Assembly: GCF_001426685.1 (NCBI RefSeq)
Contig: NZ_LMFB01000020.1
Location: 81,784-145,783, forward strand
Source of the DNA: Rhizobium sp. Root483D2
GTDB lineage: Bacteria; Pseudomonadota; Alphaproteobacteria; Rhizobiales; Rhizobiaceae
Direction: 5' to 3'
DNA length: 64,000 bases
This document shows positions 1 to 64,000 of this stretch, one piece after another. Below the pieces are notes generated by a model. The model ran no database searches, was not told the DNA's origin, and was given only the letters and a program-made list of their open reading frames with translations. The position numbers were made by a program, and so were the translations under genes. Each line of letters starts with the position of its first letter. Position 1 is the stretch's first letter.

Positions 1-30
1 GGCCACCTTCTCCCCGCTGGGGAGAAGAGG
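1..30. repeat. Truncated rhizobial intergenic inverted repeat
   Basis: The first 30 bases carry the short palindrome CTTCTCCCCGCTGGGGAGAAG. The same motif forms the arms of the repeats near 6.9, 12.3 and 26.7 kb, so this is probably the right end of a RIME-like element cut by the window edge. It lies just upstream of the first gene. Confidence 0.6.
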
Positions 31-78
31 CAGCGAGCTGCCCCTGACAACCACGATGAATTCGACAGAGTTTCGCCC

Positions 79-1692
79 ATGAGCAAGCATATCACCCCGG
101 CCGAGGCCGCTGCCCTGATCCCCGATGGCGCGATCGTTTCTGTGTCGTCGTCAAGCGGGCTTGGATGTCCGGATCTGATGCTGAAGGCGATCGGCGAGCA
201 TTTCGATGCCACCGGCCATCCGCGCGATCTGACGACGCTGCATCCGATTGCCGCCGGCGACATGAGCGGCATCAAGGGCGTGGATTACATCGCCAAGAAG
301 GGTCTTTTGAAAAAGATCATCGGCGGGTCCTACCCGTCGGGCCCGTCCACATCCGAGCCGCCGCTGATCTGGCAGATGATCGGCAATGATGAGGTTGCCG
401 CCTACAATATTCCCTCCGGCGTTCTCTTCGACATGCATCGCGAAGCCGCGGCCAAGCGTCCGGGCGTGCTCACCAAGATCGGCCTCGACACGTTCGTCGA
501 TCCCGCGCGCCAGGGCTGCGCCATGAACGCGTCGGCTGCGGCCGAGCCGGTCGTCAAGAGGATGGAATTCGAGGGCGAGGACTGGCTCTATTTCAAGGCC
601 ATCGTGCCGCAGGTAGCGATCATCCGGGCGACGACGGCCGATGAGCGCGGCAACCTGACCTATGAGCATGAGGGCGCCACTCTCGGCGGCCTCGACCAGG
701 CGCTGGCGGCGCGTAACAATGGCGGCATCGTCATTGCGCAGGTCAAGCGCATCACCAAATCCGGCTCGATGAAGCCGCATGAGGTGCGCGTGCCCGGCAT
801 GCTGGTCGATTATGTCATCGTCGATCCCGACCAGAAGCAGACAACGCTGACGGATTACGATCCGGCGATTTCCGGCGAAATCTTCCGGCCGCTCGACAGC
901 TTTCGCGTGCCGGAGTTCAATATCCAGAAGGTCATCGCGCGGCGGGTCGCGCAGGAGCTTCAGGGTGGTTCTTGCGTCAATCTCGGCTTCGGCATCTCGG
1001 CCAATGTGCCGCGTATCCTGTTGGAGGAAGGCCTGCACGGCTCGGTCACCTGGGTGATCGAACAGGGGGCTGTCGGGGGCGTGCCGCTGCTCGATTTCGC
1101 CTTCGGCTGCGCCTCGAATGCCGATGCCTTCATGCCTTCGCCCTATCAGTTCACCTATTTCCAGGGCGCCGGTTTCGATGCTTCGCTCCTGTCCTTTCTC
1201 GAGATCGACAGGTCCGGTTCGGTCAACGTCTCGAAACTCTCGTTCCGGCCGCATGTGACGGCCGGGGCGGGCGGGTTCGTCGATATTACCGCGCGGGCCA
1301 AGAAGATCGTGTTTTCCGGCATGTTCAATGCCGGGGCCAAGCTCTCGATGGCGGATAGCAAGCTGGTGATCGAGAAGGAAGGCAAGCTGAAGAAGCTGGT
1401 CAACGAAGTCGAGCACGTCACCTTCTCCGGCCGCCGCGCCGTCGAACAGGGGCAGGACATTACCTATGTCACCGAGCGCTGCGTCATGAAACTGACCGCC
1501 GATGGCATCATGCTGACGGAGATCGCGCCGGGCGTCGATCTGCAGACGCATATTCTCGACCAGTCGGAATTCCCGCTGATCGTTTCCGATACGCTGAAGG
1601 TCATGGATGCAGCGCTGTTCCATGAGGCGCCGATCGGTCTGACGCTGCCGCAAAAGCCGGTCCGCACGCTGAAGGGAGCGTCGCATGGCTGA
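79..1692 (+). CDS. Acyl-CoA:carboxylate CoA-transferase (family I, propionate CoA-transferase/YdiF-like)
   Basis: A 537-residue protein with the full length of single-chain family I CoA-transferases, in which the alpha and beta halves are fused. The N-terminal half starts with PAEAAALIPDGAIVSV and contains a glycine-rich stretch near residues 80-90. The C-terminal half carries VIEQGAVGG near residues 326-334, where Glu328 fits the catalytic glutamate that forms the glutamyl-CoA thioester. The family moves CoA from an acyl-CoA donor such as acetyl-CoA to a carboxylic acid in the cytoplasm. The 3' end overlaps the enoyl-CoA hydratase by 8 bases, so the two are cotranscribed, and an aldehyde dehydrogenase follows. 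The substrate cannot be read from sequence. A strong ribosome site was not found before ATG 79, but no better start is present downstream of it. Confidence 0.88.
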   Translation: MSKHITPAEAAALIPDGAIVSVSSSSGLGCPDLMLKAIGEHFDATGHPRDLTTLHPIAAGDMSGIKGVDYIAKKGLLKKIIGGSYPSGPSTSEPPLIWQMIGNDEVAAYNIPSGVLFDMHREAAAKRPGVLTKIGLDTFVDPARQGCAMNASAAAEPVVKRMEFEGEDWLYFKAIVPQVAIIRATTADERGNLTYEHEGATLGGLDQALAARNNGGIVIAQVKRITKSGSMKPHEVRVPGMLVDYVIVDPDQKQTTLTDYDPAISGEIFRPLDSFRVPEFNIQKVIARRVAQELQGGSCVNLGFGISANVPRILLEEGLHGSVTWVIEQGAVGGVPLLDFAFGCASNADAFMPSPYQFTYFQGAGFDASLLSFLEIDRSGSVNVSKLSFRPHVTAGAGGFVDITARAKKIVFSGMFNAGAKLSMADSKLVIEKEGKLKKLVNEVEHVTFSGRRAVEQGQDITYVTERCVMKLTADGIMLTEIAPGVDLQTHILDQSEFPLIVSDTLKVMDAALFHEAPIGLTLPQKPVRTLKGASHG

Positions 1693-2464
1693 TGAGCGGA
1701 TCAAGATCGGGATCGATAGCGCGATTGCCACGCTCACGGTTGCGCGCCCGGACAAGCTGAATGCGTTCGATATGGACATGCTGAAGGCGCTGTCTTCTGC
1801 CTGCGATACGGTGGAAGCGGATGGCAATATCCGCGTCGTGATCCTGACGGGGGAGGGCAAGGCCTTTTCCGCCGGCGGCGACATCAAGGCCTGGGGGGCG
1901 ATGAGCCCCAACGAATTCGGTCATCAATGGGTGCGCTTCGGACACCGCGTGTTCGAGCGGCTGGCGACATTGCGCATGCCGGTGATTGCCGCGATCAACG
2001 GCCACACACTCGGCGGCGGGCTGGAGCTGGCGGCGGCGGCGGATATCCGCATCGCCGATACCCAGGTGAAGATTGGCCTGCCGGAAACGAGCCTTGGCAT
2101 GGTGCCCGGCTGGTCGGGTACGCAGCGTCTCGTCAAGCGGTTTGGCGCGCAGGTGGTGCGGCGCATGGTGCTGGGCGGCGAAATGTTTACAGCTGACGAG
2201 GCAAGGGCATTGGGACTGGTCGATGCTGTCGCGCCGACCGGAACGGTGCTGGACGCAGCCCGCGATTATGCCGGGCGTATTGCCAAGCGCGGTCCGGCGG
2301 CTCTGGAAATCTGCAAGCTGATGATTGCGTCTGCCAATGGCGAAGACAACGGTACCGCCGTCGAAGCGCTGGGTTCGATCCTGGCGGCCAAGACCGGCGA
2401 CATGAAAGAGGGCGTTGCGGCTTTTGCCGGCAAGCGCCCCGCGGAATTCAAGGGAGAATGGTAA
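1685..2464 (+). CDS. Enoyl-CoA hydratase/isomerase (crotonase family)
   Basis: A 259-residue crotonase-fold protein. The oxyanion-hole region FSAGGDIKAW lies near residues 60-70. Both glutamates expected of a true hydratase are present, one in TLGGGLELAAAAD and one in GLPETSLGMVPG, followed by the usual GTQRL. It would add water across a 2-enoyl-CoA, or in retro-aldol variants cleave the product to an aldehyde. It starts inside the end of the CoA-transferase gene, and its TAA stop overlaps the aldehyde dehydrogenase ATG (TAATG), so the three genes look translationally coupled. CoA activation, hydration and aldehyde oxidation make a plausible three-step route. Substrate unknown. Confidence 0.88.
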   Translation: MADERIKIGIDSAIATLTVARPDKLNAFDMDMLKALSSACDTVEADGNIRVVILTGEGKAFSAGGDIKAWGAMSPNEFGHQWVRFGHRVFERLATLRMPVIAAINGHTLGGGLELAAAADIRIADTQVKIGLPETSLGMVPGWSGTQRLVKRFGAQVVRRMVLGGEMFTADEARALGLVDAVAPTGTVLDAARDYAGRIAKRGPAALEICKLMIASANGEDNGTAVEALGSILAAKTGDMKEGVAAFAGKRPAEFKGEW

Positions 2465-3975
2465 TGACGGTTTTGGTGAAGCCCAAGGCTTTGGCCGATG
2501 TGACAGTGCGCGATTTCCAGATGCTGATCGACGGCAAATGGGGGCAGGCGGCCGAGGGCAGGACGCTGGAGCGCGTCGCGCCCGGCCATGGCGTCACCGT
2601 CAGCCGCTATCCGGCCGCGACGAAACCCGATGCCGAGCGGGCGATCGCGGCCGCACGCAAGGCGTTTGACGATGGTTCCTGGCCGCGCATGACGGCCTCG
2701 GAGCGCTCGCTTGTTCTCTTGAAGGCTGCCGACATGATCGCGGCGCGGGCCGATGAGCTGGCCTATCTCGATTGCATCGAGAGCGGCAAGCCGATCAGCC
2801 AGGCCAAGGCCGAACTCAGTGGTGCTGCCGATATGTGGCGCTATGCCGCAGCGCTCGCCCGCGACCTGCACGGCGAAAGCTACAATACGCTGGGTGACGG
2901 CACGCTCGGCGTCGTGCTGCGCGAAGCGATCGGCGTCGTCTCGATCATCACGCCGTGGAATTTTCCGTTCCTCATCGTCAGCCAGAAGCTGCCCTTTGCG
3001 CTGGCAGCCGGTTGCACAACGGTGGTCAAGCCGTCTGAGCTCACCTCCGGCTCAACGCTCGTGCTGGGCGAGATTCTCGAGGCTGCAGGCGTTCCGGCGG
3101 GGGTCGTCAATATCATCACCGGTACCGGCCCGGATGTCGGCGCGGTCATGACCTCGCACCCGGATGTCGATATGGTTTCCTTCACCGGCTCGACCGGGAT
3201 CGGCAAGCTGACCATGACCAATGCGGCGCAGACTTTGAAGAAAGTGTCGCTGGAACTTGGCGGCAAGAACCCGCAGATCGTCTTTCCGGATGCCAATCTC
3301 GACGATTTCATCGATGCGGCTGTTTTCGGCGCCTATTTCAATGCCGGCGAATGCTGCAATGCCGGTTCGCGGCTGATCGTCCACAAGGATATTGCTGAGG
3401 ATGTGATTGCCCGCGTCGCAGCACTTTCTCAAAAGGTCAAGGTCGGCGATCCACTTGATCCCGAAACGCAGGTCGGCGCGATCATCACGCCGCAGCATCT
3501 GGAAAAGATCGTCGGCTACGTCACGGCCGCGTCCGGCAATGGCGCGACGGTTTCGCATGGCGGTTCGGCACTCGATCTCGGCTCCGGCCAGTTCATGTCG
3601 CCGACGATTTTGTCTGCGGTCACCCCCGACATGGCCGTCGCCCGCGAAGAGGTTTTTGGGCCCGTTCTGTCCGTCCTGACGTTCGAGACGGCGGACGAGG
3701 CGATCCGGATTGCCAATTCCATCGATTACGGCCTGTCGGCCGGCGTTTGGAGCCGCGATTTCGATACCTGCCTGACGGTTGGACGCAAGGTCAGGGCCGG
3801 AACGGTCTGGATGAACACCTTCATGGACGGCGCTTCGGAATTGCCCTTCGGCGGCTACCGCCAGTCGGGCCTTGGCCGCGAACTCGGCCGTCATGCGGTG
3901 GAGGATTACACCGAGACCAAGACGCTCAACATGCATATCGGCGGCCGCACCGGCTGGTGGATGCCGCGCGGCTGA
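2464..3975 (+). CDS. NAD(P)-dependent aldehyde dehydrogenase
   Basis: A 503-residue aldehyde dehydrogenase superfamily protein. Visible landmarks are TPWNFPF with Asn166, the cofactor loop FTGSTGIGK, the general base Glu264 in LELGGKN, and the nucleophile Cys298 in GECCNAGSR. The C-terminal PFGGYRQSGLGRELG is typical of betaine- and hydroxybenzaldehyde-type enzymes. I start it at ATG 2464 because AAGGGAGA lies six bases upstream and the stop of the preceding gene overlaps it; an alternative ATG at 2458 would add two residues. It is the last gene of the CoA-transferase/hydratase/dehydrogenase operon and probably oxidises the aldehyde that route releases. Confidence 0.9.
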   Translation: MTVLVKPKALADVTVRDFQMLIDGKWGQAAEGRTLERVAPGHGVTVSRYPAATKPDAERAIAAARKAFDDGSWPRMTASERSLVLLKAADMIAARADELAYLDCIESGKPISQAKAELSGAADMWRYAAALARDLHGESYNTLGDGTLGVVLREAIGVVSIITPWNFPFLIVSQKLPFALAAGCTTVVKPSELTSGSTLVLGEILEAAGVPAGVVNIITGTGPDVGAVMTSHPDVDMVSFTGSTGIGKLTMTNAAQTLKKVSLELGGKNPQIVFPDANLDDFIDAAVFGAYFNAGECCNAGSRLIVHKDIAEDVIARVAALSQKVKVGDPLDPETQVGAIITPQHLEKIVGYVTAASGNGATVSHGGSALDLGSGQFMSPTILSAVTPDMAVAREEVFGPVLSVLTFETADEAIRIANSIDYGLSAGVWSRDFDTCLTVGRKVRAGTVWMNTFMDGASELPFGGYRQSGLGRELGRHAVEDYTETKTLNMHIGGRTGWWMPRG

Positions 3976-4074
3976 GGTGGATTGCGGCGATGAGGGGAAA
4001 GGAGGGCGTTATGCGGATGTTGAATTTTGTGGAGCAGGGCGTCTCCATTCCATATTTTACGGAGATCGGGGACA

Positions 4075-4210
4075 CTTACCCCCCTCTGTCCCTTTGGGAC
4101 ATCTCCCCCTCAAGGGGGGAGATCGTTCTTTTCCCTTATGCCGACGCAGCTAGCGGCCAATCTCCCCCCTTGAGGGGGAGATGTCGGTGTCGCCGACAGA
4201 GGGGGGTAAG
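4075..4210. repeat. Long inverted repeat between convergent genes
   Basis: CTTACCCCCCTCTGTC at 4075-4090 is matched exactly in inverse at 4195-4210, and each arm continues into a second palindrome with the core TCTCCCCC and GGGGGAGA. The element can fold into a large stem with side hairpins. It lies between the aldehyde dehydrogenase and the convergent LacI gene and may end transcription from both sides. Composition and layout match the mosaic intergenic repeats known from rhizobia. Confidence 0.75.
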
Positions 4211-4244
4211 CCTCATCGGGATGAGAAACGATGTCCCTCATGCC

Positions 4245-5288
4245 TTAACCCCCCGCAAAATCAATCTGCGGCTGCAGCAGAACCTGCATGTCCGTGGTCT
4301 CGTCGCCGGCGATGCGGGCGAGGAGGACGTGGCCCATCCGTGTGCCGGTGTCGGTCAGGTCTTCGTAGATGGTCTCGACCTTCGGCTGGATCTGGCTGAG
4401 CAGCTTGGAGGTTCGCTTGGCGACGATGTCGTATTCGAGCCCCAGCGTCAGGCCGTGGTCGCTCATGCCGGTGATGGTTGCGAGTGCGGAGACCTCGCCG
4501 CCGCAGGCAAAGCCGTCGGGGGCGCCGGGCTCACCGGCGCGCCGGCTCATATAGTCGCGGATCTGTTCGACGGGACAGTCGAGGTCGATCTCGTCGGGAA
4601 TTTCGTAGGCGACGCCGGCTTCGCGCACCGCGGTCATGAAACCGTGCAGCAGATGCTGCGAGAAGGTCATGCGCTTGGGCGGCAGGATGATCATCGGCTT
4701 GCGTCGGCCACGGGTGATCAAGCGTTTGGTGGCCTCGTAGGCGAAGGCGAAGTTGTCGTAATCGACGTAAGGGTGCGGCGTGGTGAACTCGGTGCGGCCG
4801 TGGGTAACGAACGGGAAGCCGTTTTCGAGCAACAGCCGCACGCGCGGATCGAACGGTTCGGTGCGCGAAAAGATCAGCCCGTCGGCCATGCCGTTGCGCA
4901 CGATATGGCTGATGGCATCGATATTGGCGCCGTCGATGAAATTCGGCATGACGATCAGATGATAGGGCGTGTCCTGGAGCGCCTGGGCCAACCCGTGCAT
5001 CAGCGAAATGCCATAGCCGAGGATTTCCTCGTGCGGATCGAGCAGGACGCAGATGACATTGGTGCGGCCGGTCTTCAGCCGCTGGGCGGCGCGATCCGGC
5101 AGGTACCCGATATCGGCGGCTACCTCGTGGACGCGCCTGCGGGTTTCCACCGATATCTGCGGAGCGTTGCTCAGCGCGCGCGACACGGTCGTAACGGCAA
5201 AGCCGGTCAGATCGGCGATGGTGCGCAGGGTCGGCTTGGCGCTTTTCAGCCGCGTGCCGGGGACAGAGGATTTGGGAGTGTCAGCCAA
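4245..5288 (-). CDS. LacI-family transcriptional repressor
   Basis: About 347 residues. The N-terminal helix-turn-helix reads TLRTIADLTGFAVTTVSRALSN, followed by the hinge region and a periplasmic-binding-protein-like effector domain from about residue 70 to the end. I choose the TTG at 5288 because AAGGGAG lies 7 bases upstream; a TTG at 5315 would add nine residues, and no ATG is available. It is divergent from the sugar ABC importer starting at 5621, and two copies of a LacI-type operator lie between them, so it very probably represses that operon and itself until a sugar-like inducer binds. The ligand cannot be named from sequence. Confidence 0.88.
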   Translation of the reverse strand: MADTPKSSVPGTRLKSAKPTLRTIADLTGFAVTTVSRALSNAPQISVETRRRVHEVAADIGYLPDRAAQRLKTGRTNVICVLLDPHEEILGYGISLMHGLAQALQDTPYHLIVMPNFIDGANIDAISHIVRNGMADGLIFSRTEPFDPRVRLLLENGFPFVTHGRTEFTTPHPYVDYDNFAFAYEATKRLITRGRRKPMIILPPKRMTFSQHLLHGFMTAVREAGVAYEIPDEIDLDCPVEQIRDYMSRRAGEPGAPDGFACGGEVSALATITGMSDHGLTLGLEYDIVAKRTSKLLSQIQPKVETIYEDLTDTGTRMGHVLLARIAGDETTDMQVLLQPQIDFAGG

Positions 5289-5362
5289 TGAAATACTCCC
5301 TTGCGGCAATGACAAGCCGTTTTTGTAGCGTCAGACGCGGGCAGAGGCAATATGTTTATGCA

Positions 5363-5512
5363 AACGTTTTAAATGCAGGAAAACCGTAAGAATTTGTTGC
5401 GGTGCGGTATCGAAAATCGAGCTTATAAATACTATAATTCAGCGGGTTAAGCCTATTGTACGGCACAGGATGTGGAGCGCTTGACTTGCTGGGATTTATA
5501 ACGTTTTAAATG
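5363..5512. promoter_or_regulatory. Divergent promoter region with two LacI-type operators
   Basis: The 13-mer AACGTTTTAAATG occurs at 5363-5375 and again at 5500-5512. Its core AAACGTTT has the central CpG palindrome usual for LacI-family operators. The copies are 137 bases apart, close to 13 turns of B-DNA, which suits DNA looping by a tetramer. A TTGACT at 5481 could be a -35 element whose -10 falls inside the second copy. The 332 bases between the LacI gene and the importer hold nothing else that I recognise. Confidence 0.6.
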
Positions 5513-5620
5513 AGCCAGCGGCAAAGGCCGCAAACCAATTGCTTCCCCGTTTGGCGGGGATGGCATTCAACGGCGGGGGAGGAGTTTCCCGCTCTACGAC
5601 TTGCAAACGGGAGGATTACG

Positions 5621-6883
5621 ATGCGCAAGTTTATGACGACGACAGCCATTGCAGCATTGATGATGACGGGCGGCGCGGTCATGGGCGGCACTGCCGTGCA
5701 TGCGGCTGAAAATGTCGAAGTTCTGCATTGGTGGACATCCGGCGGCGAAGCGGCCGCTCTGGACGTTCTGAAGAAGGATCTGGAAACCAAGAACATCTCC
5801 TGGACCGACATGCCGGTTGCCGGCGGTGGCGGTACGGAAGCGATGACTGTGCTGCGCGCCCGCGTCACCTCGGGCAATGCCCCGACGGCGGTTCAGATGC
5901 TCGGCTTCGACATTCTCGATTGGGCCAAGGAAGGCTCGCTCGGCAATCTCGACGAAATCGCTGCCAAGGAAAACTGGGACAAGGTCATCCCGGCTGCCCT
6001 GCAGAAGTTTTCCAAGTATGACGGTCACTGGATCGCCGCACCGGTCAATGTCCACTCCACCAACTGGATGTGGATCAACAAGGCAGCGCTTGACAAGGCC
6101 GGTGGCAAGGAGCCGCAGAACTGGGACGAGCTGGTTGCTCTGCTCGATAACTTTAAGGCGCAGGGCATCACCCCGATCGCAGCTGGCGGCCAGCCATGGC
6201 AGGATGCGACCCTGTTCGACGCGGTCGTTCTTTCGCTCGGCACCGATTTCTACAAGCAGGCCTTTATCGATCTCGATCCGGCGGCTCTCGGCGGCGACAA
6301 GATGAAGACGGCGTTCGAGCGCATGACCAAGCTGCGGTCCTATGTGGACGACAACTTCTCCGGCCGCGACTGGAACCTGGCCTCGGCCATGGTCATCGAA
6401 GGCAAGGCCGGCGTGCAGTTCATGGGCGACTGGGCAAAGGGCGAATTCGTCAAGGCCAAGAAGGTGCCCGGCACCGACTTCGTCTGCATGCGCTATCCGG
6501 AAACCCAAGGTGCCGTAACCTTCAACTCCGACCAGTTCGCGATGTTCAAGGTTGCCGCCGACAAGGTGCCGGCGCAGATGGAAATGGCTGCCGCGATCGA
6601 AAGCCCGACCTTCCAGTCGGCCTTCAACGTGGTCAAGGGCTCGGCTCCGGCCCGCACCGACGTGTCGAACGAAGCGTTTGACGCCTGCGGCAAGAAGGCC
6701 ATCGCCGATCTCGCCGATGCCGACAAGAACGGCAAGCTGTTCGGTTCCATGGCGCATGGCCATGCCAATCCGGCTGCTGTCAAGAATGCGATCTACGACG
6801 TCGTGACGCGCGAATTCAATGGTGAACTCACCGCAGAAGAAGCCGTCAAGGAACTGCCGGCCGCTGTGGCTGCCGCGCAGTAA
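5621..6883 (+). CDS. Sugar ABC transporter, substrate-binding protein (glucose/mannose type)
   Basis: A 420-residue periplasmic binding protein of the family 1 sugar type. A signal peptide is visible ([18 protein letters not shown], probable cleavage after AVHA), and the mature protein begins [20 protein letters not shown], the start usual for glucose/mannose binding proteins such as GtsA. ATG 5621 is preceded by GGGAGGA at ideal spacing; longer readings back to 5510 lack a site. It would deliver a sugar to the two permeases encoded downstream. An inverted repeat separates it from them, which often lets the binding protein be made in excess. Control by the divergent LacI protein is likely. 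Confidence 0.9.
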
Positions 6884-6898
6884 TCATTCTGCGAACAA

Positions 6899-7015
6899 TG
6901 CCCCTCATCCGCCCTTCGGGCACCTTCTCCCCGTCATGACGGGGAGAAGGACCAGGCGGGAACCTCTGTAATCCCCTCTCCCCGCTTGCGGGGAGAGGGC
7001 TAGGGTGAGGGGCAT
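6899..7015. repeat. RIME-like inverted repeat inside the sugar ABC operon
   Basis: The element opens with TGCCCCTCA and closes with TGAGGGGCA, and contains two further palindromes, CTTCTCCCCGTCATGACGGGGAGAAG and CCCTCTCCCCGCTTGCGGGGAGAGGG, read here as pairs of arms. It fills the gap between the binding-protein gene and the first permease gene. Stem-loops of this kind can protect the upstream mRNA or attenuate downstream expression. Confidence 0.75.
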
Positions 7016-7054
7016 CTTGCTGTATTCAATTCCTATAGAACGGTGGTATTCGCT

Positions 7055-7936
7055 ATGGATAGCCGAAGCCGGCTGCAGGACCTTGTGCCAAAACTGGTAC
7101 TCGCCCCCAGCTTTCTGATCGTCATTGTCTTCGTGTATGGCTTCATCGCCTATACCGGCTATCTGTCGGTCACCGACAGCAAGATGCTGCCCTCCTACAA
7201 TTTCGTGGGCTTGAGCAACTATTCCAAGCTCTGGGCCCTGCCGCACTGGTGGCGGGCGATTTCCAACCTGGCGATCTTTGCGACGCTCTACATCGTCATC
7301 TGCTCGGTGCTGGGTCTTGGTCTTGCCATTCTGCTCGACCAGAAGATCCGCGCGGAAGGTCTGCTGCGGCCGATCTATCTCTATCCGATGGCGCTGTCCT
7401 TCATCGTCACGGGCACGGCCTGGAAATGGTTTCTCGATCCGGGCATCGGGCTTGAAAATACCATGCATCTGTGGGGTTGGGAGAGCTTTCAGTTCGCCTG
7501 GATCAAGGACCGCAACTACGCGATCTATTGCGTCGTCATCGCCGCCGTCTGGCAATCCACCGGCTTCATCATGGCGATGTTTCTGGCTGGCCTTCGCGGC
7601 GTCGACAACGAGATCATCAAAGCGGCACAGATCGACGGGGCGTCCTCCACGACGATCTACCGGCGGATCATCATTCCGCTGATGCGCCCGGTTTTCCTGT
7701 CGGCTTTCGTCGTGCTCGCCCATCTCGCCATCAAGGCCTATGACCTGGTCGTTGCGCTGACGGGCGGCGGGCCGGGGCAGGCGACCGAGCTGCCGGCGAC
7801 CTTCATGTATTCCTACACGTTCACCCGCAATTCCATGGGCATCGGCGCCTCGTCGGCGATCATCATGCTGGCGATGATCTTCTCGATCATCATCCCCTAT
7901 CTCTATTCCGAAATCAAAGGGGAGAAGCGCGTATGA
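7055..7936 (+). CDS. Sugar ABC transporter permease (first)
   Basis: A 293-residue inner-membrane protein with six predicted transmembrane segments, the first near residues 15-35. The cytoplasmic EAA loop reads KAAQIDGASSTTIYRRIIIPLM, the contact site for the ATPase. The family (CUT1, MalF/GtsB-like) forms a heterodimer with the next gene product. ATG 7055 has a weak GGTGG upstream; a GTG at 7043 would add four residues. The ATGA overlap with the second permease shows coupling. Confidence 0.88.
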   Translation: MDSRSRLQDLVPKLVLAPSFLIVIVFVYGFIAYTGYLSVTDSKMLPSYNFVGLSNYSKLWALPHWWRAISNLAIFATLYIVICSVLGLGLAILLDQKIRAEGLLRPIYLYPMALSFIVTGTAWKWFLDPGIGLENTMHLWGWESFQFAWIKDRNYAIYCVVIAAVWQSTGFIMAMFLAGLRGVDNEIIKAAQIDGASSTTIYRRIIIPLMRPVFLSAFVVLAHLAIKAYDLVVALTGGGPGQATELPATFMYSYTFTRNSMGIGASSAIIMLAMIFSIIIPYLYSEIKGEKRV

Positions 7937-8814
7937 GCGTCCAGAGCCCTGACAACGCCATTTCGTCCGGCCGCCTGACACGCGCGCTCATCTACACAGT
8001 GCTGATCCTGTTTGCGGCCTATTCGCTCCTGCCGCTCTACGTCATGCTGGTCAATTCCTTCAAGCCGCTGGATGAAATCCGCCAAGGCGGCATGTTGAAC
8101 ATTCCGCAGACCTGGACGCTGGATCCCTGGCGCTCGGCCTGGTCCACCGCGCAGATCGGCGTCCAGCCGACAGGCCTCAAGCCCTTCTTCATCAACTCGA
8201 TCCTGATGGTCGTTCCCGCCGTTGCGATCTCCACGATCATCGGCGCGCTCAACGGTTATGTGCTGACCAAATGGCGCTTTCCCGGCTCCGGCATCTTCTT
8301 TGGCATGCTGCTGCTATCCTGCTTCATCCCGTTCCAGATCGTGCTGATCCCGATGGCGCGCATGCTCGGCATTTTCGGGCTTGCCGGAACGACGACCGGA
8401 CTGGTCTTCGTGCACATCGTCTATGGCCTCGGCTTCACCACGCTGTATTTCCGCAATTATTACGAGGCGTTTCCGACCGAACTGGTGCGGGCCGCGCAGA
8501 TCGATGGCGCCAGCTTCTTCCAGATCTTCCGGCGTATCCTTCTGCCGTCATCCGGTCCGATCATCGTCGTTTCCGTCATCTGGCAGTTCACCAATATCTG
8601 GAACGACTTCCTGTTCGGGGCTTCGTTCTCGGGCGCCAATTCGACGCCGATGACGGTGGCGCTCAACAATCTCGTTTCCTCCTCCACCGGGGTGAAGGAA
8701 TACAATGTCCATTTCGCAGGCGCGATCCTTGCCGCCCTGCCAACGCTTGTCGTCTACATCGTTTCCGGCCGCTATTTCGTCCGCGGCCTGATGTCCGGCG
8801 CCGTGAAGGGTTAA
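7933..8814 (+). CDS. Sugar ABC transporter permease (second)
   Basis: A 293-residue MalG/GtsC-like permease. The N-terminal membrane segment (ALIYTVLILFAAYSLLPLY) is followed by a periplasmic stretch of about 60 residues, then five further segments. Its EAA loop RAAQIDGASFFQIFRRILLPSS is intact. It overlaps the first permease by four bases and lies four bases before the ATPase gene. Together with the first permease it forms the transmembrane channel of the importer. Confidence 0.88.
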   Translation: MSVQSPDNAISSGRLTRALIYTVLILFAAYSLLPLYVMLVNSFKPLDEIRQGGMLNIPQTWTLDPWRSAWSTAQIGVQPTGLKPFFINSILMVVPAVAISTIIGALNGYVLTKWRFPGSGIFFGMLLLSCFIPFQIVLIPMARMLGIFGLAGTTTGLVFVHIVYGLGFTTLYFRNYYEAFPTELVRAAQIDGASFFQIFRRILLPSSGPIIVVSVIWQFTNIWNDFLFGASFSGANSTPMTVALNNLVSSSTGVKEYNVHFAGAILAALPTLVVYIVSGRYFVRGLMSGAVKG

Positions 8815-8818
8815 AGCC

Positions 8819-9931
8819 ATGTCCTTTCTGAAAATCACCGATCTGCGCAAGTCCTACGGCTCGCTGGAAATCCTGAAGAACATCAACCTAGAAATTGACG
8901 AGGGCGGCTTCCTGGTGCTGGTCGGCCCGTCCGGCTGCGGCAAGTCGACCTTGCTCAACACCATTGCCGGGCTCGAGCCGATCACCTCCGGCGAAATCTC
9001 GATCAACGGCAAATCGGTGGCGGGCCTGCATCCGTCCAAGCGCGACATCGCCATGGTCTTCCAGTCCTACGCGCTCTATCCGAACATGACGGTGGCCGGA
9101 AATATCGCGTTTGGCATGGAAATTCGCGGCGTGCCGAAGGACGAGCGCGACAAGGCAATCAAGCAGGTCGCCGACATGCTGCAGATCGGCCATCTGCTCG
9201 ACCGCAAGCCAAGCCAGCTGTCCGGCGGCCAGCGCCAGCGCGTGGCCATGGGCCGGGCGCTGGTGCGCAATCCGCAGGTCTTCCTGTTCGACGAGCCGCT
9301 GTCCAATCTCGATGCGAAACTGCGCGTCGATATGCGCACCGAGATCAAGCGCCTGCACCAGCGCATGAAGACGACGATCGTCTACGTGACGCATGACCAG
9401 ATCGAGGCGATGACGCTGGCGACCAAGATTGCCGTCCTGAAGGATGGCATCCTGCAGCAGTTCGGCACGCCGGCTGAGATCTACAACAATCCCGCCAATC
9501 TGTTCGTTGCCGACTTCATGGGTTCGCCGGCGATGAACCTCCTGACCGCCACGGTCGAAGGCGGCGGCAACGATCTGCGCGTCTCGCTGGTGCGCCCGGA
9601 TTCCGAACCGCTGCATCTGCCGGTCGCCCAGGTCTCTGGCCTTGCCGCCTATAGCGGCAAGCAGGTCGTCTTCGGCATCAGGCCGGAAGCGCTCACCGAT
9701 CCCGACGGCGCCGATCGCAATGCCCGCCTGCTGGTGGAAGGCGACTGCCTGATCGAGGTGGTGGAACCGGCAGGGTCTGATACGTTCGCGGTCACGAAGC
9801 TCGGCGGCAAGGAAGTCGTGGCGCGTCTGCGTGCCGACGCCCGCATCGCCCCCGGCCAGAATACCAGACTGGCCTTCAACCTGGACAAGGCGGTGTATTT
9901 CGATCCGCAAAGCCAGCAACGCATCGGCTGA
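8819..9931 (+). CDS. Sugar ABC transporter ATP-binding protein (MalK/UgpC family)
   Basis: A 370-residue CUT1-type ATPase. The Walker A site GPSGCGKSTLLN is near residue 38, the Q-loop region FQSYALYPNMTV near 81, the signature LSGGQRQRVAMGRAL near 134, Walker B VFLFDEPLSNLDA near 154, and the switch histidine in YVTHDQ. From about residue 240 the protein continues into the TOBE-type regulatory domain usual for MalK proteins. It powers the two permeases just upstream. The next gene, a GMC oxidoreductase, starts eight bases after its stop, tying uptake to metabolism. Confidence 0.92.
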   Translation: MSFLKITDLRKSYGSLEILKNINLEIDEGGFLVLVGPSGCGKSTLLNTIAGLEPITSGEISINGKSVAGLHPSKRDIAMVFQSYALYPNMTVAGNIAFGMEIRGVPKDERDKAIKQVADMLQIGHLLDRKPSQLSGGQRQRVAMGRALVRNPQVFLFDEPLSNLDAKLRVDMRTEIKRLHQRMKTTIVYVTHDQIEAMTLATKIAVLKDGILQQFGTPAEIYNNPANLFVADFMGSPAMNLLTATVEGGGNDLRVSLVRPDSEPLHLPVAQVSGLAAYSGKQVVFGIRPEALTDPDGADRNARLLVEGDCLIEVVEPAGSDTFAVTKLGGKEVVARLRADARIAPGQNTRLAFNLDKAVYFDPQSQQRIG

Positions 9932-9939
9932 GCCTTACC

Positions 9940-11439
9940 ATGATCACGCAGCCCGACATCGTCATCATCGGCTCCGGTATCGGTGGAGCAACCGTCGCTT
10001 CCGCGCTGGCCGGCTCGGGCGCACGCGTAGCCATCCTCGAGCGTGGCGAGCGCCTTGCGGACACGCCGGAAACGCGCAGCTACCGCTCCATCTTCGTCGA
10101 TGGGCATTTCCGGCCAAAGGAGATGTGGCGCGAACCGGACGGCACGGCGTTCAATCCGGGAAACTTCTACTTCGTCGGCGGCAATTCCAAGCTCTTTGGC
10201 GCAGTCCTGCTGCGCTATCGCGCCGAGGATTTTACCGAGATGCAGCATCTTGGCGGCGTCTCGCCGGCCTGGCCCTTTCCCTATGAAGAATTGGAGCCAT
10301 GGTATGGGAAGGCGGAGCGGCTGTTCGATGTGCGCGGCGAGCTTGGACAAGATCCGACCGAGCCTTCTCACTCGACGCCCTATCCCCACGGTCCGGTCCC
10401 CGACGAGCCGTCGATCGCGCGCGCCCGCGCCGAGCTGACGGCGCAGGGGCTTCATCCGGCGACATTGCCGCTCGGCGTTGACATCGACGCCTGGCTGGCG
10501 GGCGGCCGCACGCCCTGGGATGGTTTCCCCAATACCGGCCAGGGCAAGAGGGATGCCGAAACCGCGCCGCTCGCCGCCGCGCTGAAGGACCCGAATATCG
10601 AGCTGATCACCTCCGCCCATGTCGAAACGCTGGAAGCGGGGCCGGGCGGCCGGATCGAGGCCGTGCATTACACCCATCACGGCGAGAGGAAACGGCTCTC
10701 CCCGAAGCTGGTGATCCTGTCGGCGGGTGCGATCAATTCCGCCGCGATCCTGCTGCGGTCCGGTGACGGGAAGGGGCTCGCCAACCGCTCCGATCAGGTC
10801 GGCCGCAATTTCATGAACCACAATTGCAGCGCAACGCTGGCGATCAACCCGTTCCGGCGCAACGACAGTGTCTACCAGAAGACGCTGATGGTGAATGATT
10901 ATTACCTGACCGGTGGCCGCGACGGCCTGCCGCTCGGCAATGTGCAGCTGCTCGGCAAGATCAACGGCGACATTCTCAAGGCCAATGCGCCGCGTTACGC
11001 GCCGCGCTTTGCGCTCGATTTCATGGCGGGCCACGCCATCGACTGGTACATGATGACGGAGGATTTGCCGCATCCCGAAAGCCGCATCATGGTCGATGGC
11101 AAGGGCATCATCATGCAGTGGCGGCGCTCGAACATGGAAGCGCTGTCTGCGCTCGAAGTGAAAATGCGCGCGCATTTCAAGGCGGCGGGCTATCCGATCG
11201 TGCTGTCCCAACCGTTTGACAAGCGCACGCCCTCGCACCAGTGCGGCACGGTGCGTATGGGCAACGACCCGGCCACGGCACCGCTCGATCCGCTCTGCCG
11301 GGCCTTCGATCACCAGAACCTCTTCGTCGTCGATGCGAGCTGCCTGCCGACCTCGGCTGCGGTCAACCCGGCCTTGACGGTTGCGGCCCAGGCGTTGCGG
11401 GTTGCCGGTCATATCGTTGCGAAGGATCTGGCGGCATGA
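9940..11439 (+). CDS. GMC-family FAD oxidoreductase (sugar/glycoside oxidising type)
   Basis: A 499-residue flavoprotein. The FAD dinucleotide site IVIIGSGIGGATVASAL is at residues 6-22. The C-terminal catalytic region contains HQCGTVRMG and, near the end, VNPALTVAAQALR; the His in the first and the Asn in the second fit the catalytic pair of GMC and pyranose-2-oxidase-like enzymes. No signal peptide or Tat motif is seen, so it should act in the cytoplasm. Such enzymes oxidise a sugar hydroxyl, often at C2 or C3, to a keto group. Its place between the sugar ATPase and an SDR gene, with ATGA overlap, suggests that it acts on the imported compound. Substrate uncertain. Confidence 0.82.
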   Translation: MITQPDIVIIGSGIGGATVASALAGSGARVAILERGERLADTPETRSYRSIFVDGHFRPKEMWREPDGTAFNPGNFYFVGGNSKLFGAVLLRYRAEDFTEMQHLGGVSPAWPFPYEELEPWYGKAERLFDVRGELGQDPTEPSHSTPYPHGPVPDEPSIARARAELTAQGLHPATLPLGVDIDAWLAGGRTPWDGFPNTGQGKRDAETAPLAAALKDPNIELITSAHVETLEAGPGGRIEAVHYTHHGERKRLSPKLVILSAGAINSAAILLRSGDGKGLANRSDQVGRNFMNHNCSATLAINPFRRNDSVYQKTLMVNDYYLTGGRDGLPLGNVQLLGKINGDILKANAPRYAPRFALDFMAGHAIDWYMMTEDLPHPESRIMVDGKGIIMQWRRSNMEALSALEVKMRAHFKAAGYPIVLSQPFDKRTPSHQCGTVRMGNDPATAPLDPLCRAFDHQNLFVVDASCLPTSAAVNPALTVAAQALRVAGHIVAKDLAA

Positions 11440-12209
11440 GCGAGCACAAACGCCCCGTTGCCATCGTCACCGGCGGCCGCCGCGGCATCGGGCTCGGCAT
11501 CGCTACGGCGCTCGCCAACGACGGGTTCGATATCGCCATCACCGGTATCGGCGATGCCGATCAGGTGTCCGGCGTGCTGAAAAACCTTGAGGCGCTGGGC
11601 GTCCGGGCAATCTTCCTGAAAGCGGATATATCCGACCTTTCGGGCCATCAGGCGACGGTCGATGCGGTTCTGGCTGAGTTTGGCGGGATCGACTGCCTCG
11701 TCAACAATGCCGGCATGGCATCGGTGCTGCGCGGGGATTTTCTCGACCTTGTGCCGGAAAATTTCGACGTGATCATGGGCACCAATCTGCGCGGCACGGT
11801 GTTTTTCACGCAGGCGGTGGTGAGAGCCATGCTTTCCGCCGGTGCCAACGGGCCGCGCTCTGTGGTCAACATCACCTCGGTTTCTGCGGCGATGACATCT
11901 CCGGAGCGGCTGGATTACTGCATGAGCAAGGCCGGGCTTGCCGCCTTTTCGCAAGGCCTGGCGCTGCGTCTGGCAGAGACCGGTATATCCGTTTTCGAGG
12001 TGCGGCCCGGCATTATCCGCTCCGACATGACGGCGGGCGTGTCTGCGAAATACGACGCGCTGATCGATGGCGGTCTGGTGCCGATGAAGCGCTGGGGCGA
12101 GGCGGACGATATCGGCCGCATGGTGGCGGCGCTGGCAAACGGCAGTTTCGGATTTGCGACCGGGACGGTTGTTAACGCGGATGGCGGGCTGTCGATCGGG
12201 CGGTTGTAG
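11436..12209 (+). CDS. Short-chain dehydrogenase/reductase (3-ketoacyl-ACP reductase-like)
   Basis: A 257-residue classical SDR. The cofactor motif TGGRRGIGLG is near residues 12-21, NNAG near 90-93, and the catalytic set Ser148/Ser150, Tyr161 and Lys165 is visible in NITSVS and YCMSK. It ends with the usual GTVVNADGG. The start ATG overlaps the stop of the GMC gene (ATGA). It probably interconverts a keto and a hydroxy group in the same sugar route and uses NAD(H) or NADP(H). Confidence 0.87.
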   Translation: MSEHKRPVAIVTGGRRGIGLGIATALANDGFDIAITGIGDADQVSGVLKNLEALGVRAIFLKADISDLSGHQATVDAVLAEFGGIDCLVNNAGMASVLRGDFLDLVPENFDVIMGTNLRGTVFFTQAVVRAMLSAGANGPRSVVNITSVSAAMTSPERLDYCMSKAGLAAFSQGLALRLAETGISVFEVRPGIIRSDMTAGVSAKYDALIDGGLVPMKRWGEADDIGRMVAALANGSFGFATGTVVNADGGLSIGRL

Positions 12210-12240
12210 GCGAGTTTTGGCTGGGAAGGGGCGGGGCGCA

Positions 12241-12373
12241 CCCTCTTCTCCCCAGCGGGGAGAAGGTGGCCCGAAGGGTCGGATGAGGGGGAGCCAAGCA
12301 CACGCGAATTTGCGGCGAGACCCCCTCATCGCTTCGCTGCGCTCAGCACTTCTCCCCGCTGGGGAGAAGAGGG
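12241..12373. repeat. RIME-like inverted repeat
   Basis: CCCTCTTCTCCCC at 12241-12253 is matched exactly in inverse at 12361-12373. Inside lie GGGGAGAAGG, a CCCGAAGGGTCGG hairpin and a CCCCCTCATCG/GATGAGGGGG pair. The element fills the space between the SDR gene and the second GMC gene, so the two parts of the cluster may be transcribed or stabilised differently. Confidence 0.75.
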
Positions 12374-12433
12374 AGCCTGCGGCTTGCTCCGTTTGAGATC
12401 GCTGAACAGCGATTGTGTTTTAAGGACGACGAC

Positions 12434-14089
12434 ATGAGCTACGATTACATCATCACAGGTGCCGGACCGGCCGGTTGCGTGCTGGCCAATCGGCTGACCG
12501 AAGACGCCGATGTCAAGGTGCTGCTTTTGGAGGCCGGGGGGAGCGATTGGAATCCGCTGTTTCACATGCCGGCCGGCTTTGCCAAGATGACCAAGGGCGT
12601 CGCCAGCTGGGGCTGGGAGACGGTGCCGCAGAAGCATATGAAGAACCGGGTGCTGCGCTATACGCAGGCCAAGGTGATCGGTGGTGGTTCGTCGATCAAC
12701 GCGCAGCTCTATACGCGCGGCAATGCGGCCGATTACGATCTTTGGGCGAGCGAGGACGGCTGCACCGGCTGGGATTACCGCAACGTGCTGCCCTATTTCA
12801 AACGGTCCGAGGACAACCAGCGTTTCGCCGACGACTATCATTCCTATGGTGGGCCGCTCGGGGTCTCCATGCCGGTCTCCGGCCTGCCGATCTGCGATGC
12901 CTATATCCGCGCGGGCCAGGAGCTCGGCATTCCCTACAATCACGATTTTAACGGTAGGCAGCAGGCGGGCGTCGGTTTCTATCAGTTGACCCAGCGCAAC
13001 CGCCGCCGTTCCTCGGCCTCGCTCGCCTATCTCAATCCGATCCGGACCCGCAAGAACCTGACGGTGCGGCTCGGCGCCCGCGTCACGCGGATCGTGCTGG
13101 AAGGGACACGCGCCGCCGGCGTCGAGGTCGCGGCCGCAAAGGGGCTCGAAATCATCCGCGCGGAGCGCGAGGTTCTGGTTTCCTCGGGCGCCATCGGATC
13201 GCCGAAGCTTCTGCAGCAGTCGGGCATCGGCCCGGCCGATCATCTGCGTTCTGTCGGCGTTGAGGTGAAACATGACCTGCCGGGCGTCGGCAGCAATCTG
13301 CAAGACCATCTCGACCTGTTTGTGATCTCAGAATGCACCGGCGACCACACCTATGACGGCGTCGCAAAGCTGCACCGTACCGTCTGGGCGGGGCTGCAAT
13401 ATGTGCTGTTCCGCTCCGGGCCGGTTGCCTCGTCGCTGTTTGAGACCGGCGGCTTCTGGTATGCCGATCCGGATGCGCGCTCGCCCGATATCCAGTTCCA
13501 TCTCGGTCTCGGGTCGGGCATCGAGGCAGGTGTCGAGAAACTGAAGAATGCCGGCGTGACGCTGAACTCGGCTTACCTGCATCCGCGCTCGCGCGGCACC
13601 GTGCGGCTCTCGTCGTCCGATCCCGTCGCAGCCCCGCTGATCGATCCCAATTACTGGAGCGACCCGCATGATCGCAAGATGTCGCTCGAAGGCCTGAAGA
13701 TCGCCCGCGAAATCTTCCAGCAGCAGGCGCTAAAACCCTTCATCATGGCCGAGCGGCTGCCGGGGCCGAAGGTGATGACCGATGACGAACTGTTCGACTA
13801 CGGCTGCGCCAATGCCAAGACCGATCACCATCCGGTCGGGACCTGCAAGATGGGCACCGGCGCCGATGCGGTCGTCGGGCTGGACTTGAAGGTGCATGGG
13901 CTGCAGGGCCTGCGCGTCTGCGATAGTTCGGTCATGCCGCGTGTTCCCTCTTGCAATACCAACGGGCCGACGATCATGATGGGTGAAAAGGGGTCCGACA
14001 TCATCCGCGGGCGGCAACCCTTGCCGGCCACCATCTTCAGCCATGAGCGCAACGACCAGCGGCCGCGGGCGCGCGCCGATATCCGATAG
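12434..14089 (+). CDS. GMC-family oxidoreductase (choline/alcohol dehydrogenase-like)
   Basis: A 551-residue GMC flavoprotein closer to BetA and alcohol dehydrogenases than the first GMC gene. The FAD site [18 protein letters not shown] is at residues 4-21, the first GMC signature region is near [17 protein letters not shown], and the second, [18 protein letters not shown], near residue 250. The catalytic His is in [10 protein letters not shown] and the Asn in [15 protein letters not shown] 12434 is chosen because the protein matches the family from there. It would oxidise an alcohol to an aldehyde or ketone. It is followed by a Dabb gene and a glycerate kinase with short gaps. Confidence 0.85.
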
Positions 14090-14098
14090 GAACCTGAA

Positions 14099-14413
14099 AT
14101 GATCCGCCATTGTGTCTTCATCCGCTTCCAGTCCACCATCGCCGATGCCGAGCGTCAGTCGATACTTGCCGATATTGCCGCGCTGCAGCGGCTGGTTCCC
14201 GGCTATCTGGCGTTTACGGCGGGGGGGAATTCCAGCCCGGAAGGTCTCGGCAAGGGATACAATAGCGGCTTCATCATCGACTTCGCCGATGTTGCGGCGC
14301 GTGACGCTTATCTCGTCCATCCCGCCCATGAAAAGGCTGGCGGCCGCATCGTGGCGGCGGCCGAGGGCGGTATCGATGGCGTCTTCGTCTATGATTTCGA
14401 GATTGCGGGCTGA
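14099..14413 (+). CDS. Dabb (stress-responsive alpha/beta-barrel) domain protein
   Basis: A 104-residue protein that begins IRHCVFIRF and ends [15 protein letters not shown], with HPAHEKAGG in the middle. This fits the dimeric ferredoxin-like Dabb fold, which covers the whole chain. Members range from plant stress proteins to small enzymes in catabolic operons; the activity here is unknown. It lies nine bases after the second GMC gene and seven before the kinase gene, so it is part of the operon and may help a reactive keto-intermediate rearrange or cyclise. That last point is inference. Confidence 0.75.
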
Positions 14414-14419
14414 GTTTTG

Positions 14420-15688
14420 ATGATCGCCGAACCCCGCGCCTTCCTGACGAGCCTGTTTGAGGCTGCCGTCAAAGCCGCCGATCCCCTGGCGGCCATCCGC
14501 GCCCATCTGCCGGAAAAGCCCAAGGGACGCACGATCGTTGTCGGTGCCGGAAAAGCGGCAAGCCAGATGGCGGCGGCGTTCGAAAGCCTGTGGGATGGAC
14601 CTCTGGAAGGCGCAGTCGTTGCCCGCCATGGCCCGGTCGCCCCTTGCAAGCGCATCCGGGTCCTGCAATCGGCCCATCCGGTCCCGGACGAGGCCGGACT
14701 TGCAGGATCGGCCGCGTTGCTGGCGCTGGTCGAGGGGCTGACGCCGGACGATCTGGTGGTGGCCCTGATTTCGGGCGGGGGGTCCTCGCTTTTGCCCGCG
14801 CCGCCGGCAGGCCTGACCCTCACCGACGAAATCGCCGTCAACCGGGCGCTGCTTGCTTCCGGCGCGCCGATCTCGGCAATGAACGTGGTGCGCAAGCATA
14901 TCTCCCGCATCAAGGGTGGACGGCTGGCCTTTGCCTGCGCCCCGGCGCGGGTGGTCAGCCTGATCGTATCGGATGTACCCGGCGACAATCCCGCCTTCGT
15001 CGCCTCCGGGCCGACCATTCCCGATGTCTCCACGCCCGCCGATGCGCTTGCCGTCATCAGCCGCTACGGAATGACGCTGCCTGACAGCGTGATGCGGCAC
15101 CTGCAATCGGAGCAGTCGGCAGCGCACGGGCCGGACCATCCCGCATTCGCCGGCCATGAGCATCATATCATTGCCTCTGCCAGCGTATCGCTGGAAGCTG
15201 CGGCTGCGCAGGCGCGGGCGCTTGGCGTCGAGGCCGTCATCCTGTCGGATGCGATCGAGGGAGAGGCCCGCGATATCGGCCGGATGCATGCGGCGATCGC
15301 GCGCGAGACGGCGCTGCGCAACCGGCCGTTTTCAAAGCCGGTGGTGATCCTGTCCGGCGGCGAAACAACGGTGACGATTTCGGGCGATGCCTATGGCAAG
15401 GGCGGCCGCAACAGCGAATTCCTGCTGTCGCTTGCGCTGGATATCGACGGCCTTGACGGCGTGCATGCGCTGGCCGCCGATACCGATGGCATTGACGGGT
15501 CCGAGGACAATGCCGGCGCTTTTGCCGATGGCGCGACCACGGCCCGCATGCGCGCGGCAGGCGCCGATCCGCGCGAGCATCTCGCCCGCCACGATGCCTG
15601 GAGCGCATTTCATGCGAGCGGCGATCTCTTCGTGCCTGGCCCGACCGGCACCAATGTCAACGACCTCAGGGCGATGCTGATCGTTTAA
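14420..15688 (+). CDS. ttuD: Glycerate 2-kinase (DUF4147/MOFRL family, TtuD-like)
   Basis: A 422-residue protein. The N-terminal DUF4147 domain has the glycine-rich GRTIVVGAGKAASQMA near residue 35 and ISGGGSSLLPAP near residue 115. The C-terminal MOFRL domain has LSGGETTVTISG and GKGGRNSEFLLSLAL. Proteins of this type were first called hydroxypyruvate reductases in tartrate clusters (TtuD), but characterised members phosphorylate glycerate to 2-phosphoglycerate. It suggests that the sugar route in this cluster ends at glycerate and enters lower glycolysis. ATG 14420 is preferred over a TTG one codon upstream. Confidence 0.85.
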   Translation: MIAEPRAFLTSLFEAAVKAADPLAAIRAHLPEKPKGRTIVVGAGKAASQMAAAFESLWDGPLEGAVVARHGPVAPCKRIRVLQSAHPVPDEAGLAGSAALLALVEGLTPDDLVVALISGGGSSLLPAPPAGLTLTDEIAVNRALLASGAPISAMNVVRKHISRIKGGRLAFACAPARVVSLIVSDVPGDNPAFVASGPTIPDVSTPADALAVISRYGMTLPDSVMRHLQSEQSAAHGPDHPAFAGHEHHIIASASVSLEAAAAQARALGVEAVILSDAIEGEARDIGRMHAAIARETALRNRPFSKPVVILSGGETTVTISGDAYGKGGRNSEFLLSLALDIDGLDGVHALAADTDGIDGSEDNAGAFADGATTARMRAAGADPREHLARHDAWSAFHASGDLFVPGPTGTNVNDLRAMLIV

Positions 15689-15775
15689 GACAGCATCGGA
15701 AAACCGGCATGCGCGGCCATCCAGCCGCTGCAAAGCGGGTAACTGTGGATATTGTAGATATTGCGCATATGGGCT

Positions 15776-15800
15776 GGAACAATTCCGGGAGGCATGCGTT
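15776..15800 (+). promoter_or_regulatory. Predicted EcfG-type promoter before the response regulator
   Basis: GGAAC at 15776-15780 and CGTT at 15797-15800 are separated by exactly 16 bases, matching the alphaproteobacterial general-stress sigma factor consensus GGAAC-N16/17-CGTT. Transcription would begin near 15807 and run into the response regulator gene at 15975. The leader of about 170 bases contains a possible 24-codon reading frame at 15879-15953 with GGAG upstream, which I do not call as a gene. Confidence 0.6.
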
Positions 15801-15974
15801 GCCCGCCATCGAAGGTTCGAGATTCCGCACTGCGGGAGTTGCCGCCAGTTGTGAACTTCTTTCCTTCGGAGACGATGAATGGACGTGAACGATGAAGGGG
15901 GCTTCTCAAACCAATATCGTTCCCCTATGCCGCGCTCCGCAGAACGCACATGATGTATGTACGGAAGTTTGAAA

Positions 15975-16373
15975 ATGAGTTGCAAAATCCTGGTGGTCGA
16001 AGACGAAATATTCGTTGCCACCGAAATTGAGTATCTGGTCGCAGAACTTGGGCATAACCCGATCGGCATCGCTGCGGACCGGGTATCGGCTTTCAACCTC
16101 GCGCCGTTCGCCGAGATCGCTCTGGTCGATCTCAATCTACGCGATGGGCCGACAGGAACCGAGATCGGCCGCATGCTGGCCGAACAGCACGGGGTCACGG
16201 TGTTGTTCATGACTGCCAATCCGTCACAGCTTGCCGATGGCGTTCCGGGCACGGTTGGGGTGATTTCCAAGCCGGTTGGTGAAGACGACCTGCGCCAGGT
16301 GGTCAGCTATGCGGTCGCCAAGCGGAATTCGGTTGCAGCCGACGTGCCGCCACGTCTGCGGGTCTTCCAGTAA
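15975..16373 (+). CDS. Single-domain response regulator
   Basis: A 132-residue protein that is only a receiver domain. The acidic pair is in ILVVEDEIF, the phospho-acceptor Asp in ALVDLNLRDG (about residue 54), the Thr in LFMTAN and the Lys in ISKPVGEDD. There is no output domain, so it probably works by protein contact or as a phosphate sink, as in alphaproteobacterial stress circuits. ATG 15975 has GGAAG seven bases upstream; a start at 15957 is less good. It converges on an HWE histidine kinase whose end is 18 bases away, and an EcfG-type promoter lies upstream. Confidence 0.88.
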   Translation: MSCKILVVEDEIFVATEIEYLVAELGHNPIGIAADRVSAFNLAPFAEIALVDLNLRDGPTGTEIGRMLAEQHGVTVLFMTANPSQLADGVPGTVGVISKPVGEDDLRQVVSYAVAKRNSVAADVPPRLRVFQ

Positions 16374-16391
16374 ATTTTTCTCAGCGCGGCG

Positions 16392-18308
16392 TCATGGCCG
16401 CGCCGCAAGCTTGCTGCTGCGCACGATCGAGGCGAGCGGCACCGTCACATGGACGCGCACGCCATCCTCGTCCCATTGACGATGAAATTGTCCCCCGAGC
16501 TGCCCTTCGACGCTGATCCGCATCAGGCGCGACCCGAACCCTTCCTGGTCCGGTTGGCGCACAGCAATTTCATTGCCGCTTTCCTTCCATTCCAGCACGT
16601 AGTTTTCACCGTCGTGGCGGCCCGCAATGGCCAGGCGTCCGCCGGCATGGGACAGGGCGCCATATTTGGCGGAATTGGTCGCGAGTTCATGCAGAAGCAG
16701 CGCCAGCGGCGTGGCGGCGCTGTCGCCGATGACGGTGTCGTCGCCTGCAAAGATGATCCGGCTTTCCATATCCTCCAGCCCATAGGGCTCGAGCAGCCGC
16801 TGTGTCAGGCCGAAGATGCTGGTTTCCAGATCCACCGGTCGCGACGTCCGGCTGTGCGGTCGGACGAAATCATGGGCGCGGCCCATCGCTTCGATGCGCT
16901 TGCGCAGGAGATCGGCAAAGCCGCGCGATTCAGGCGCTGAACGGGCGGACAGGCTGATGATACCGCTCAAAACTGAAAAGATGTTCTTAATGCGGTGGCT
17001 GAGTTCGTGCGCAACGATCTCGCGTTCGGCCTGAACCATCTTGGTGTCGTGAATATCCGTGCAGGTGCCGTACCAGCGGATGATCCCGCCGCTGTCATTG
17101 CGAATGGGCAATGCGCGTCCGAGCACCCAGCGATAGACGCCGCTGTGATGGCGCAGGCGGTATTCCACCTGATAGGCCTCTCCCGTCTGCAACGATTGGC
17201 GCCAGGTGGCCCAGGCGCGTTCGCGGTCCTCCTCGTGGAACATGCCGTTCCAGCCCTCGCCATCGGTCGATCCCTCTAGAACGCCGGTGAATTCGTACCA
17301 GCGGGCATTGTAATAGTCGTGAAAACCATCCGGAAGCGTCGACCAGACCATCTGCGGCATGGCATCGGCAAGGGTGCGAAAGCCGATTTCAGAGCGGGCA
17401 TGCGCCTCAAGCGCTTCCTTTTGGGCGGTGATATCGACGGAGACGCCGGGAAACCGGATGCATGTACCGTGTTCGTCGATCAGCGGCTGGCCTTCGGCAA
17501 GCACCCATTTGATGCTGCCATCTTCCTGAACAAGCCGGTATTCCTTTGAAAAGCGCCCGCCGGTTTGCATGGCGTTCTGCATGGCGCCGCCGACCTGTTG
17601 GACATCGTCGGGATGGATCGTGCGGATGAAATCCGCAATCGGGGCGCCATGGCGCGCGACCTTGGGATCGACGCGGTAGAGTTGCGCGAACTTTTCGTCG
17701 GAATAGACACGATCTTCAGGAACATGCCAGTCCCAGGTACCGACAACGGCGGAGCTGCCAAGCGCCAGCGAAAGCTGTTCGCGGCTGTGGGCCAGTTCCT
17801 GTTCGGCAGTCACACGCTTGGTCGTCTCGACGACCAGGGCGAGGACTGCGACGGTGCTGCCGTCGTCATCCAGGATCGGGCTGTAGTCGAGATCGAGCCA
17901 GACGTTTTCCGCCATGCCATTGCGATGGAACGTAAACTCCTGGTCCTCAAAGGACAGGCTCTCGCCGGCAAATACGCGACCGATAATATCGGCGTTGAAG
18001 TCCGCCACCTCAGGCCATGCGGAAAGGACCGATGCGCCGAAACAATCCGGGTGGCGGCCGCCGGCGATGGCGATATAGCCGTCATTGTAGAGCATGATGC
18101 CGTCGCGCCCGGCCAGCAGCGCCATGGGGATCGGCGATGCCAGCAGCATCCGGCAGGCAGCCTTCAGTGCGTCAGGCCAGCCGTCGAGGGCCCCAAGACT
18201 TGTCGTCGCCCAATTCAAGCCATTGAACCGGCGCAGCATCTCGCTGGCGGCAAGTTTGGCTGGGATCTTTCCCCCTGATCGGGAAAACAAAGACGACTGA
18301 CTATCCAT
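16392..18308 (-). CDS. HWE-family PAS histidine kinase
   Basis: A 638-residue cytoplasmic sensor kinase with no membrane segment. Three PAS-type regions are read at about residues 40-165, 175-295 and 305-425; the latter two end in the PAC-like VDITAQK and TDIHDTK. The H-box HELSHRIKN holds the likely phospho-acceptor His438. The defining HWE residues are visible: His540 in HELATNSAKYGAL, and Trp and Glu in LEWKES near 573-577. No LOV cysteine motif was seen, so the signal is unknown. HWE kinases often feed the PhyR/EcfG stress pathway, and the neighbours carry EcfG-type promoters. Confidence 0.9.
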   Translation of the reverse strand: MDSQSSLFSRSGGKIPAKLAASEMLRRFNGLNWATTSLGALDGWPDALKAACRMLLASPIPMALLAGRDGIMLYNDGYIAIAGGRHPDCFGASVLSAWPEVADFNADIIGRVFAGESLSFEDQEFTFHRNGMAENVWLDLDYSPILDDDGSTVAVLALVVETTKRVTAEQELAHSREQLSLALGSSAVVGTWDWHVPEDRVYSDEKFAQLYRVDPKVARHGAPIADFIRTIHPDDVQQVGGAMQNAMQTGGRFSKEYRLVQEDGSIKWVLAEGQPLIDEHGTCIRFPGVSVDITAQKEALEAHARSEIGFRTLADAMPQMVWSTLPDGFHDYYNARWYEFTGVLEGSTDGEGWNGMFHEEDRERAWATWRQSLQTGEAYQVEYRLRHHSGVYRWVLGRALPIRNDSGGIIRWYGTCTDIHDTKMVQAEREIVAHELSHRIKNIFSVLSGIISLSARSAPESRGFADLLRKRIEAMGRAHDFVRPHSRTSRPVDLETSIFGLTQRLLEPYGLEDMESRIIFAGDDTVIGDSAATPLALLLHELATNSAKYGALSHAGGRLAIAGRHDGENYVLEWKESGNEIAVRQPDQEGFGSRLMRISVEGQLGGQFHRQWDEDGVRVHVTVPLASIVRSSKLAARP

Positions 18309-18523
18309 GCGCTCTCAAATGCTCTGACGGGCGGCCCTCATCGGGCCTTGGCGAGAACCCGGCATATAGAGAGGGTTTGCCGGAAGTCATCCTTTGCACA
18401 CGGTTTTTCTTCATCGGCACTTACCAAGGCGGAGCGAATATTCGCCCGGTCCGGACGGGTCAGAACGTTCAGCCGGCGTCCTTCTCTGGCTGCCCGTCCG
18501 GCTCTTTTTCGAGGCATCACACC

Positions 18524-18548
18524 GGAACAAATTCACCTTTTGCCCGTT
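18524..18548 (+). promoter_or_regulatory. Predicted EcfG-type promoter before the transglutaminase-like gene
   Basis: GGAAC at 18524-18528 and CGTT at 18545-18548 are 16 bases apart, an exact match to the general-stress promoter consensus. Transcription would begin near 18555, followed by the ribosome site TGGAGGA and ATG 18575. The 266 bases between the kinase and this gene otherwise hold nothing that I recognise. Confidence 0.7.
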
Positions 18549-18574
18549 CCTGCGATGTGGTGGAGGAAGCATTT

Positions 18575-19492
18575 ATGTTCATTCGGTTGGGTTACGAAAT
18601 AGGCATCAGCTGCGATCAGCCGACCCCGATGATGACGTTTTTGTCGGTGGATCGCGCCAGACGGCATGATATCGTCAGCGAACGCGGACCGATTTCCGAT
18701 CCTGTCGTCAAGATGGGGGAAGTGACCGATCCTTTTGGCAATGTCTGCATGCGTATGGTCGTTCCAGCCGGCGGGCTGCGTCTCAGCTATGATGCGGTGA
18801 TCAAGGACAGTGGCCGGCCGGACCCGGTCAACAGGGCCGCACAGCAGGTGCCGGTCGAAAACCTGCCCGCCGAATGCCTTCCCTATCTTTCCGCCAGCCG
18901 CTATTGCGAGACCGACCGTTTCGGCGCACTTGCCTGGCGTCTGTTCGGCGAAGTGGAACCGGGCTGGGCCCGTGTACAGGCAATCTGCGACTACGTGCAT
19001 CAGCGCCTGACCTTCAGCTATGGCTATACGGCGACGCTGCGCACAGCGATGGAAGCGCATGATGAGCGGTCGGGCGTATGCCGCGATTATGCGCATCTTG
19101 CCGTGGCGCTCTGCCGTGCGATGAATATGCCCGCGCGTTACGTCAACGGCTATATGGGCGATTTCAGCGAAACCGATCATCCAGCCCCCATGGATTTCAA
19201 CGCCTGGTTCGAAGTCTACCTTGACGACCGGTGGTATACGTTCGATGCCCGCCACAATGCCCCGCGCATCGGCCGGGTCGCGGTTGCGCGAGGCCGCGAT
19301 GCCGCCGACATTCCGCTGATCCAGACATTCGGCAAGCATGAATTGACGACGTTCAAAGTGTGGACCTCAAAGGAAACGGACAGTGCGTTGACCAAGCGGC
19401 ATAGCCGGGCGGATGTGTCGCTTTTGACGCCGTGGTTCAGCGAACGCTGGTCCAAGCTCGTGCAGCAGCGGGAGCTGGAGCGGGGGCATTGA
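18575..19492 (+). CDS. Transglutaminase-like protein
   Basis: A 305-residue protein with a transglutaminase/protease-like core from about residue 70 to 270. The nucleophile fits Cys169 in SGVCRDYAHLAVAL, and the third triad residue fits Asp224 in WYTFDARHN. The position where these proteins usually have the catalytic His is Asn209 (MDFNAWFEVYL), so activity may be altered. No signal peptide is seen. The family includes peptidases and peptide-crosslinking enzymes, often near genes for ATP-grasp or alpha-E proteins, which are absent here. ATG 18575 has the strong site TGGAGGA; upstream readings to 18377 have none. An EcfG-type promoter suggests stress induction. Confidence 0.8.
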   Translation: MFIRLGYEIGISCDQPTPMMTFLSVDRARRHDIVSERGPISDPVVKMGEVTDPFGNVCMRMVVPAGGLRLSYDAVIKDSGRPDPVNRAAQQVPVENLPAECLPYLSASRYCETDRFGALAWRLFGEVEPGWARVQAICDYVHQRLTFSYGYTATLRTAMEAHDERSGVCRDYAHLAVALCRAMNMPARYVNGYMGDFSETDHPAPMDFNAWFEVYLDDRWYTFDARHNAPRIGRVAVARGRDAADIPLIQTFGKHELTTFKVWTSKETDSALTKRHSRADVSLLTPWFSERWSKLVQQRELERGH

Positions 19493-19667
19493 GAGTGGCC
19501 GGGTATTTCGCCCGGTGAAAATCATGCTTCAGGTTGGTTTTTTCCTTAACCGCGCAAAAGGTAGAAAATAATCTCTATAAACTTGGTGTAAAATAGCGGA
19601 GAAAAGTACCAGACACAGTCGCCCTTCAGGCTTCTGATAATCTGCAACAACTCAAGTGGAGGACATT

Positions 19668-19817
19668 ATGCAAGGTTCGAAACCAGTCATGCAGAAAAGT
19701 CCGGTGAGCTACAGCGTTCATCCGGCACCGCAGTTTTCCTGGACAATGGCCGCGCAGGCCACAGCCCTTGCCGCCGCCTTCCTGTTCGTGACAGCGCTGG
19801 TTTTTGGCGCGATTTGA
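19668..19817 (+). CDS. Small single-span membrane protein, 49 residues
   Basis: An open frame of 49 codons with ATG 19668 preceded by GTGGAGGAC, one of the best ribosome sites in the window. The protein has a polar N-terminal part (MQGSKPVMQKSPVSYSVHP) and one hydrophobic helix, roughly residues 27-49 (MAAQATALAAAFLFVTALVF). It ends in a short tail GAI, so the C terminus lies at the membrane edge. A strong stem-loop follows 29 bases after the stop. I do not recognise a family. A function near stress genes is possible but unproven. Confidence 0.6.
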   Translation: MQGSKPVMQKSPVSYSVHPAPQFSWTMAAQATALAAAFLFVTALVFGAI

Positions 19818-19845
19818 GCGGTCCAATCAAAAAATTAACATTTTC

Positions 19846-19877
19846 AGGCCCTTGCGTCCCTCCGGATGTAGGGGCCT
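19846..19877 (+). terminator. Stem-loop after the small membrane protein gene
   Basis: Bases 19846-19859 pair with 19864-19877 over 14 positions, three of them G-U, around a CTCC loop. The T tract after it is short (TGCGTTT), so it may be an mRNA-stabilising 3' structure rather than a strong terminator. Confidence 0.55.
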
Positions 19878-20281
19878 TGCGTTTAGGGGTACACGAGAAG
19901 ATTTCTTGCACTGCGATCCATGCGTGCTCTTCCTCTTAAAAACCCATCCGGCCCAGCTGATTTGACCCCGTGGCGCATATGCCGCAATCGACGGCGGTTG
20001 CGGACGGCCACATCATCCCCCTTGCCGTCAGTCTTGCGGATATCGTAGCCTTGCCGTCTGAGATCCGACCCTCCTTCGTGTGAGGAGTGTCGGAGCGAAG
20101 CGGTTGGGAGGGATGCCTGTTGTTTCAAAGTGGGTCCTTCCGCAACCCTGCCCAGGAGGGGGAGGGGTTTTTACGGCGCCTGCAGCAACCGCTGCGGCGG
20201 CTCAAGCGAGTTTTCAGCGGTGAACGCTATCGCCAATCGATCCCGGTTGGCGCACTGAAAAACAGAAGACGATCAGACGGG
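19878..20281. other. Intergenic stretch with no recognised gene
   Basis: About 400 bases between the small gene's stem-loop and the ribosome site of the aldehyde dehydrogenase. Short open frames occur on both strands (for example 20087 onward on + and 19883-20128 on -), but they lack ribosome sites and have arginine-rich shadow-like composition. GAGGGGGAGGGG near 20155 is a purine run. I see no tRNA, repeat family or clear promoter. Confidence 0.5.
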
Positions 20282-20294
20282 AAGGACAAGAAAC

Positions 20295-21728
20295 ATGCTC
20301 GACAAGCGCAAATTCTACATCAACGGCGAATGGGTCGCTCCCCTTGTGGCCAACGATCTCGAGGTTTTGAACCCGGCGACCGAAAAGCCGGTCGCGGTGA
20401 TTTCCATGGGAAGTGCTGCGGATATCGACCGCGCCGTCGCCGCTGCCAAAACGGCTTTTGCGACCTATAGCCGCACGACGACGGAAGAGCGGCTGGCCCT
20501 TCTGGAAAAGCTGCTTTCCATCTACAAGCGCCGCTACGAAGAGATGGCGCAGACCATCACGCTGGAGCTTGGCGCGCCGCTGTCCATGAGCCGCGAACAG
20601 CAGGCCGATGTCGGCGTTGGCCATCTCCAGGGCTTTATCGACGCGCTGAAGCGCCTGCACAGCCGCGAAGTGCTGCCCAATGGCGATGTCATGCTGCGCG
20701 AGCCAATCGGCGTCTGCGGCCTGATCACGCCCTGGAACTGGCCGATCAACCAGATCGCGCTGAAGGTGGTGCCCGCCCTTGCGACCGGCTCGACCTGCGT
20801 GCTGAAGCCATCGGAATTCACGCCGCTGAACGCGTTGCTTTATGCCGAAATGGTGCATGAGGCCGGCTTTCCGGCCGGCACGTTCAACCTCGTCAATGGC
20901 GATGGCCCGAACGTCGGGGCCGCACTCTCCAAGCACAAGGACGTCGATATGATGTCGTTCACGGGCTCGACCCGCGCCGGCATCGCCGTCAGCAAGGATG
21001 CGGCCGAAACGGTCAAGCGCGTGACGCTGGAGCTTGGCGGCAAGTCGCCGAACATCGTCTTCGAAGATGCCGATCTTGAAGACCGGGTTTCCGGCAGCGT
21101 GCTGGAATGCTTCAACAATTCCGGCCAGTCCTGCGATGCGCCAACGCGTCTCCTGGTACAGAAGTCGGTCTATGACAAGGCCGTCGAGATCGCCACGCGG
21201 GTCGGAAGCGAGGCGAAAGTCGGCAATCCCGCCGAGGAAGGCAGCCATATCGGGCCGCTGGTCAGCGATGTCCAGTTCGGCCGGGTGCAGGCCCTGATCG
21301 AGGCTGGCATTGCCGAAGGTGCGCGTGTTCTCGTCGGCGGTGCCGGCAAGCCGGACGGTTTTGAGACCGGCTATTTCGTCAAGCCGACGATCTTTGCCGA
21401 TGTCAACAATACCATGCGCATTGCCCGCGAAGAGGTGTTCGGTCCGGTGCTTGCCATCATGCCGTTCGAGACCGAAGAGGAAGCGATCGAGATCGCCAAC
21501 GACACCAATTACGGGCTTGCGGCTTACGTCCAGACCGGTGATCCCAAGCGCGCCGAACGCGTTGCCGCACGGCTTCGCGCCGGCATGGTCCATATCAACG
21601 GCGGGCCGCATCGCTATGGCAGCCCGTTCGGCGGCTACAAGCAATCCGGCAATGGCCGCGAAGGCGGCCGTTTCGGGCTCGAGGATTTCCTCGAAGTGAA
21701 GACTGTTCACCGGCCTGACGCCGCCTGA
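20295..21728 (+). CDS. Aldehyde dehydrogenase family protein
   Basis: A 477-residue aldehyde dehydrogenase. TPWNWPI carries Asn148, FTGSTRAGI is the cofactor loop, Glu246 is in LELGGKS, and the nucleophile Cys280 is in NSGQSCDAPTR. The C-terminal SPFGGYKQSGNGREGG is complete. AAGGA lies eight bases before ATG 20295. It has its own leader and is followed by an intergenic repeat, so it may be monocistronic. If the aminotransferase and ureohydrolase downstream belong to an arginine-transaminase-type route, this enzyme could fill the guanidinobutyraldehyde step; that is inference only. Confidence 0.9.
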   Translation: MLDKRKFYINGEWVAPLVANDLEVLNPATEKPVAVISMGSAADIDRAVAAAKTAFATYSRTTTEERLALLEKLLSIYKRRYEEMAQTITLELGAPLSMSREQQADVGVGHLQGFIDALKRLHSREVLPNGDVMLREPIGVCGLITPWNWPINQIALKVVPALATGSTCVLKPSEFTPLNALLYAEMVHEAGFPAGTFNLVNGDGPNVGAALSKHKDVDMMSFTGSTRAGIAVSKDAAETVKRVTLELGGKSPNIVFEDADLEDRVSGSVLECFNNSGQSCDAPTRLLVQKSVYDKAVEIATRVGSEAKVGNPAEEGSHIGPLVSDVQFGRVQALIEAGIAEGARVLVGGAGKPDGFETGYFVKPTIFADVNNTMRIAREEVFGPVLAIMPFETEEEAIEIANDTNYGLAAYVQTGDPKRAERVAARLRAGMVHINGGPHRYGSPFGGYKQSGNGREGGRFGLEDFLEVKTVHRPDAA

Positions 21729-21765
21729 TGATTGGCTGAGTTAACTTTTGGTGCGACCCCATTTA

Positions 21766-21956
21766 CCGTCATCCTCGCCCTCGAGGCGAGGATCCAGAGT
21801 CGGACACTGAACCGAGCAAGAGAAAACTGACCCAGATGTCAGTCATCTCCGTGCTTGTCATGAAAACCGAGCTGGCCCCAAGTTTCTGGGTTGAGAGACT
21901 TTCTGACCCGACGGACATCGGGTGGCTGGATCCTCGCCTCAGGGCGAGGATGACGG
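21766..21956. repeat. Inverted-repeat element, family A (copy 1)
   Basis: The arms at 21766-21797 and 21926-21956 are near-perfect inverse copies built on CGTCATCCTCGCC, and the inner part contains GACCCGACGGACATCGGGT. Two related elements lie at 36711-36828 and 41015-41130. This is the longest copy, with extra sequence in the middle. It lies after the aldehyde dehydrogenase gene. Confidence 0.75.
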
Positions 21957-21991
21957 GGTGTGTGAAGGGCGAAGATGACGGGGTGGGTGAT

Positions 21992-22019
21992 ATGCCCGCA
22001 GGCACGTGCTTGCGGGCAT
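21992..22019. terminator. Perfect palindrome, terminator-like hairpin
   Basis: ATGCCCGCA at 21992-22000 is matched in inverse at 22011-22019, and the GGCACGTGCT between them is itself almost self-complementary, giving a fully paired 28-base palindrome with G-T pairs. It has no T tract. It could be a 3' structure or a cruciform. Confidence 0.4.
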
Positions 22020-22117
22020 TGGTTCACGAACTCTCATCATCCCATCAGGAGAAGTCGCTGTTTCCCGGCGGGGCGTTCTGATACCTGCAGAGCGTTATCG
22101 CGCCGGCGGATTGCGCC

Positions 22118-23050
22118 GTGCCAGACCTATGGACAGCGCCCGTGTCAGAGACCGTACTTCCCTCACCATCGAAACCGGCCTCGCCATCGGCCAACCGGCT
22201 TGCGCTGATCGCCCTGTTGATCGGCGGTGCCGCGATCGGCGGTTCGCCCATTTTTGTGCGGCTGTCGGAAGTCGGGCCGATGGCAACGGCATTCTGGCGG
22301 GTGGCGCTGGCGCTTCTGCCGCTCGTCATCTGGTCGAAAACGGCGGGGCATACCGTCACCGATCAGCGGCCGGCCGGACTTGCCGATTACGGCTTGCTGG
22401 TGCTGCCCGGCATCTTCCTTGCCGTCGATCTCGCGGCCTGGCATCTGGCACTGCACATGACCTCGGTTGCCAACGCGACCCTGCTTGCCAATCTGGCGCC
22501 GATCTTCGTGACGCTTGGCTCATGGCTGTTGTTTCGCGCCCATGTCAGCGGCGTGTTCATTGCCGGCCTTGCAACGGCGCTGGCTGGGGTCGTCATCCTG
22601 AAGGGCGGGCCGATGGCGCTGGGCGACGGCCAGCTGGCCGGCGATGCCACGGCGGCGCTGGCGGCGGTATTTTACGCCGGCTATATCCTGTCGATCGGCC
22701 GGCTCCGCAGCCGCTTTTCCACCAACCGTATCATGATCTGGAGCACGGCATCGGCCGCGCTCTGCATGTTGCCGATCGCCTTCTTCTTCGAGGCGAGCTT
22801 CATGCCCACCGCCCTGTTCGGCTGGGCCATCCTGTTCGGGCTTGCCTTCATCAGCCATGCCGGCGGGCAGGGGCTGATCATCTATGCGCTCGCTTTCCTG
22901 CCGCCGGCATTTTCGTCGCTGACGCTGCTGTTGCAGCCGGTCGTGGCGGCGATCCTCGCATGGCTGCTGCTTAGCGAACCCGTCGGCCTGATGCAGGCCA
23001 TCGGCGGCGCGATCGTGCTGGCGGGCATCCTGATCGCCCGCCGCGGCTGA
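22118..23050 (+). CDS. EamA/DMT-family exporter
   Basis: A 310-residue membrane protein with about ten hydrophobic segments in two EamA repeats. The first repeat begins RLALIALLIGGAAIGGSPIF and the second ATAALAAVFYAGYILSIGR. The C-terminal helix ends in two arginines. Members export metabolites or amino acids. The start is a GTG at 22118 with GGCGGA seven bases upstream; the nearby ATG is out of frame, and a GTG at 22142 is an alternative. The gene converges with the aminotransferase, 31 bases apart. Substrate unknown. Confidence 0.82.
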   Translation: MPDLWTAPVSETVLPSPSKPASPSANRLALIALLIGGAAIGGSPIFVRLSEVGPMATAFWRVALALLPLVIWSKTAGHTVTDQRPAGLADYGLLVLPGIFLAVDLAAWHLALHMTSVANATLLANLAPIFVTLGSWLLFRAHVSGVFIAGLATALAGVVILKGGPMALGDGQLAGDATAALAAVFYAGYILSIGRLRSRFSTNRIMIWSTASAALCMLPIAFFFEASFMPTALFGWAILFGLAFISHAGGQGLIIYALAFLPPAFSSLTLLLQPVVAAILAWLLLSEPVGLMQAIGGAIVLAGILIARRG

Positions 23051-23081
23051 TGTTGCCCGACCCGGGGATCAGACTTCCTGA

Positions 23082-24260
23082 TCAGATCCCGGGCAGATTG
23101 AATCCGGAAAGCCGTTCCTCAAGCTTCAGGATGGTCTGCGCATCCGCATTGGCGAAGGCAAAGCGCAGATAGCCTTCCTGGCCCTCGCCGAAATAGTCGC
23201 CGGGCAGGCAGACGATGCCGGCGATCTTTGCCAGCTTTTCGGCGACGAATTCCGAGCGGATATCCGGATAGGGATGGCGGATATAGGCGAAATAGGCGCC
23301 GATCGCCTGCAATTTCCAGCCCTTCAGCTTGCCCATGACGTGGCGGAGCGCGTCGGCGCGCGTGGCGATTTCGGCCCGGTTGCCCGCTCGCCAGTCTGCC
23401 AGCGCGGGAATGGCCTTGGCGACGGCCGATTGCGCCGAGCGCGGGGCGCAGATCTGCAGATTGTCCATGATCTTGGCAACCTGCTCGACCATGGCCGGTC
23501 CCGCGGTGATGGCGCCCAGACGGTGGCCGGGAATGCAGAAAGATTTTGAGAAGCTGTAGAGGCAGACGATACTGTTCTGCCAGCCCTTGATCGACAGGAG
23601 ATCATGCGGCGCGCCGCTGCCGTCGGGCAGGAAGTCGCGATAGGTCTCGTCGAGGATCAGCCAGGTGCGGTTGGCGCGGCACAGATCGTAGATCCGGTGC
23701 AGAAGCGCCGGTGGATAGACGGCGCCGGTCGGATTGTTGGGCGTTACCAGCGCCAGCGCGCGGATGCCAGGTTTCAGCGCTGCGGCAATGGCATCGACAT
23801 CCGGCAGGAAGCCGCTGCCCGCATCGCACGGTACCAGTTCGACGCCGATGCCGAGCATTGCCAGCGTCGTCTGCTGGTTGAAGTAGAAGGGATTGGTCAT
23901 CAGGATCGTATCGCCTGCACCGGCAATCGCCATGGCGGTGCAGATGAAGGCCTGGTTGCAGCCGGAGGTGATGTGGATGTTTTCACGTCCGATCTTGGCG
24001 TCGTAGAGGCCGGAAACATGCTGCGCATAGGCGCTGCGCAGGACATCCTCGCCTTCGATGGCGCCATAGCCGGTGAATGAGGGGGAGGCGGCGGCCTCGC
24101 CTAGCCAGGTCAGCATGTCGGGATGGGCGGGATAGCCGGGCACGGCTTGGCTGAGATCAATCAGCGGTCCGCGCGCGCCGTCATAGTCCTTGGCCCAGGC
24201 CAGAACGGACGGCACGGGCGGCGGCGAGAGCTTGGCGATCAGCGGATTGAAATGCGGCAT
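23082..24260 (-). CDS. PLP-dependent class I/II aminotransferase
   Basis: A 392-residue fold-type I aminotransferase. The substrate and cofactor regions are seen in SGCNQAFICTAMAI, VTPNNPTGAVYPP and LILDETYRDF; the Schiff-base Lys is in SFSKSFCIPGHRLG, and the C-terminal carboxylate-binding Arg is probably in GYLRFAFA. It lies 48 bases downstream of the LysR gene on the same strand and is likely cotranscribed with it. Both are divergent from an agmatinase-family gene, so the enzyme may act on an amino acid or amine of the same pathway. The exact donor cannot be read. Confidence 0.88.
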   Translation of the reverse strand: MPHFNPLIAKLSPPPVPSVLAWAKDYDGARGPLIDLSQAVPGYPAHPDMLTWLGEAAASPSFTGYGAIEGEDVLRSAYAQHVSGLYDAKIGRENIHITSGCNQAFICTAMAIAGAGDTILMTNPFYFNQQTTLAMLGIGVELVPCDAGSGFLPDVDAIAAALKPGIRALALVTPNNPTGAVYPPALLHRIYDLCRANRTWLILDETYRDFLPDGSGAPHDLLSIKGWQNSIVCLYSFSKSFCIPGHRLGAITAGPAMVEQVAKIMDNLQICAPRSAQSAVAKAIPALADWRAGNRAEIATRADALRHVMGKLKGWKLQAIGAYFAYIRHPYPDIRSEFVAEKLAKIAGIVCLPGDYFGEGQEGYLRFAFANADAQTILKLEERLSGFNLPGI

Positions 24261-24308
24261 CGGATTGTCCTGTGGTTCCTAAGACGTGACTGATTAATCT
24301 TGCGGTTC

Positions 24309-25355
24309 TTATGATTTGGCCCGCCGTTTCGGCGTCGGCTCCGGACGCCTGCTGCGGGCGGGCGAGGAGACGGGCTGAAAGCTGTCCTTGGCGGGGAGGC
24401 GTTCGGGCGCGCTCACCTTGTGAGTGCGGGCGCGGATGATGGTGCGTGCCGAGGTCTGTAGCTCCGGCATGGGGTCGTTTTCAAGGGCCGAAAACAGCCA
24501 GTCGATGAAGACCTTGACGATCGGCGCCGCGCGGTTTTCGTTGCGGCAGGCGACATAGAAGGCATCGTTGGCCGGAACGGTGAGATCAAAGGGGGCGATC
24601 AACTCGCCCTTGGCAATCAGGCTGCCGGCCGTAATGGTATCGCCAAGCGCCACGCCCTGATTGTGCAGCGCCGCCTCCGTCGAAAGCCGGGCGTCGCTCA
24701 TGAAGTGCTGGCGGCCGCGCTGGATATCGATGCCATCGGCGGCGGCAAGCCAGGTGTTCCATTCGCGCCCGTCATCGCCATGCAGGATCACATGATCGCG
24801 CAGATCGCGCAGCGAGCGCAACGGCCGCATGTTGAGGAGGGTGGGGCTGACGACCGGAAACAGCTCCAGCCGGCTCCACAGCCGCGCCCAGCAATCGGGC
24901 CAGTTGCCGTCGCCATAGAGCAGGCAGATATCGACATCGGCAGAAAAAAGATTGGCGGCATCGTTGGAGGCGATCAGCGTCAGTTGCACGTCGGGGAACT
25001 GTTCGGTGAACTGATGCAGGCGCGGGATCATCCAGAAGGACAAAAGCGCCGGCACGCAGACGATCCGCAGCTCGCCGCTGGTGGTCGGCCGCGTCATCGC
25101 GGCGGTGGCGGCGGCTATGCCTTCAAAAGCGTGGGTGACGGCGGGCAGGAGCAGCGCGCCTTGCGAGGTGAGTTTCAACCGCTTGCCGCCGCGTTCGAAC
25201 AGGGCGGCGTTGAAGGATAGTTCGAGCGCTCTTATCTGATGGCTGATTGCGCCATGGGTGACGTTCAGCTCGCGGGCGGCGGCCGAAACCGAACCACGCC
25301 GGGCGGTCGCCTCGAAGGCGCGCAAAGGGTTCAGCGGGGGCAGGCGGCTGGACAA
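24309..25355 (-). CDS. LysR-family transcriptional regulator (GcvA-like)
   Basis: A 348-residue LysR protein. The helix-turn-helix lies in LNPLRAFEATARRGSVSAAA...LNVTHGAISHQIRALE (residues 8-48). The effector domain starts near residue 95 with ELRIVCVPALLSFWMIPRL. The tail after residue 305 is basic and rich in Pro and Arg, longer than usual. The start is a TTG at 25355 with GGAG eight bases upstream; no in-frame ATG exists. It probably controls the divergent ureohydrolase and importer genes and its own operon with the aminotransferase. Confidence 0.87.
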   Translation of the reverse strand: MSSRLPPLNPLRAFEATARRGSVSAAARELNVTHGAISHQIRALELSFNAALFERGGKRLKLTSQGALLLPAVTHAFEGIAAATAAMTRPTTSGELRIVCVPALLSFWMIPRLHQFTEQFPDVQLTLIASNDAANLFSADVDICLLYGDGNWPDCWARLWSRLELFPVVSPTLLNMRPLRSLRDLRDHVILHGDDGREWNTWLAAADGIDIQRGRQHFMSDARLSTEAALHNQGVALGDTITAGSLIAKGELIAPFDLTVPANDAFYVACRNENRAAPIVKVFIDWLFSALENDPMPELQTSARTIIRARTHKVSAPERLPAKDSFQPVSSPARSRRPEPTPKRRAKS

Positions 25356-25610
25356 GAGGCACGCTCCGGGGCGTCGATCATGATGTTAGTTTTTCTCACA
25401 TCAAACGCTATAACAATGTCAATTGATTTTCCAATGAAATTGTTTCCTAATGTGATCAACAAAGGCAAAAGCCTGGGGAACATGCATCCGGACGCTTCTC
25501 TGGCAAACAGGGGCGGTTTTCCGGCTTTTGGCGGCACGAGCAGCGCATTTCACGCTCGATAACCATTAGAATCGCACGGTTTTCCAGGCCCAACACGAGG
25601 TCAAGCGGAT
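25356..25610. promoter_or_regulatory. Divergent control region between LysR gene and ureohydrolase
   Basis: The 255 bases are clearly more AT-rich than the neighbours. TCACAT at 25396-25401 and ATGTGA at 25450-25455 are inverse copies, and ACAAT/ATTGT pairs occur between them. LysR proteins commonly bind such dyads in divergent regions. The exact operator and -10/-35 boxes are uncertain. Confidence 0.45.
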
Positions 25611-26672
25611 ATGGCGTGGGATGACAGCAAGCTCAACGAACTGAAGGCGAAGTATGGCGAAGCCCATGGTGGCGAGATGTTCGACCCGACCTTCCGCAAG
25701 GTTGCCGACAAGATCTTCTCCAAGAACGGCACGCGCCTTGCGCCTTACTCCGGCGTTCCGACCTTCCTGATGGCGCCCTATGTGCCTGTCGATGCCAACG
25801 AGCCGGATTTCGGCAATCTGCAGGTTGCCATTGTCGGCGTGCCGATGGATCTTGGCGTTACCAACCGTCCGGGCTCGCGTTTCGGGCCGCGCGCCATGCG
25901 CACCATCGAGCGCATCGGCCCCTATAATCACGTGCTCGGCTGCGCGCCCGTGCATGACCTGCGCGTGGCCGATATCGGCGACGTGCCGTTCCAGAGCCGC
26001 TACCGGCTCGAACTCAGCCATGACGATATCGAAAAGCGCATCAACCAGATCGTCGAGGCCGGCGTGGTGCCTTTGTCGGTCGGCGGCGACCACTCGATCA
26101 GCCATCCGATCCTGAAAGCCGTCGGCAAGAAGCGCCCGGTCGGCATGATCCATATCGATGCCCATTGCGATACCGGCGGCGCCTATGACCTCACCAAGTT
26201 CCATCATGGCGGTCCGTTCCGCAACGCTGTGCTCGACGGCGTGCTCGATCCGACCCGCACGATCCAGATCGGCATTCGCGGCTCCTCCGAATATCTCTGG
26301 GAGTTCTCCTACGAGTCCGGCATGACCGTCATTCATGCCGAGGACGTGACCGGCATGGGCATTCCGGCCATCATCGAGAAGGCGAAGACGATCGTCGGCG
26401 ACGGCCCGACCTATCTGTCCTTCGATATTGACAGCGTCGATCCCAGCTTTGCGCCGGGCACGGGCACCCCCGAAATCGGCGGTCTCACCACCCGCGAAGT
26501 GCTGGAGCTGATCCGTGGCCTGAAGGGGCTGAATCTCGTCGGCGGCGATGTCGTCGAAGTCGCGCCGCAATATGATTCGACCACCAACACAGCGCATGTC
26601 GGCTCGCAGGTCCTGTTCGAAATCCTGAGCCTGATGGTGTTCAGCCCGTTCGTCAACGGGACAAGGGATTAG
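25611..26672 (+). CDS. speB: Agmatinase-family ureohydrolase
   Basis: A 353-residue manganese ureohydrolase of the arginase/agmatinase family. All metal ligands are visible: His161 in GGDHS, Asp183, His185 and Asp187 in DAHCDT, and Asp272 and Asp274 in FDIDSVDPSFAPGTGTPE. The N-terminal part (WDDSKLNELKAKYG) is longer than in E. coli SpeB. The reaction splits a guanidino compound into urea and an amine. Agmatine, guanidinobutyrate and guanidinopropionate hydrolases look alike, so the substrate is open. It is divergent from a LysR gene and followed by two importers and an amidase, which fits uptake and breakdown of a guanidino compound. Confidence 0.85.
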   Translation: MAWDDSKLNELKAKYGEAHGGEMFDPTFRKVADKIFSKNGTRLAPYSGVPTFLMAPYVPVDANEPDFGNLQVAIVGVPMDLGVTNRPGSRFGPRAMRTIERIGPYNHVLGCAPVHDLRVADIGDVPFQSRYRLELSHDDIEKRINQIVEAGVVPLSVGGDHSISHPILKAVGKKRPVGMIHIDAHCDTGGAYDLTKFHHGGPFRNAVLDGVLDPTRTIQIGIRGSSEYLWEFSYESGMTVIHAEDVTGMGIPAIIEKAKTIVGDGPTYLSFDIDSVDPSFAPGTGTPEIGGLTTREVLELIRGLKGLNLVGGDVVEVAPQYDSTTNTAHVGSQVLFEILSLMVFSPFVNGTRD

Positions 26673-26680
26673 GGCATTTT

Positions 26681-26905
26681 CTCTTCTCCCCAGCGGGGAG
26701 AAGGTGCCCGAAGGGCGGATGAGGGGGCCGAACGCTCCGAACTGCCGACCGCCCCCTCATCGCCTCGCCTGCGCTCGGCACTTCTCCCTGCGGGGGAGAA
26801 GGGATACGCGGCAAACTCCGTTGCTCCGGGCAGTTTTGGGGAGCTAACGGCAAATTCGATCGTCCCCTCTCCCCGTTTACGGGGAGAGGGTTAGGGTGAG
26901 GGGCA
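26681..26905. repeat. Composite RIME-like repeats
   Basis: Two units are present. The first, 26681-26803, has CTTCTCCCC-type arms plus a CCCGAAGGGCGGATGAGGGG core. The second, 26863-26905, is CCCCTCTCCCCG paired with CGGGGAGAGGG and ends TTAGGGTGAGGGGCA, as in the element at 6.9 kb. They fill the gap between the ureohydrolase and the amino-acid binding protein. Confidence 0.75.
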
Positions 26906-26961
26906 CGTCCCCAATCCGAATACCGTGCCTGCCACAAACAAAAATCACAAAGGGGAATACC

Positions 26962-27768
26962 ATGACCACACTCTCAACCTTTAAATCCGGTCTTACCGCC
27001 GCGCTGATGCTGAGCTGTGCCGTGCTCGGTTTCGCATCCGCCGCCAATGCCGATGCGATCGACGACATCACCAAGGCGGGCGTGCTGAATGTCGGCGTGT
27101 TTGCCGATTTTCCGCCCTTTTCGTCTGCCAGCGCCGACATGAGCCTGAAGGGCTATGACATCGACGTTGCGCAATATATTGCCGATAGCCTGAAGGTGAA
27201 GCTGGTTCCGGTGCCGGTCACCGGTCAGAACCGCATCCCGTATCTCACTGAAAAGCGCGTCGATCTGCTTGTCAGCGTCGGCTACAGCAAGGAGCGCGCC
27301 GAAGTCATCGATTTCGCCGCAGCCTACGCGCCCTACTACATCGCCGTCATCGGCCCGGCCGCCATGGACGTCAAAGGCAAGGAAGACCTTTCCGGCAAGT
27401 CCATCGCCGTCAACCGCGGCACGCTGGAAGACACCTCGCTGACGGAAGCCGCCCCCAAGGATGCCGATATCAAGCGTTTCGACAACTACAACTCGGTGAT
27501 CCAGGCGTTCATATCCGGCCAGACGGAACTGATGGTTGTCGGCAATGATGTCGGCGCCCAGGTTCTGGCCCGTCAGGAAGCCTTGAAGCCGGAACAGAAA
27601 TTCCAGCTCATGACCTCGCCTTCGCATCTCGCGCTGAACAAGGGCGAAGACCGGCTGAAGGCGGCGGTCAACGATGCCGTTGCCAAGATGCTGGCCGATG
27701 GCAAGCTGGATGCGAGTTCGCAAGCCTGGCTGAAAGTGCCGCTCAATCCTGAAAACCTGAAGGATTGA
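26962..27768 (+). CDS. Polar amino-acid ABC transporter, substrate-binding protein
   Basis: A 268-residue family 3 binding protein. The signal peptide runs to about residue 30 (cleavage probably after AANA). The mature part begins with ITKAGVLNVGVFADFPPFS, continues KGYDIDVAQYIADSL, and has the RAEVIDFAAAYAPYYIAV segment usual for this family. ATG 26962 has AAAGGGGAAT upstream. It should bind a polar or basic amino acid or similar compound for the two permeases that follow. The nearby ureohydrolase suggests a guanidino ligand, but binding-site residues were not tested. Confidence 0.88.
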   Translation: MTTLSTFKSGLTAALMLSCAVLGFASAANADAIDDITKAGVLNVGVFADFPPFSSASADMSLKGYDIDVAQYIADSLKVKLVPVPVTGQNRIPYLTEKRVDLLVSVGYSKERAEVIDFAAAYAPYYIAVIGPAAMDVKGKEDLSGKSIAVNRGTLEDTSLTEAAPKDADIKRFDNYNSVIQAFISGQTELMVVGNDVGAQVLARQEALKPEQKFQLMTSPSHLALNKGEDRLKAAVNDAVAKMLADGKLDASSQAWLKVPLNPENLKD

Positions 27769-27772
27769 TCCT

Positions 27773-28441
27773 TTGGGCTATGTGCTCGACTTCGGCTGGC
27801 TGAGCGATGCGGTCTCCCTGATCGCAAGCGGTGCGGCCATGACGATGTTCCTGATCGCGGTGTCGGCTGTTGCCGGCATCGTGCTCAGTGTTCTGGGTGC
27901 AGCAGCGCGGCGCAGCCGCTACGCTCTGTTGCGCCGCGCGATTGCCGCTTATGTCGAGCTTATCCGCAACACGCCGTTTCTGGTGCAGCTGTTCTTCATC
28001 TTCTTTGGGCTGCCCAGCCTCGGCATCCGCCTCGATCCGGTGGTGGCTGCGATCCTGGCGATGACTCTGAACATGACGGCCTATACGACGGAGATCGTTG
28101 GCGCCGGTCTCGATGCGGTGCCCAAGGGACAGAAGGAGGCGGCGCTTGCGCTTGGCCTGCGGCCCCGCCTGGTGTTTATCAAGATCGTGCTGCCGCAGGC
28201 GCTGAAGGTGATCTTCCCGGCGCTGACCAGCCAGATCGTCATCATGATGCTGGAATCGGCCGTCGTCTCGCAGATCGCCGTGCGCGAGCTCACCTATGAG
28301 GCAGATCTCCTGCAGGCCCGAACGTTCCGGGCCTTCGAGACCTATTTCATCGTGACGCTCGTCTATCTTGCCATGAGCATCGGCCTGCGCCGCTTGCTCG
28401 TCGCCGGCGGCAACCGCTTTCTGGCGGGAGGCGTGTCGTGA
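27773..28441 (+). CDS. Amino-acid ABC transporter permease (first)
   Basis: A 222-residue HisM/GlnP-type permease with about five membrane segments. The motif RNTPFLVQLFFIFFGLPSLG is characteristic, and the EAA loop reads EAALALGLRPRLVFIKIVLPQA. The likely start is TTG 27773 with AAGGA eight bases upstream; a GTG at 27782 is an alternative. It overlaps the second permease by four bases (GTGTCGTGA). Confidence 0.86.
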   Translation: MGYVLDFGWLSDAVSLIASGAAMTMFLIAVSAVAGIVLSVLGAAARRSRYALLRRAIAAYVELIRNTPFLVQLFFIFFGLPSLGIRLDPVVAAILAMTLNMTAYTTEIVGAGLDAVPKGQKEAALALGLRPRLVFIKIVLPQALKVIFPALTSQIVIMMLESAVVSQIAVRELTYEADLLQARTFRAFETYFIVTLVYLAMSIGLRRLLVAGGNRFLAGGVS

Positions 28442-29085
28442 TCGAATTCACCCTTTGGGACATCATCCGCAATTTGCTTCTGGCGGCGCGCTGGACCATC
28501 CTTCTGTCGGCCGTCGCCTTCGTGGGCGGCACGATCGTCGGCCTTGTCATCCTGTTCATGCGCATTTCCAAGCGGCGCTGGGTGCAGCGCTTTGCCGAAT
28601 ATTATATCGGCCTGTTTCAGGGCACGCCGCTGTTGATGCAGCTGTTTCTGCTGTTCTTCGGCCTGCCGCTGATCGGCCTGCGCATCGAGCCCTGGACGGC
28701 TGCGGTACTGGGCCTGACGCTGTGCGCCAGCGCGTTTCTGGCGGAAATCTGGCGCGGCGGCGTGCAGGCGGTGCCGCTTGGGCAATGGGATGCCGGCAGC
28801 AGCCTGGGATTGCATTATCTCAAGCAGTTGCGGCTGATCGTCCTGCCGCAGGCCTTTGCGATGACGCGGGCGCCGACGGTCGGCTTTCTGGTGCAACTGA
28901 TCAAGAGCACGGCCTTGACATCGATCATCGGATTTGAGGAACTGGTCAGGACCTCGAATGCGATCAACAATGCGACCTTCGAGCCGTTCAAGGTCTATGG
29001 CTTCGTGGCGCTGATCTATTTCGCCTTGTGTTTTCCGCTGACGCGCTACGCCAAGATGCTGGAGCTTCGCGCGCTAAAACACTGA
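28438..29085 (+). CDS. Amino-acid ABC transporter permease (second)
   Basis: A 215-residue partner permease starting at GTG 28438. It has FQGTPLLMQLFLLFFGLPLIG and the EAA loop DAGSSLGLHYLKQLRLIVLPQA. The two permeases form the channel for the binding protein at 26962. The HisP/GlnQ-type ATPase that normally follows is missing; the next gene is a different binding protein. Confidence 0.86.
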   Translation: MIEFTLWDIIRNLLLAARWTILLSAVAFVGGTIVGLVILFMRISKRRWVQRFAEYYIGLFQGTPLLMQLFLLFFGLPLIGLRIEPWTAAVLGLTLCASAFLAEIWRGGVQAVPLGQWDAGSSLGLHYLKQLRLIVLPQAFAMTRAPTVGFLVQLIKSTALTSIIGFEELVRTSNAINNATFEPFKVYGFVALIYFALCFPLTRYAKMLELRALKH

Positions 29086-29179
29086 TCAATCCGTGGTCCG
29101 GGGCTTGCAAGCCGGACCAAAAATTGGGAACAGACCGGAAGCCACAAAGACGGCACCGGCATAGAACAGGAGAACTAGG

Positions 29180-30268
29180 ATGACAGACTTTCTCAAACAG
29201 ACGATCGGCCGCCGCGCCGTGCTCGGTGCCGGCCTTGCCGGTGCATCGATGCTGGCCATGCCGTCCATCCTGCGCGCGCAGGAAAAGTCGCTGAAGGTCG
29301 GCGTCTATGGCGGCTACTTCAAGGATTCCTTCGACAAGAACATCTTCCCGGATTTCACCAAGGCGACTGGCATTGCCGTCGAGGCGATCGCGGAGCCGAC
29401 CGGCGAAGCCTGGCTGGTGCAGCTCGATCAGGCCGCCAAGGCAGGCCAGGCTCCGGCCGACGTGTCGATGATGTCGCAGGTGGCGATGTTGAAGGGGCAG
29501 GCGACCGACCTTTGGGCGCCGCTCGACATGGCGAAGATCCCCAATGGCGCAAACCTCATCGAGCGGTTCGTCAACAAGTATCCGGACGGCCGCGTCGCCG
29601 GCATCGGTGCCGTGTCCTGGTACATCACGCTCGTTACCAATACCGACGTCTACAAGGAAGCCCCGACATCCTGGCAGGCGTTCTGGGATCCGGCAAATGC
29701 CGACAAGCTCGGTCTCCTGGCGCTGGTGTCCAATTCCTTCCTGCTCGAAGTGACAGCCAAGACCTTCTTTGGCGGCACCAATGCGCTGGATACGGAAGAG
29801 GGCGTCCAGAAGGCCTTCGACAAGCTGGCCGAAGTCAAGCCGAACGTGCGCCTGTGGTACCGTGACGAAGCCCAGTTCGAACAGGCGCTGAAATCTGGCG
29901 AAATCCCGATGGGCCAGTATTACCACGACGTCACCGGCCTTGCCGCTGCCGACGGCAATCCCGTCCGCTCGACCTTCCCCAAGGAAGGCGGCATTCAGGA
30001 CAGTGGTTGCTGGGCGCTGTCGCGCGCATCGACGAAGGTCGATGAGGCCCATGAATTCATCAACTACATGAGCCAGCCGTCGATCCAGGCAATCCTGTCG
30101 CGCAAGGTCGGCACCTCGCCGACGGTCAAGCGCGAGCTGACGGACCTTACGGACGCGGAATTTTCCGCCGTCTCCTCCGATATCGAACCGATCATTCCGC
30201 GCTACGATCTCTACCAGACGAAGTCGGACTGGCTGAACCAGAAATGGACGGAACTGATCGTCGGTTGA
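29180..30268 (+). CDS. Polyamine/iron-type ABC transporter, substrate-binding protein (PotD-like)
   Basis: A 362-residue family 1 extracellular protein. The N terminus has a twin-arginine-like motif (GRRAVLGAGLAGASML), so export may be by Tat, with cleavage probably after ILRA. The mature part starts KSLKVGVYGGYFKDSF and continues with KATGIAVEAI, as in spermidine/putrescine-type proteins. AGGAGAACTAGG precedes ATG 29180. Its ATPase and permeases follow after a repeat. A ligand such as a polyamine or guanidino amine fits the context. Confidence 0.87.
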   Translation: MTDFLKQTIGRRAVLGAGLAGASMLAMPSILRAQEKSLKVGVYGGYFKDSFDKNIFPDFTKATGIAVEAIAEPTGEAWLVQLDQAAKAGQAPADVSMMSQVAMLKGQATDLWAPLDMAKIPNGANLIERFVNKYPDGRVAGIGAVSWYITLVTNTDVYKEAPTSWQAFWDPANADKLGLLALVSNSFLLEVTAKTFFGGTNALDTEEGVQKAFDKLAEVKPNVRLWYRDEAQFEQALKSGEIPMGQYYHDVTGLAAADGNPVRSTFPKEGGIQDSGCWALSRASTKVDEAHEFINYMSQPSIQAILSRKVGTSPTVKRELTDLTDAEFSAVSSDIEPIIPRYDLYQTKSDWLNQKWTELIVG

Positions 30269-30273
30269 TTTCT

Positions 30274-30386
30274 ACCCTCCCCTTGAGGGGGAGGGTCGGC
30301 ACGCAGTGCCGGGGTGGGGTGACCTTTTGCGCCAAACAAGGGATCACCCCCACCCGCAGCTGCGCTGCGCCACGACCTTCATGGGT
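30274..30386. repeat. Intergenic inverted repeat after the PotD-like gene
   Basis: ACCCTCCCC at 30274-30282 pairs exactly with GGGGAGGGT at 30288-30296, forming a hairpin just after the stop codon. GGGGTGGGGTGACC and GGATCACCCCCACCC further on form a second dyad. It separates the binding-protein gene from the ATPase gene. Confidence 0.7.
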
Positions 30387-30441
30387 CCTGCGCGGTGACT
30401 GAAGATACGATTTCCGCATGATGCGAAAAGACAGGAACACG

Positions 30442-31479
30442 ATGTCAGGCCTCGTCCTCAACAATGTCACGAAGGAATTCGGGACTTTCACTGCGGTCAA
30501 CAATGTCGAGCTGACGGTGCCGCATGGTACGTTTGTCTGCATGCTGGGACCGTCCGGTTGCGGCAAGACCACGCTGCTCAGGATGATCGCCGGGCTCGAC
30601 CTGCCGACTGGCGGTGCGATCCGGCTTGATGGCGAGGACATCACCCATGTTCCCACCCACAAGCGCAATCTCGGCATGGTGTTCCAGTCGCTGGCGCTGT
30701 TTCCGCATCTGACGGTCGGTGAAAACATCGCCTATCCCTTGCGCATTCGCGGCGCACCGAAGGAGGATCAGAAGAAGCGGGTCGATGAACTCCTGTCGAT
30801 GATCCATCTGAGCGGCTATTCCGACCGGCCGGTGTCGAAACTGTCCGGCGGCCAGCGGCAGCGCGTGGCGATTGCCCGGGCGCTGGCGATCTCGCCGAAA
30901 CTGTTCCTGCTCGACGAGCCGCTCTCGGCGCTCGACGCGAAATTGCGCGAGGCGATGCAGGTGGAATTACGCCAGCTGCAGCAGCAGCTCGGCATCACCA
31001 CCATCGTGGTCACCCATGACCAGCGCGAGGCGATGACCATGGCCGATACGGTCGTCGTCATGAAGGGCGGCGAAATCCGCCAGGCCGCGTCGCCGATCGA
31101 GATCTACCGCCGCCCGGCCGATACGTTTGTTGCCGATTTCATCGGCTCGACCAATCTGCTCGAGGCCGAAGCCGATAGCGCCGGCCGCGTCACCGTGCTC
31201 GGCCAGCCGGTGTCCGGCTTGTCTCTCGGTGCCGCTACCAGCAAGGCAACGCTGTCGATCCGGCCGGAAGACGTGCATCTGACGGCGCCTGGCGATGGCG
31301 CGCTGTCCGGCACCGTCACCTTCGTGCGCGACCTTGGCGGCACGATCGAAACCTTCGTCGATATCGCCGGCCGCCAGATCGTTGCGGTCTCGACGCCGCG
31401 CGCCCGGCCGGATGTCACCGTCGGTCAGCCGGTCGGCGTGGTGCTGCTTCCCGATGTTTGCGTGGTGCTGGCCAAATGA
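30442..31479 (+). CDS. Polyamine-type ABC transporter ATP-binding protein (PotA-like)
   Basis: A 345-residue ATPase. The Walker A site is GPSGCGKTTLLR, the signature LSGGQRQRVAIARAL, Walker B LFLLDEPLSALDA, and the switch VVTHDQREAMT. A TOBE-type domain fills the C-terminal third. ATG 30442 has AGGA six bases upstream; the ATGs at 30418 and 30421 would add eight or seven residues. It overlaps the first permease (ATGA). It powers the PotB/PotC-like pair and is not of the HisP class expected for the amino-acid permeases upstream. Confidence 0.9.
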   Translation: MSGLVLNNVTKEFGTFTAVNNVELTVPHGTFVCMLGPSGCGKTTLLRMIAGLDLPTGGAIRLDGEDITHVPTHKRNLGMVFQSLALFPHLTVGENIAYPLRIRGAPKEDQKKRVDELLSMIHLSGYSDRPVSKLSGGQRQRVAIARALAISPKLFLLDEPLSALDAKLREAMQVELRQLQQQLGITTIVVTHDQREAMTMADTVVVMKGGEIRQAASPIEIYRRPADTFVADFIGSTNLLEAEADSAGRVTVLGQPVSGLSLGAATSKATLSIRPEDVHLTAPGDGALSGTVTFVRDLGGTIETFVDIAGRQIVAVSTPRARPDVTVGQPVGVVLLPDVCVVLAK

Positions 31480-32330
31480 GACGCGAAGCCCCGCAAAAAC
31501 TCGGCGATTACGGACCGCTGTTCTTTCCGGCGATGATGCTCATCGTCTTCTTCGTCGTGCCGTTTGCGACGATGATCGCCGTCTCCTTCTTCCAGCGCCA
31601 ACAGGGCGGCTTCTACGTACCGGCGTTCGAGCTCGCCAATTACCAGCGCTTCCTCAGCCTGTTCTTTGCCAACGTGCTGGGCTTCTCCCTGATGCTCGCG
31701 GTCACGGTGGCGATCTGCTGCGTTGTGCTCGCCGTTCCCTTCACCTATCTCCTGACCCGCATGACCCGGAAGGTGCAGATCATCTGGCTGGTGGCGCTGC
31801 TGTCGGTTCTGTCGCTGTCCGAGGTCATTATCGGTTTTGCCTGGTCAACGCTGTTTTCGCGCACGGCCGGGATCACCAATCTTCTGGTCATGGCCGGTAT
31901 CATGAGCGAGGCCAAGGCGCTGTTGCCGAGCTTCGGCGCGGTGCTGACCGGCATGGTCTACCAGGCCTTTCCCTACACGGTCCTCGTGCTTTATCCCGCA
32001 CTGGTGCGGCTTGATCCAACACTCACCGAAGCGGCGAGAACGCTCGGCGCATCGCCTGTCAAGGCGTTCTTCACGGTCGTCATTCCGGCCCTTCGCAACA
32101 CGATTACGGCGACGCTGATCATGGTGTTCATCTTCGCGCTCGGCTCCTATCTCCTGCCACAGCTGCTCGGCCGGCCGCAGCACTGGACGCTGTCGGTGCT
32201 GATCACCGACCAGGCGATCTACCAGTCGAACATGCCGTTTGCCGCAGCAATGGCGGTGTTTCTGGTGCTGGTGACGCTGGGGCTGGTCGCTCTGACCGTG
32301 CTTGCCGGACGCAAGGGAGAAGCGGCATGA
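31476..32330 (+). CDS. Polyamine-type ABC transporter permease (PotB-like)
   Basis: A 284-residue permease with six hydrophobic segments. The first is LFFPAMMLIVFFVVPFATMIAVSFF. The EAA loop is EAARTLGASPVKAFFTVVIPAL. It overlaps both the ATPase gene before it and the permease gene after it by four bases, so the operon is tightly coupled. Confidence 0.88.
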   Translation: MRREAPQKLGDYGPLFFPAMMLIVFFVVPFATMIAVSFFQRQQGGFYVPAFELANYQRFLSLFFANVLGFSLMLAVTVAICCVVLAVPFTYLLTRMTRKVQIIWLVALLSVLSLSEVIIGFAWSTLFSRTAGITNLLVMAGIMSEAKALLPSFGAVLTGMVYQAFPYTVLVLYPALVRLDPTLTEAARTLGASPVKAFFTVVIPALRNTITATLIMVFIFALGSYLLPQLLGRPQHWTLSVLITDQAIYQSNMPFAAAMAVFLVLVTLGLVALTVLAGRKGEAA

Positions 32331-33127
32331 CGGGGGCGCTGAGCAAAGTCTATTTCTTCCTGATCGGCCTGTTCCTGGCTGCGCCGATGATCGTCGTTGC
32401 CGGCGTGTCAGTGAATGCCCGGCAGACGCTCGCCTTTCCGCCCAAGGGGTTTTCGCTCTCCTGGTACGGCGAGATTTTCCTCAATCCGGAATGGCGCAAT
32501 GCGCTGTTTGCCTCGCTGACGCTTGCGGTCCTGTCGGCCGCCCTGGCGGTTGCCATCGCGCTGCCGCTTGCCTGGTTCCTGTGGCGGCGGATTGCGCCCT
32601 GGGCCAATATTTTCCAGCTTCTCGGCATCGCGCCGTTCACGCTGCCGCCTGTCATCACGGCGCTTGGCCTTTTGACCTTCTGGGCAACGACCGGTTTCTA
32701 TGGCCAGCCCTGGACCGCCGTTGTCAGCCACGCGATCTTTTTCGTGACGCTGCCGCTGGTGACGCTGTCGCTCGGCTTTACCGCGATCGACCGCTCGCTG
32801 GTCGAGGCTGCGGCGACCATGGGCGCCGATGACCGGACGATCTTCCGCACCGTCGTGCTGCCGCTGATCCTGCCCTATATCGTTTCGGGCTATGCATTTG
32901 CCTTCGTGCTGTCGCTCAACGAATATATCGTTGCCTATATGACCGTCGGCTTCACCATGGAAACACTGCCGATCAAGATCTTCAACGCGCTGCGCTATGG
33001 CTATACGCCGACCATGGCATCGGTCACCATCCTGTTCGTCGCAACGGCGGCGGTCATCTTCTCCCTTGTCGCGCGGTTTGGCGATCTGCCCAAGCTGCTC
33101 GGCGCCATGTCATCGGACGACACATGA
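32327..33127 (+). CDS. Polyamine-type ABC transporter permease (PotC-like)
   Basis: A 266-residue permease. After the first membrane segment comes the periplasmic loop FPPKGFSLSWYGEIFLNPEW, typical of PotC-type proteins, and the EAA loop is EAAATMGADDRTIFRTVVLPLI. Its stop overlaps the start of the amidase gene (ATGA), so uptake and a hydrolytic step are coexpressed. Confidence 0.88.
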   Translation: MTGALSKVYFFLIGLFLAAPMIVVAGVSVNARQTLAFPPKGFSLSWYGEIFLNPEWRNALFASLTLAVLSAALAVAIALPLAWFLWRRIAPWANIFQLLGIAPFTLPPVITALGLLTFWATTGFYGQPWTAVVSHAIFFVTLPLVTLSLGFTAIDRSLVEAAATMGADDRTIFRTVVLPLILPYIVSGYAFAFVLSLNEYIVAYMTVGFTMETLPIKIFNALRYGYTPTMASVTILFVATAAVIFSLVARFGDLPKLLGAMSSDDT

Positions 33128-33900
33128 TCACGCTCGCCGCCTTGCAGATGAAATCGAAAAGCGGCGATACCACCGCCAATCTCGCCCGCATCGAAGAGGC
33201 GGCACGGGAGGCTGCGGCCAAGGGTGCGAGCCTCTTGATCACGCCGGAACTCGGGCTGAGCGGCTATGGCGCCGGCGATGTCATCAGCGAACTGGCGGAG
33301 CCTGCCGACGGGCCGCTGGTGCGGCAACTGCAGGCGATTTCGGTTAAGCTTGGCATTGCCATCATCGCCGGTTTTGCCGAAAAGGCCGAAGACACCGTCT
33401 TCAACAGTTGCGTCTATGCCGATGGTGCGGCCGCACCCGTCATCTACCGGAAATCCAATCTTTACGGCGATTACGAGCGGGGGCTGTTTACCGCTGCCGC
33501 GCCGGGCACGGTGTTGTTTGATCACCGCGGCGTCAGATGCGGCATGCTGATCTGCTACGATGTCGAATTCCCGGAAAATGTCCGGCGCCTGGCGCTTGCG
33601 GGCGCCGATGCGGTTCTGGTGCCGACGGCGCTGCCTGCCGGCTATTCCGGCACGTTCATTGCCGATCACATGATCCAGACCCGCGCTTTCGAAAACCAGG
33701 TTTTCGTCGCCTATATCAACCATTGCGGCGCTGACGAGCGCTTCAGCTTTGCCGGATCGTCGCGGGTGGCAGCACCCGATGGCACTTTGCTTGCCAGCGC
33801 AGCACCTCAGGGCGAAGTGCTGATGGTGGCAGTGCTCGATCCGGCCGCCTTCAAGGTGTCCAGAAGCGAGAATACCTATCTGGCCGACAGGCGGGCGTGA
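33124..33900 (+). CDS. Carbon-nitrogen hydrolase (nitrilase superfamily amidase)
   Basis: A 258-residue nitrilase-fold enzyme. The catalytic Glu42 is in TPELGLSGY, Lys110 in YRKSNLYGDYERG and the nucleophile Cys144 in LICYDVEFPENVRR. Members include N-carbamoylputrescine amidase and small amide hydrolases such as guanidinobutyramide hydrolase. The YDVEFPE signature and the length fit cytoplasmic amidases of about 260-280 residues. It ends the importer operon by ATGA overlap. Together with the ureohydrolase it could open a guanidino amide. The substrate is unknown. Confidence 0.86.
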   Translation: MITLAALQMKSKSGDTTANLARIEEAAREAAAKGASLLITPELGLSGYGAGDVISELAEPADGPLVRQLQAISVKLGIAIIAGFAEKAEDTVFNSCVYADGAAAPVIYRKSNLYGDYERGLFTAAAPGTVLFDHRGVRCGMLICYDVEFPENVRRLALAGADAVLVPTALPAGYSGTFIADHMIQTRAFENQVFVAYINHCGADERFSFAGSSRVAAPDGTLLASAAPQGEVLMVAVLDPAAFKVSRSENTYLADRRA

Positions 33901-33953
33901 CCAGCAACGGTGCGGATGGTAGGGTGCTTCATTGCGCGTGTTGAGGAGCCGCC

Positions 33954-34292
33954 ATGACCGGAAGGGTAACGGGCCGCTGTCATTGCGGTGAGGTTCAGGT
34001 GTCGGTGATCTCAGCGCCCGCTGAGGTAACCGAGTGCCATTGCTCGATCTGCCGCCGCTACGCACCGCTCTGGGCGTATTACCAGACGGGCGACGTCCAG
34101 TTGAGCGGCCCGACGGATATTTACCGCTGGGGCAGACAGCATATCGACTTTCACCGCTGCCACCAGTGTGGTTGCGTGATGGCCTGGATGCCGCGCGGTG
34201 ATTACCCCGAATGCGGCATCAACGCGCGCATGCTCGATGGCTTTGATCTCCGCGCAATCACGCTGATTGTGGAAGAGGATTCCTCGGTCTAA
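33954..34292 (+). CDS. GFA/CENP-V domain zinc protein
   Basis: A 112-residue protein of the GFA (glutathione-dependent formaldehyde-activating-like) fold. Cysteines follow the family pattern: Cys9 and Cys11 (CHCG), Cys28, Cys30 and Cys33 (CHCSIC), and Cys69, Cys72 and Cys74, fitting two zinc sites. GAGGAG precedes ATG 33954. The name reflects a weakly supported role in formaldehyde-glutathione chemistry, and most members have no known activity. It has its own leader 53 bases after the amidase gene. Confidence 0.83.
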   Translation: MTGRVTGRCHCGEVQVSVISAPAEVTECHCSICRRYAPLWAYYQTGDVQLSGPTDIYRWGRQHIDFHRCHQCGCVMAWMPRGDYPECGINARMLDGFDLRAITLIVEEDSSV

Positions 34293-34409
34293 AGCGCTTC
34301 ATCTTCAGACGTCACCAGCCTGCCAAAGCGATGAAAACATGGAATCGGCATCGGTTGCGGAAACCATCGGTGCTTTCCGTCCGTATTCTTCTCAACAGAG
34401 GAGAAAGAC

Positions 34410-34910
34410 ATGAAACGCATCCTGTTTTCGCTGACCGCTCTTGCCCTTCTATCCGCTCCATTGCCGGCCTTTGCCAAGGATACGATGATGGAAACGTTCT
34501 TTCGCGGAAAAACCACCGCGACGGGTTCCTTTTCCGCCATCAACGGCGTCAACCGCCAGTTCGACGTCGTACTGACCGGCAGGCTGCGTGGCGACGTGCT
34601 GACCGTGCGGGAGGATTTCGTCTATTCCGACGGTGAAAAAGACCGCAAGACCTGGCGTTTCGTTCGCACGGGGCCTTCGAGCTATTCCGGAACGCGAGAG
34701 GACGTGATCGGCAAGACGACAGTGCGTGTCGATGGCAACACGGCGCGCTTTACCTATCTCGTTGATCTCGATCCAGGCCCTAAGAAGAATGTCGTGCGTT
34801 TCTACGACAAGATGGTTCTGGCCGGGGATGGCGCCACGATCGCCAATACCGCGACCGTCTGGAAATATATCTTCCCGGTGGCGCGTGTGAAGGTCGATTT
34901 CAAGCGCTAA
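34410..34910 (+). CDS. Exported DUF3833-like protein
   Basis: A 166-residue protein with a clear signal peptide (MKRILFSLTALALLSAPLPAFA) and a mature beta-rich domain starting KDTMMETFFRGKTTATGSF, which resembles DUF3833 proteins. There is no lipobox. GAGGAGA precedes ATG 34410. The function of the family is unknown; it is periplasmic by prediction. It stands alone between the GFA gene and a VOC gene. Confidence 0.75.
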   Translation: MKRILFSLTALALLSAPLPAFAKDTMMETFFRGKTTATGSFSAINGVNRQFDVVLTGRLRGDVLTVREDFVYSDGEKDRKTWRFVRTGPSSYSGTREDVIGKTTVRVDGNTARFTYLVDLDPGPKKNVVRFYDKMVLAGDGATIANTATVWKYIFPVARVKVDFKR

Positions 34911-35023
34911 ACGCTCTGGGTTCGTTCATGAATGGTGAACAATCTGTCCGTGCCGGGCCTCTTTATTAAACGGGCGCGCAGGCCGATATTGCCTTCACAC
35001 AGTCACGAATGGAGGCGAGAGCC

Positions 35024-35977
35024 ATGAGCTTGCAACTGACCGGAATTCATCATCTGACCGCGATCACCGCGAACGCCAAGGAAAACCTGCGTTTCTACAC
35101 GCAAGTCCTCGGCATGCGGCTGGTCAAGAAGACCGTGAACCAGGACGATACAACCGCCTATCACCTTTTTTATGCCGACGGCGAGGCGACGCCGGGAACG
35201 GACCTGACTTTTTTCGACTGGCCGGTCAACCGCGAGACCCGTGGCACCCATAGTGTTTCGCGCACCGGGCTTCGTGTCGGCAGCCCGGAGAGCATCGAAT
35301 GGTGGAAGGCTAGGTTCGGCGAACTGAGCATCGCGTCCGAAGATATCGGCGAGATCGACGGCCGCCTGTCGCTTGATTTCGAAGATGGCGAGGGCCAACG
35401 GTTCCGGCTGATCGACGATGGCGGCCTTGCGCCGTCGCATCCCTGGGACCGCAGCCCGGTTCCCGCCGAGCACCAGATCAAGGGGCTTGGCCCCATCACC
35501 ATGAGCGTTCCGGATATTACCAATACGCAGCTGGTTCTCGAGCAGGTGATGAACATGACCAGACAGCGCCAATATCCGTCACCGGATGGCAAGGGCGAGG
35601 TGCATGTGTTCTCCATGGGTGAGGGTGGACCGGCCGCCGAACTGCATGTAGCCGTTCAGCCCGGCCTGCCGACCGCCCGCCAGGGTGCCGGTGCCGTTCA
35701 TCATGTCGCGTTCCGCGCGCCGGATGAGGCTGCGCTGCACGCATGGACCGAACGGCTGCAGGAGTTCCGCCTGCCGTCGAGCGGTGAGGTCGAACGGTTT
35801 TATTTCCGGTCGCTCTATTTCCGCGAGCCGAACGGCATCCTGTTCGAAATCGCCACCGACGGACCCGGTTTTGCCGTGGACGAGCCGATGGAGACCATGG
35901 GCGAGGGACTGTCGCTGCCGCCCTTCCTGGAGCACAAGCGCTCCCAGATCGAGGCCCGGCTCAAGCCGTTGATTTGA
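35024..35977 (+). CDS. VOC-family ring-cleaving dioxygenase-like protein (MhqO-like)
   Basis: A 317-residue protein with two glyoxalase/VOC modules. [36 protein letters not shown] opens the first, [13 protein letters not shown] opens the second, and [12 protein letters not shown] supplies the usual metal-ligand Glu. The layout matches the MhqO/PcpA-like group linked to quinone and electrophile resistance. ATG 35024 has GGAGG eight bases upstream; the ATG at 35009 has none. A terminator follows, so it seems to be a single-gene unit. An FMN reductase and a second MhqO-type gene fused to a hydrolase lie just downstream. Confidence 0.86.
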
Positions 35978-35988
35978 TATCGTCAATA

Positions 35989-36016
35989 AGCCGGGAGCCA
36001 TATTCCCGGCTTTTGT
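35989..36016 (+). terminator. Rho-independent terminator
   Basis: GCCGGGA at 35990-35996 pairs with TCCCGGC at 36004-36010 and is followed by TTTTGTGT. It ends transcription of the VOC gene before the FMN reductase gene. Confidence 0.75.
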
Positions 36017-36076
36017 GTCTGTACTTTTGCCGGTTTCGCAGCATGCTTCCGGCAAGAGTAAAAAGGAATCGTGCGC

Positions 36077-36634
36077 ATGACAAAACTGATCGGCATTTCC
36101 GGAAGCCTGCGAAAGGGCTCGTTCAACACCGCTCTCTTGAAAGCGGCCATCCCGCTTGCGCCCGAGGGTGTGACGTTTGCATCCGGCACGATCGAGGGCA
36201 TTCCGCTCTATAATGCCGATATCGAGCGCGAAGGCGTACCGCAGGCAGTGCAAGCGTTGAAGGACCAGATTGCCGCTGCCGATGGCGTCATCCTGTTCAC
36301 GCCGGAATATAACAATTCCATTCCCGGTGTCTTCAAGAACGCCATCGACTGGGCGAGTTCGTCGATGACGGGTGCGCCCAACATCTTTGCCGGACGCGCC
36401 TTTGCCCTTGCCGGGACATCGCCCGGGCCGTTCGGAACGCTGCTCAGCCAGAATGCCTGGTTGCCGGTGCTGCGCACGCTCGGCGCCGACCTCTGGTCGG
36501 GCAAGCGGCTGATGCTGCCGAAGGCGGGGTCGCTGTTCGACAAGGACGGCCAACTGACCGACGAAGAGGCCACGGCAAGGCTGAAAGGGTTTGTCGAGGC
36601 TTTTGCGGCCTATGTGGCTGCGAAACCGGCATAA
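36077..36634 (+). CDS. NADPH-dependent FMN reductase (quinone/azo-reductase-like)
   Basis: A 185-residue flavodoxin-like protein. The FMN phosphate loop is GISGSLRKGSFN at the N terminus, and TPEYNNSIPGVFKNAIDW fits the second flavin contact. Family members (ChrR, YieF, WrbA-related) carry out two-electron reduction of quinones, chromate or azo dyes, which avoids radical formation. ATG 36077 is preferred; a GTG two codons upstream is closer to the AAGGA. Its neighbours are two VOC proteins of the MhqO type, which supports a role in quinone detoxification. Confidence 0.86.
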   Translation: MTKLIGISGSLRKGSFNTALLKAAIPLAPEGVTFASGTIEGIPLYNADIEREGVPQAVQALKDQIAAADGVILFTPEYNNSIPGVFKNAIDWASSSMTGAPNIFAGRAFALAGTSPGPFGTLLSQNAWLPVLRTLGADLWSGKRLMLPKAGSLFDKDGQLTDEEATARLKGFVEAFAAYVAAKPA

Positions 36635-36710
36635 GGTTTCGCGGGAACATCAATCCTCGCTGAAGGCTAACATATTTGCTTTTTTTGATCGTTTAAAGCC
36701 TTCATTTCTT

Positions 36711-36828
36711 CCGTCATGCCCGCCCGTGTGGCGGGCATCCAGCCAGCTCAAGTCCTTGAGCTGAAAGGGTCTTTTGACCCGACGGACGTCGGGTCGCTGG
36801 ATCCCCGCCACAGGGGCGAGGATGACGG
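36711..36828. repeat. Inverted-repeat element, family A (copy 2)
   Basis: The ends CCGTCATGCCCGCC and GGCGAGGATGACGG are inverse copies with mismatches. The centre has two hairpins, AGCTCAAGTCCTTGAGCT and GACCCGACGGACGTCGGGTC, shared with the copy at 41.0 kb. The element lies between the convergent FMN reductase and fusion genes. Confidence 0.75.
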
Positions 36829-36892
36829 AGAGTGGGGTATCGCTCTCGCAGATCATTATTTCAGGGATCGGCGCTGGCCTTTACAAGGGGCA

Positions 36893-38449
36893 TCAGTTCC
36901 CGGGCAATTCCAGCCAATCGCGAACGGCCTCAGCATCCATCGGGCCGATCTCGTGGCCGGCCTTCAGCGTGACGGTCGTGAGCGTCGCGCCCGCCTTGCG
37001 CAGGACGTCCTCCAGCGGCGCGGCGTAGCGGGAATAGCCATCGGTCTTGCCGGTCACCGTCAGGATTTCGGTGCCGGAAAGATCCGCGTGCGGCACCGTG
37101 TCGAGCGGGTTCATCATGCGCAGAAGGGCTGCCTTATGGATCAGTCCGGGGTGCAGCAGCATGGTGGCGATCAGCATGTTGGCGCCGTTGGAATAGCCGA
37201 CGAACACCATCTTTTTGCGATCGAGGCCATAGGCTGAGACGGCTCCATCGATCATCGCGACGAACGCTTCGACTTCCGAGGCGATGTCCTTCTGGTCGAA
37301 GGTGAAGGGCGTCAGCCTGCGGAAGAAGCGCGGGTGGCCTTCCTCGGTGCTGCGGCCTCTGAGGCTGAGAAGCAGCGCGTTCGGGGCAATCCGGCGGCCA
37401 AGCGGCAACAGGCTGGTTTCGTTGGCGCCGCTGCCGTGCAACAGCACCAAGGTCGTGCCATCGGGATGATCCGCCTGGTGCAGGCGGTGGATGAACGGCA
37501 GGTCGCGCTCGGTGAAGCGCTCCTCGCCGGGCAGTCCGAACTGCGGCAGCATTACAAGGCTGTCCTGTTGATTTCCGCCGAAATGTTCGGGCACGAACAG
37601 TTTGGTTCCGAGCGTCTGCAGGCTTTCGTCCACCGTCATGCCCGGCGCATCGGTGGCGAATTCGAACAGCGTTCCGCCGGGCTCGCGAACATAGAGCGAA
37701 TAGAAATATTTGCGGTCATGGGCGTTGATTTCACCGGCATCCTCGGCCTCGAGCTGCACGCGCAAGGCCTTCACCGCATCCTCGCTTCCGGCGCGAAAGG
37801 CGATATGGTCGATCGTGCCGGTGCCGGGCGCCGCCGTCCAGAAGCCGCCGGCATCGCGCACATCGATGATATCACCGGAATCTGAGACAAGGCGCCGGAT
37901 CGCGTCGGTCCTGTCAGCCTCGGCATAGCCGAAATGGCGGGCGACAAACGCGGCGGTGCCATCGGGCGTCGCCGTCAGGATCGTTGCGCCGCGCAGCCGC
38001 CGGATTGCGTCCTGCTGCGGAATATCGGATGTGACATGCAGGGCAGGGCCGGTCACGGCCTCGCTGCCCACAAGCTTGACGATAACGCCATCCGGATCCT
38101 TCAGCCGGATGACCGGCTCGCCGAATTCATGCGTCGGTCCGGTTGCCGTCACATTGTAGCGAAGCGCCCGGGTGAGCCAGAAACCGAGGCTGTCCGGGGC
38201 GATGGCAAAGGCGATCTCGCTGGGCTGGCCATGTCCGACACGGCCGGGCGCGCCGTCCTCCCAGACGAGAAATGTCACCAGCGATCCCGGTGATCCGGTC
38301 TCGTCGCCGTAGATCAGATGCAACTGTGCTGCGTCCTCGAAACCCGCCGTCCGCTTGACGAGGCGCAGCCCGAGAAAGCCCGTATAGAAATCGACGTTGG
38401 GCTGAACTTTGCGCGTGATCAGGGTAATATGGTGAATGCCGCTTGTCAT
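36893..38449 (-). CDS. Fusion of MhqO-like VOC dioxygenase and MhqD-like alpha/beta hydrolase
   Basis: A 518-residue two-part protein. Residues 1-290 form two VOC modules: SGIHHITLITRKV with His7, TIDHIAF with His215 and LFEFATD with Glu263 fit the metal site of a ring-cleaving dioxygenase. Residues 310-518 form a phospholipase/carboxylesterase-type hydrolase with LVLLHGSGANE, nucleophile Ser420 in GYSNG, Asp470 and His499. In Bacillus these functions are separate genes, mhqO and mhqD, in one quinone-responsive regulon; here they are one chain. ATG 38449 has GGAAG at short spacing; an upstream extension to 38575 has no family match. A 21-base tandem repeat precedes it. Confidence 0.84.
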   Translation of the reverse strand: MTSGIHHITLITRKVQPNVDFYTGFLGLRLVKRTAGFEDAAQLHLIYGDETGSPGSLVTFLVWEDGAPGRVGHGQPSEIAFAIAPDSLGFWLTRALRYNVTATGPTHEFGEPVIRLKDPDGVIVKLVGSEAVTGPALHVTSDIPQQDAIRRLRGATILTATPDGTAAFVARHFGYAEADRTDAIRRLVSDSGDIIDVRDAGGFWTAAPGTGTIDHIAFRAGSEDAVKALRVQLEAEDAGEINAHDRKYFYSLYVREPGGTLFEFATDAPGMTVDESLQTLGTKLFVPEHFGGNQQDSLVMLPQFGLPGEERFTERDLPFIHRLHQADHPDGTTLVLLHGSGANETSLLPLGRRIAPNALLLSLRGRSTEEGHPRFFRRLTPFTFDQKDIASEVEAFVAMIDGAVSAYGLDRKKMVFVGYSNGANMLIATMLLHPGLIHKAALLRMMNPLDTVPHADLSGTEILTVTGKTDGYSRYAAPLEDVLRKAGATLTTVTLKAGHEIGPMDAEAVRDWLELPGN

Positions 38450-38500
38450 GTCTTCCGATCCGTTGCTTTGACCGCACAAAAGCAGCAAACAGAGTGCGGC

Positions 38501-38542
38501 GCCAGCACTTCTGCGGAAACAGCCAGCACTTCTGAGGAAACA
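38501..38542. promoter_or_regulatory. Tandem 21-bp repeat upstream of the VOC-hydrolase fusion
   Basis: Bases 38501-38521 and 38522-38542 are direct copies that differ at one position (CTGCGG against CTGAGG). The unit contains CCAGCACTTCTG and GGAAACA. The spacing equals two turns of DNA, so bound proteins would sit on the same face. It lies 50-95 bases before the fusion gene start on the minus strand, where an operator would be expected. Confidence 0.55.
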
Positions 38543-38589
38543 GATTGTCCACCGCATGAACACGCGGACTGCCAACGTTCGCCGCCGTC

Positions 38590-39456
38590 CTAAGCGATAT
38601 CCGGCCGGTCCTTCGCCAGGAACGCCTTGAAGGCATCGGCATAGTCCGGATGCCAGCGCGACAATGGCGGACGGTTTTCAACGATATCGCCGGCTGCCCA
38701 AAGGATGCGTTTTTCATCGGTCGGACGGGCCACGTCATTGTCGGGGCACAGAATGTAGAAATCGCCGCCTTCCAAGCTTTGCATCATGAAATCGACCGTC
38801 TCCTGCGACGTCCAGGCGGCATCCGGCTTTTCCGTACGGCCGTTTGCGGTGAGCCCGGTATAGACGAAGCCGGGGATCAGCAGATGCGCCGTGATGTTGC
38901 AATCGGCGGTGTTGCGCAGTTCATGTTGAAGCGCTTCCGTAAAGGTTTTGACGCCGGATTTTGCGACATTGTAGGCGGGGTCGCCGGGTGGGGTGGTGAT
39001 GCCCTGCTTGGAGCCGGTATTGATGATCAGCCCGCTCTGGCCATGGGCGATCATGGCGGGCGCAAAGATGCGCGCGCCGTTGATCACGCTCCAGAGATTG
39101 ACCGCGAACACTTTTTCCCAGGCTTCCTGGCCGCCGAAAATCGCGCTGCCGGGCTGGATACCCGCATTGTTCATCAGCACATGCACCCGGCCAAAATGTT
39201 GGACGGCTGCCTGTTCGAGCGCCTTCAGCGATTCGATATCTGCCACATCCGTGGCGATCGCGACGGCATTGGCGGGCCCGTGCGGGGAGAGCGCCGACGT
39301 CTCGCGCGCTGCCGTGTCCAGCCGCTCGCCGGGCAGGTCGGCCAGGACGACCTTCATGCCGAGGCCAGCGAAGCGTTTGGCTGCGGCAAGGCCGATCCCG
39401 GAGGCGGCGCCGGTGACGACGGCAACGTGATGATTGGCGAAGGCTGGATGATTCAT
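38590..39456 (-). CDS. Short-chain dehydrogenase/reductase
   Basis: A 288-residue SDR. TGAASGIG is at residues 15-22, NNAG is present in HVLMNNAGIQPG, and the catalytic Tyr and Lys are in YNVAKSGV, preceded by NTGSKQG. The C-terminal part is longer than the classical 250 residues and contains FYILCPDNDVARPTDEKR. ATG 39456 has GGAAGAG upstream; the ATG at 39477 has no site. It lies 140 bases upstream of the fusion gene on the same strand. The substrate is unknown; carbonyl detoxification would fit the context. Confidence 0.84.
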   Translation of the reverse strand: MNHPAFANHHVAVVTGAASGIGLAAAKRFAGLGMKVVLADLPGERLDTAARETSALSPHGPANAVAIATDVADIESLKALEQAAVQHFGRVHVLMNNAGIQPGSAIFGGQEAWEKVFAVNLWSVINGARIFAPAMIAHGQSGLIINTGSKQGITTPPGDPAYNVAKSGVKTFTEALQHELRNTADCNITAHLLIPGFVYTGLTANGRTEKPDAAWTSQETVDFMMQSLEGGDFYILCPDNDVARPTDEKRILWAAGDIVENRPPLSRWHPDYADAFKAFLAKDRPDIA

Positions 39457-39647
39457 TTGCTCTTCCGTCTCGTTCATGCGCTGATGATCGGGCTTACCGG
39501 CCCGAGCTTGAGCGGAAAACTAGGCGCGCGATGTGGAGAAGTCCACACTTGCGCTTGAAACGCCTCTTGCCCGAACCTGGAAAGGCTCTAATTTTCAGCG
39601 GGAATCAATGACCTGGTCTCCCGCCGGACAACGCTTAGAGGACCCGA

Positions 39648-40403
39648 ATGGCTGCGCCGAAAACCCGGAACAACCGACAGACGCCATGCGAACAATGTCC
39701 CTTGCGGTCACTCCCGCATTTCCGCGAATTCCAGCCGGAGGAGCTTGAGTTCGTGTCCAACTTCAAGACCGGCGAACTGGCTGTCGATGCCGGCACCACG
39801 ATCCTGGTGGAGGGATCGCACAGCGCCCATCTCTTCACCGTGCTGTCGGGCTGGGGGTTCCGCTACAAGATGCTCGATGACGGGCGCCGGCAGATCCTGA
39901 ACTATATGATGCCGGGCGACCTGATCGGCCTGCAGGGCAGCCTGATGGGAGAGATGCAGCATTCGGTCGAGGCGCTTTCGCCGGTGACCCTCTGTGTCTT
40001 CGAGCGCGACAAGCTCGGCACGCTCTACCGCAACTATCCCGATCTTGCCTATGATCTCACCTGGATTGCCGCACAGGAGGAACGCATTCTCGATGAAAAC
40101 CTCCTGAGCATCGGGCGGCGTTCGGCGCTGGAGCGGGCAGCCTATCTGCTCGCCTTTCTCTATCAGCGCGCCAAGGCCAGCAATCTATTCAAGGGCGAAC
40201 GCGTGTCCATTCCGATCACGCAGCAGCACGTTGCCGATACGCTGGGATTGTCCATCGTCCATACCAACAAGACGCTGAAAAAGCTCGGCGAGCGCAAGCT
40301 CATCCGCTGGGCGGATCGCGGCTGCGATATTCTCGACGACGAGGGATTGATGAAGATTTCGGGTTGGGAAGGCTATCGCGAGCAGCATCGCCCGTTCATC
40401 TGA
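39648..40403 (+). CDS. Crp/Fnr-family transcriptional regulator
   Basis: A 251-residue regulator. The cNMP-binding-like beta barrel covers about residues 30-145 (VDAGTTILVEGSHSAHLFTVLSGW), and the C-terminal winged helix contains ITQQHVADTLGLSIVHTNKTLKKL. The N terminus has CEQCPLR (Cys14, Cys17) but not the full set of four cysteines needed for an Fnr-type iron-sulfur cluster, so oxygen sensing of that kind is doubtful. AGAGGA precedes ATG 39648. It is divergent from the SDR gene and followed by a lone receiver protein. Targets are unknown. Confidence 0.87.
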   Translation: MAAPKTRNNRQTPCEQCPLRSLPHFREFQPEELEFVSNFKTGELAVDAGTTILVEGSHSAHLFTVLSGWGFRYKMLDDGRRQILNYMMPGDLIGLQGSLMGEMQHSVEALSPVTLCVFERDKLGTLYRNYPDLAYDLTWIAAQEERILDENLLSIGRRSALERAAYLLAFLYQRAKASNLFKGERVSIPITQQHVADTLGLSIVHTNKTLKKLGERKLIRWADRGCDILDDEGLMKISGWEGYREQHRPFI

Positions 40404-40559
40404 AGGCTGATTTCAACGATCCCGGTCTCAAAGCTGCCGGTGCGGAATTGCGCCGCTACGTGTCTTATTTAAATGCCGTCGCGGCATTCTTGTCCTACTT
40501 GTCGGTTTCAAGCCCGCGCTCGACCAGCGCAGGGTGATTTGCAGACAGGACCCCTATCG

Positions 40560-40943
40560 GTGACGCCCACGGAAATTCCAGTGTCGATCAAACGTGTGCT
40601 GGTGCTGGAAGACAATTTCATCATCGCCATGGAAGCCGAAGACATTTTGAAGTCGATCGGCGTCGATTATGTCGAGATTGCCGGAAATGTGGCCGAGGCA
40701 GAGGCTCTGATCGCGGAGAAGTCCTTCGATTTCGCCCTCCTTGACGTCAATCTGGGTTCGCAAACCAGTTTCGACTTTGCCGCCATCCTGATCGAACGCG
40801 GCGTCGCCTTCGGTTTTGTCAGCGGTTACGGCGATGATTTCGTCTTTCCGCCGGCATTGCGCGACATTTCCCGCATCACCAAACCGTTCAACGAAAGCTC
40901 GGTTGCAGGGCTTCTCGCCACTGCCGTTGCCAGCGGTTCGTAG
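40560..40943 (+). CDS. Single-domain response regulator
   Basis: A 127-residue receiver-only protein. VLVLEDNFIIAMEAEDIL opens the fold, the phospho-acceptor Asp is in ALLDVNLGS, and the Lys is in RITKPFNE. The likely start is GTG 40560 with AGGA nine bases upstream; other starts are GTG 40581 and ATG 40473. It follows the Crp/Fnr gene by 156 bases on the same strand. No kinase is next to it. It resembles the receiver at 15975 in size and motif but shares little sequence. Confidence 0.82.
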   Translation: MTPTEIPVSIKRVLVLEDNFIIAMEAEDILKSIGVDYVEIAGNVAEAEALIAEKSFDFALLDVNLGSQTSFDFAAILIERGVAFGFVSGYGDDFVFPPALRDISRITKPFNESSVAGLLATAVASGS

Positions 40944-41014
40944 CAGGCTGCTGAAAAAAGCATCATTCAGCAATTCTGCAGGTCACTCGGGACATTGCGC
41001 GAACTGCAAATTCC

Positions 41015-41130
41015 CCTCATCCCCGCCCTTGTGGCGGGGATCCAGCCAACTCAAGTCCTTGAGTTGAAAGAGTCTTTTGACCCGACGGACGTCGGGTCAC
41101 TGGATCCCCGCCACAAGGGCGGGGATGAGG
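41015..41130. repeat. Inverted-repeat element, family A (copy 3, perfect arms)
   Basis: The arms at 41015-41045 and 41100-41130 are perfect 31-base inverse copies. Between them are two smaller hairpins, CAACTCAAG/CTTGAGTTG and GACCCGAC/GTCGGGTC. The 116-base unit therefore folds into a three-armed structure. Copies 1 and 2 share the inner GACCCGACGGAC module. Confidence 0.8.
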
Positions 41131-41219
41131 GTGGATGAGGTTTGGCTCTTGCGAATAATTTCATTCCAGGGTTTGTCAGCATCCTGGTACAGCGCTATTC
41201 CCGCCTTGCGTTCATCCGG

Positions 41220-41254
41220 ACCGCCTTTTTGGCGCGCGCAACCGGCGGTTTTTT
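41220..41254 (+). terminator. Possible terminator in the gap before the RND operon
   Basis: ACCGCC at 41220-41225 pairs with GGCGGT at 41244-41249, followed by six T. The loop of 18 bases is long and contains GGCGCGCGC. The rest of the 471-base gap between the receiver gene and the RND operon holds the repeat at 41015 and no gene that I recognise. Confidence 0.35.
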
Positions 41255-41414
41255 CTATGCTTGTCTTAAAAATCCGCATACCTTCTCTTTGACCGTCACT
41301 GCGTGGCCGTCGCCGGTATGAGGGGCATATCAGCTTATCGTGTAACGAATGATTTCCGTCGATCCCATCCGCTTGTCATGGATGCGGGCCGCGTATATTG
41401 AGGGGCCACAATAA

Positions 41415-42548
41415 ATGGTTCGGCTTGAATATCGGAATGAGCGGGCGCAGATGAGTGAACAACGGAAATTCCCCGGGCGCGGCTGGTGGCTGGTGCCGCT
41501 TGCAGCCTTGGTTCTGACGTCCTGCGAGGGCGAAACCAAGCCGCGGGAAACGGCAAAGATGGCGGTGCGGACGCAGAGCGCCGAATTCGCCGATCACCGG
41601 CAGACCGTGACGCTGACCGGCGAGGTCGTCGCCCATGTGCAGACCAATCTCTCCTTTCGCGTCAGCGGGCAGATCACCGAATGGCTGGCGGATGTCGGTT
41701 CGCATGTAACGGCGGGCGAGGTTCTGGCCCGGATCGATCCCAGCGAACAGAAGGCGGATGTCGAGGCGGCCGAGGCGGCGGTGCGCGCAGCCGAAGCGCA
41801 GGTCCGTCAGGCATCCTCAGCTTTTGAGCGGCAGAAGTCCCTCTTGGCGAAGAATTCCACTACGCAGGAAACCTTCGATCAGGCACAGACGGCCTTGCAG
41901 ACGGCTCAAGGATCGCTCGATTCGTCCAAGGCGCTGCTGGGCACGTCGCGTGATGCGCTGTCCTACACGGAACTGAAGGCGGATGCCGATGGCATCATCA
42001 CCGTGCGCAATGCCGAGACGGGTCAAGTGGTTCAGGCCGCGCAAACGATGTTTTCCGTGGCGCGCGACGGCCCGCGCGATGCGATCTTCGACGTTTACGA
42101 ATCGCTGTTGTTTGAAAAACCCTCCGAGCCGAAAATTCAGCTCTCGCTGGTCAGCGATCCCTCGGTCAAGACGGAAGGCGTGATCAGCGAGGTCTCGCCG
42201 ACCATGGATACGGCGACGGGAACCGTGCGCGTCAAGATCGCCATGGATACGACGCCCGACCGCATGACGCTCGGCGCTCCGGTGATCGGATTTGCCAGCT
42301 CGAAACCGGCCAAACTGATCAACCTGCCCTGGACTTCGCTGTCTGCCCTGGATGGCCAGCCGGCCGTCTGGGTGGTCGATGGCAAGGATGGCACGGTCAG
42401 CCGCAAGCCGGTGAAGGTCGCGTCCTACGAGACGGGACGGGTGCTGATTTCCGAAGGGATTGAGAAAGGCGAGAACGTGGTGGTCGAAGGGGCGAAGATG
42501 CTGCGTCCCGGCCAGTCGGTCGATGTCATCAAGGAGCAGGCGCCATGA
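41415..42548 (+). CDS. RND efflux periplasmic adaptor (lipoprotein, first)
   Basis: A 377-residue membrane-fusion protein. A hydrophobic segment ends in the lipobox LTSC (Cys37), so the adaptor should be anchored to the inner membrane. Next come a lipoyl half (VVAHVQTNLSFRVSGQI), a coiled-coil hairpin rich in Ala, Gln and Glu near residues 110-190, and a beta-barrel region. ATG 41415 has GAGGGG upstream; ATG 41451 would give a shorter, more usual lipoprotein signal. It overlaps a second adaptor gene by four bases. Its role is to link the RND pump to an outer-membrane channel. Confidence 0.86.
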   Translation: MVRLEYRNERAQMSEQRKFPGRGWWLVPLAALVLTSCEGETKPRETAKMAVRTQSAEFADHRQTVTLTGEVVAHVQTNLSFRVSGQITEWLADVGSHVTAGEVLARIDPSEQKADVEAAEAAVRAAEAQVRQASSAFERQKSLLAKNSTTQETFDQAQTALQTAQGSLDSSKALLGTSRDALSYTELKADADGIITVRNAETGQVVQAAQTMFSVARDGPRDAIFDVYESLLFEKPSEPKIQLSLVSDPSVKTEGVISEVSPTMDTATGTVRVKIAMDTTPDRMTLGAPVIGFASSKPAKLINLPWTSLSALDGQPAVWVVDGKDGTVSRKPVKVASYETGRVLISEGIEKGENVVVEGAKMLRPGQSVDVIKEQAP

Positions 42549-43624
42549 ACCGGATATTGCTCGGACTGCTGTTTGCACCCATCACGCTCCTCGTTCTCAC
42601 CGGTTGCCAGAAAAAGGAAGAACCGGCGGAAAAGGCCGCCCGTCCGGTGCTGTCGCAGATCGTGGTTGCGCAACAGCTGCCGGCTCCCAGTTTTGCGGGC
42701 ACCGTGCAGCCGAAGATCCAGACCGATTTCGGGCCGCGTGTGACCGGCCTGCTCGTCGCCCGCGATGTCGATACCGGCGATACGGTGACGCAGGGCCAGC
42801 TTCTGGCGGCGCTCGATCCGACTTCGCTTGAACTGGCCGTCGGATCGGCACGGGCCGATCTTGCAAATGCAGAAGCGACGCTTGCCAATGCGGTTTCCGT
42901 CGAGCGGCGCACGAAGGCGCTGTTCAAGATCGGCACCGAAACGCAGGCTTCGGTTGAGAGCACAGAACAGGCAAGTGCTGCGGCGGATGCCTCGGTCGTC
43001 CAGGCGCGCGCGTCCCTCTCCAAGGCCGAAGAGCAGCTTTCCTATGCGCAGATCAAGGCGGCATTCGACGGTGTGGTGACGCAGACCGGCGCGGAGGTCG
43101 GCCAGGTGGTTGCCGCCGGTGCCGCTGTCGTCACCGTCGCCCGCCCGGATGCGCGCGATGCCGTGGTCGATGTTCCCGATGGCAACGCGCTCTTGCCGGT
43201 GGGCACGCCATTCCTGGTGTCCCTGCAGATCGACCCGGCGATCATGGTCGGCGGAACGGTGCGTGAGGTGGCGCCGGCAGCCGATCCGGCAACGCGCACG
43301 CGCCGCGTCAAGATCGCGCTGGACAATCCACCGGCCGCCTTCCGTCTGGGAACCACGATCACCGCCACGCTGAAGGAAGCCATTGTCGAACAGCTGGTGC
43401 TGCCGGCAACCGCGATCCTGGAGCGTGACGGCAAATCCTATGTCTGGGTTGTCGATGAGGGCGGCGCGACGGTCAAGACCCGGGAAGTGGTGACCGGCGC
43501 GCAGGCTGCCAACGGGATCGTCATCACCTCGGGCATCGAGCCCGGCCTGCGGGTGGTGACGGCCGGTGTGCACAGCCTTGAGGACGGCCAGAAGATCAAA
43601 GTTGAAGACGAGGCGCAGTCATGA
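42545..43624 (+). CDS. RND efflux periplasmic adaptor (lipoprotein, second)
   Basis: A 359-residue adaptor with the lipobox LTGC (Cys21) right after a short signal segment. The lipoyl and hairpin regions are visible in FGPRVTGLLVARDVDTGDTV and the Ala/Glu-rich stretch that follows. It differs in sequence from the first adaptor, so this is not a recent duplication. The start overlaps the upstream gene and its own end overlaps the pump gene (ATGA). Two adaptors for one pump recall TriAB of the TriABC pump in Pseudomonas. Confidence 0.87.
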   Translation: MNRILLGLLFAPITLLVLTGCQKKEEPAEKAARPVLSQIVVAQQLPAPSFAGTVQPKIQTDFGPRVTGLLVARDVDTGDTVTQGQLLAALDPTSLELAVGSARADLANAEATLANAVSVERRTKALFKIGTETQASVESTEQASAAADASVVQARASLSKAEEQLSYAQIKAAFDGVVTQTGAEVGQVVAAGAAVVTVARPDARDAVVDVPDGNALLPVGTPFLVSLQIDPAIMVGGTVREVAPAADPATRTRRVKIALDNPPAAFRLGTTITATLKEAIVEQLVLPATAILERDGKSYVWVVDEGGATVKTREVVTGAQAANGIVITSGIEPGLRVVTAGVHSLEDGQKIKVEDEAQS

Positions 43625-46600
43625 AGAAGTTCAACCTGTCGGACTGGGCGCTCGATCACGCATCGATGGTCTGGTATTTCATGATCGTCTTCGGCCTGCT
43701 CGGTTTCTTCTCGTATCTGAGCCTTGGCCGCGAGGAGGATCCTTCCTTTACCATCAAGACCATGACGATCTCGGCGCAATGGCCGGGGGCCTCGGTCGAG
43801 GAGACCACGCTGCAGGTGACCGAGCGGATCGAGCGCAAGCTCGAGGAGCTGGAATCGCTCGATTATACCCGCAGCATCACCACGCCCGGACAGACGCTTG
43901 TTTTCGTCAATCTGAAGGATACGACCAAAGCACGCGATGTGCCCTCGATCTGGCTGACCGTGCGCAACATGATCGGCGATATTCAGGGGCAGTTTCCCTC
44001 CGGCGTGGTCGGGCCGTCCTTCAACGACCGCTTCGGTGACGTGTTCGGCAATATCTACGCATTTACCGCCGATGGTCTAACGCAGCGGCAGTTGCGCGAC
44101 TATGTCGAGACGGCGCGGCGCGAGATCCTGACCGTCCCGAATGTCGGCAAGGTCGATATTGTCGGCGCGCAGGATGAGGTGATCTATCTGGAGTTTTCGA
44201 CGCGGCAGCTGGCGGCGCTCGGGATCAACCAGAACGAAGTCATCGCCACCTTGCAGGCCCAGAATGCCATTGCACCCTCCGGCGTCGTGCAGGCTGAGGG
44301 CGAGCGCGTCAGTGTGCGCGTCAACGGCCAGTTTTCGTCCGAAGACAGTTTGCGGGCCGTCAATCTGCAGGTCAACAACCGGTTCTTCCGCCTCACGGAC
44401 ATTGCTACCATCAGCCGGGGCTATACCGATCCGCCGTCGGCTTTGTTCCGCTATAACGGCCAGTCCGCGATCGGCCTTGCCATCGGCATGAAGCAGGGCG
44501 CCAATCTTCTGGAATTCGGCGATCACGTCGAGGAAAAGATCAGCCAGGTGGAAGCGGAGCTTCCAGTCGGCGTCGGCGTGCATCTGGTCTCCGACCAGCC
44601 GCTGATCGTCGAGGAGGCGGTGTCGGGCTTTACGCGGGGCCTGGCAGAGGCCGTGGTGATCGTCCTTCTCGTCAGCTTCGTCAGCCTGGGCGTGCGGGCA
44701 GGGCTTGTCGTTGCCCTGTCGATCCCGCTGACGTTGGCGATCACCTTCGTCGTCATGTCCTATTTCGGCATATCGCTGCAGCGGATTTCGCTGGGGGCGT
44801 TAATCATCGCGCTGGGACTTCTGGTCGATGACGCGATGATTGCCGTGGAAATGATGGTGGCGCGGCTGGAGGCGGGCGATTCGCTGCGCAAGGCGGCGAC
44901 CTATGTCTATACGTCCACGGCGTTTCCGATGCTGACAGGCACGCTGGTCACCGTCGCCAGCTTCATTCCCGTCGGCCTCAACAACAGCGCTGCCGGCGAA
45001 TTCACCTTCACGCTCTTCGTCGTCATCGCGGTTTCGCTAGTTGTGTCCTGGATCGTCGCGGTGGTGTTTGCGCCGCTGCTCGGGGTGACCATCCTGCCCA
45101 AAACCATGAAGCAGCACCATGACGAAAAAGGCCGTGTTGCACGCGTCTTTTCCCGCGTGCTTGCCTGGTGCATGCGCTGGAAATGGACGACCATTGGCTT
45201 GACGGTCGTGGTCTTTGCCCTCTCGCTGTTCGGCATGACCCATGTCCAGCAGCAGTTCTTCCCATCCTCGGACCGGCTTGAGCTGATCGTCGATTGGTCG
45301 CTGCCGCAGAACGCCTCGATTACCGATACCAATGCGCAGATGGCGAAGTTCGAGCAGGACAAGCTGGCCGGCAATCCCGATGTCGAGCGCTGGTCCACCT
45401 ATGTGGGGCAGGGGGCAGTCCGCTTCGTTCTTTCCTTCGATGTGCAGCCGCCGGATACGTCGTTCGGCCAAACCATCATCGTCACCAAGAGCCTGGAGGT
45501 CCGCGACAAGCTGCGTGCCGACCTGCAGAAATATCTGAAGGAAACCTTCGTCGGCACGGATGCCTATGTGAAGCTGCTCGACATCGGTCCGCCGGTTGGC
45601 CGTCCCGTGCAATACCGGGTGAGCGGTCCGGATATCGGCAAGGTGCGCGAGCAAGCGCTGGAATTCGGCAGCGTTCTTGGCCGCAATCCGCTGCTGGGCG
45701 ATGTGGTCTACGATTGGAACGAGCCGGCGCGCGTGATCAAGGTCGATGTCCTGCAGGACAAGGCCCGCCAGCTGGGCGTCACCTCGCAGGATATCGCCTC
45801 TGCGCTCAACGGCATTGTCGGCGGAACGACCGTGACGCAGGTGCGTGACGATATTTATCTCATCAACGTCGTTGCCCGGGCCAAGGCGTCCGAGCGGCAG
45901 TCGATCGAGCTGTTGCGCGATCTGCAGCTGCCGGGAACCAACGGCAATTCCGTGCCGCTCGCCGCCGTCGCCAGCTTCCGATACGAGATGGAGCAGCCGG
46001 TCGTCTGGCGCCGCTCGCGCTTGCCGACGCTGACCGTCAAGGCGGGTATTGTCGATGCGACACAGCCGGCAACGATCGTCGCGCAGCTGTCCAAGGACGT
46101 GAACGCTTTTGCGGAAAAACTGCCGCCCGGATACAAGATCGAGGTTGGCGGCAGCGTCGAGGAAAGCGGCAAGAGCCAGGCGCCGATCGCCGCTGTCGTG
46201 CCGCTGATGCTGTTCGTGATGGCAACGATCCTGATGATCCAGCTGCAGAGTTTCTCGCGGTTGTTCCTCGTCTTTGCCGTTGCGCCGCTGGCGCTGATCG
46301 GGGTGGTGGTGGCTTTGCTGTCCAGCAATTCGCCCATGGGGTTCGTCGCCATTCTCGGCATCCTGGCGCTGATCGGCATTCTCATCCGAAACTCGGTGAT
46401 CCTGGTGGTGCAGATCGAGCATCTGCGCAGCGAAGGTGTCGCGCCCTACGAAGCGGTGCAGGAGGCGACCGAGCACCGGATGCGGCCGATCATGCTGACG
46501 GCAGCTGCCGCCAGTCTGGCGCTGATCCCGATCGCCCGGGAAATCTTCTGGGGGCCGATGGCCTATGCCATGATGGGCGGCATCATCGTCGGCACAGTCC

Positions 46601-46725
46601 TGACGCTGCTGTTCCTGCCCGCGCTCTACCTCGCCTGGTTCCGCATCAAGCCGCCGGAAAAAACCAAAGAGGTGACGCTGGAGGGGGCGCCAGTCGTGAC
46701 GACGGACGATGCCGTTCCCGTTTAG
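43621..46725 (+). CDS. RND-family efflux pump permease
   Basis: A 1034-residue inner-membrane pump of the AcrB type. The first membrane helix is at residues 15-35, followed by the porter domain; LGLLVDDAMIAVEMM in the fourth helix carries the proton-relay Asp pair. The second half repeats the fold and ends with helices around FVAILGILALIGILIRNSVILV. The length is full for the class. It is the last gene of a three-gene operon without an outer-membrane channel or a local repressor, so those must lie elsewhere. Substrates are unknown. Confidence 0.91.
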   Translation: MKKFNLSDWALDHASMVWYFMIVFGLLGFFSYLSLGREEDPSFTIKTMTISAQWPGASVEETTLQVTERIERKLEELESLDYTRSITTPGQTLVFVNLKDTTKARDVPSIWLTVRNMIGDIQGQFPSGVVGPSFNDRFGDVFGNIYAFTADGLTQRQLRDYVETARREILTVPNVGKVDIVGAQDEVIYLEFSTRQLAALGINQNEVIATLQAQNAIAPSGVVQAEGERVSVRVNGQFSSEDSLRAVNLQVNNRFFRLTDIATISRGYTDPPSALFRYNGQSAIGLAIGMKQGANLLEFGDHVEEKISQVEAELPVGVGVHLVSDQPLIVEEAVSGFTRGLAEAVVIVLLVSFVSLGVRAGLVVALSIPLTLAITFVVMSYFGISLQRISLGALIIALGLLVDDAMIAVEMMVARLEAGDSLRKAATYVYTSTAFPMLTGTLVTVASFIPVGLNNSAAGEFTFTLFVVIAVSLVVSWIVAVVFAPLLGVTILPKTMKQHHDEKGRVARVFSRVLAWCMRWKWTTIGLTVVVFALSLFGMTHVQQQFFPSSDRLELIVDWSLPQNASITDTNAQMAKFEQDKLAGNPDVERWSTYVGQGAVRFVLSFDVQPPDTSFGQTIIVTKSLEVRDKLRADLQKYLKETFVGTDAYVKLLDIGPPVGRPVQYRVSGPDIGKVREQALEFGSVLGRNPLLGDVVYDWNEPARVIKVDVLQDKARQLGVTSQDIASALNGIVGGTTVTQVRDDIYLINVVARAKASERQSIELLRDLQLPGTNGNSVPLAAVASFRYEMEQPVVWRRSRLPTLTVKAGIVDATQPATIVAQLSKDVNAFAEKLPPGYKIEVGGSVEESGKSQAPIAAVVPLMLFVMATILMIQLQSFSRLFLVFAVAPLALIGVVVALLSSNSPMGFVAILGILALIGILIRNSVILVVQIEHLRSEGVAPYEAVQEATEHRMRPIMLTAAAASLALIPIAREIFWGPMAYAMMGGIIVGTVLTLLFLPALYLAWFRIKPPEKTKEVTLEGAPVVTTDDAVPV

Positions 46726-46763
46726 GATTGGTGTTTCGGGTGATGGCGTTCGGGCTTAGCCAG

Positions 46764-46794
46764 CGTCCTCCCAGCCACAAGGGCGGGGAGGACG
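46764..46794. repeat. Remnant inverted repeat between convergent genes
   Basis: CGTCCTCCC at 46764-46772 pairs with GGGAGGACG at 46786-46794. The loop GCCACAAGGGCGGGG matches the arm of the repeat at 41.1 kb, so this looks like a shortened copy. It may end transcription of the pump gene and of the gene on the other strand. Confidence 0.55.
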
Positions 46795-46838
46795 TAGAAA
46801 ACTGGCTTGCCGTGGATGAATCGGCATGATCGTTGCCG

Positions 46839-47870
46839 TCACAGCATCACCACCGTCAGCTCGGTCTTGTCATAGTTGAAGTCGAGCGGCGTGGTGCCGG
46901 TATGCTCGAGCACCAGCCAATTGCCGGCAGTCAGGATCGCCATGCCGATGGCGCAATTGCCGTAGGATGCCGAGGCTGCGTCATTATCGTTGATGCTGGC
47001 AATGACGGTGGTGCCATTGACCTTGACGGTCACGGAAAAAGCGCCGGCCGGATTGGCTTCGACGCCGAGGCAGATGAGATAGGGGCCCGTGACCGGCACG
47101 ATCAGGCGGCTGCCACCACCAGCAACGGCGGCACCGAGCGTGAAGCCGCCCTGGTTGACGCTGAGGGTGGAAAAGCCGGTTTGCGATCCCGATGCCGGCG
47201 TCAGCACGCCGCCGCCGCGCGTCGCGCGCACCAATGGCCGCTGCGGCATGCGGACCTGGCCCTGTCCGGTGATGCTCAACGCCGATAGCCAGGTGCTGCC
47301 ATTGGCGCTCACCTTCACGGCGAATTCGTCGGAGCCGGTCAGCCCCATTTCCGCCCGGCCGGACCAGTTGGTCTGGAACAGCAGGCTCGCCGTATCGCCC
47401 GCCGCCGCCTTGTTGACCTTGATCTGATGCCCGCTGCCCTCATGGGTCAGCAATGTGGCGCCGGCTGCGACGGCCAGCCGGTTGGTGCTGTCGGCGGTGG
47501 TGTTAACGCCGAAAAAGGGCGGCGTTCCAATGGGGTCGAAGATTATCCAGCCGCTGCCGTCGTGAATTTTCATCCGGTCTTCAGCCATGAACCAGCCGTG
47601 CCAGCCTTCCCTCGGCGTGATGAAGATCCAGTCGCCATCCTGGCGCAAGGCAAGCTTGCCGTCCTTTCCGGCAAAGGCCGCCGCTGCCGGTGCCGTGACG
47701 TGGAAACAGGTTCCCTCCTGCGGATCGGATGGCGGGGTCGCCAGCGAAGCGGTGATCGTCAATTGGGTGAGCGCGTCGAGGCGCTGCAGGGCTTCATTGT
47801 GGGTGACGTGCTTTTGCGCCTGCGAGGGCAGGATATAGGGCAGTTCCAGGTTGACGGTTGCTTCGCTCAT
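46839..47870 (-). CDS. DUF2793 phage/GTA tail-fibre-like protein
   Basis: A 343-residue protein. The N-terminal 110 residues (LPYILPSQAQKHVTHNEALQRLDAL, then EGWHGWFMAEDRMKIHDGSGW) fit DUF2793, found in prophages and gene-transfer-agent loci. The last 120 residues are beta-rich, with GGSRLIVPVTGPYLICLGVEAN and a terminal FNYDKTELTVVML, and resemble a C1q-like head. No capsid, terminase or integrase gene is near, so it is an orphan. In Rhodobacter a separate GTA tail-fibre gene of this type is known to me from memory. AAGGAG lies 11 bases before ATG 47870. Confidence 0.78.
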   Translation of the reverse strand: MSEATVNLELPYILPSQAQKHVTHNEALQRLDALTQLTITASLATPPSDPQEGTCFHVTAPAAAAFAGKDGKLALRQDGDWIFITPREGWHGWFMAEDRMKIHDGSGWIIFDPIGTPPFFGVNTTADSTNRLAVAAGATLLTHEGSGHQIKVNKAAAGDTASLLFQTNWSGRAEMGLTGSDEFAVKVSANGSTWLSALSITGQGQVRMPQRPLVRATRGGGVLTPASGSQTGFSTLSVNQGGFTLGAAVAGGGSRLIVPVTGPYLICLGVEANPAGAFSVTVKVNGTTVIASINDNDAASASYGNCAIGMAILTAGNWLVLEHTGTTPLDFNYDKTELTVVML

Positions 47871-48024
47871 CGGGTTGCGTTCTCCTTTGCGGGTCAGGAG
47901 AAGGGTATCCGTTGATCGATAAGCGGGGACGGGCGCTGGACAGCTCGATTGTTTGTAAAGGGAAATGCCGGTGACATTTGCCCGTCAATTCACGGGGGCA
48001 ACACTCAGCGCCTGCGCGAAAACA

Positions 48025-48801
48025 TCAATCCTTGCCGCGCGAGACGAAAAACGGATTGGCGAAATCGACGTCGGATGTCTGGTTGCGCTTTCCGTAGATC
48101 AGCGCATTGCCATCCATCGTCAGGGTTTCGCCGCCCGCGGCCCGCAGCACGGCGTCGCCCGCCGCCGTATCCCATTCCATCGTCCGGCTGAGGCGCGGAT
48201 AGATATCGGCGAGACCCTCGGCCAGAAGGCAGAATTTCAGGGAGGAGCCGATCGATTCGTAGTCGGTGATCCCGTGTTCGGCCAGATAGGTCATGGTTTC
48301 CTGGCTGTTATGCGAGCGGCTGGCCAGCGCCACCAGCCGGTCGCCACGGCTGCGGCAGCCGATGATCGTCGGCGGGCCGATCACATGCTGGCCGGACACC
48401 ACGGATTTCTTGGCCTTGTTGCGGGTCGCGGCATAGAGGATGCCGATGGCCGGCGCATAGACGACGCCGACGACCGGCTCGCCTTTTTCGATCAGCGCGA
48501 TGTTGACGGTGAAGTCGTCGTTGCGGGCGACAAATTCCTTGGTGCCGTCGAGCGGATCGACCAGAAAGAACGATTTGCCCTGGATATCGGGAATATGGCC
48601 GGCAGCCACGGCTTCCTCGGCGACCACCGGAATATCGGGGAACGCTGATGCCAGGACATCGAGGATGATCTTTTCGGCGCACTCGTCGGCATCGGTGACG
48701 GGGGAACAGTCGGCCTTGTAGCTGACTTCCGGTCCGGCATGATAGACGCCGAGGATCGCTTTCCCCGCAGCCACCGCCGCCTGTTCCAGAATGTCGAGCA
48801 T
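48025..48801 (-). CDS. cysQ: 3'(2'),5'-bisphosphate nucleotidase
   Basis: A 258-residue inositol-monophosphatase-fold enzyme. Metal ligands are seen in VTDAD (about residue 36), the Glu pair in VAEEAV (62-63), DPLDGT at 82-87 and EWDTAAGDAVLRAAGG near the C terminus. CysQ removes the 3' phosphate of PAP made in sulfate assimilation and so keeps sulfotransfer free of product inhibition. ATG 48801 has AGGAAG seven bases upstream; the longer reading to 48900 is not supported. It is a single gene, divergent from sarcosine oxidase. The 299 bases between them hold no recognised site. Confidence 0.88.
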   Translation of the reverse strand: MLDILEQAAVAAGKAILGVYHAGPEVSYKADCSPVTDADECAEKIILDVLASAFPDIPVVAEEAVAAGHIPDIQGKSFFLVDPLDGTKEFVARNDDFTVNIALIEKGEPVVGVVYAPAIGILYAATRNKAKKSVVSGQHVIGPPTIIGCRSRGDRLVALASRSHNSQETMTYLAEHGITDYESIGSSLKFCLLAEGLADIYPRLSRTMEWDTAAGDAVLRAAGGETLTMDGNALIYGKRNQTSDVDFANPFFVSRGKD

Positions 48802-49100
48802 GGTTGCTTCCTGTGCCTTTCCGCCGTCCACGGCCATGGTTTTCAGATGTCGCGCCGGTGTTGAATGCCAACATCCTGCGCGAGCATCATACATCCGCAT
48901 TCCTTACCGCTCTTTGCAAGATTTGCGTGTGAAATTTTCTCGACTGTGCTGCATTTGGCACTGTGTCTTGCGCGCCGTTCGGATAGAGCTGCGACAGCAC
49001 GGCGCAGCATATTCCGGCCCCTCTGTGCCCGCGCAGTCTTTGCGCTGGTGCCGGCATATGCAAATGTGCGTTGCAACATGGATCGTTAAACGGGACTGGC

Positions 49101-50351
49101 ATGCGGTATTCGGCATTTTCCATCGTCAAAAACGCGCTGACGGGCAACGTCAACTGGAAGCCGGCCTGGCGCCAGCCGGAACCGAAGCCGTTTTACGATG
49201 TGATCATCGTCGGTGGCGGCGGCCATGGGCTGGCGACGGCCTATTATCTTGCCAAGGAGTTCGGCCTCAAAAACATCGCCGTCCTGGAAAAGGGCTATCT
49301 CGGGTCCGGCAATGTCGGCCGCAACACCACGATCGTGCGCTCCAATTACATGCTGCCGGGCAATGAGCCGTTCTACGAGTTCTCGATGAAGCTCTGGGAG
49401 CGCATGGAGCAGGATCTCAACTACAATGCCATGCTGTCGCAGCGCGGCATTATCAATCTCTACCATAATGACGGCCAGCGCGACGCCTATATCCGCCGTG
49501 GCAACGCCATGTGGATGGAAGGCGTCGCGGCCGAGCTTCTGGACCGCGCGGCCTTGAAGAAGATGCTGCCATTTTTGAATTTCGACCATGCCCGGTTTCC
49601 GATCATGGGTGGCCTGTTGCAAAAGCGCGGCGGCACGGCGCGTCACGATGCGGTTGCCTGGGGCTATGCCCGCGCCGCCGACCGGCTCGGCGTCGATCTC
49701 ATCCAGAATTGCGAGGTCACCGGCATTCGCCGCGAAAACGGCGTCGTGACCGGCGTCGAGACTTCGAGAGGGTTCATCGGCTGCGGCAAGCTCGGGCTGG
49801 CGGCCGCCGGTAATACGTCGCGCGTCGGGCAGATGGCCGATCTGAAACTGCCGATCGAAAGCCATGTGCTGCAGGCCTTCGTCACCGAGGGGCTGAAGCC
49901 CGCCATCGATCACGTCATCACTTATGGCGCCGGGCATTTCTACATTTCCCAGTCGGACAAGGGCGGCCTGGTCTTTGGCGCCGAGATCGACGGCTATAAT
50001 TCCTATGCCCAGCGCGGCAACCTGGCGACCGTCGAGCATGTGATGGAAGAGGGGGTGACGATGATCCCCGGCCTGTCGCGCGTGCGGGTGCTGCGCTCCT
50101 GGGGCGGCGTCATGGACATGAGCATGGACGGCTCGCCGATCATCAGCCACACGCCGATCGACAATCTCTATTTGAACTGCGGCTGGTGTTACGGCGGCTT
50201 CAAGGCGACACCGGCCTCCGGCTACTGTTTTGCGCATCTGATCGCCAAGAACGAGACCCACCCTGTTGCGCGTTTTCTGCGCCTCGATCGCTTCGAGCGC
50301 GGTTATCCGATCGACGAACACGGCGCTGGTCCCCAGCCCAACCTGCATTGA
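49101..50351 (+). CDS. soxB: Sarcosine oxidase, beta subunit
   Basis: A 416-residue FAD-dependent subunit. FYDVIIVGGGGHGLATAYYL at residues 31-50 is the FAD site. His182 in TARHDAVAWGYARAA fits the residue that carries covalent FMN in characterised enzymes. The C-terminal DGSPIISHTPIDNLYLNCGWCYGGFKATPASG is typical of SoxB. Heterotetrameric sarcosine oxidase turns sarcosine, oxygen and tetrahydrofolate into glycine, peroxide and methylene-tetrahydrofolate. ATG 49101 opens the soxBDAG operon. The order and lengths fit the known rhizobial layout. Confidence 0.95.
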   Translation: MRYSAFSIVKNALTGNVNWKPAWRQPEPKPFYDVIIVGGGGHGLATAYYLAKEFGLKNIAVLEKGYLGSGNVGRNTTIVRSNYMLPGNEPFYEFSMKLWERMEQDLNYNAMLSQRGIINLYHNDGQRDAYIRRGNAMWMEGVAAELLDRAALKKMLPFLNFDHARFPIMGGLLQKRGGTARHDAVAWGYARAADRLGVDLIQNCEVTGIRRENGVVTGVETSRGFIGCGKLGLAAAGNTSRVGQMADLKLPIESHVLQAFVTEGLKPAIDHVITYGAGHFYISQSDKGGLVFGAEIDGYNSYAQRGNLATVEHVMEEGVTMIPGLSRVRVLRSWGGVMDMSMDGSPIISHTPIDNLYLNCGWCYGGFKATPASGYCFAHLIAKNETHPVARFLRLDRFERGYPIDEHGAGPQPNLH

Positions 50352-50359
50352 GATCTTGA

Positions 50360-50638
50360 ATGGCAAGCCTCATCCCCTGTCCGCATTGCGGTATCCGGCC
50401 CAAGGAAGAATTTTCGATCCGCGGCGATGCATCGCTCATTCGCCCCGATCCCGACGCTTCGGACGAGGCCTGGAACGACTACGTTCATATCCGTGCCAAT
50501 CCGCGCGGGGCTTACCGCGAACATTGGCAGCATGTTGCCGGTTGCCGCCGCTTCCTGGTGGTCGAACGCGATACGCTTACCCATGAGGTGTTTTCGGTCA
50601 CCGATGCCGCCGCCGCTGCGCGGGAGGTTTTGCGATGA
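50360..50638 (+). CDS. soxD: Sarcosine oxidase, delta subunit
   Basis: A 92-residue zinc subunit. The ligands Cys7 and Cys10 (CPHCGIRP), His58 and Cys62 (HVAGCRRF) are present in the expected order. The body RPDPDASDEAWNDYVHIRANPRG is diagnostic for SoxD. It lies eight bases after soxB and overlaps soxA by four bases. It has no catalytic centre and stabilises the tetramer. Confidence 0.94.
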   Translation: MASLIPCPHCGIRPKEEFSIRGDASLIRPDPDASDEAWNDYVHIRANPRGAYREHWQHVAGCRRFLVVERDTLTHEVFSVTDAAAAAREVLR

Positions 50639-53592
50639 CGGCCTATCGTCTCACCACCGGCGGTCTGGTCGATCGCAGCGCGCCGCTTGATTTCCGCTTC
50701 GACCACCGCAACCTGACGGGATTTTCCGGCGATACGCTGGCCTCCGCGCTGCTTGCCAATGATCAGCTGCTTGTCGGCCGCAGCTTCAAATATCACCGGC
50801 CGCGCGGCATCGTCACCGCCGGGGCGTCCGAGCCGAACGCGCTGGTCACGATCGGCAAGGGTGCGGGCAGCGATCCGAACACCAAGGCAACTGTGACTGA
50901 GCTCTATTCCGGCCTCGATGCCCGCAGCCAGAACCGCTTTCCATCGCTGAAATATGATTTTGGCGCGATGAATGGTCTTTTGTCCCCTTTCCTCGGGGCC
51001 GGGTTCTACTACAAGACCTTCATGTGGCCGGCCGCCTTCTGGGAAAAGGTCTATGAGCCGATCATCCGCAAAGCGGCTGGGCTTGGGCGCGCCGTGCTGG
51101 AGCGGGATCCGGACACCTACGAGAAATGCTGGGCGCATTGCGACCTTCTGGTTGCCGGCTCCGGCCCGACGGGGCTGATGGCGGCGCTGACGGCGGGCCG
51201 GGCGGGTCTGCGGGTCATCCTTGCGGACGAGGATTTCAAGCTGGGCGGGTCGCTGCTGAGCGACACCACGCGCATCGATGGTGTTTCCGCACCGGATTTT
51301 GCCGAGACGGCGCTTTCGGAACTGCGGTCCCTGCCGAATGTGACGATCATGGCGCGCACCACCGTGTTCGGCTGGTACGACGACAATGTATTTGGCGCGG
51401 TCGAGCGGGTGCAAAAGCATGTGGCGGTGCCGCAGGCGAAACTGCCCGTCGAGCGGCTGTGGCGCATCGTGGCCAGGCGGGCGCTGATGGCGACCGGTGC
51501 CGAGGAACGGCCGCTGGTGTTTGGCGGCAATGACCGTCCGGGCGTGATGATGGCAGGTGCCGTGCGCACCTATGCCAACCGGTTCGGTGTCGCCGGCGGA
51601 AAGTCGGTAGCGATCTTTACCAATGGCAGCGCCGGTTACCGCACCGCCTCGGATCTGGCTGTTCATGGCGTCGAGATCGCTGCTATCGTTGACAGCCGCG
51701 CCGATGCCGCCGATCGTGCTCCAGACGGCGTCCGCGTCATTCGGTCGGCATCTGTCATCGACACGAAGGGCCGCCAGCGGGTGTCCGGGCTGGTGGTCGA
51801 GCGTTCGGGTTTCGAGGAGACGATCGCCTGCGATGCGATCGGCATGTCCGGCGGCTGGAACCCCGTCATCCATCTTGCCTGTCAGCGCGGCGGCAAGGCC
51901 GTTTGGTCGGCGCAGTTGCAGACATTCCTCGCGCCGGACGTGGGTGGCGGGCTCGTGGCCGCAGGCTCGGCGGCGGGGCGCTACAGTCTGGCCGATTGCC
52001 TCAAGGATGGCGCGCATAAGGCGGCTGCGATCGCCACTGATCTCGGGTTTTCTGTTGCTGCCGCACCATTGCCCACCGTCGAAGGCGAGATCGATCCCTC
52101 CTTTACCGCGCTCTGGTATGCGCCGGGTGCGCGGGGCAAGGCCTTTGTCGATTTCCAGAACGATGTGCATGTGAAGGATATCGGGCTTGCCCTGCGCGAA
52201 GGCTTTGGCCATGTCGAACATGCCAAGCGCTATACGACGAACGGCATGGCGACCGATCAGGGCAAGCTTTCCGGCATCAATGCGACCGGACTTCTGGCCG
52301 CCATGCAGGGCATCAGCCCGGCCGATGTCGGCACCACCACATTCCGGCCGTTCTACACGCCGGTTGCCTTCGGTGCTTTGGCAGGGTCATCGCGCGACGA
52401 GCATGCAGCCCCGGTGCGCAAATCGCCGCTGCATGGCTGGGCACAGCGAAACGGCGCTGTCTTCGTCGATTCCGGTCTCTGGTTCCGCCCTGCCTATTTC
52501 GTGCGCGGCGGTGAAAAGACCTGGCGTGACAGCACGGACCGCGAAGTCCGCAACGTCAGGGAAAACGCCGGCATCTGCGACGTCTCGATGCTCGGCAAGA
52601 TCGAGATTTTCGGGCCGGATGCTGCGGAGTTCCTGAACCGCCTCTATTGCAATCCTTTCCTGAAACTGCCCGCCGGCAAGGCGCGCTACGGTCTGATGCT
52701 GCGCGAAGACGGTATGGTCTATGACGACGGCACCACCAGCCGTCTGTCGCCCGGCCATTTCGTCATGACCACCACCACGGCGCTTGCCGGCGGGGTGATG
52801 TCCCATATGGAATATTGCGCGCAGGTGCTGTGGCCGGATCTGAAGGTGCGTTTCTGTTCGTCGAGCGATCAATGGGCGCAGATGGCGATTGCCGGACCGA
52901 AAGCCCGGCTTGTGATGCAGGCGCTTGTCGAGGACGATCTGTCCGATGCCGCATTCCCGTTCCTTGCCGCCGGGATCGTCACACTGAAGGGTGGCTTCAC
53001 GGCGCGGCTGTTCCGGATTTCGTTTTCCGGCGAGCTGGCCTATGAGCTGGCGGTGCCTGCAAGCCTTGGCGAGGCGGTTGCGGACGCCGTCATGGACGAG
53101 GGCCGGGCGCACGGGATCTGCGCCTATGGGCTTGAGGCGCTGAATGTGCTGCGTATCGAGAAGGGTCATGTCACCCATGCCGAATTCGATGGCCGGGTGA
53201 CACCGGACGATGCGGGTTTCGGGCGTATGGTGTCGGCGCAAAAGCCGGATTTCATCGGCAAGCGGCTTTCCACCCGCTACGGGCTGACCGCTGCCGACCG
53301 CATGCAGATGGTCGGGCTGAAACCGGTGGAAACGGACCAGCATATCCGCGCCGGCGCCCATCTTTTGCGCGAAGGGGCGAAGCCCTCGACGCTGAACGAT
53401 CAGGGCTATGTCAGCTCCGCCTGCTTTTCGCCAACGCTGGGCCACGATATCGCACTCGCCTTCCTGAAATCCGGGCGCGAGCGCTATGGCGAGCGCGTCG
53501 TCGTCTGGGACAAGCTGGCAGGCGCGGAGGTCGTCGCCGAGGTCTGCAACCCGGTCTTCGTTGATCCCGGCAATGTGAAGCTGAACTCGTGA
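50635..53592 (+). CDS. soxA: Sarcosine oxidase, alpha subunit
   Basis: A 985-residue subunit of full length. The N-terminal ferredoxin-like part has FKYHRPRGIVTAGASEPNAL near residues 51-70. A NAD-binding region lies near CDLLVAGSGPTGLMAAL (about residue 165), GTTTFRPFYTPV marks the linker, and the C-terminal part from about 600 is a GcvT-like tetrahydrofolate domain with GICDVSMLGKIEIFGPDA. It forms the tunnel and the folate site that receives the methyl carbon. Overlap with soxD and the 7-base gap to soxG show one operon. Confidence 0.95.
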   Translation: MTAYRLTTGGLVDRSAPLDFRFDHRNLTGFSGDTLASALLANDQLLVGRSFKYHRPRGIVTAGASEPNALVTIGKGAGSDPNTKATVTELYSGLDARSQNRFPSLKYDFGAMNGLLSPFLGAGFYYKTFMWPAAFWEKVYEPIIRKAAGLGRAVLERDPDTYEKCWAHCDLLVAGSGPTGLMAALTAGRAGLRVILADEDFKLGGSLLSDTTRIDGVSAPDFAETALSELRSLPNVTIMARTTVFGWYDDNVFGAVERVQKHVAVPQAKLPVERLWRIVARRALMATGAEERPLVFGGNDRPGVMMAGAVRTYANRFGVAGGKSVAIFTNGSAGYRTASDLAVHGVEIAAIVDSRADAADRAPDGVRVIRSASVIDTKGRQRVSGLVVERSGFEETIACDAIGMSGGWNPVIHLACQRGGKAVWSAQLQTFLAPDVGGGLVAAGSAAGRYSLADCLKDGAHKAAAIATDLGFSVAAAPLPTVEGEIDPSFTALWYAPGARGKAFVDFQNDVHVKDIGLALREGFGHVEHAKRYTTNGMATDQGKLSGINATGLLAAMQGISPADVGTTTFRPFYTPVAFGALAGSSRDEHAAPVRKSPLHGWAQRNGAVFVDSGLWFRPAYFVRGGEKTWRDSTDREVRNVRENAGICDVSMLGKIEIFGPDAAEFLNRLYCNPFLKLPAGKARYGLMLREDGMVYDDGTTSRLSPGHFVMTTTTALAGGVMSHMEYCAQVLWPDLKVRFCSSSDQWAQMAIAGPKARLVMQALVEDDLSDAAFPFLAAGIVTLKGGFTARLFRISFSGELAYELAVPASLGEAVADAVMDEGRAHGICAYGLEALNVLRIEKGHVTHAEFDGRVTPDDAGFGRMVSAQKPDFIGKRLSTRYGLTAADRMQMVGLKPVETDQHIRAGAHLLREGAKPSTLNDQGYVSSACFSPTLGHDIALAFLKSGRERYGERVVVWDKLAGAEVVAEVCNPVFVDPGNVKLNS

Positions 53593-53599
53593 GGCGGAT

Positions 53600-54160
53600 A
53601 TGACCAGAACCTATGTTTCCCGCCATCCGCTCAACGATCTCCTGCCGCTGGAGCCCGGCATCCGCGCGGTCGATCACCTGGATATTCCGCGCTTTCAGGC
53701 GATCGTCTCGGTACTGGCCGTTCCCGGTGAAGAGGCCGACGTGACGGCGGGGCTGGCGGCATCGGGCGATGTCTCCATCCGGTTTGCAGGGCCCGGCGAA
53801 TGGCTGGTTCTGTCGCAAACGGAAACGCCCGATGGCCTGCACCGCTCTCTTTCGCTGCTTCTGGCCGAGACGGCCTATATCGTCGACCAGAGCGATGGCC
53901 GTGTCGTTTTCAGGCTGTCCGGCCCCAATATCCGGCGTATCCTTGCCAAGGGCATTGCCACCGACCTGCACCCGGCCATGTTTGACATCGGCAGCTCGTC
54001 CAACGTTCTGTGCGGCCATATCAGCGTCAATCTGGCGCGCACCGGTGAAAACGAGTTCGAATTGATCGTCATGCGCAGTTTCGCGGTGGCGCTTTTTGAC
54101 GATTTGAGACGAATGGGCCGGGAATTCGATCTCTCCGCCGATTTCTCCGCGCAAGGGTAA
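53600..54160 (+). CDS. soxG: Sarcosine oxidase, gamma subunit
   Basis: A 186-residue subunit related to the GcvT fold. PGEWLVLSQTE and VVFRLSGPNIRRILAKG, and the C-terminal ISVNLARTGENEFELIVMRSFAVALFDDL, are the usual SoxG landmarks. It contacts the beta subunit and completes the tetramer. It is the last gene of the operon, 180 bases before the next flavoprotein gene. Confidence 0.92.
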   Translation: MTRTYVSRHPLNDLLPLEPGIRAVDHLDIPRFQAIVSVLAVPGEEADVTAGLAASGDVSIRFAGPGEWLVLSQTETPDGLHRSLSLLLAETAYIVDQSDGRVVFRLSGPNIRRILAKGIATDLHPAMFDIGSSSNVLCGHISVNLARTGENEFELIVMRSFAVALFDDLRRMGREFDLSADFSAQG

Positions 54161-54340
54161 ATGCGCCATCGCGTGCCGCTTTTATGGCGCGGCTGAAGCT
54201 GGCAATGGCGGGATTGGGCAAGACCTGTTCGCGCAGATGTCTTTATCCGCACCGGCTTTGCGGCTACGGTTTCCATGCCCAAGATTTCGCTTAAACGCGG
54301 GATGCTCTTTGACGAGCGATCCCGGAACCGGAGAATATCC

Positions 54341-56767
54341 ATGAAAAGCCATGCCAGGGTCGTCGTTATCGGCGGCGGCGTCGTCGGTTGTTCGATCCTC
54401 TATCACCTGACGAAATTCGGCTGGACCGATGTGGTTCTTCTGGAGCGTTCGGAGCTGACCTCCGGCTCCACCTGGCATGCGGCCGGCGGCATGCACACGA
54501 TCAATGGCGATCCGAACGTTGCCAAGCTGCAGAAATATACGGTCGAGCTCTACAAGGAAATTCAGGACTATTCCGGCCAGGACATCGGCCTGCACATGAC
54601 CTCCGGCATGATGCTGGCGGCCACCAAGGAACGGTTCGACTGGATGAAGTCGATCCTTGCCAAGGGCCGCTATATGGGGCTTGAAGCCGAGCTTTTGACG
54701 CCGAAGGAAGCGCATGAGCTGATGCCGCTGCTTGATCCCACGCAGTTCGTCGGCGCCGTGTTCGATCCGGTCGAAGGGCATCTCGATCCCTATGGCACCA
54801 CCCACGCCTATGCGAAATCGGCCAAGAAGAACGGCGCCGATATCTACCTGCACACCAAGGTGGAAGACCTCGTCCAGCTGGAGGACGGCTCATGGCGGGT
54901 GATCACCAACAAGGGCGAGATCATTGCCGAGCATGTGGTCAATGCAGCCGGTCTCTGGGCGCGCGAAGTCGGCCGCATGACCGGGCTCGAGCTGCCGGTG
55001 CTCGCCATGGAGCACATGTATCTCATCACCGAGGACATGCCCGAAGTCATCGAGTTCAACCAGACGCGCGGCAAGGAGCTGATGCACTGCGTCGATTTCG
55101 ACGGCGAGATCTATTTGCGCCAGGAGCGCAACGGCATGCTGATGGGCACCTATGAAAAGGCCTGCCGTCCGTGGTCGCCGATCACGACGCCCTGGGATTT
55201 CGGCCATGAACTGCTGGCCGAGGACATCGAGCGGATCACCCCGGAACTCGAAGTCGGCTTCCGCCACTTCCCGGCCTTCAACAAGGCCGGCATCAAGAAG
55301 ATCATCAACGGCCCCTTCACCTTCTCGCCGGATGGCAATCCGCTGGTCGGGCCGGTGCGTGGCCTCACCAATTACTGGTCGGCCTGCGCTGTCATGGCCG
55401 GTTTCAGCCAGGGGGGCGGTGTTGGCCTGGCCCTTGCCAACTGGATCATTTATGGCGATCCGGGCTTCGACGTCTTTGCCATGGACGTATCGCGCTACGG
55501 CGATTTTGCCACGCTCGGCTTTACCAATGCGAAGGTGCGCGAAAACTATTCCCGCCGCTTCTCCATCCGCTATCCGAACGAAGAGCTGCCGGGGGCGCGC
55601 CCGTTCCTGACCACGCCGATCTACGACAAGCTGAAGGACGCGGGCGCGGTGTTCGGCGCGTCCTATGGGCTGGAAGCGCCGCTGTGGTTTGCGCCAAAGG
55701 GCGAGGAAGACACGTTTTCCTGGCGCCGTTCCAACGATTTCGACGTCGTCGGGGCGGAAGCCAAGGCCGTGCGCGACAGCGTCGGTCTGATGGAAACATC
55801 GGGCTTTGCCAAATACACGATCACAGGCAAAGGGGCCGAAGCCTGGCTCGACCGGATGCTGACCTGCCGCATCCCGGCTGAAGGACGCATGGCGCTGGCG
55901 CCGATGCTCAAGGATGACGGCAAGCTGATCGGCGATTTTACGCTGGCAAAGCTCGGCGAGGGGGATTTCCTTTTGATCGGCTCGGGCATTGCCGAGGACT
56001 ATCACATGCGCTGGTTCGAAAGCCACCTGCCCAAGGACGGCTCGGTGACGCTGAACGCGCTGAACCTGCAGCTGGTCGGCCTGTCGATCGCAGGACCGAA
56101 TTCCCGCGCATTGATCTCCAAGCTGACGCATCTCGATATGTCCGACGCGGCATTTGCCTTCATGGACATCCGCCGCATGGATCTTGGCATGGCACCGGCG
56201 ATCGTCGGCCGTGTCAGCTATACCGGTGATCTCGGCTATGAAATCTGGATGAAGCCGGAATACCAGCGCTATCTGTACGACCTGATCATGGAGGCCGGCG
56301 CCGAGTTTTCCATCACGCCGTTCGGCCTGCGGGCGCTCAACGCGCTGCGCGTCGAGAAATCCTTTGGCAGCTGGTCGCGGGAATACCGGCCGCTCTACGG
56401 GCCGTTCGAAGCCGGGCTCGGGCGATTCGTGGCCTTGAAGAAGGAAACGGACTTCATCGGCAAGCAGGCGGCCGCGAAGGAAAAGGCCGAAGGCGGCACT
56501 TTGCGGCTGAGAACGTTCATCATCGAGGCGAGGGATGCGGACGTTATCGGCGACGAACCGATCTCGCTGAACGGCAAGGTTTGCGGCTGGGTCACTTCCG
56601 GTGGATATGCGCACACATCCGGCGTTTCGGTGGCGATCGGCTATGTGCCAAAGGAGGTTGCGGACGAGACCGAGGGATGGCAGGTCGAACTTTTGGGTGA
56701 ATTGTTGTCTGCCCGCTTGCAGTCACAGCCGCTTTTCGATGCCAACGGTTCGCGCATGCGATCCTGA
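54341..56767 (+). CDS. FAD-dependent dimethylglycine/sarcosine dehydrogenase-like protein with GcvT domain
   Basis: An 808-residue two-part protein. The N-terminal DAO-type oxidoreductase has VVVIGGGVVGCSILYHL at residues 7-23, and SGSTWHAAGG with His46 in the position where dimethylglycine dehydrogenase binds FAD covalently. The second half, from about residue 440, is a GcvT/aminomethyltransferase fold with SVGLMETSGFAKYTITG and ends in RLQSQPLFDANGSRMRS. Members demethylate glycine betaine products with transfer to tetrahydrofolate. ATG 54341 has CCGGAG eight bases upstream. It follows soxBDAG and suggests stepwise demethylation, though its substrate is not certain. Confidence 0.88.
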   Translation: MKSHARVVVIGGGVVGCSILYHLTKFGWTDVVLLERSELTSGSTWHAAGGMHTINGDPNVAKLQKYTVELYKEIQDYSGQDIGLHMTSGMMLAATKERFDWMKSILAKGRYMGLEAELLTPKEAHELMPLLDPTQFVGAVFDPVEGHLDPYGTTHAYAKSAKKNGADIYLHTKVEDLVQLEDGSWRVITNKGEIIAEHVVNAAGLWAREVGRMTGLELPVLAMEHMYLITEDMPEVIEFNQTRGKELMHCVDFDGEIYLRQERNGMLMGTYEKACRPWSPITTPWDFGHELLAEDIERITPELEVGFRHFPAFNKAGIKKIINGPFTFSPDGNPLVGPVRGLTNYWSACAVMAGFSQGGGVGLALANWIIYGDPGFDVFAMDVSRYGDFATLGFTNAKVRENYSRRFSIRYPNEELPGARPFLTTPIYDKLKDAGAVFGASYGLEAPLWFAPKGEEDTFSWRRSNDFDVVGAEAKAVRDSVGLMETSGFAKYTITGKGAEAWLDRMLTCRIPAEGRMALAPMLKDDGKLIGDFTLAKLGEGDFLLIGSGIAEDYHMRWFESHLPKDGSVTLNALNLQLVGLSIAGPNSRALISKLTHLDMSDAAFAFMDIRRMDLGMAPAIVGRVSYTGDLGYEIWMKPEYQRYLYDLIMEAGAEFSITPFGLRALNALRVEKSFGSWSREYRPLYGPFEAGLGRFVALKKETDFIGKQAAAKEKAEGGTLRLRTFIIEARDADVIGDEPISLNGKVCGWVTSGGYAHTSGVSVAIGYVPKEVADETEGWQVELLGELLSARLQSQPLFDANGSRMRS

Positions 56768-56796
56768 CCGCGGCGCTCCTGATCACGCGTTTTTGC

Positions 56797-56833
56797 AAGC
56801 CCCGGATGGTGCCGAACAGGCCCTCCGGGGCTT
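56797..56833 (+). terminator. Stem-loop terminator after the dehydrogenase gene
   Basis: AAGCCCCGGA at 56797-56806 pairs exactly with TCCGGGGCTT at 56824-56833 around a 17-base loop. A T tract is missing. It is placed 30 bases after the stop codon and separates this gene from the liv operon. Confidence 0.6.
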
Positions 56834-57012
56834 ACGCATTGTCCACCGTAGAAATCACGGTCTGATGCCCAAAAACAGGGCCCAAACTGCACCAATTTTG
56901 ATTTTTCGGCTGTTTAAGCGTCAATATCACTAAAATGGGAAAGAAATTCGGCAAAGCATCATTTTGCGCTTCACTTTTGATCCGAAAGCATTATGGAATC
57001 CTCTATCGAAAA

Positions 57013-57064
57013 GGCTCAAAAAGAGCCGCGAAAAGAAGAGGTCTGACCTTACTAGGATCAGACC
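57013..57064 (+). promoter_or_regulatory. Leader hairpins before the liv operon
   Basis: GGCTC at 57013-57017 pairs with GAGCC at 57023-57027, and GGTCTGA at 57040-57046 pairs with TCAGACC at 57058-57064. The second hairpin ends directly at the ribosome site CGGGGG of livH. The 306-base gap is AT-richer than its neighbours and probably holds the promoter. A role in translation control is possible. Confidence 0.45.
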
Positions 57065-57076
57065 CGGGGGATATTG

Positions 57077-57979
57077 ATGGAGTATTTTGTCCAGCAGCTC
57101 GTCAATGGGCTGACTCTTGGCTCGATTTACGGTTTGATTGCCATTGGTTATACAATGGTTTACGGCATTATCGGCATGGTGAACTTCGCCCACGGCGATA
57201 TCTTCATGCTGGGCGGTTTTGCGGCACTGATTGTCTATCTTATTCTGGTCGGGTTGTTCGGCGGTGTGCCGATTGCACTTGCCCTGTTCATCATGCTCAT
57301 CGTGGCGATGGTGATGACGGGTTTGTGGAACTGGGTCATTGAAAAGATGGCCTACCGGCCGCTTCGCGGCTCCTTCCGCCTTGCGCCGCTGATCACCGCG
57401 ATCGGCATGTCGATCGCGCTGTCAAACTTCATCCAGGTGACGCAAGGTCCGCGCAACAAGCCGATCCCGTCCATGGTATCGTCGGTCTACGATGTGTTCG
57501 GCATCTCGATCTCGCTGAAACAGATCATCATCGTTGTCGTGACGGCGGTTCTGTTGACGATCTTCTGGTATATCGTCAATTACACGCCGCTGGGACGGGC
57601 GCAGCGCGCCACCGAGCAGGACCGCAAGATGGCCGCGTTGCTCGGCATCGATGTCGACAAGACAATCTCGATCACCTTCATCATGGGTGCGGCACTGGCT
57701 GCCGTCGCCGGTACCATGTACCTGATGTATTACGGTGTCATCGTCTTCACCGACGGCTTCACGCCGGGCGTCAAGGCCTTCACGGCCGCTGTTCTGGGCG
57801 GTATCGGCTCGCTGCCGGGCGCTGTTCTGGGCGGTCTGATGATCGGTCTGATCGAGTCCCTCTGGTCCGCCTATTTCACCATCGACTACAAGGATGTCGC
57901 GACATTCTCGATCCTCGCCATCGTGCTGATTTTCAAGCCGTCGGGTATTTTGGGTCGGCCGGAAGTCGAGAAGGTATAA
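57077..57979 (+). CDS. livH: Branched-chain amino-acid ABC transporter permease LivH
   Basis: A 300-residue permease. It begins [20 protein letters not shown] and continues with [19 protein letters not shown], the hallmark of LivH. About eight membrane segments are seen, and [16 protein letters not shown] is the ATPase contact loop. ATG 57077 has GGGGG six bases upstream. It opens the livHMGF unit and overlaps nothing before it. The substrate may be branched-chain amino acids or another compound, since the family is broad. Confidence 0.93.
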
Positions 57980-57983
57980 ATCC

Positions 57984-59369
57984 ATGGCAAACATCACCAA
58001 CACACCTGAGAGCGCCGGCAGCAACCTGATGGCGCGGGCTCTGCGCGAGGGTTTTTATGCCGGCCTCATCGCTCTCGGTCTCTTCGTGCTGTTCGTCGGT
58101 CTGAAGACCGACCAGAACATTCTCAACGAATTGATCCTCGTTCAGCGCTGGGGGTTGCTCGCAATCTTCGTTGTCATTGCCGCAGTCGGCCGTTTCCTGT
58201 CGGTCGCCTTCATCCGGCCTTACCTGGCCGCGCGAAAGGCTGAAAAAGCCGCCGCGCCGGTCAAGGACGCCAACTTCTTCGTGCGCAATTTCAGCCTGAT
58301 CGCCATTGCGGTCCTGATAGTCTATCCGCCCATCATGGTCGGACTGTTCGGCTTCCAGGGCTCGTTGAAATGGGTGGATAATTTCGGCATCCAGATCCTG
58401 ATTTATGTGATGCTGGCCTGGGGGTTGAACATCGTCGTCGGTCTCGCCGGCCTGCTCGACCTGGGCTATGTCGCCTTCTATGCGGTGGGTGCCTATTCCT
58501 ACGCACTGCTATCGTCGCATTTCGGCCTGTCCTTCTGGATCCTCCTGCCTTTGGCCGGCATCTTTGCCGCCCTTTGGGGCATGATCCTCGGCTTCCCGGT
58601 TCTGCGGCTCAAGGGTGACTACCTGGCAATCGTGACGCTGGCCTTCGGGGAAATTATCCGGCTGGTGCTGATCAACTGGACGGCCGTCACCAAGGGCACA
58701 TTCGGTATCTCGGGCATTGCAAAGGCATCGGTCTTCGGCATCTGGTCTTTCGATGTCAGTGCGCCGAACAACTTTGCCAAGGCCTTCGCGCTGCCGATGT
58801 CGTCGTCCTATTACAAGATCTTCCTGTTCTATCTTATCCTGGCGCTCTGCCTGCTGACGGCGTTCGTCACCATCCGCCTGCGCCGCATGCCGATCGGCCG
58901 TGCCTGGGAAGCGCTGCGCGAAGACGAAATTGCCTGCCGCTCGCTCGGCATCAATACGGTGACGACCAAGCTCACCGCATTTGCGACAGGGGCGATGTTC
59001 GGCGGGTTTGCAGGCTCCTTCTTTGCCGTGCGCCAGGGCTTCGTCTCGCCGGAATCCTTCGTCTTCCTGGAATCGGCCATCATCCTTGCCATCGTGGTTC
59101 TCGGCGGCATGGGGTCGCTGATCGGTATCGCCGTTGCGGCGACGCTGATGATCGGCGGCACCGAGCTGTTGCGTGAAATGGAATTCCTGAAGCACATCTT
59201 CGGCCCCGATTTCACCCCGGAACTGTACCGCATGCTGATCTTCGGTCTGGCCATGATCATTGTCATGGTGTGGAAACCACGCGGCTTTGTCGGCTCGCGC
59301 GAACCCACGGCATTCCTGCGCGAACGCAAGAGTGTCTCCGGCAGCTTCACCAAGGAAGGTCACGGTTGA
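57984..59369 (+). CDS. livM: Branched-chain amino-acid ABC transporter permease LivM
   Basis: A 461-residue permease. The N-terminal 100 residues form an extra membrane region (two hydrophobic segments) as in other long LivM proteins. The core has [30 protein letters not shown]-type segments, the contact loop [18 protein letters not shown] and a C-terminal [13 protein letters not shown]. It starts four bases after livH and forms the channel with it. Confidence 0.92.
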
Positions 59370-59371
59370 TC

Positions 59372-60259
59372 ATGGCCGGAACGAATACGATGACGAAAGA
59401 TCCAATCCTCAAGGTCGACCATCTGTCGATGCGCTTCGGCGGCCTGATGGCCATCAACGACCTGTCGTTCGAAGCCTATCGCGGCGACATCACGGCACTG
59501 ATCGGCCCGAACGGGGCCGGCAAGACCACGGTGTTCAACTGCATCACCGGCTTCTACAAGCCGACGATGGGCATGATCACGATGCGGCAGAAGGCGGGCA
59601 AGGAATATCTGCTCGAACGCATGTCGGATTTCGAGGTCAACCGCGACGCCAAGGTCGCCCGGACGTTCCAGAATATCCGGCTTTTCTCAGGGTTGACGGT
59701 GCTGGAAAACCTTCTGGTGGCACAGCACAACAAGCTGATGCTGGCATCGGGCTATACGATCCTCGGTCTCCTGGGCTTTCCAGCCTACAAGAAGGCTGCG
59801 GCGCAGTCGATCGAGCAGGCGAAATACTGGCTCGACAAGGCAAACCTGACCGACCGCGCCGACGATCCGGCAGGCGATCTGCCTTACGGCGCCCAGCGCC
59901 GTCTGGAAATTGCTCGCGCCATGTGCACCGGCCCGGAATTTCTCTGCCTCGACGAGCCGGCGGCCGGTCTCAACCCGCGCGAATCGTTGGCGCTCAACGA
60001 ATTGTTGCGCAGCATCCGTCAGGATACCGGCACTTCGATCCTTCTGATCGAGCATGACATGTCGGTGGTCATGGAGATTTCCGACCATGTCGTGGTTCTG
60101 GAATACGGCCAGAAGATTTCGGATGGCAATCCGGACCATGTGAAGAACGATCCGAAGGTTATTGCGGCCTATCTCGGTGTGGAAGATGATGAGGTCGAAG
60201 AGGTGTTCGAAGAGATCGAGGAAATCGCTGTCGCTGCGCCGGGAGATACGCCCAAATGA
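59372..60259 (+). CDS. livG: Branched-chain amino-acid ABC transporter ATPase LivG
   Basis: A 295-residue ATPase. Walker A is IGPNGAGKTTVFN, the family-typical signature is LPYGAQRRLEIARAM, Walker B is FLCLDEPAAGLNP, and the switch is LIEHDMSVV. The acidic tail DDEVEEVFEEIEEI is longer than in E. coli. ATG 59372 is chosen; ATG 59390 is possible. The end overlaps livF by four bases. Confidence 0.92.
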   Translation: MAGTNTMTKDPILKVDHLSMRFGGLMAINDLSFEAYRGDITALIGPNGAGKTTVFNCITGFYKPTMGMITMRQKAGKEYLLERMSDFEVNRDAKVARTFQNIRLFSGLTVLENLLVAQHNKLMLASGYTILGLLGFPAYKKAAAQSIEQAKYWLDKANLTDRADDPAGDLPYGAQRRLEIARAMCTGPEFLCLDEPAAGLNPRESLALNELLRSIRQDTGTSILLIEHDMSVVMEISDHVVVLEYGQKISDGNPDHVKNDPKVIAAYLGVEDDEVEEVFEEIEEIAVAAPGDTPK

Positions 60260-60981
60260 GCGATAACCTTCTGCATGTCAAAGACGTCGAGACATATTAC
60301 GGCAATATCCGGGCGCTCGGCGGCGTCGAAGTCGAAGTCAAGCGCGGCGAAATCGTCTGCATGATCGGTGCCAATGGCGCCGGCAAATCGACGCTGATGA
60401 TGACGATCTGCGGCAGCCCGCAGGCAAAGACCGGCTCCGTCACGTTCGACGGGCAGGACATTACCCGGATGCCGACGCACGAGATCGCGCGTCTGCGCAT
60501 CGCCCAGTCGCCGGAAGGCCGCCGGATCTTTCCGCGCATGACCGTCTATGAAAATCTTCAGATGGGCGCCAGCCTCGACAATCTGAAATATTTCAACGAG
60601 GACGTGGAAAAGATCTTCACGCTCTTTCCGCGCCTGAAGGAACGCCAGGCGCAGCGCGGCGGAACGCTTTCGGGCGGCGAGCAGCAGATGCTGTCGATCG
60701 GCCGTGCGCTGATGGCGCGCCCGAAGCTGCTGCTTCTTGACGAGCCGTCTCTCGGTCTGGCGCCCTTGATCGTCAAGGGCATCTTTGCGGCGATCAAGAA
60801 GCTCAATGAAGAGGAAGGGCTTACCGTCTTCCTCGTCGAGCAGAATGCGTTCGCAGCCCTGAAACTGTCCCATCGCGGCTATGTCATGGTCAATGGCAAG
60901 GTGACGATGAGCGGAACGGGCAAGGAATTGCTCGCCAATCCAGAAGTGCGCGCGGCCTATCTCGAAGGCGGTCATCATTGA
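60256..60981 (+). CDS. livF: Branched-chain amino-acid ABC transporter ATPase LivF
   Basis: A 241-residue ATPase. Walker A is IGANGAGKSTLMM, the signature LSGGEQQMLSIGRAL, and Walker B LLLLDEPSLGLAP. It ends with AAYLEGGHH as usual for LivF. It pairs with LivG. A 119-base gap then leads to a small membrane-protein gene. Confidence 0.93.
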   Translation: MSDNLLHVKDVETYYGNIRALGGVEVEVKRGEIVCMIGANGAGKSTLMMTICGSPQAKTGSVTFDGQDITRMPTHEIARLRIAQSPEGRRIFPRMTVYENLQMGASLDNLKYFNEDVEKIFTLFPRLKERQAQRGGTLSGGEQQMLSIGRALMARPKLLLLDEPSLGLAPLIVKGIFAAIKKLNEEEGLTVFLVEQNAFAALKLSHRGYVMVNGKVTMSGTGKELLANPEVRAAYLEGGHH

Positions 60982-61100
60982 TGGCAGTCCGGCTCAATGG
61001 CAAAGGTATTTCTGCGCCGGGGCCGGTTTGCACATCCGATAAGTTGGGGCGTTCGCACGCGGTTTGAAAACCGCCCGGCGCTTTGAAGGGGAGAAACGGA

Positions 61101-61445
61101 ATGCAAGGCATTCTCTACGAAGAACCCTCGGTTCTATACTTTGCGCTCATCACCATCGTGATGGGCGGATGGACGGCCTGGCGCACCGGAAAGAGCGCTG
61201 CCGAAGGCTGGAGCAGCTACGGCGTCCTGGTCGTCTACACGCTGCTTCTGGGCGTGGCGATCCGCTTCATTCACCACGCGCTTTTCAACGGCAGCATGCT
61301 GGTTTTGCAGTACTATGTCGTGGACACGATCATTCTTTTGCTGTTTGCTACGGCAGGTTACCGTTACTACCGCACGCAGCAGATGACCAACAATTACTAC
61401 TGGCTCTATGAGAAGGTCACACCCTTTTCGTGGAAGTCCAAATGA
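61101..61445 (+). CDS. DUF6867-like small membrane protein of the liv locus
   Basis: A 114-residue protein with three hydrophobic segments: VLYFALITIVMGGWTAW, GVLVVYTLLLGVAIRFI and VLQYYVVDTIILLLFATAGY. The C-terminal part is YYRTQQMTNNYYWLYEK. I recognise it as the small DUF6867-like protein that often lies beside liv genes in rhizobia. GGGGAG and ACGGA lie before ATG 61101. A function is not known; it may be an accessory subunit of the importer. Confidence 0.75.
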   Translation: MQGILYEEPSVLYFALITIVMGGWTAWRTGKSAAEGWSSYGVLVVYTLLLGVAIRFIHHALFNGSMLVLQYYVVDTIILLLFATAGYRYYRTQQMTNNYYWLYEKVTPFSWKSK

Positions 61446-61567
61446 CAGAGGGAACCCCGTATTCAAGCCTTTGAGGCTCGATGCGGAGATAAGAATACCG
61501 GCGCGATTATGGTGGGTATCGTGACTGGTTTAAAATGCACCCGCTCAATTTTTTTGGGAGTAACAAG

Positions 61568-62689
61568 ATGAAAAAGTCACTTTTGTCAGCTGTTGCGCTG
61601 ACTGCAATGGTCGCTTTCAGCGGCACTGCATGGGCTGATCTGCTGGTTGGTGTTGGTGGCCCGTTGACAGGCCCGAACGCCGCTTTCGGCGCGCAGCTCC
61701 AGAAGGGTGCCGAGCAGGCCGCAGCTGACATCAATGCTGCCGGCGGCATCAACGGCGAGCAGATCAAGATCGTGCTCGGCGACGACGTTTCCGATCCGAA
61801 GCAGGGCGTTTCCGTTGCCAACAAGTTCGTTGCCGACGGCGTCAAGTTCGTGATCGGCCACTTCAACTCCGGCGTTTCGATCCCGGCTTCGGAAGTCTAT
61901 GCTGAAAACGGCATCTTGCAGATCACCCCTGCATCCACCAACCCAGTGTTCACCGAGCGTGGCCTTTGGAACACCTTCCGTACCTGCGGCCGTGACGACC
62001 AGCAGGGCGCTGTTGCCGGTGCCTATATTGCTGCAAACTTCAAGGACGCCAAGGTTGCCGTCGTTCACGACAAGACACCTTACGGCCAGGGCCTGGCTGA
62101 CCTGACCAAGGCTGCCATGAACGAAGCCGGCGTCAAGGAAGCCGTCTACGAAGGTATTACGGCTGGCGACAAGGACTTCTCGGCGCTGATCGCCAAGATG
62201 AAGGAAGCCGGCGTCACGCTGGTTTACTACGGCGGCCTGCACACGGAAGCCGGCCTCATCATGCGCCAGATGGCTGACCAGGGCCTGAAGGCAACCCTGA
62301 TGTCGGGCGACGGTATCGTTTCGAACGAACTGGCTTCGATCGCTGGCGACGCTGTTGACGGCACGCTGATGACGTTCGCTCCGGATCCGCGCAAGAACCC
62401 GGCTGCAAAGGAACTGGTCGAAAAGTTCCGCGCAAACGGCTTTGAACCGGAAGCCTACACGCTCTACTCCTACGCAGCCCTCCAGGTCATCGCAGAAGCT
62501 GCCAAGACAACCGGCGGCAACGACCCGCAGGCTGTTGCCGAAAACATCAAGGGCAAGGGTCCGTTCAAGACCGTTATCGGCGAGTTCGGCTATGACGAAA
62601 AGGGCGACATCACCCGCCCGGACTACGTCATGTACACCTGGAAGAAGGGTGACGACGGCAAGTTCAGCTACTTCGAAAACGACAAGTAA
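61568..62689 (+). CDS. Branched-chain amino-acid-type ABC transporter, substrate-binding protein
   Basis: A 373-residue LivJ/LivK-type binding protein. The signal peptide [19 protein letters not shown] ends with probable cleavage after AWA, and the mature protein starts [18 protein letters not shown]. Conserved parts include [19 protein letters not shown] and [18 protein letters not shown] 61568 has GGGAG nine bases upstream. Codon use is more biased to a few codons (GGC, GTT, GCT) than in the neighbours, which fits high expression. It has a strong terminator and feeds the LivHMGF channel. Confidence 0.93.
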
Positions 62690-62731
62690 TCGTTTTTCGA
62701 TGTCAGTGTGAATTGGTCCATCTGGACCGCG

Positions 62732-62756
62732 AAAGGCCCGGTATGTCCGGGCCTTT
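62732..62756 (+). terminator. Rho-independent terminator after the binding-protein gene
   Basis: AAAGGCCCGG at 62732-62741 pairs exactly with CCGGGCCTTT at 62747-62756, with a TATGT loop and further T after the stem. This is the best terminator in the window and ends the liv operon. Confidence 0.9.
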
Positions 62757-62926
62757 TTGCGTGGCGGAGTTCGATCTTCCAAACAGGGATGCGGGCTCGA
62801 AAAATGTTCTCCTCCTGCCGCATTTGGGCAATACGATGGATGAGCGCGCAACGCCATGGGCATGACGGTGGTGGACAAGATCACCGCGTTTTTCGAGATA
62901 TGCGAGCACTTTTCAGGGTGAGGTGA

Positions 62927-63850
62927 CTATTCCTGCCGCAATGCATTCGCCGCCTTGACGGCGGCGGAGGCGCGGTTTTCGACGCCGAGTTTGACGTAGA
63001 TCTGTTCCAGGTGCTTGTTGACCGTTCGGGCGCTGAGGCCGAGGATCTCGCCGATGTCGCGATTGGATTTGCCCTTGGCGATCCAGAGCAGAACCTGGCC
63101 TTCGCGCACCGTCAGAGCAAAGTTTTGGCGCAAAACCTCGTCGTCGCTGGTCTGGCTGACGCCGGTCAGACGGAACAGGTATTCGTCGCCGCCGATCGCG
63201 CCGAGATAGGCGAGTTGCAGCACCGGCTGGCCGCTCTGGTGGATCATCAGCGGGCCGTCCTTGGAGACGCCGTGTTTTTCGCGCTCCTGCAGCCAGCCGC
63301 GAATATGGACCGCGAGCGTGTCCAGGCCGTCGTCGCGGCCGGTCGCCGCGTTGACGAGCCGGGTTGCCTGCGGTGTCGACCATTGGATGGTGCCATTGCT
63401 GCGCACGGCGAGCAGATGCCGTCCTGCCGCGTCGAGCGCCACGCGTGCACTTTGCGCCGATCGCGCGTTGGCCAGATGCACCCGGATGCGGGCGCGCAGT
63501 TCGTCGATGTTGATCGGCTTGGAGAGATAATCGACGCCGCCGGATTCGAGCGCGTGGACGATATGTTCGGTCTCGGTCAGTCCGGTCATGAAGATCACCG
63601 GCACCTGCGCTACGGCCGGATTGGTCTTCAGCGTCCGGCAGGTTTCAAAACCGTCCATGCCGGGCATGACGGCATCCATCAGAATTACGTCCGGCGTGAT
63701 GCGATCGACGACATTGATGGCGGCATTGCCGGAGGTGGCGATCAGCACGGAGAAGCCGGATTGCTCCAGCGCGTCGGTGAGAAAGCCCAGTGTTTCTGGG
63801 GAATCGTCCACGATGAGCACGATGTCGCGCGGATGCACTGCTTCATTCAC
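62927..63850 (-). CDS. Response regulator with receiver, PAS-like and LuxR-type DNA-binding domains
   Basis: A 307-residue protein. The receiver spans about residues 8-125, with VLIVDDSPE, phospho-acceptor Asp59 in ILMDAVMPGMDGFE and Lys in YLSKPIN. A middle region near 140-165 (AAGRHLLAVRSNGTIQWS) looks like a PAS-like fold. The C-terminal LuxR helix-turn-helix reads AKGKSNRDIGEILGLSARTVNKHLEQIY. The likely start is GTG 63850, eight bases after GGGGAG; a longer reading to 63961 runs through the gene before it. It overlaps that gene's end, so the two form a pair. Targets are unknown, and the liv operon is a possible one. Confidence 0.86.
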   Translation of the reverse strand: MNEAVHPRDIVLIVDDSPETLGFLTDALEQSGFSVLIATSGNAAINVVDRITPDVILMDAVMPGMDGFETCRTLKTNPAVAQVPVIFMTGLTETEHIVHALESGGVDYLSKPINIDELRARIRVHLANARSAQSARVALDAAGRHLLAVRSNGTIQWSTPQATRLVNAATGRDDGLDTLAVHIRGWLQEREKHGVSKDGPLMIHQSGQPVLQLAYLGAIGGDEYLFRLTGVSQTSDDEVLRQNFALTVREGQVLLWIAKGKSNRDIGEILGLSARTVNKHLEQIYVKLGVENRASAAVKAANALRQE

Positions 63851-64000
63851 CAGCCGGTCTCCCCTGTTTGTTGATGTTCTGCAGGAAGTCGGCATAGCCG
63901 GCAAGGTCGAAAGCCTGGACATAGGTCTTGACCGCGTCGGTAAAGGGCTGGTTCTCCTCAAGCCGGGCGAGATCGGCGAGCTTGGCCTCGATGCCGCGGA
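63843..64000 (-). CDS. C-terminal end of a probable sensor kinase (partial)
   Basis: The minus strand has an open frame from the window edge to a TGA at 63843-63845, giving 51 residues. It begins RGIEAKLADLARLEENQPFT and ends in NKQGRPAGE. The end overlaps the start of the response regulator gene by 8 bases, a layout usual for a hybrid sensor kinase followed by its regulator. The fragment itself is too short to prove the family; it is alpha-helical by appearance. The rest lies beyond the window. Confidence 0.5.
   Translation of the reverse strand, partial: RGIEAKLADLARLEENQPFTDAVKTYVQAFDLAGYADFLQNINKQGRPAGE

Follow-up and report, generated by a model that had tools for sequence, protein, structure and literature searches.

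LovK of Caulobacter crescentus, which has a LOV domain, and ExsG of Sinorhizobium meliloti, an HWE kinase, are the kinases of the described systems closest to the locus analysed here. In C. crescentus, LovK and the single-domain receiver LovR are encoded in one operon (lovKR) under the control of the EcfG-type sigma factor SigT, and negative feedback has been proposed for them (PMC5964349). In S. meliloti, RpoE2 controls the sensor kinase gene exsG and the response regulator gene exsF, with a GGAAC...CGTT promoter listed for exsG (PMC6180224, Table 1). Other single-domain receivers, SdrG and MrrA (FATGUY), are described in phosphorelays of the general stress response (PMC5964349, PMC6599016). 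The EcfG1 motif of R. etli is given as GGAAC-N16-CGTT and was found upstream of 19 of the 56 putative transcription units whose expression fell in an ecfG1 mutant (PMC3892343).

In the window, i.e., the whole 64-kb stretch of DNA that was analysed, a pattern scan for GGAAC-N16/17-CGTT revealed two exact matches, both spaced N16 and both on the plus strand, at the very positions given in the original prediction. Its gene layout was also as described, with a receiver gene (plus strand), a three-PAS HWE kinase gene (minus strand) and a transglutaminase-like (TG) gene (plus strand). The features of the locus are as follows.

15776-15800, plus strand: EcfG-type promoter, very probably, of the receiver gene, GGAACAATTCCGGGAGGCATGCGTT, exact GGAAC-N16-CGTT, start predicted near 15807
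15975-16373, plus strand: single-domain response regulator, 132 aa, PhyR-receiver-like (NF009972, PF00072, solved structures)
16392-18308, minus strand: histidine kinase of the HWE type with three PAS domains, 638 aa, its gene convergent with that of the receiver (PAS_3, PAS_4 and HWE_HK over cut-off)
18363-18392, minus strand: GGATGACTTCC-N13-TATATG, a block kept upstream of the kinase in 6/6 pair-bearing genomes of the genus
18524-18548, plus strand: EcfG-type promoter, very probably, of the TG gene, GGAACAAATTCACCTTTTGCCCGTT, exact GGAAC-N16-CGTT, start predicted near 18555
18526-18550, minus strand: reverse half of the near-palindromic TG-side site, GGAAC-N16-TGTT, directed towards the kinase; possible but weak bidirectional promoter
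18575-19492, plus strand: transglutaminase-like protein, 305 aa (PF01841, 1.9e-20)

The receiver-side site lies between the receiver gene and a gene with DUF4147 and MOFRL domains (14417-15688), which we take to be glycerate-kinase-like, and the TG-side site lies between the kinase and TG genes. The receiver and kinase genes are convergent, with their stop codons 18 bases apart, and no Rfam match at the gathering score indicated a structured RNA at 14000-21000.

The motif count by itself is weak evidence for promoters. About one chance match per window had been expected, in agreement with the mean of 0.98 in shuffled windows, and at least two exact matches occurred in 27 of 100 of these. In the genome-wide scan proposed as a check, no excess of GGAAC-N16/17-CGTT was detected (127 matches vs 150 for the backwards control). 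A chance count as sole proof was therefore dropped. The narrower form common to both window sites, GGAACAA-N14/15-CGTT, which was picked after inspecting them, was commoner than its control genome-wide (18 vs 5).

Conservation within the genus carries the identification of both sites. A DNA search of 25 genomes, the present one included, recovered the TG gene start in 21 and the receiver–kinase pair in six, and diverged copies may be missed because the gene- and pair-bearing genomes are those from this search. The TG-side site was kept in 20 of the 21 genomes in the form GGAAC-N15-17-YGTT (16 strict, three with TGTT and one with N15), at -44 to -52 relative to the ATG, and the single exception had GGAAG instead. 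Across the 21 genomes, mean pairwise identity was 0.98 for the -35 and 0.94 for the -10 element, 0.38 for positions 4-14 of the spacer, and 0.54 for the 20 nt preceding the site. All six genomes with a recovered pair had the strict receiver-side site, placed -199 to -248 relative to the ATG, with a diverged spacer and surrounding DNA that aligns poorly. Each site thus combines a GGAAC-N16/17-CGTT upstream of a gene with -35 and -10 elements kept around a diverged spacer in relatives, and the two are considered real because they are conserved (20/21 and 6/6). From the conserved ends and diverged spacers, both are very probably EcfG-type promoters, as originally proposed.

The receiver, whose start codon was picked for its GGAAG ribosome site, scored 146.7 bits against NF009972 (cut-off 119; copy without the first five residues) and 31.0 bits against PF00072 (cut-off 30.2). 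Its best NCBIfam outside PRK13435 was the PhyR family (68.7 bits, below the whole-protein cut-off of 240), and seven of its nine solved-structure matches were two-domain proteins of 265-286 aa aligned at their receiver end, one of them named PhyR, which places its sequence nearer to the receivers of PhyR proteins than to the majority of others. Like SdrG and MrrA, it is a single-domain receiver, and it matches the solved structure 2n9u, which we take to be SdrG. It differs from them in the FATG motif after beta-4, which was present in none of the 35 rows examined (G024 counted twice), the window receiver having FMTA instead. The 132-aa protein consists of the receiver domain only, and the sigma-like domain of PhyR is not found in it. 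Judged by these matches, the protein is PhyR-receiver-like, yet without FATG and without the sigma-like domain. The acidic pair, the phosphoacceptor Asp, the Thr and the Lys are retained, as read by eye from the translation.

For the kinase, the HWE_HK domain (PF07536) was detected at 45.1 bits (cut-off 22.8), identifying it as an HWE kinase. Its best solved match was 6ph4, a blue-light-activated kinase; against the model of blue-light-activated histidine kinases (NF052306), it reached 133.8 bits over residues 365-624, far under the cut-off of 450, which sets it apart from LovK. The H-box (HELSHRIKN), the N-box (HELATNSAKYG) and the W-E pair are likewise retained, so that, as read by eye, both proteins keep the residues expected for activity. 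Upstream of the kinase, the block GGATGACTTCC-N13-TATATG was conserved in all six pair-bearing genomes of the genus, apart from a single-base change each in G018 and G023. A sigma-70 consensus scan gave nothing at this block and returned one terminator-like site, shuffles averaging 3.6. The block, which is not EcfG-like, is likely the kinase's own promoter. No conserved EcfG-type site was found upstream of the kinase in the pair-bearing genomes of the genus, so that any loop there would pass through the receiver only; outside the genus, a GGAAC...GTT site preceded 5 of 15 kinases, indicating that kinase control varies.

In 23 of the 30 loci examined (the present one and G024 included), a convergent kinase match adjoined the receiver, and the other seven had no kinase match inside their 1500-base flanks; the 30 loci are those with the strongest matches among 44 places. 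By this recurrent arrangement, the receiver and the convergent HWE kinase are a partner pair that recurs across the family. A single module marked by both sites, as proposed, was not supported by the comparison, as the TG-side site is also kept at places lacking the pair and no EcfG-type site is conserved upstream of the kinase in the genus. In G013, G010, G011, and G016, the glycerate-kinase-like gene directly adjoins the TG gene, the pair is absent there and the TG-side site is kept. In G005, the site is likewise kept in a stretch where only the TG gene is visible. A search of the whole genomes of G005, G010, and G016 gave no receiver match at E 1e-28. On this comparison of sequences, the two sites are independent neighbours, not one unit.

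The genome also encodes the circuit to which the pair had been tied. Two PhyR and two NepR genes were over cut-off, one set on contig C6 and the other on C1; the C6 phyR-nepR set is followed by an EcfG-like gene and has GGAAC-N16-CGTT between phyR and nepR. The proposed tie to PhyR/NepR/EcfG is supported by these genes together with the PhyR-receiver-like nature of the receiver. Around the C1 set, ten GGAAC-N16/17-CGTT sites were counted in ~14 kb (G000:C1:77559-91729, L104), and in the 20 kb of L104 the EcfG query matched only where the sigma-like part of PhyR is. A second PhyR-like single-domain receiver, adjoining frames that match histidine kinases, was detected at G000:C19:47714-49355 (L105, 7715-9356), where two GGAAC...CGTT sites fall inside the first frame, in what is listed as its 5' part.

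For the TG gene, a literature search for EcfG, transglutaminase and the general stress response together found no report, a result that describes the search and not what is in print. A 49-aa ORF without a Pfam match follows the gene at 19668-19817 of the window. In eight relatives (L041, L049-L055), a further GGAACATTA...GCGTT site falls, by arithmetic, at or near the TG gene end, and there is no such match in the window.

We consider it somewhat probable that the EcfG-induced receiver and the HWE kinase form a feedback branch resembling LovK-LovR, beside an independent EcfG-controlled TG gene. The pair is read as tuning phosphate flow to PhyR on the basis of the family likeness of receiver and kinase and the precedents of LovK-LovR and ExsG-ExsF. 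With LovK-LovR, it shares a kinase, a single-domain receiver and control by an EcfG-type sigma factor, SigT there (PMC5964349) and predicted here, whereas lovKR is one operon and the window genes are convergent, with an EcfG site conserved only at the receiver in the genus. With ExsG-ExsF, it shares a sensor kinase and a response regulator, RpoE2-controlled in that case (PMC6180224), but the promoter is listed there with the kinase and in the window belongs to the receiver. Under stress, EcfG would be released from NepR and would increase the amount of receiver, while the kinase would be produced from its own promoter. The receiver might then swap phosphoryl groups with the convergent kinase, and perhaps with other HWE kinases, and thereby feed back on the phosphate reaching PhyR, with damping likelier than boosting, as in LovK-LovR. 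EcfG dependence, phosphotransfer and the sign of the feedback are what this reading would add to the observed sites, conservation, gene families and recurrent pairing. The long leader of ~170 nt before the receiver counts against it, as do the lack of a genome-wide excess of the exact motif, the missing FATG of the receiver and, in the genus, the want of a conserved EcfG site at the kinase.

EcfG might also control the receiver and TG genes while the pair serves as an output branch without feedback on PhyR. This explanation, which we regard as possible but rather unlikely, would suit a self-contained pair on a contig different from that of the phyR-nepR genes, and the related single-domain receiver Sma0114 has been assigned a catabolite role (PMC5964349); against it, most of the solved structures matched by the receiver are PhyR-like two-domain proteins, aligned at their receiver end. 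A chance origin of one or both matches, without EcfG control, would be compatible with two matches per 64 kb and with the lack of a genome-wide excess of the exact motif, but ends kept around unkept spacers in 20/21 and 6/6 genomes make it most improbable.

Control of all three genes by EcfG, through a TG-side site acting as a bidirectional promoter that also drives the kinase, has little probability. The other strand of the site does read GGAAC-N16-TGTT, this reverse half is readable in many relatives, and outside the genus 5/15 kinases are preceded by a GGAAC site of their own. However, the reverse -35 is AGAAC in three of the six pair-bearing genomes of the genus (G012, G023, and G018), a closer conserved block precedes the kinase in 6/6, and the reverse half is kept where no kinase is present, e.g., in G010. 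As the main reading it was dropped, given the AGAAC variants and the kinase's own block.

The least expected part of the findings is a switch of promoter class between clades. Among 28 receiver loci outside the genus, of which two, L101 and L102, reach only 49% identity, a GGAAC-type site was found in 12 and GCAAC-N16/17-NGTT in 17 (L078, L080-L085, L088, L090-L092, L094-L097, L099, and L100), with both in two and neither in one; the GCAAC class and the widened GGAAC class (CATT, AGTT, TGTT) were set after viewing the sequences. In 200 shuffles preserving single-base but not dinucleotide content, the means were 0.19 (GGAAC) and 0.17 (GCAAC), and no shuffle gave more than 2. The 14 of 37 rows of the receiver-site scan, whose shuffles were of the same single-base kind, include G024 twice and two more distant receivers (L106 and L119). 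On the kinase tree (22 rows, 20 labelled and two in no group, with 5 of 27 genomes left out for want of an adjacent kinase match), the two classes need one change, at a branch with support of 92/93, and the receivers of the other kinase clade have GCAAC-N16-[AC]GTT in place of the GGAAC-type site. In 14 neighbourhoods of receivers with the GCAAC site, a P450 cluster was adjacent in 13 and a GyrB cluster in 10. In genus g47 (L129, L130, and L133), GGAAC-N16-CGTT stands upstream of the kinase and a GCAAC site at the receiver.

At the NepR locus of 10 GCAAC-class genomes, GGAAC was found in seven and GCAAC in none, so GCAAC may be a tolerated variant or the site of another sigma factor, and with GCAAC at 17/28 receivers, EcfG control is not simply transferable to those genera. 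Two EcfG-dependent genes of Sphingomonas melonis are described with predicted GCAACCC...CGTT sites (PMC6599016). A large GCAAC regulon was rejected, TGCAACC-N15-MGTT having 41 matches in 10 genomes together vs 28 for its backwards control. Also rejected was an ECF sigma gene adjoining the pair outside the genus, none being present among the six recurring neighbour clusters (P450, YraN, RsmI, cyclase, GyrB, and DNA polymerase I), each identified by eye from a single translation. Tentatively, the pair may have been re-wired between two ECF-type promoter classes: GCAAC-N16-[AC]GTT in a clade where the pair mostly sits next to P450 and close to gyrB, its reader being another sigma factor or an EcfG that tolerates this variant, and GGAAC-N16-CGTT in the window clade, where EcfG would be the reader.

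In summary, the pair is ordinary in kind and well conserved, and a feedback loop around it, of a type known from other alphaproteobacteria, is likely. With its partner HWE kinase, the conserved and probably EcfG-inducible single-domain receiver, which is not of the FATGUY kind, extends the set of candidate feedback branches in the general stress response of alphaproteobacteria, and the TG-like gene joins the likely targets of this response. The GGAAC/GCAAC switch would offer a natural test of specificity change in EcfG-type promoters, and if a different sigma factor reads GCAAC, the pair would join two ECF regulons over evolution.
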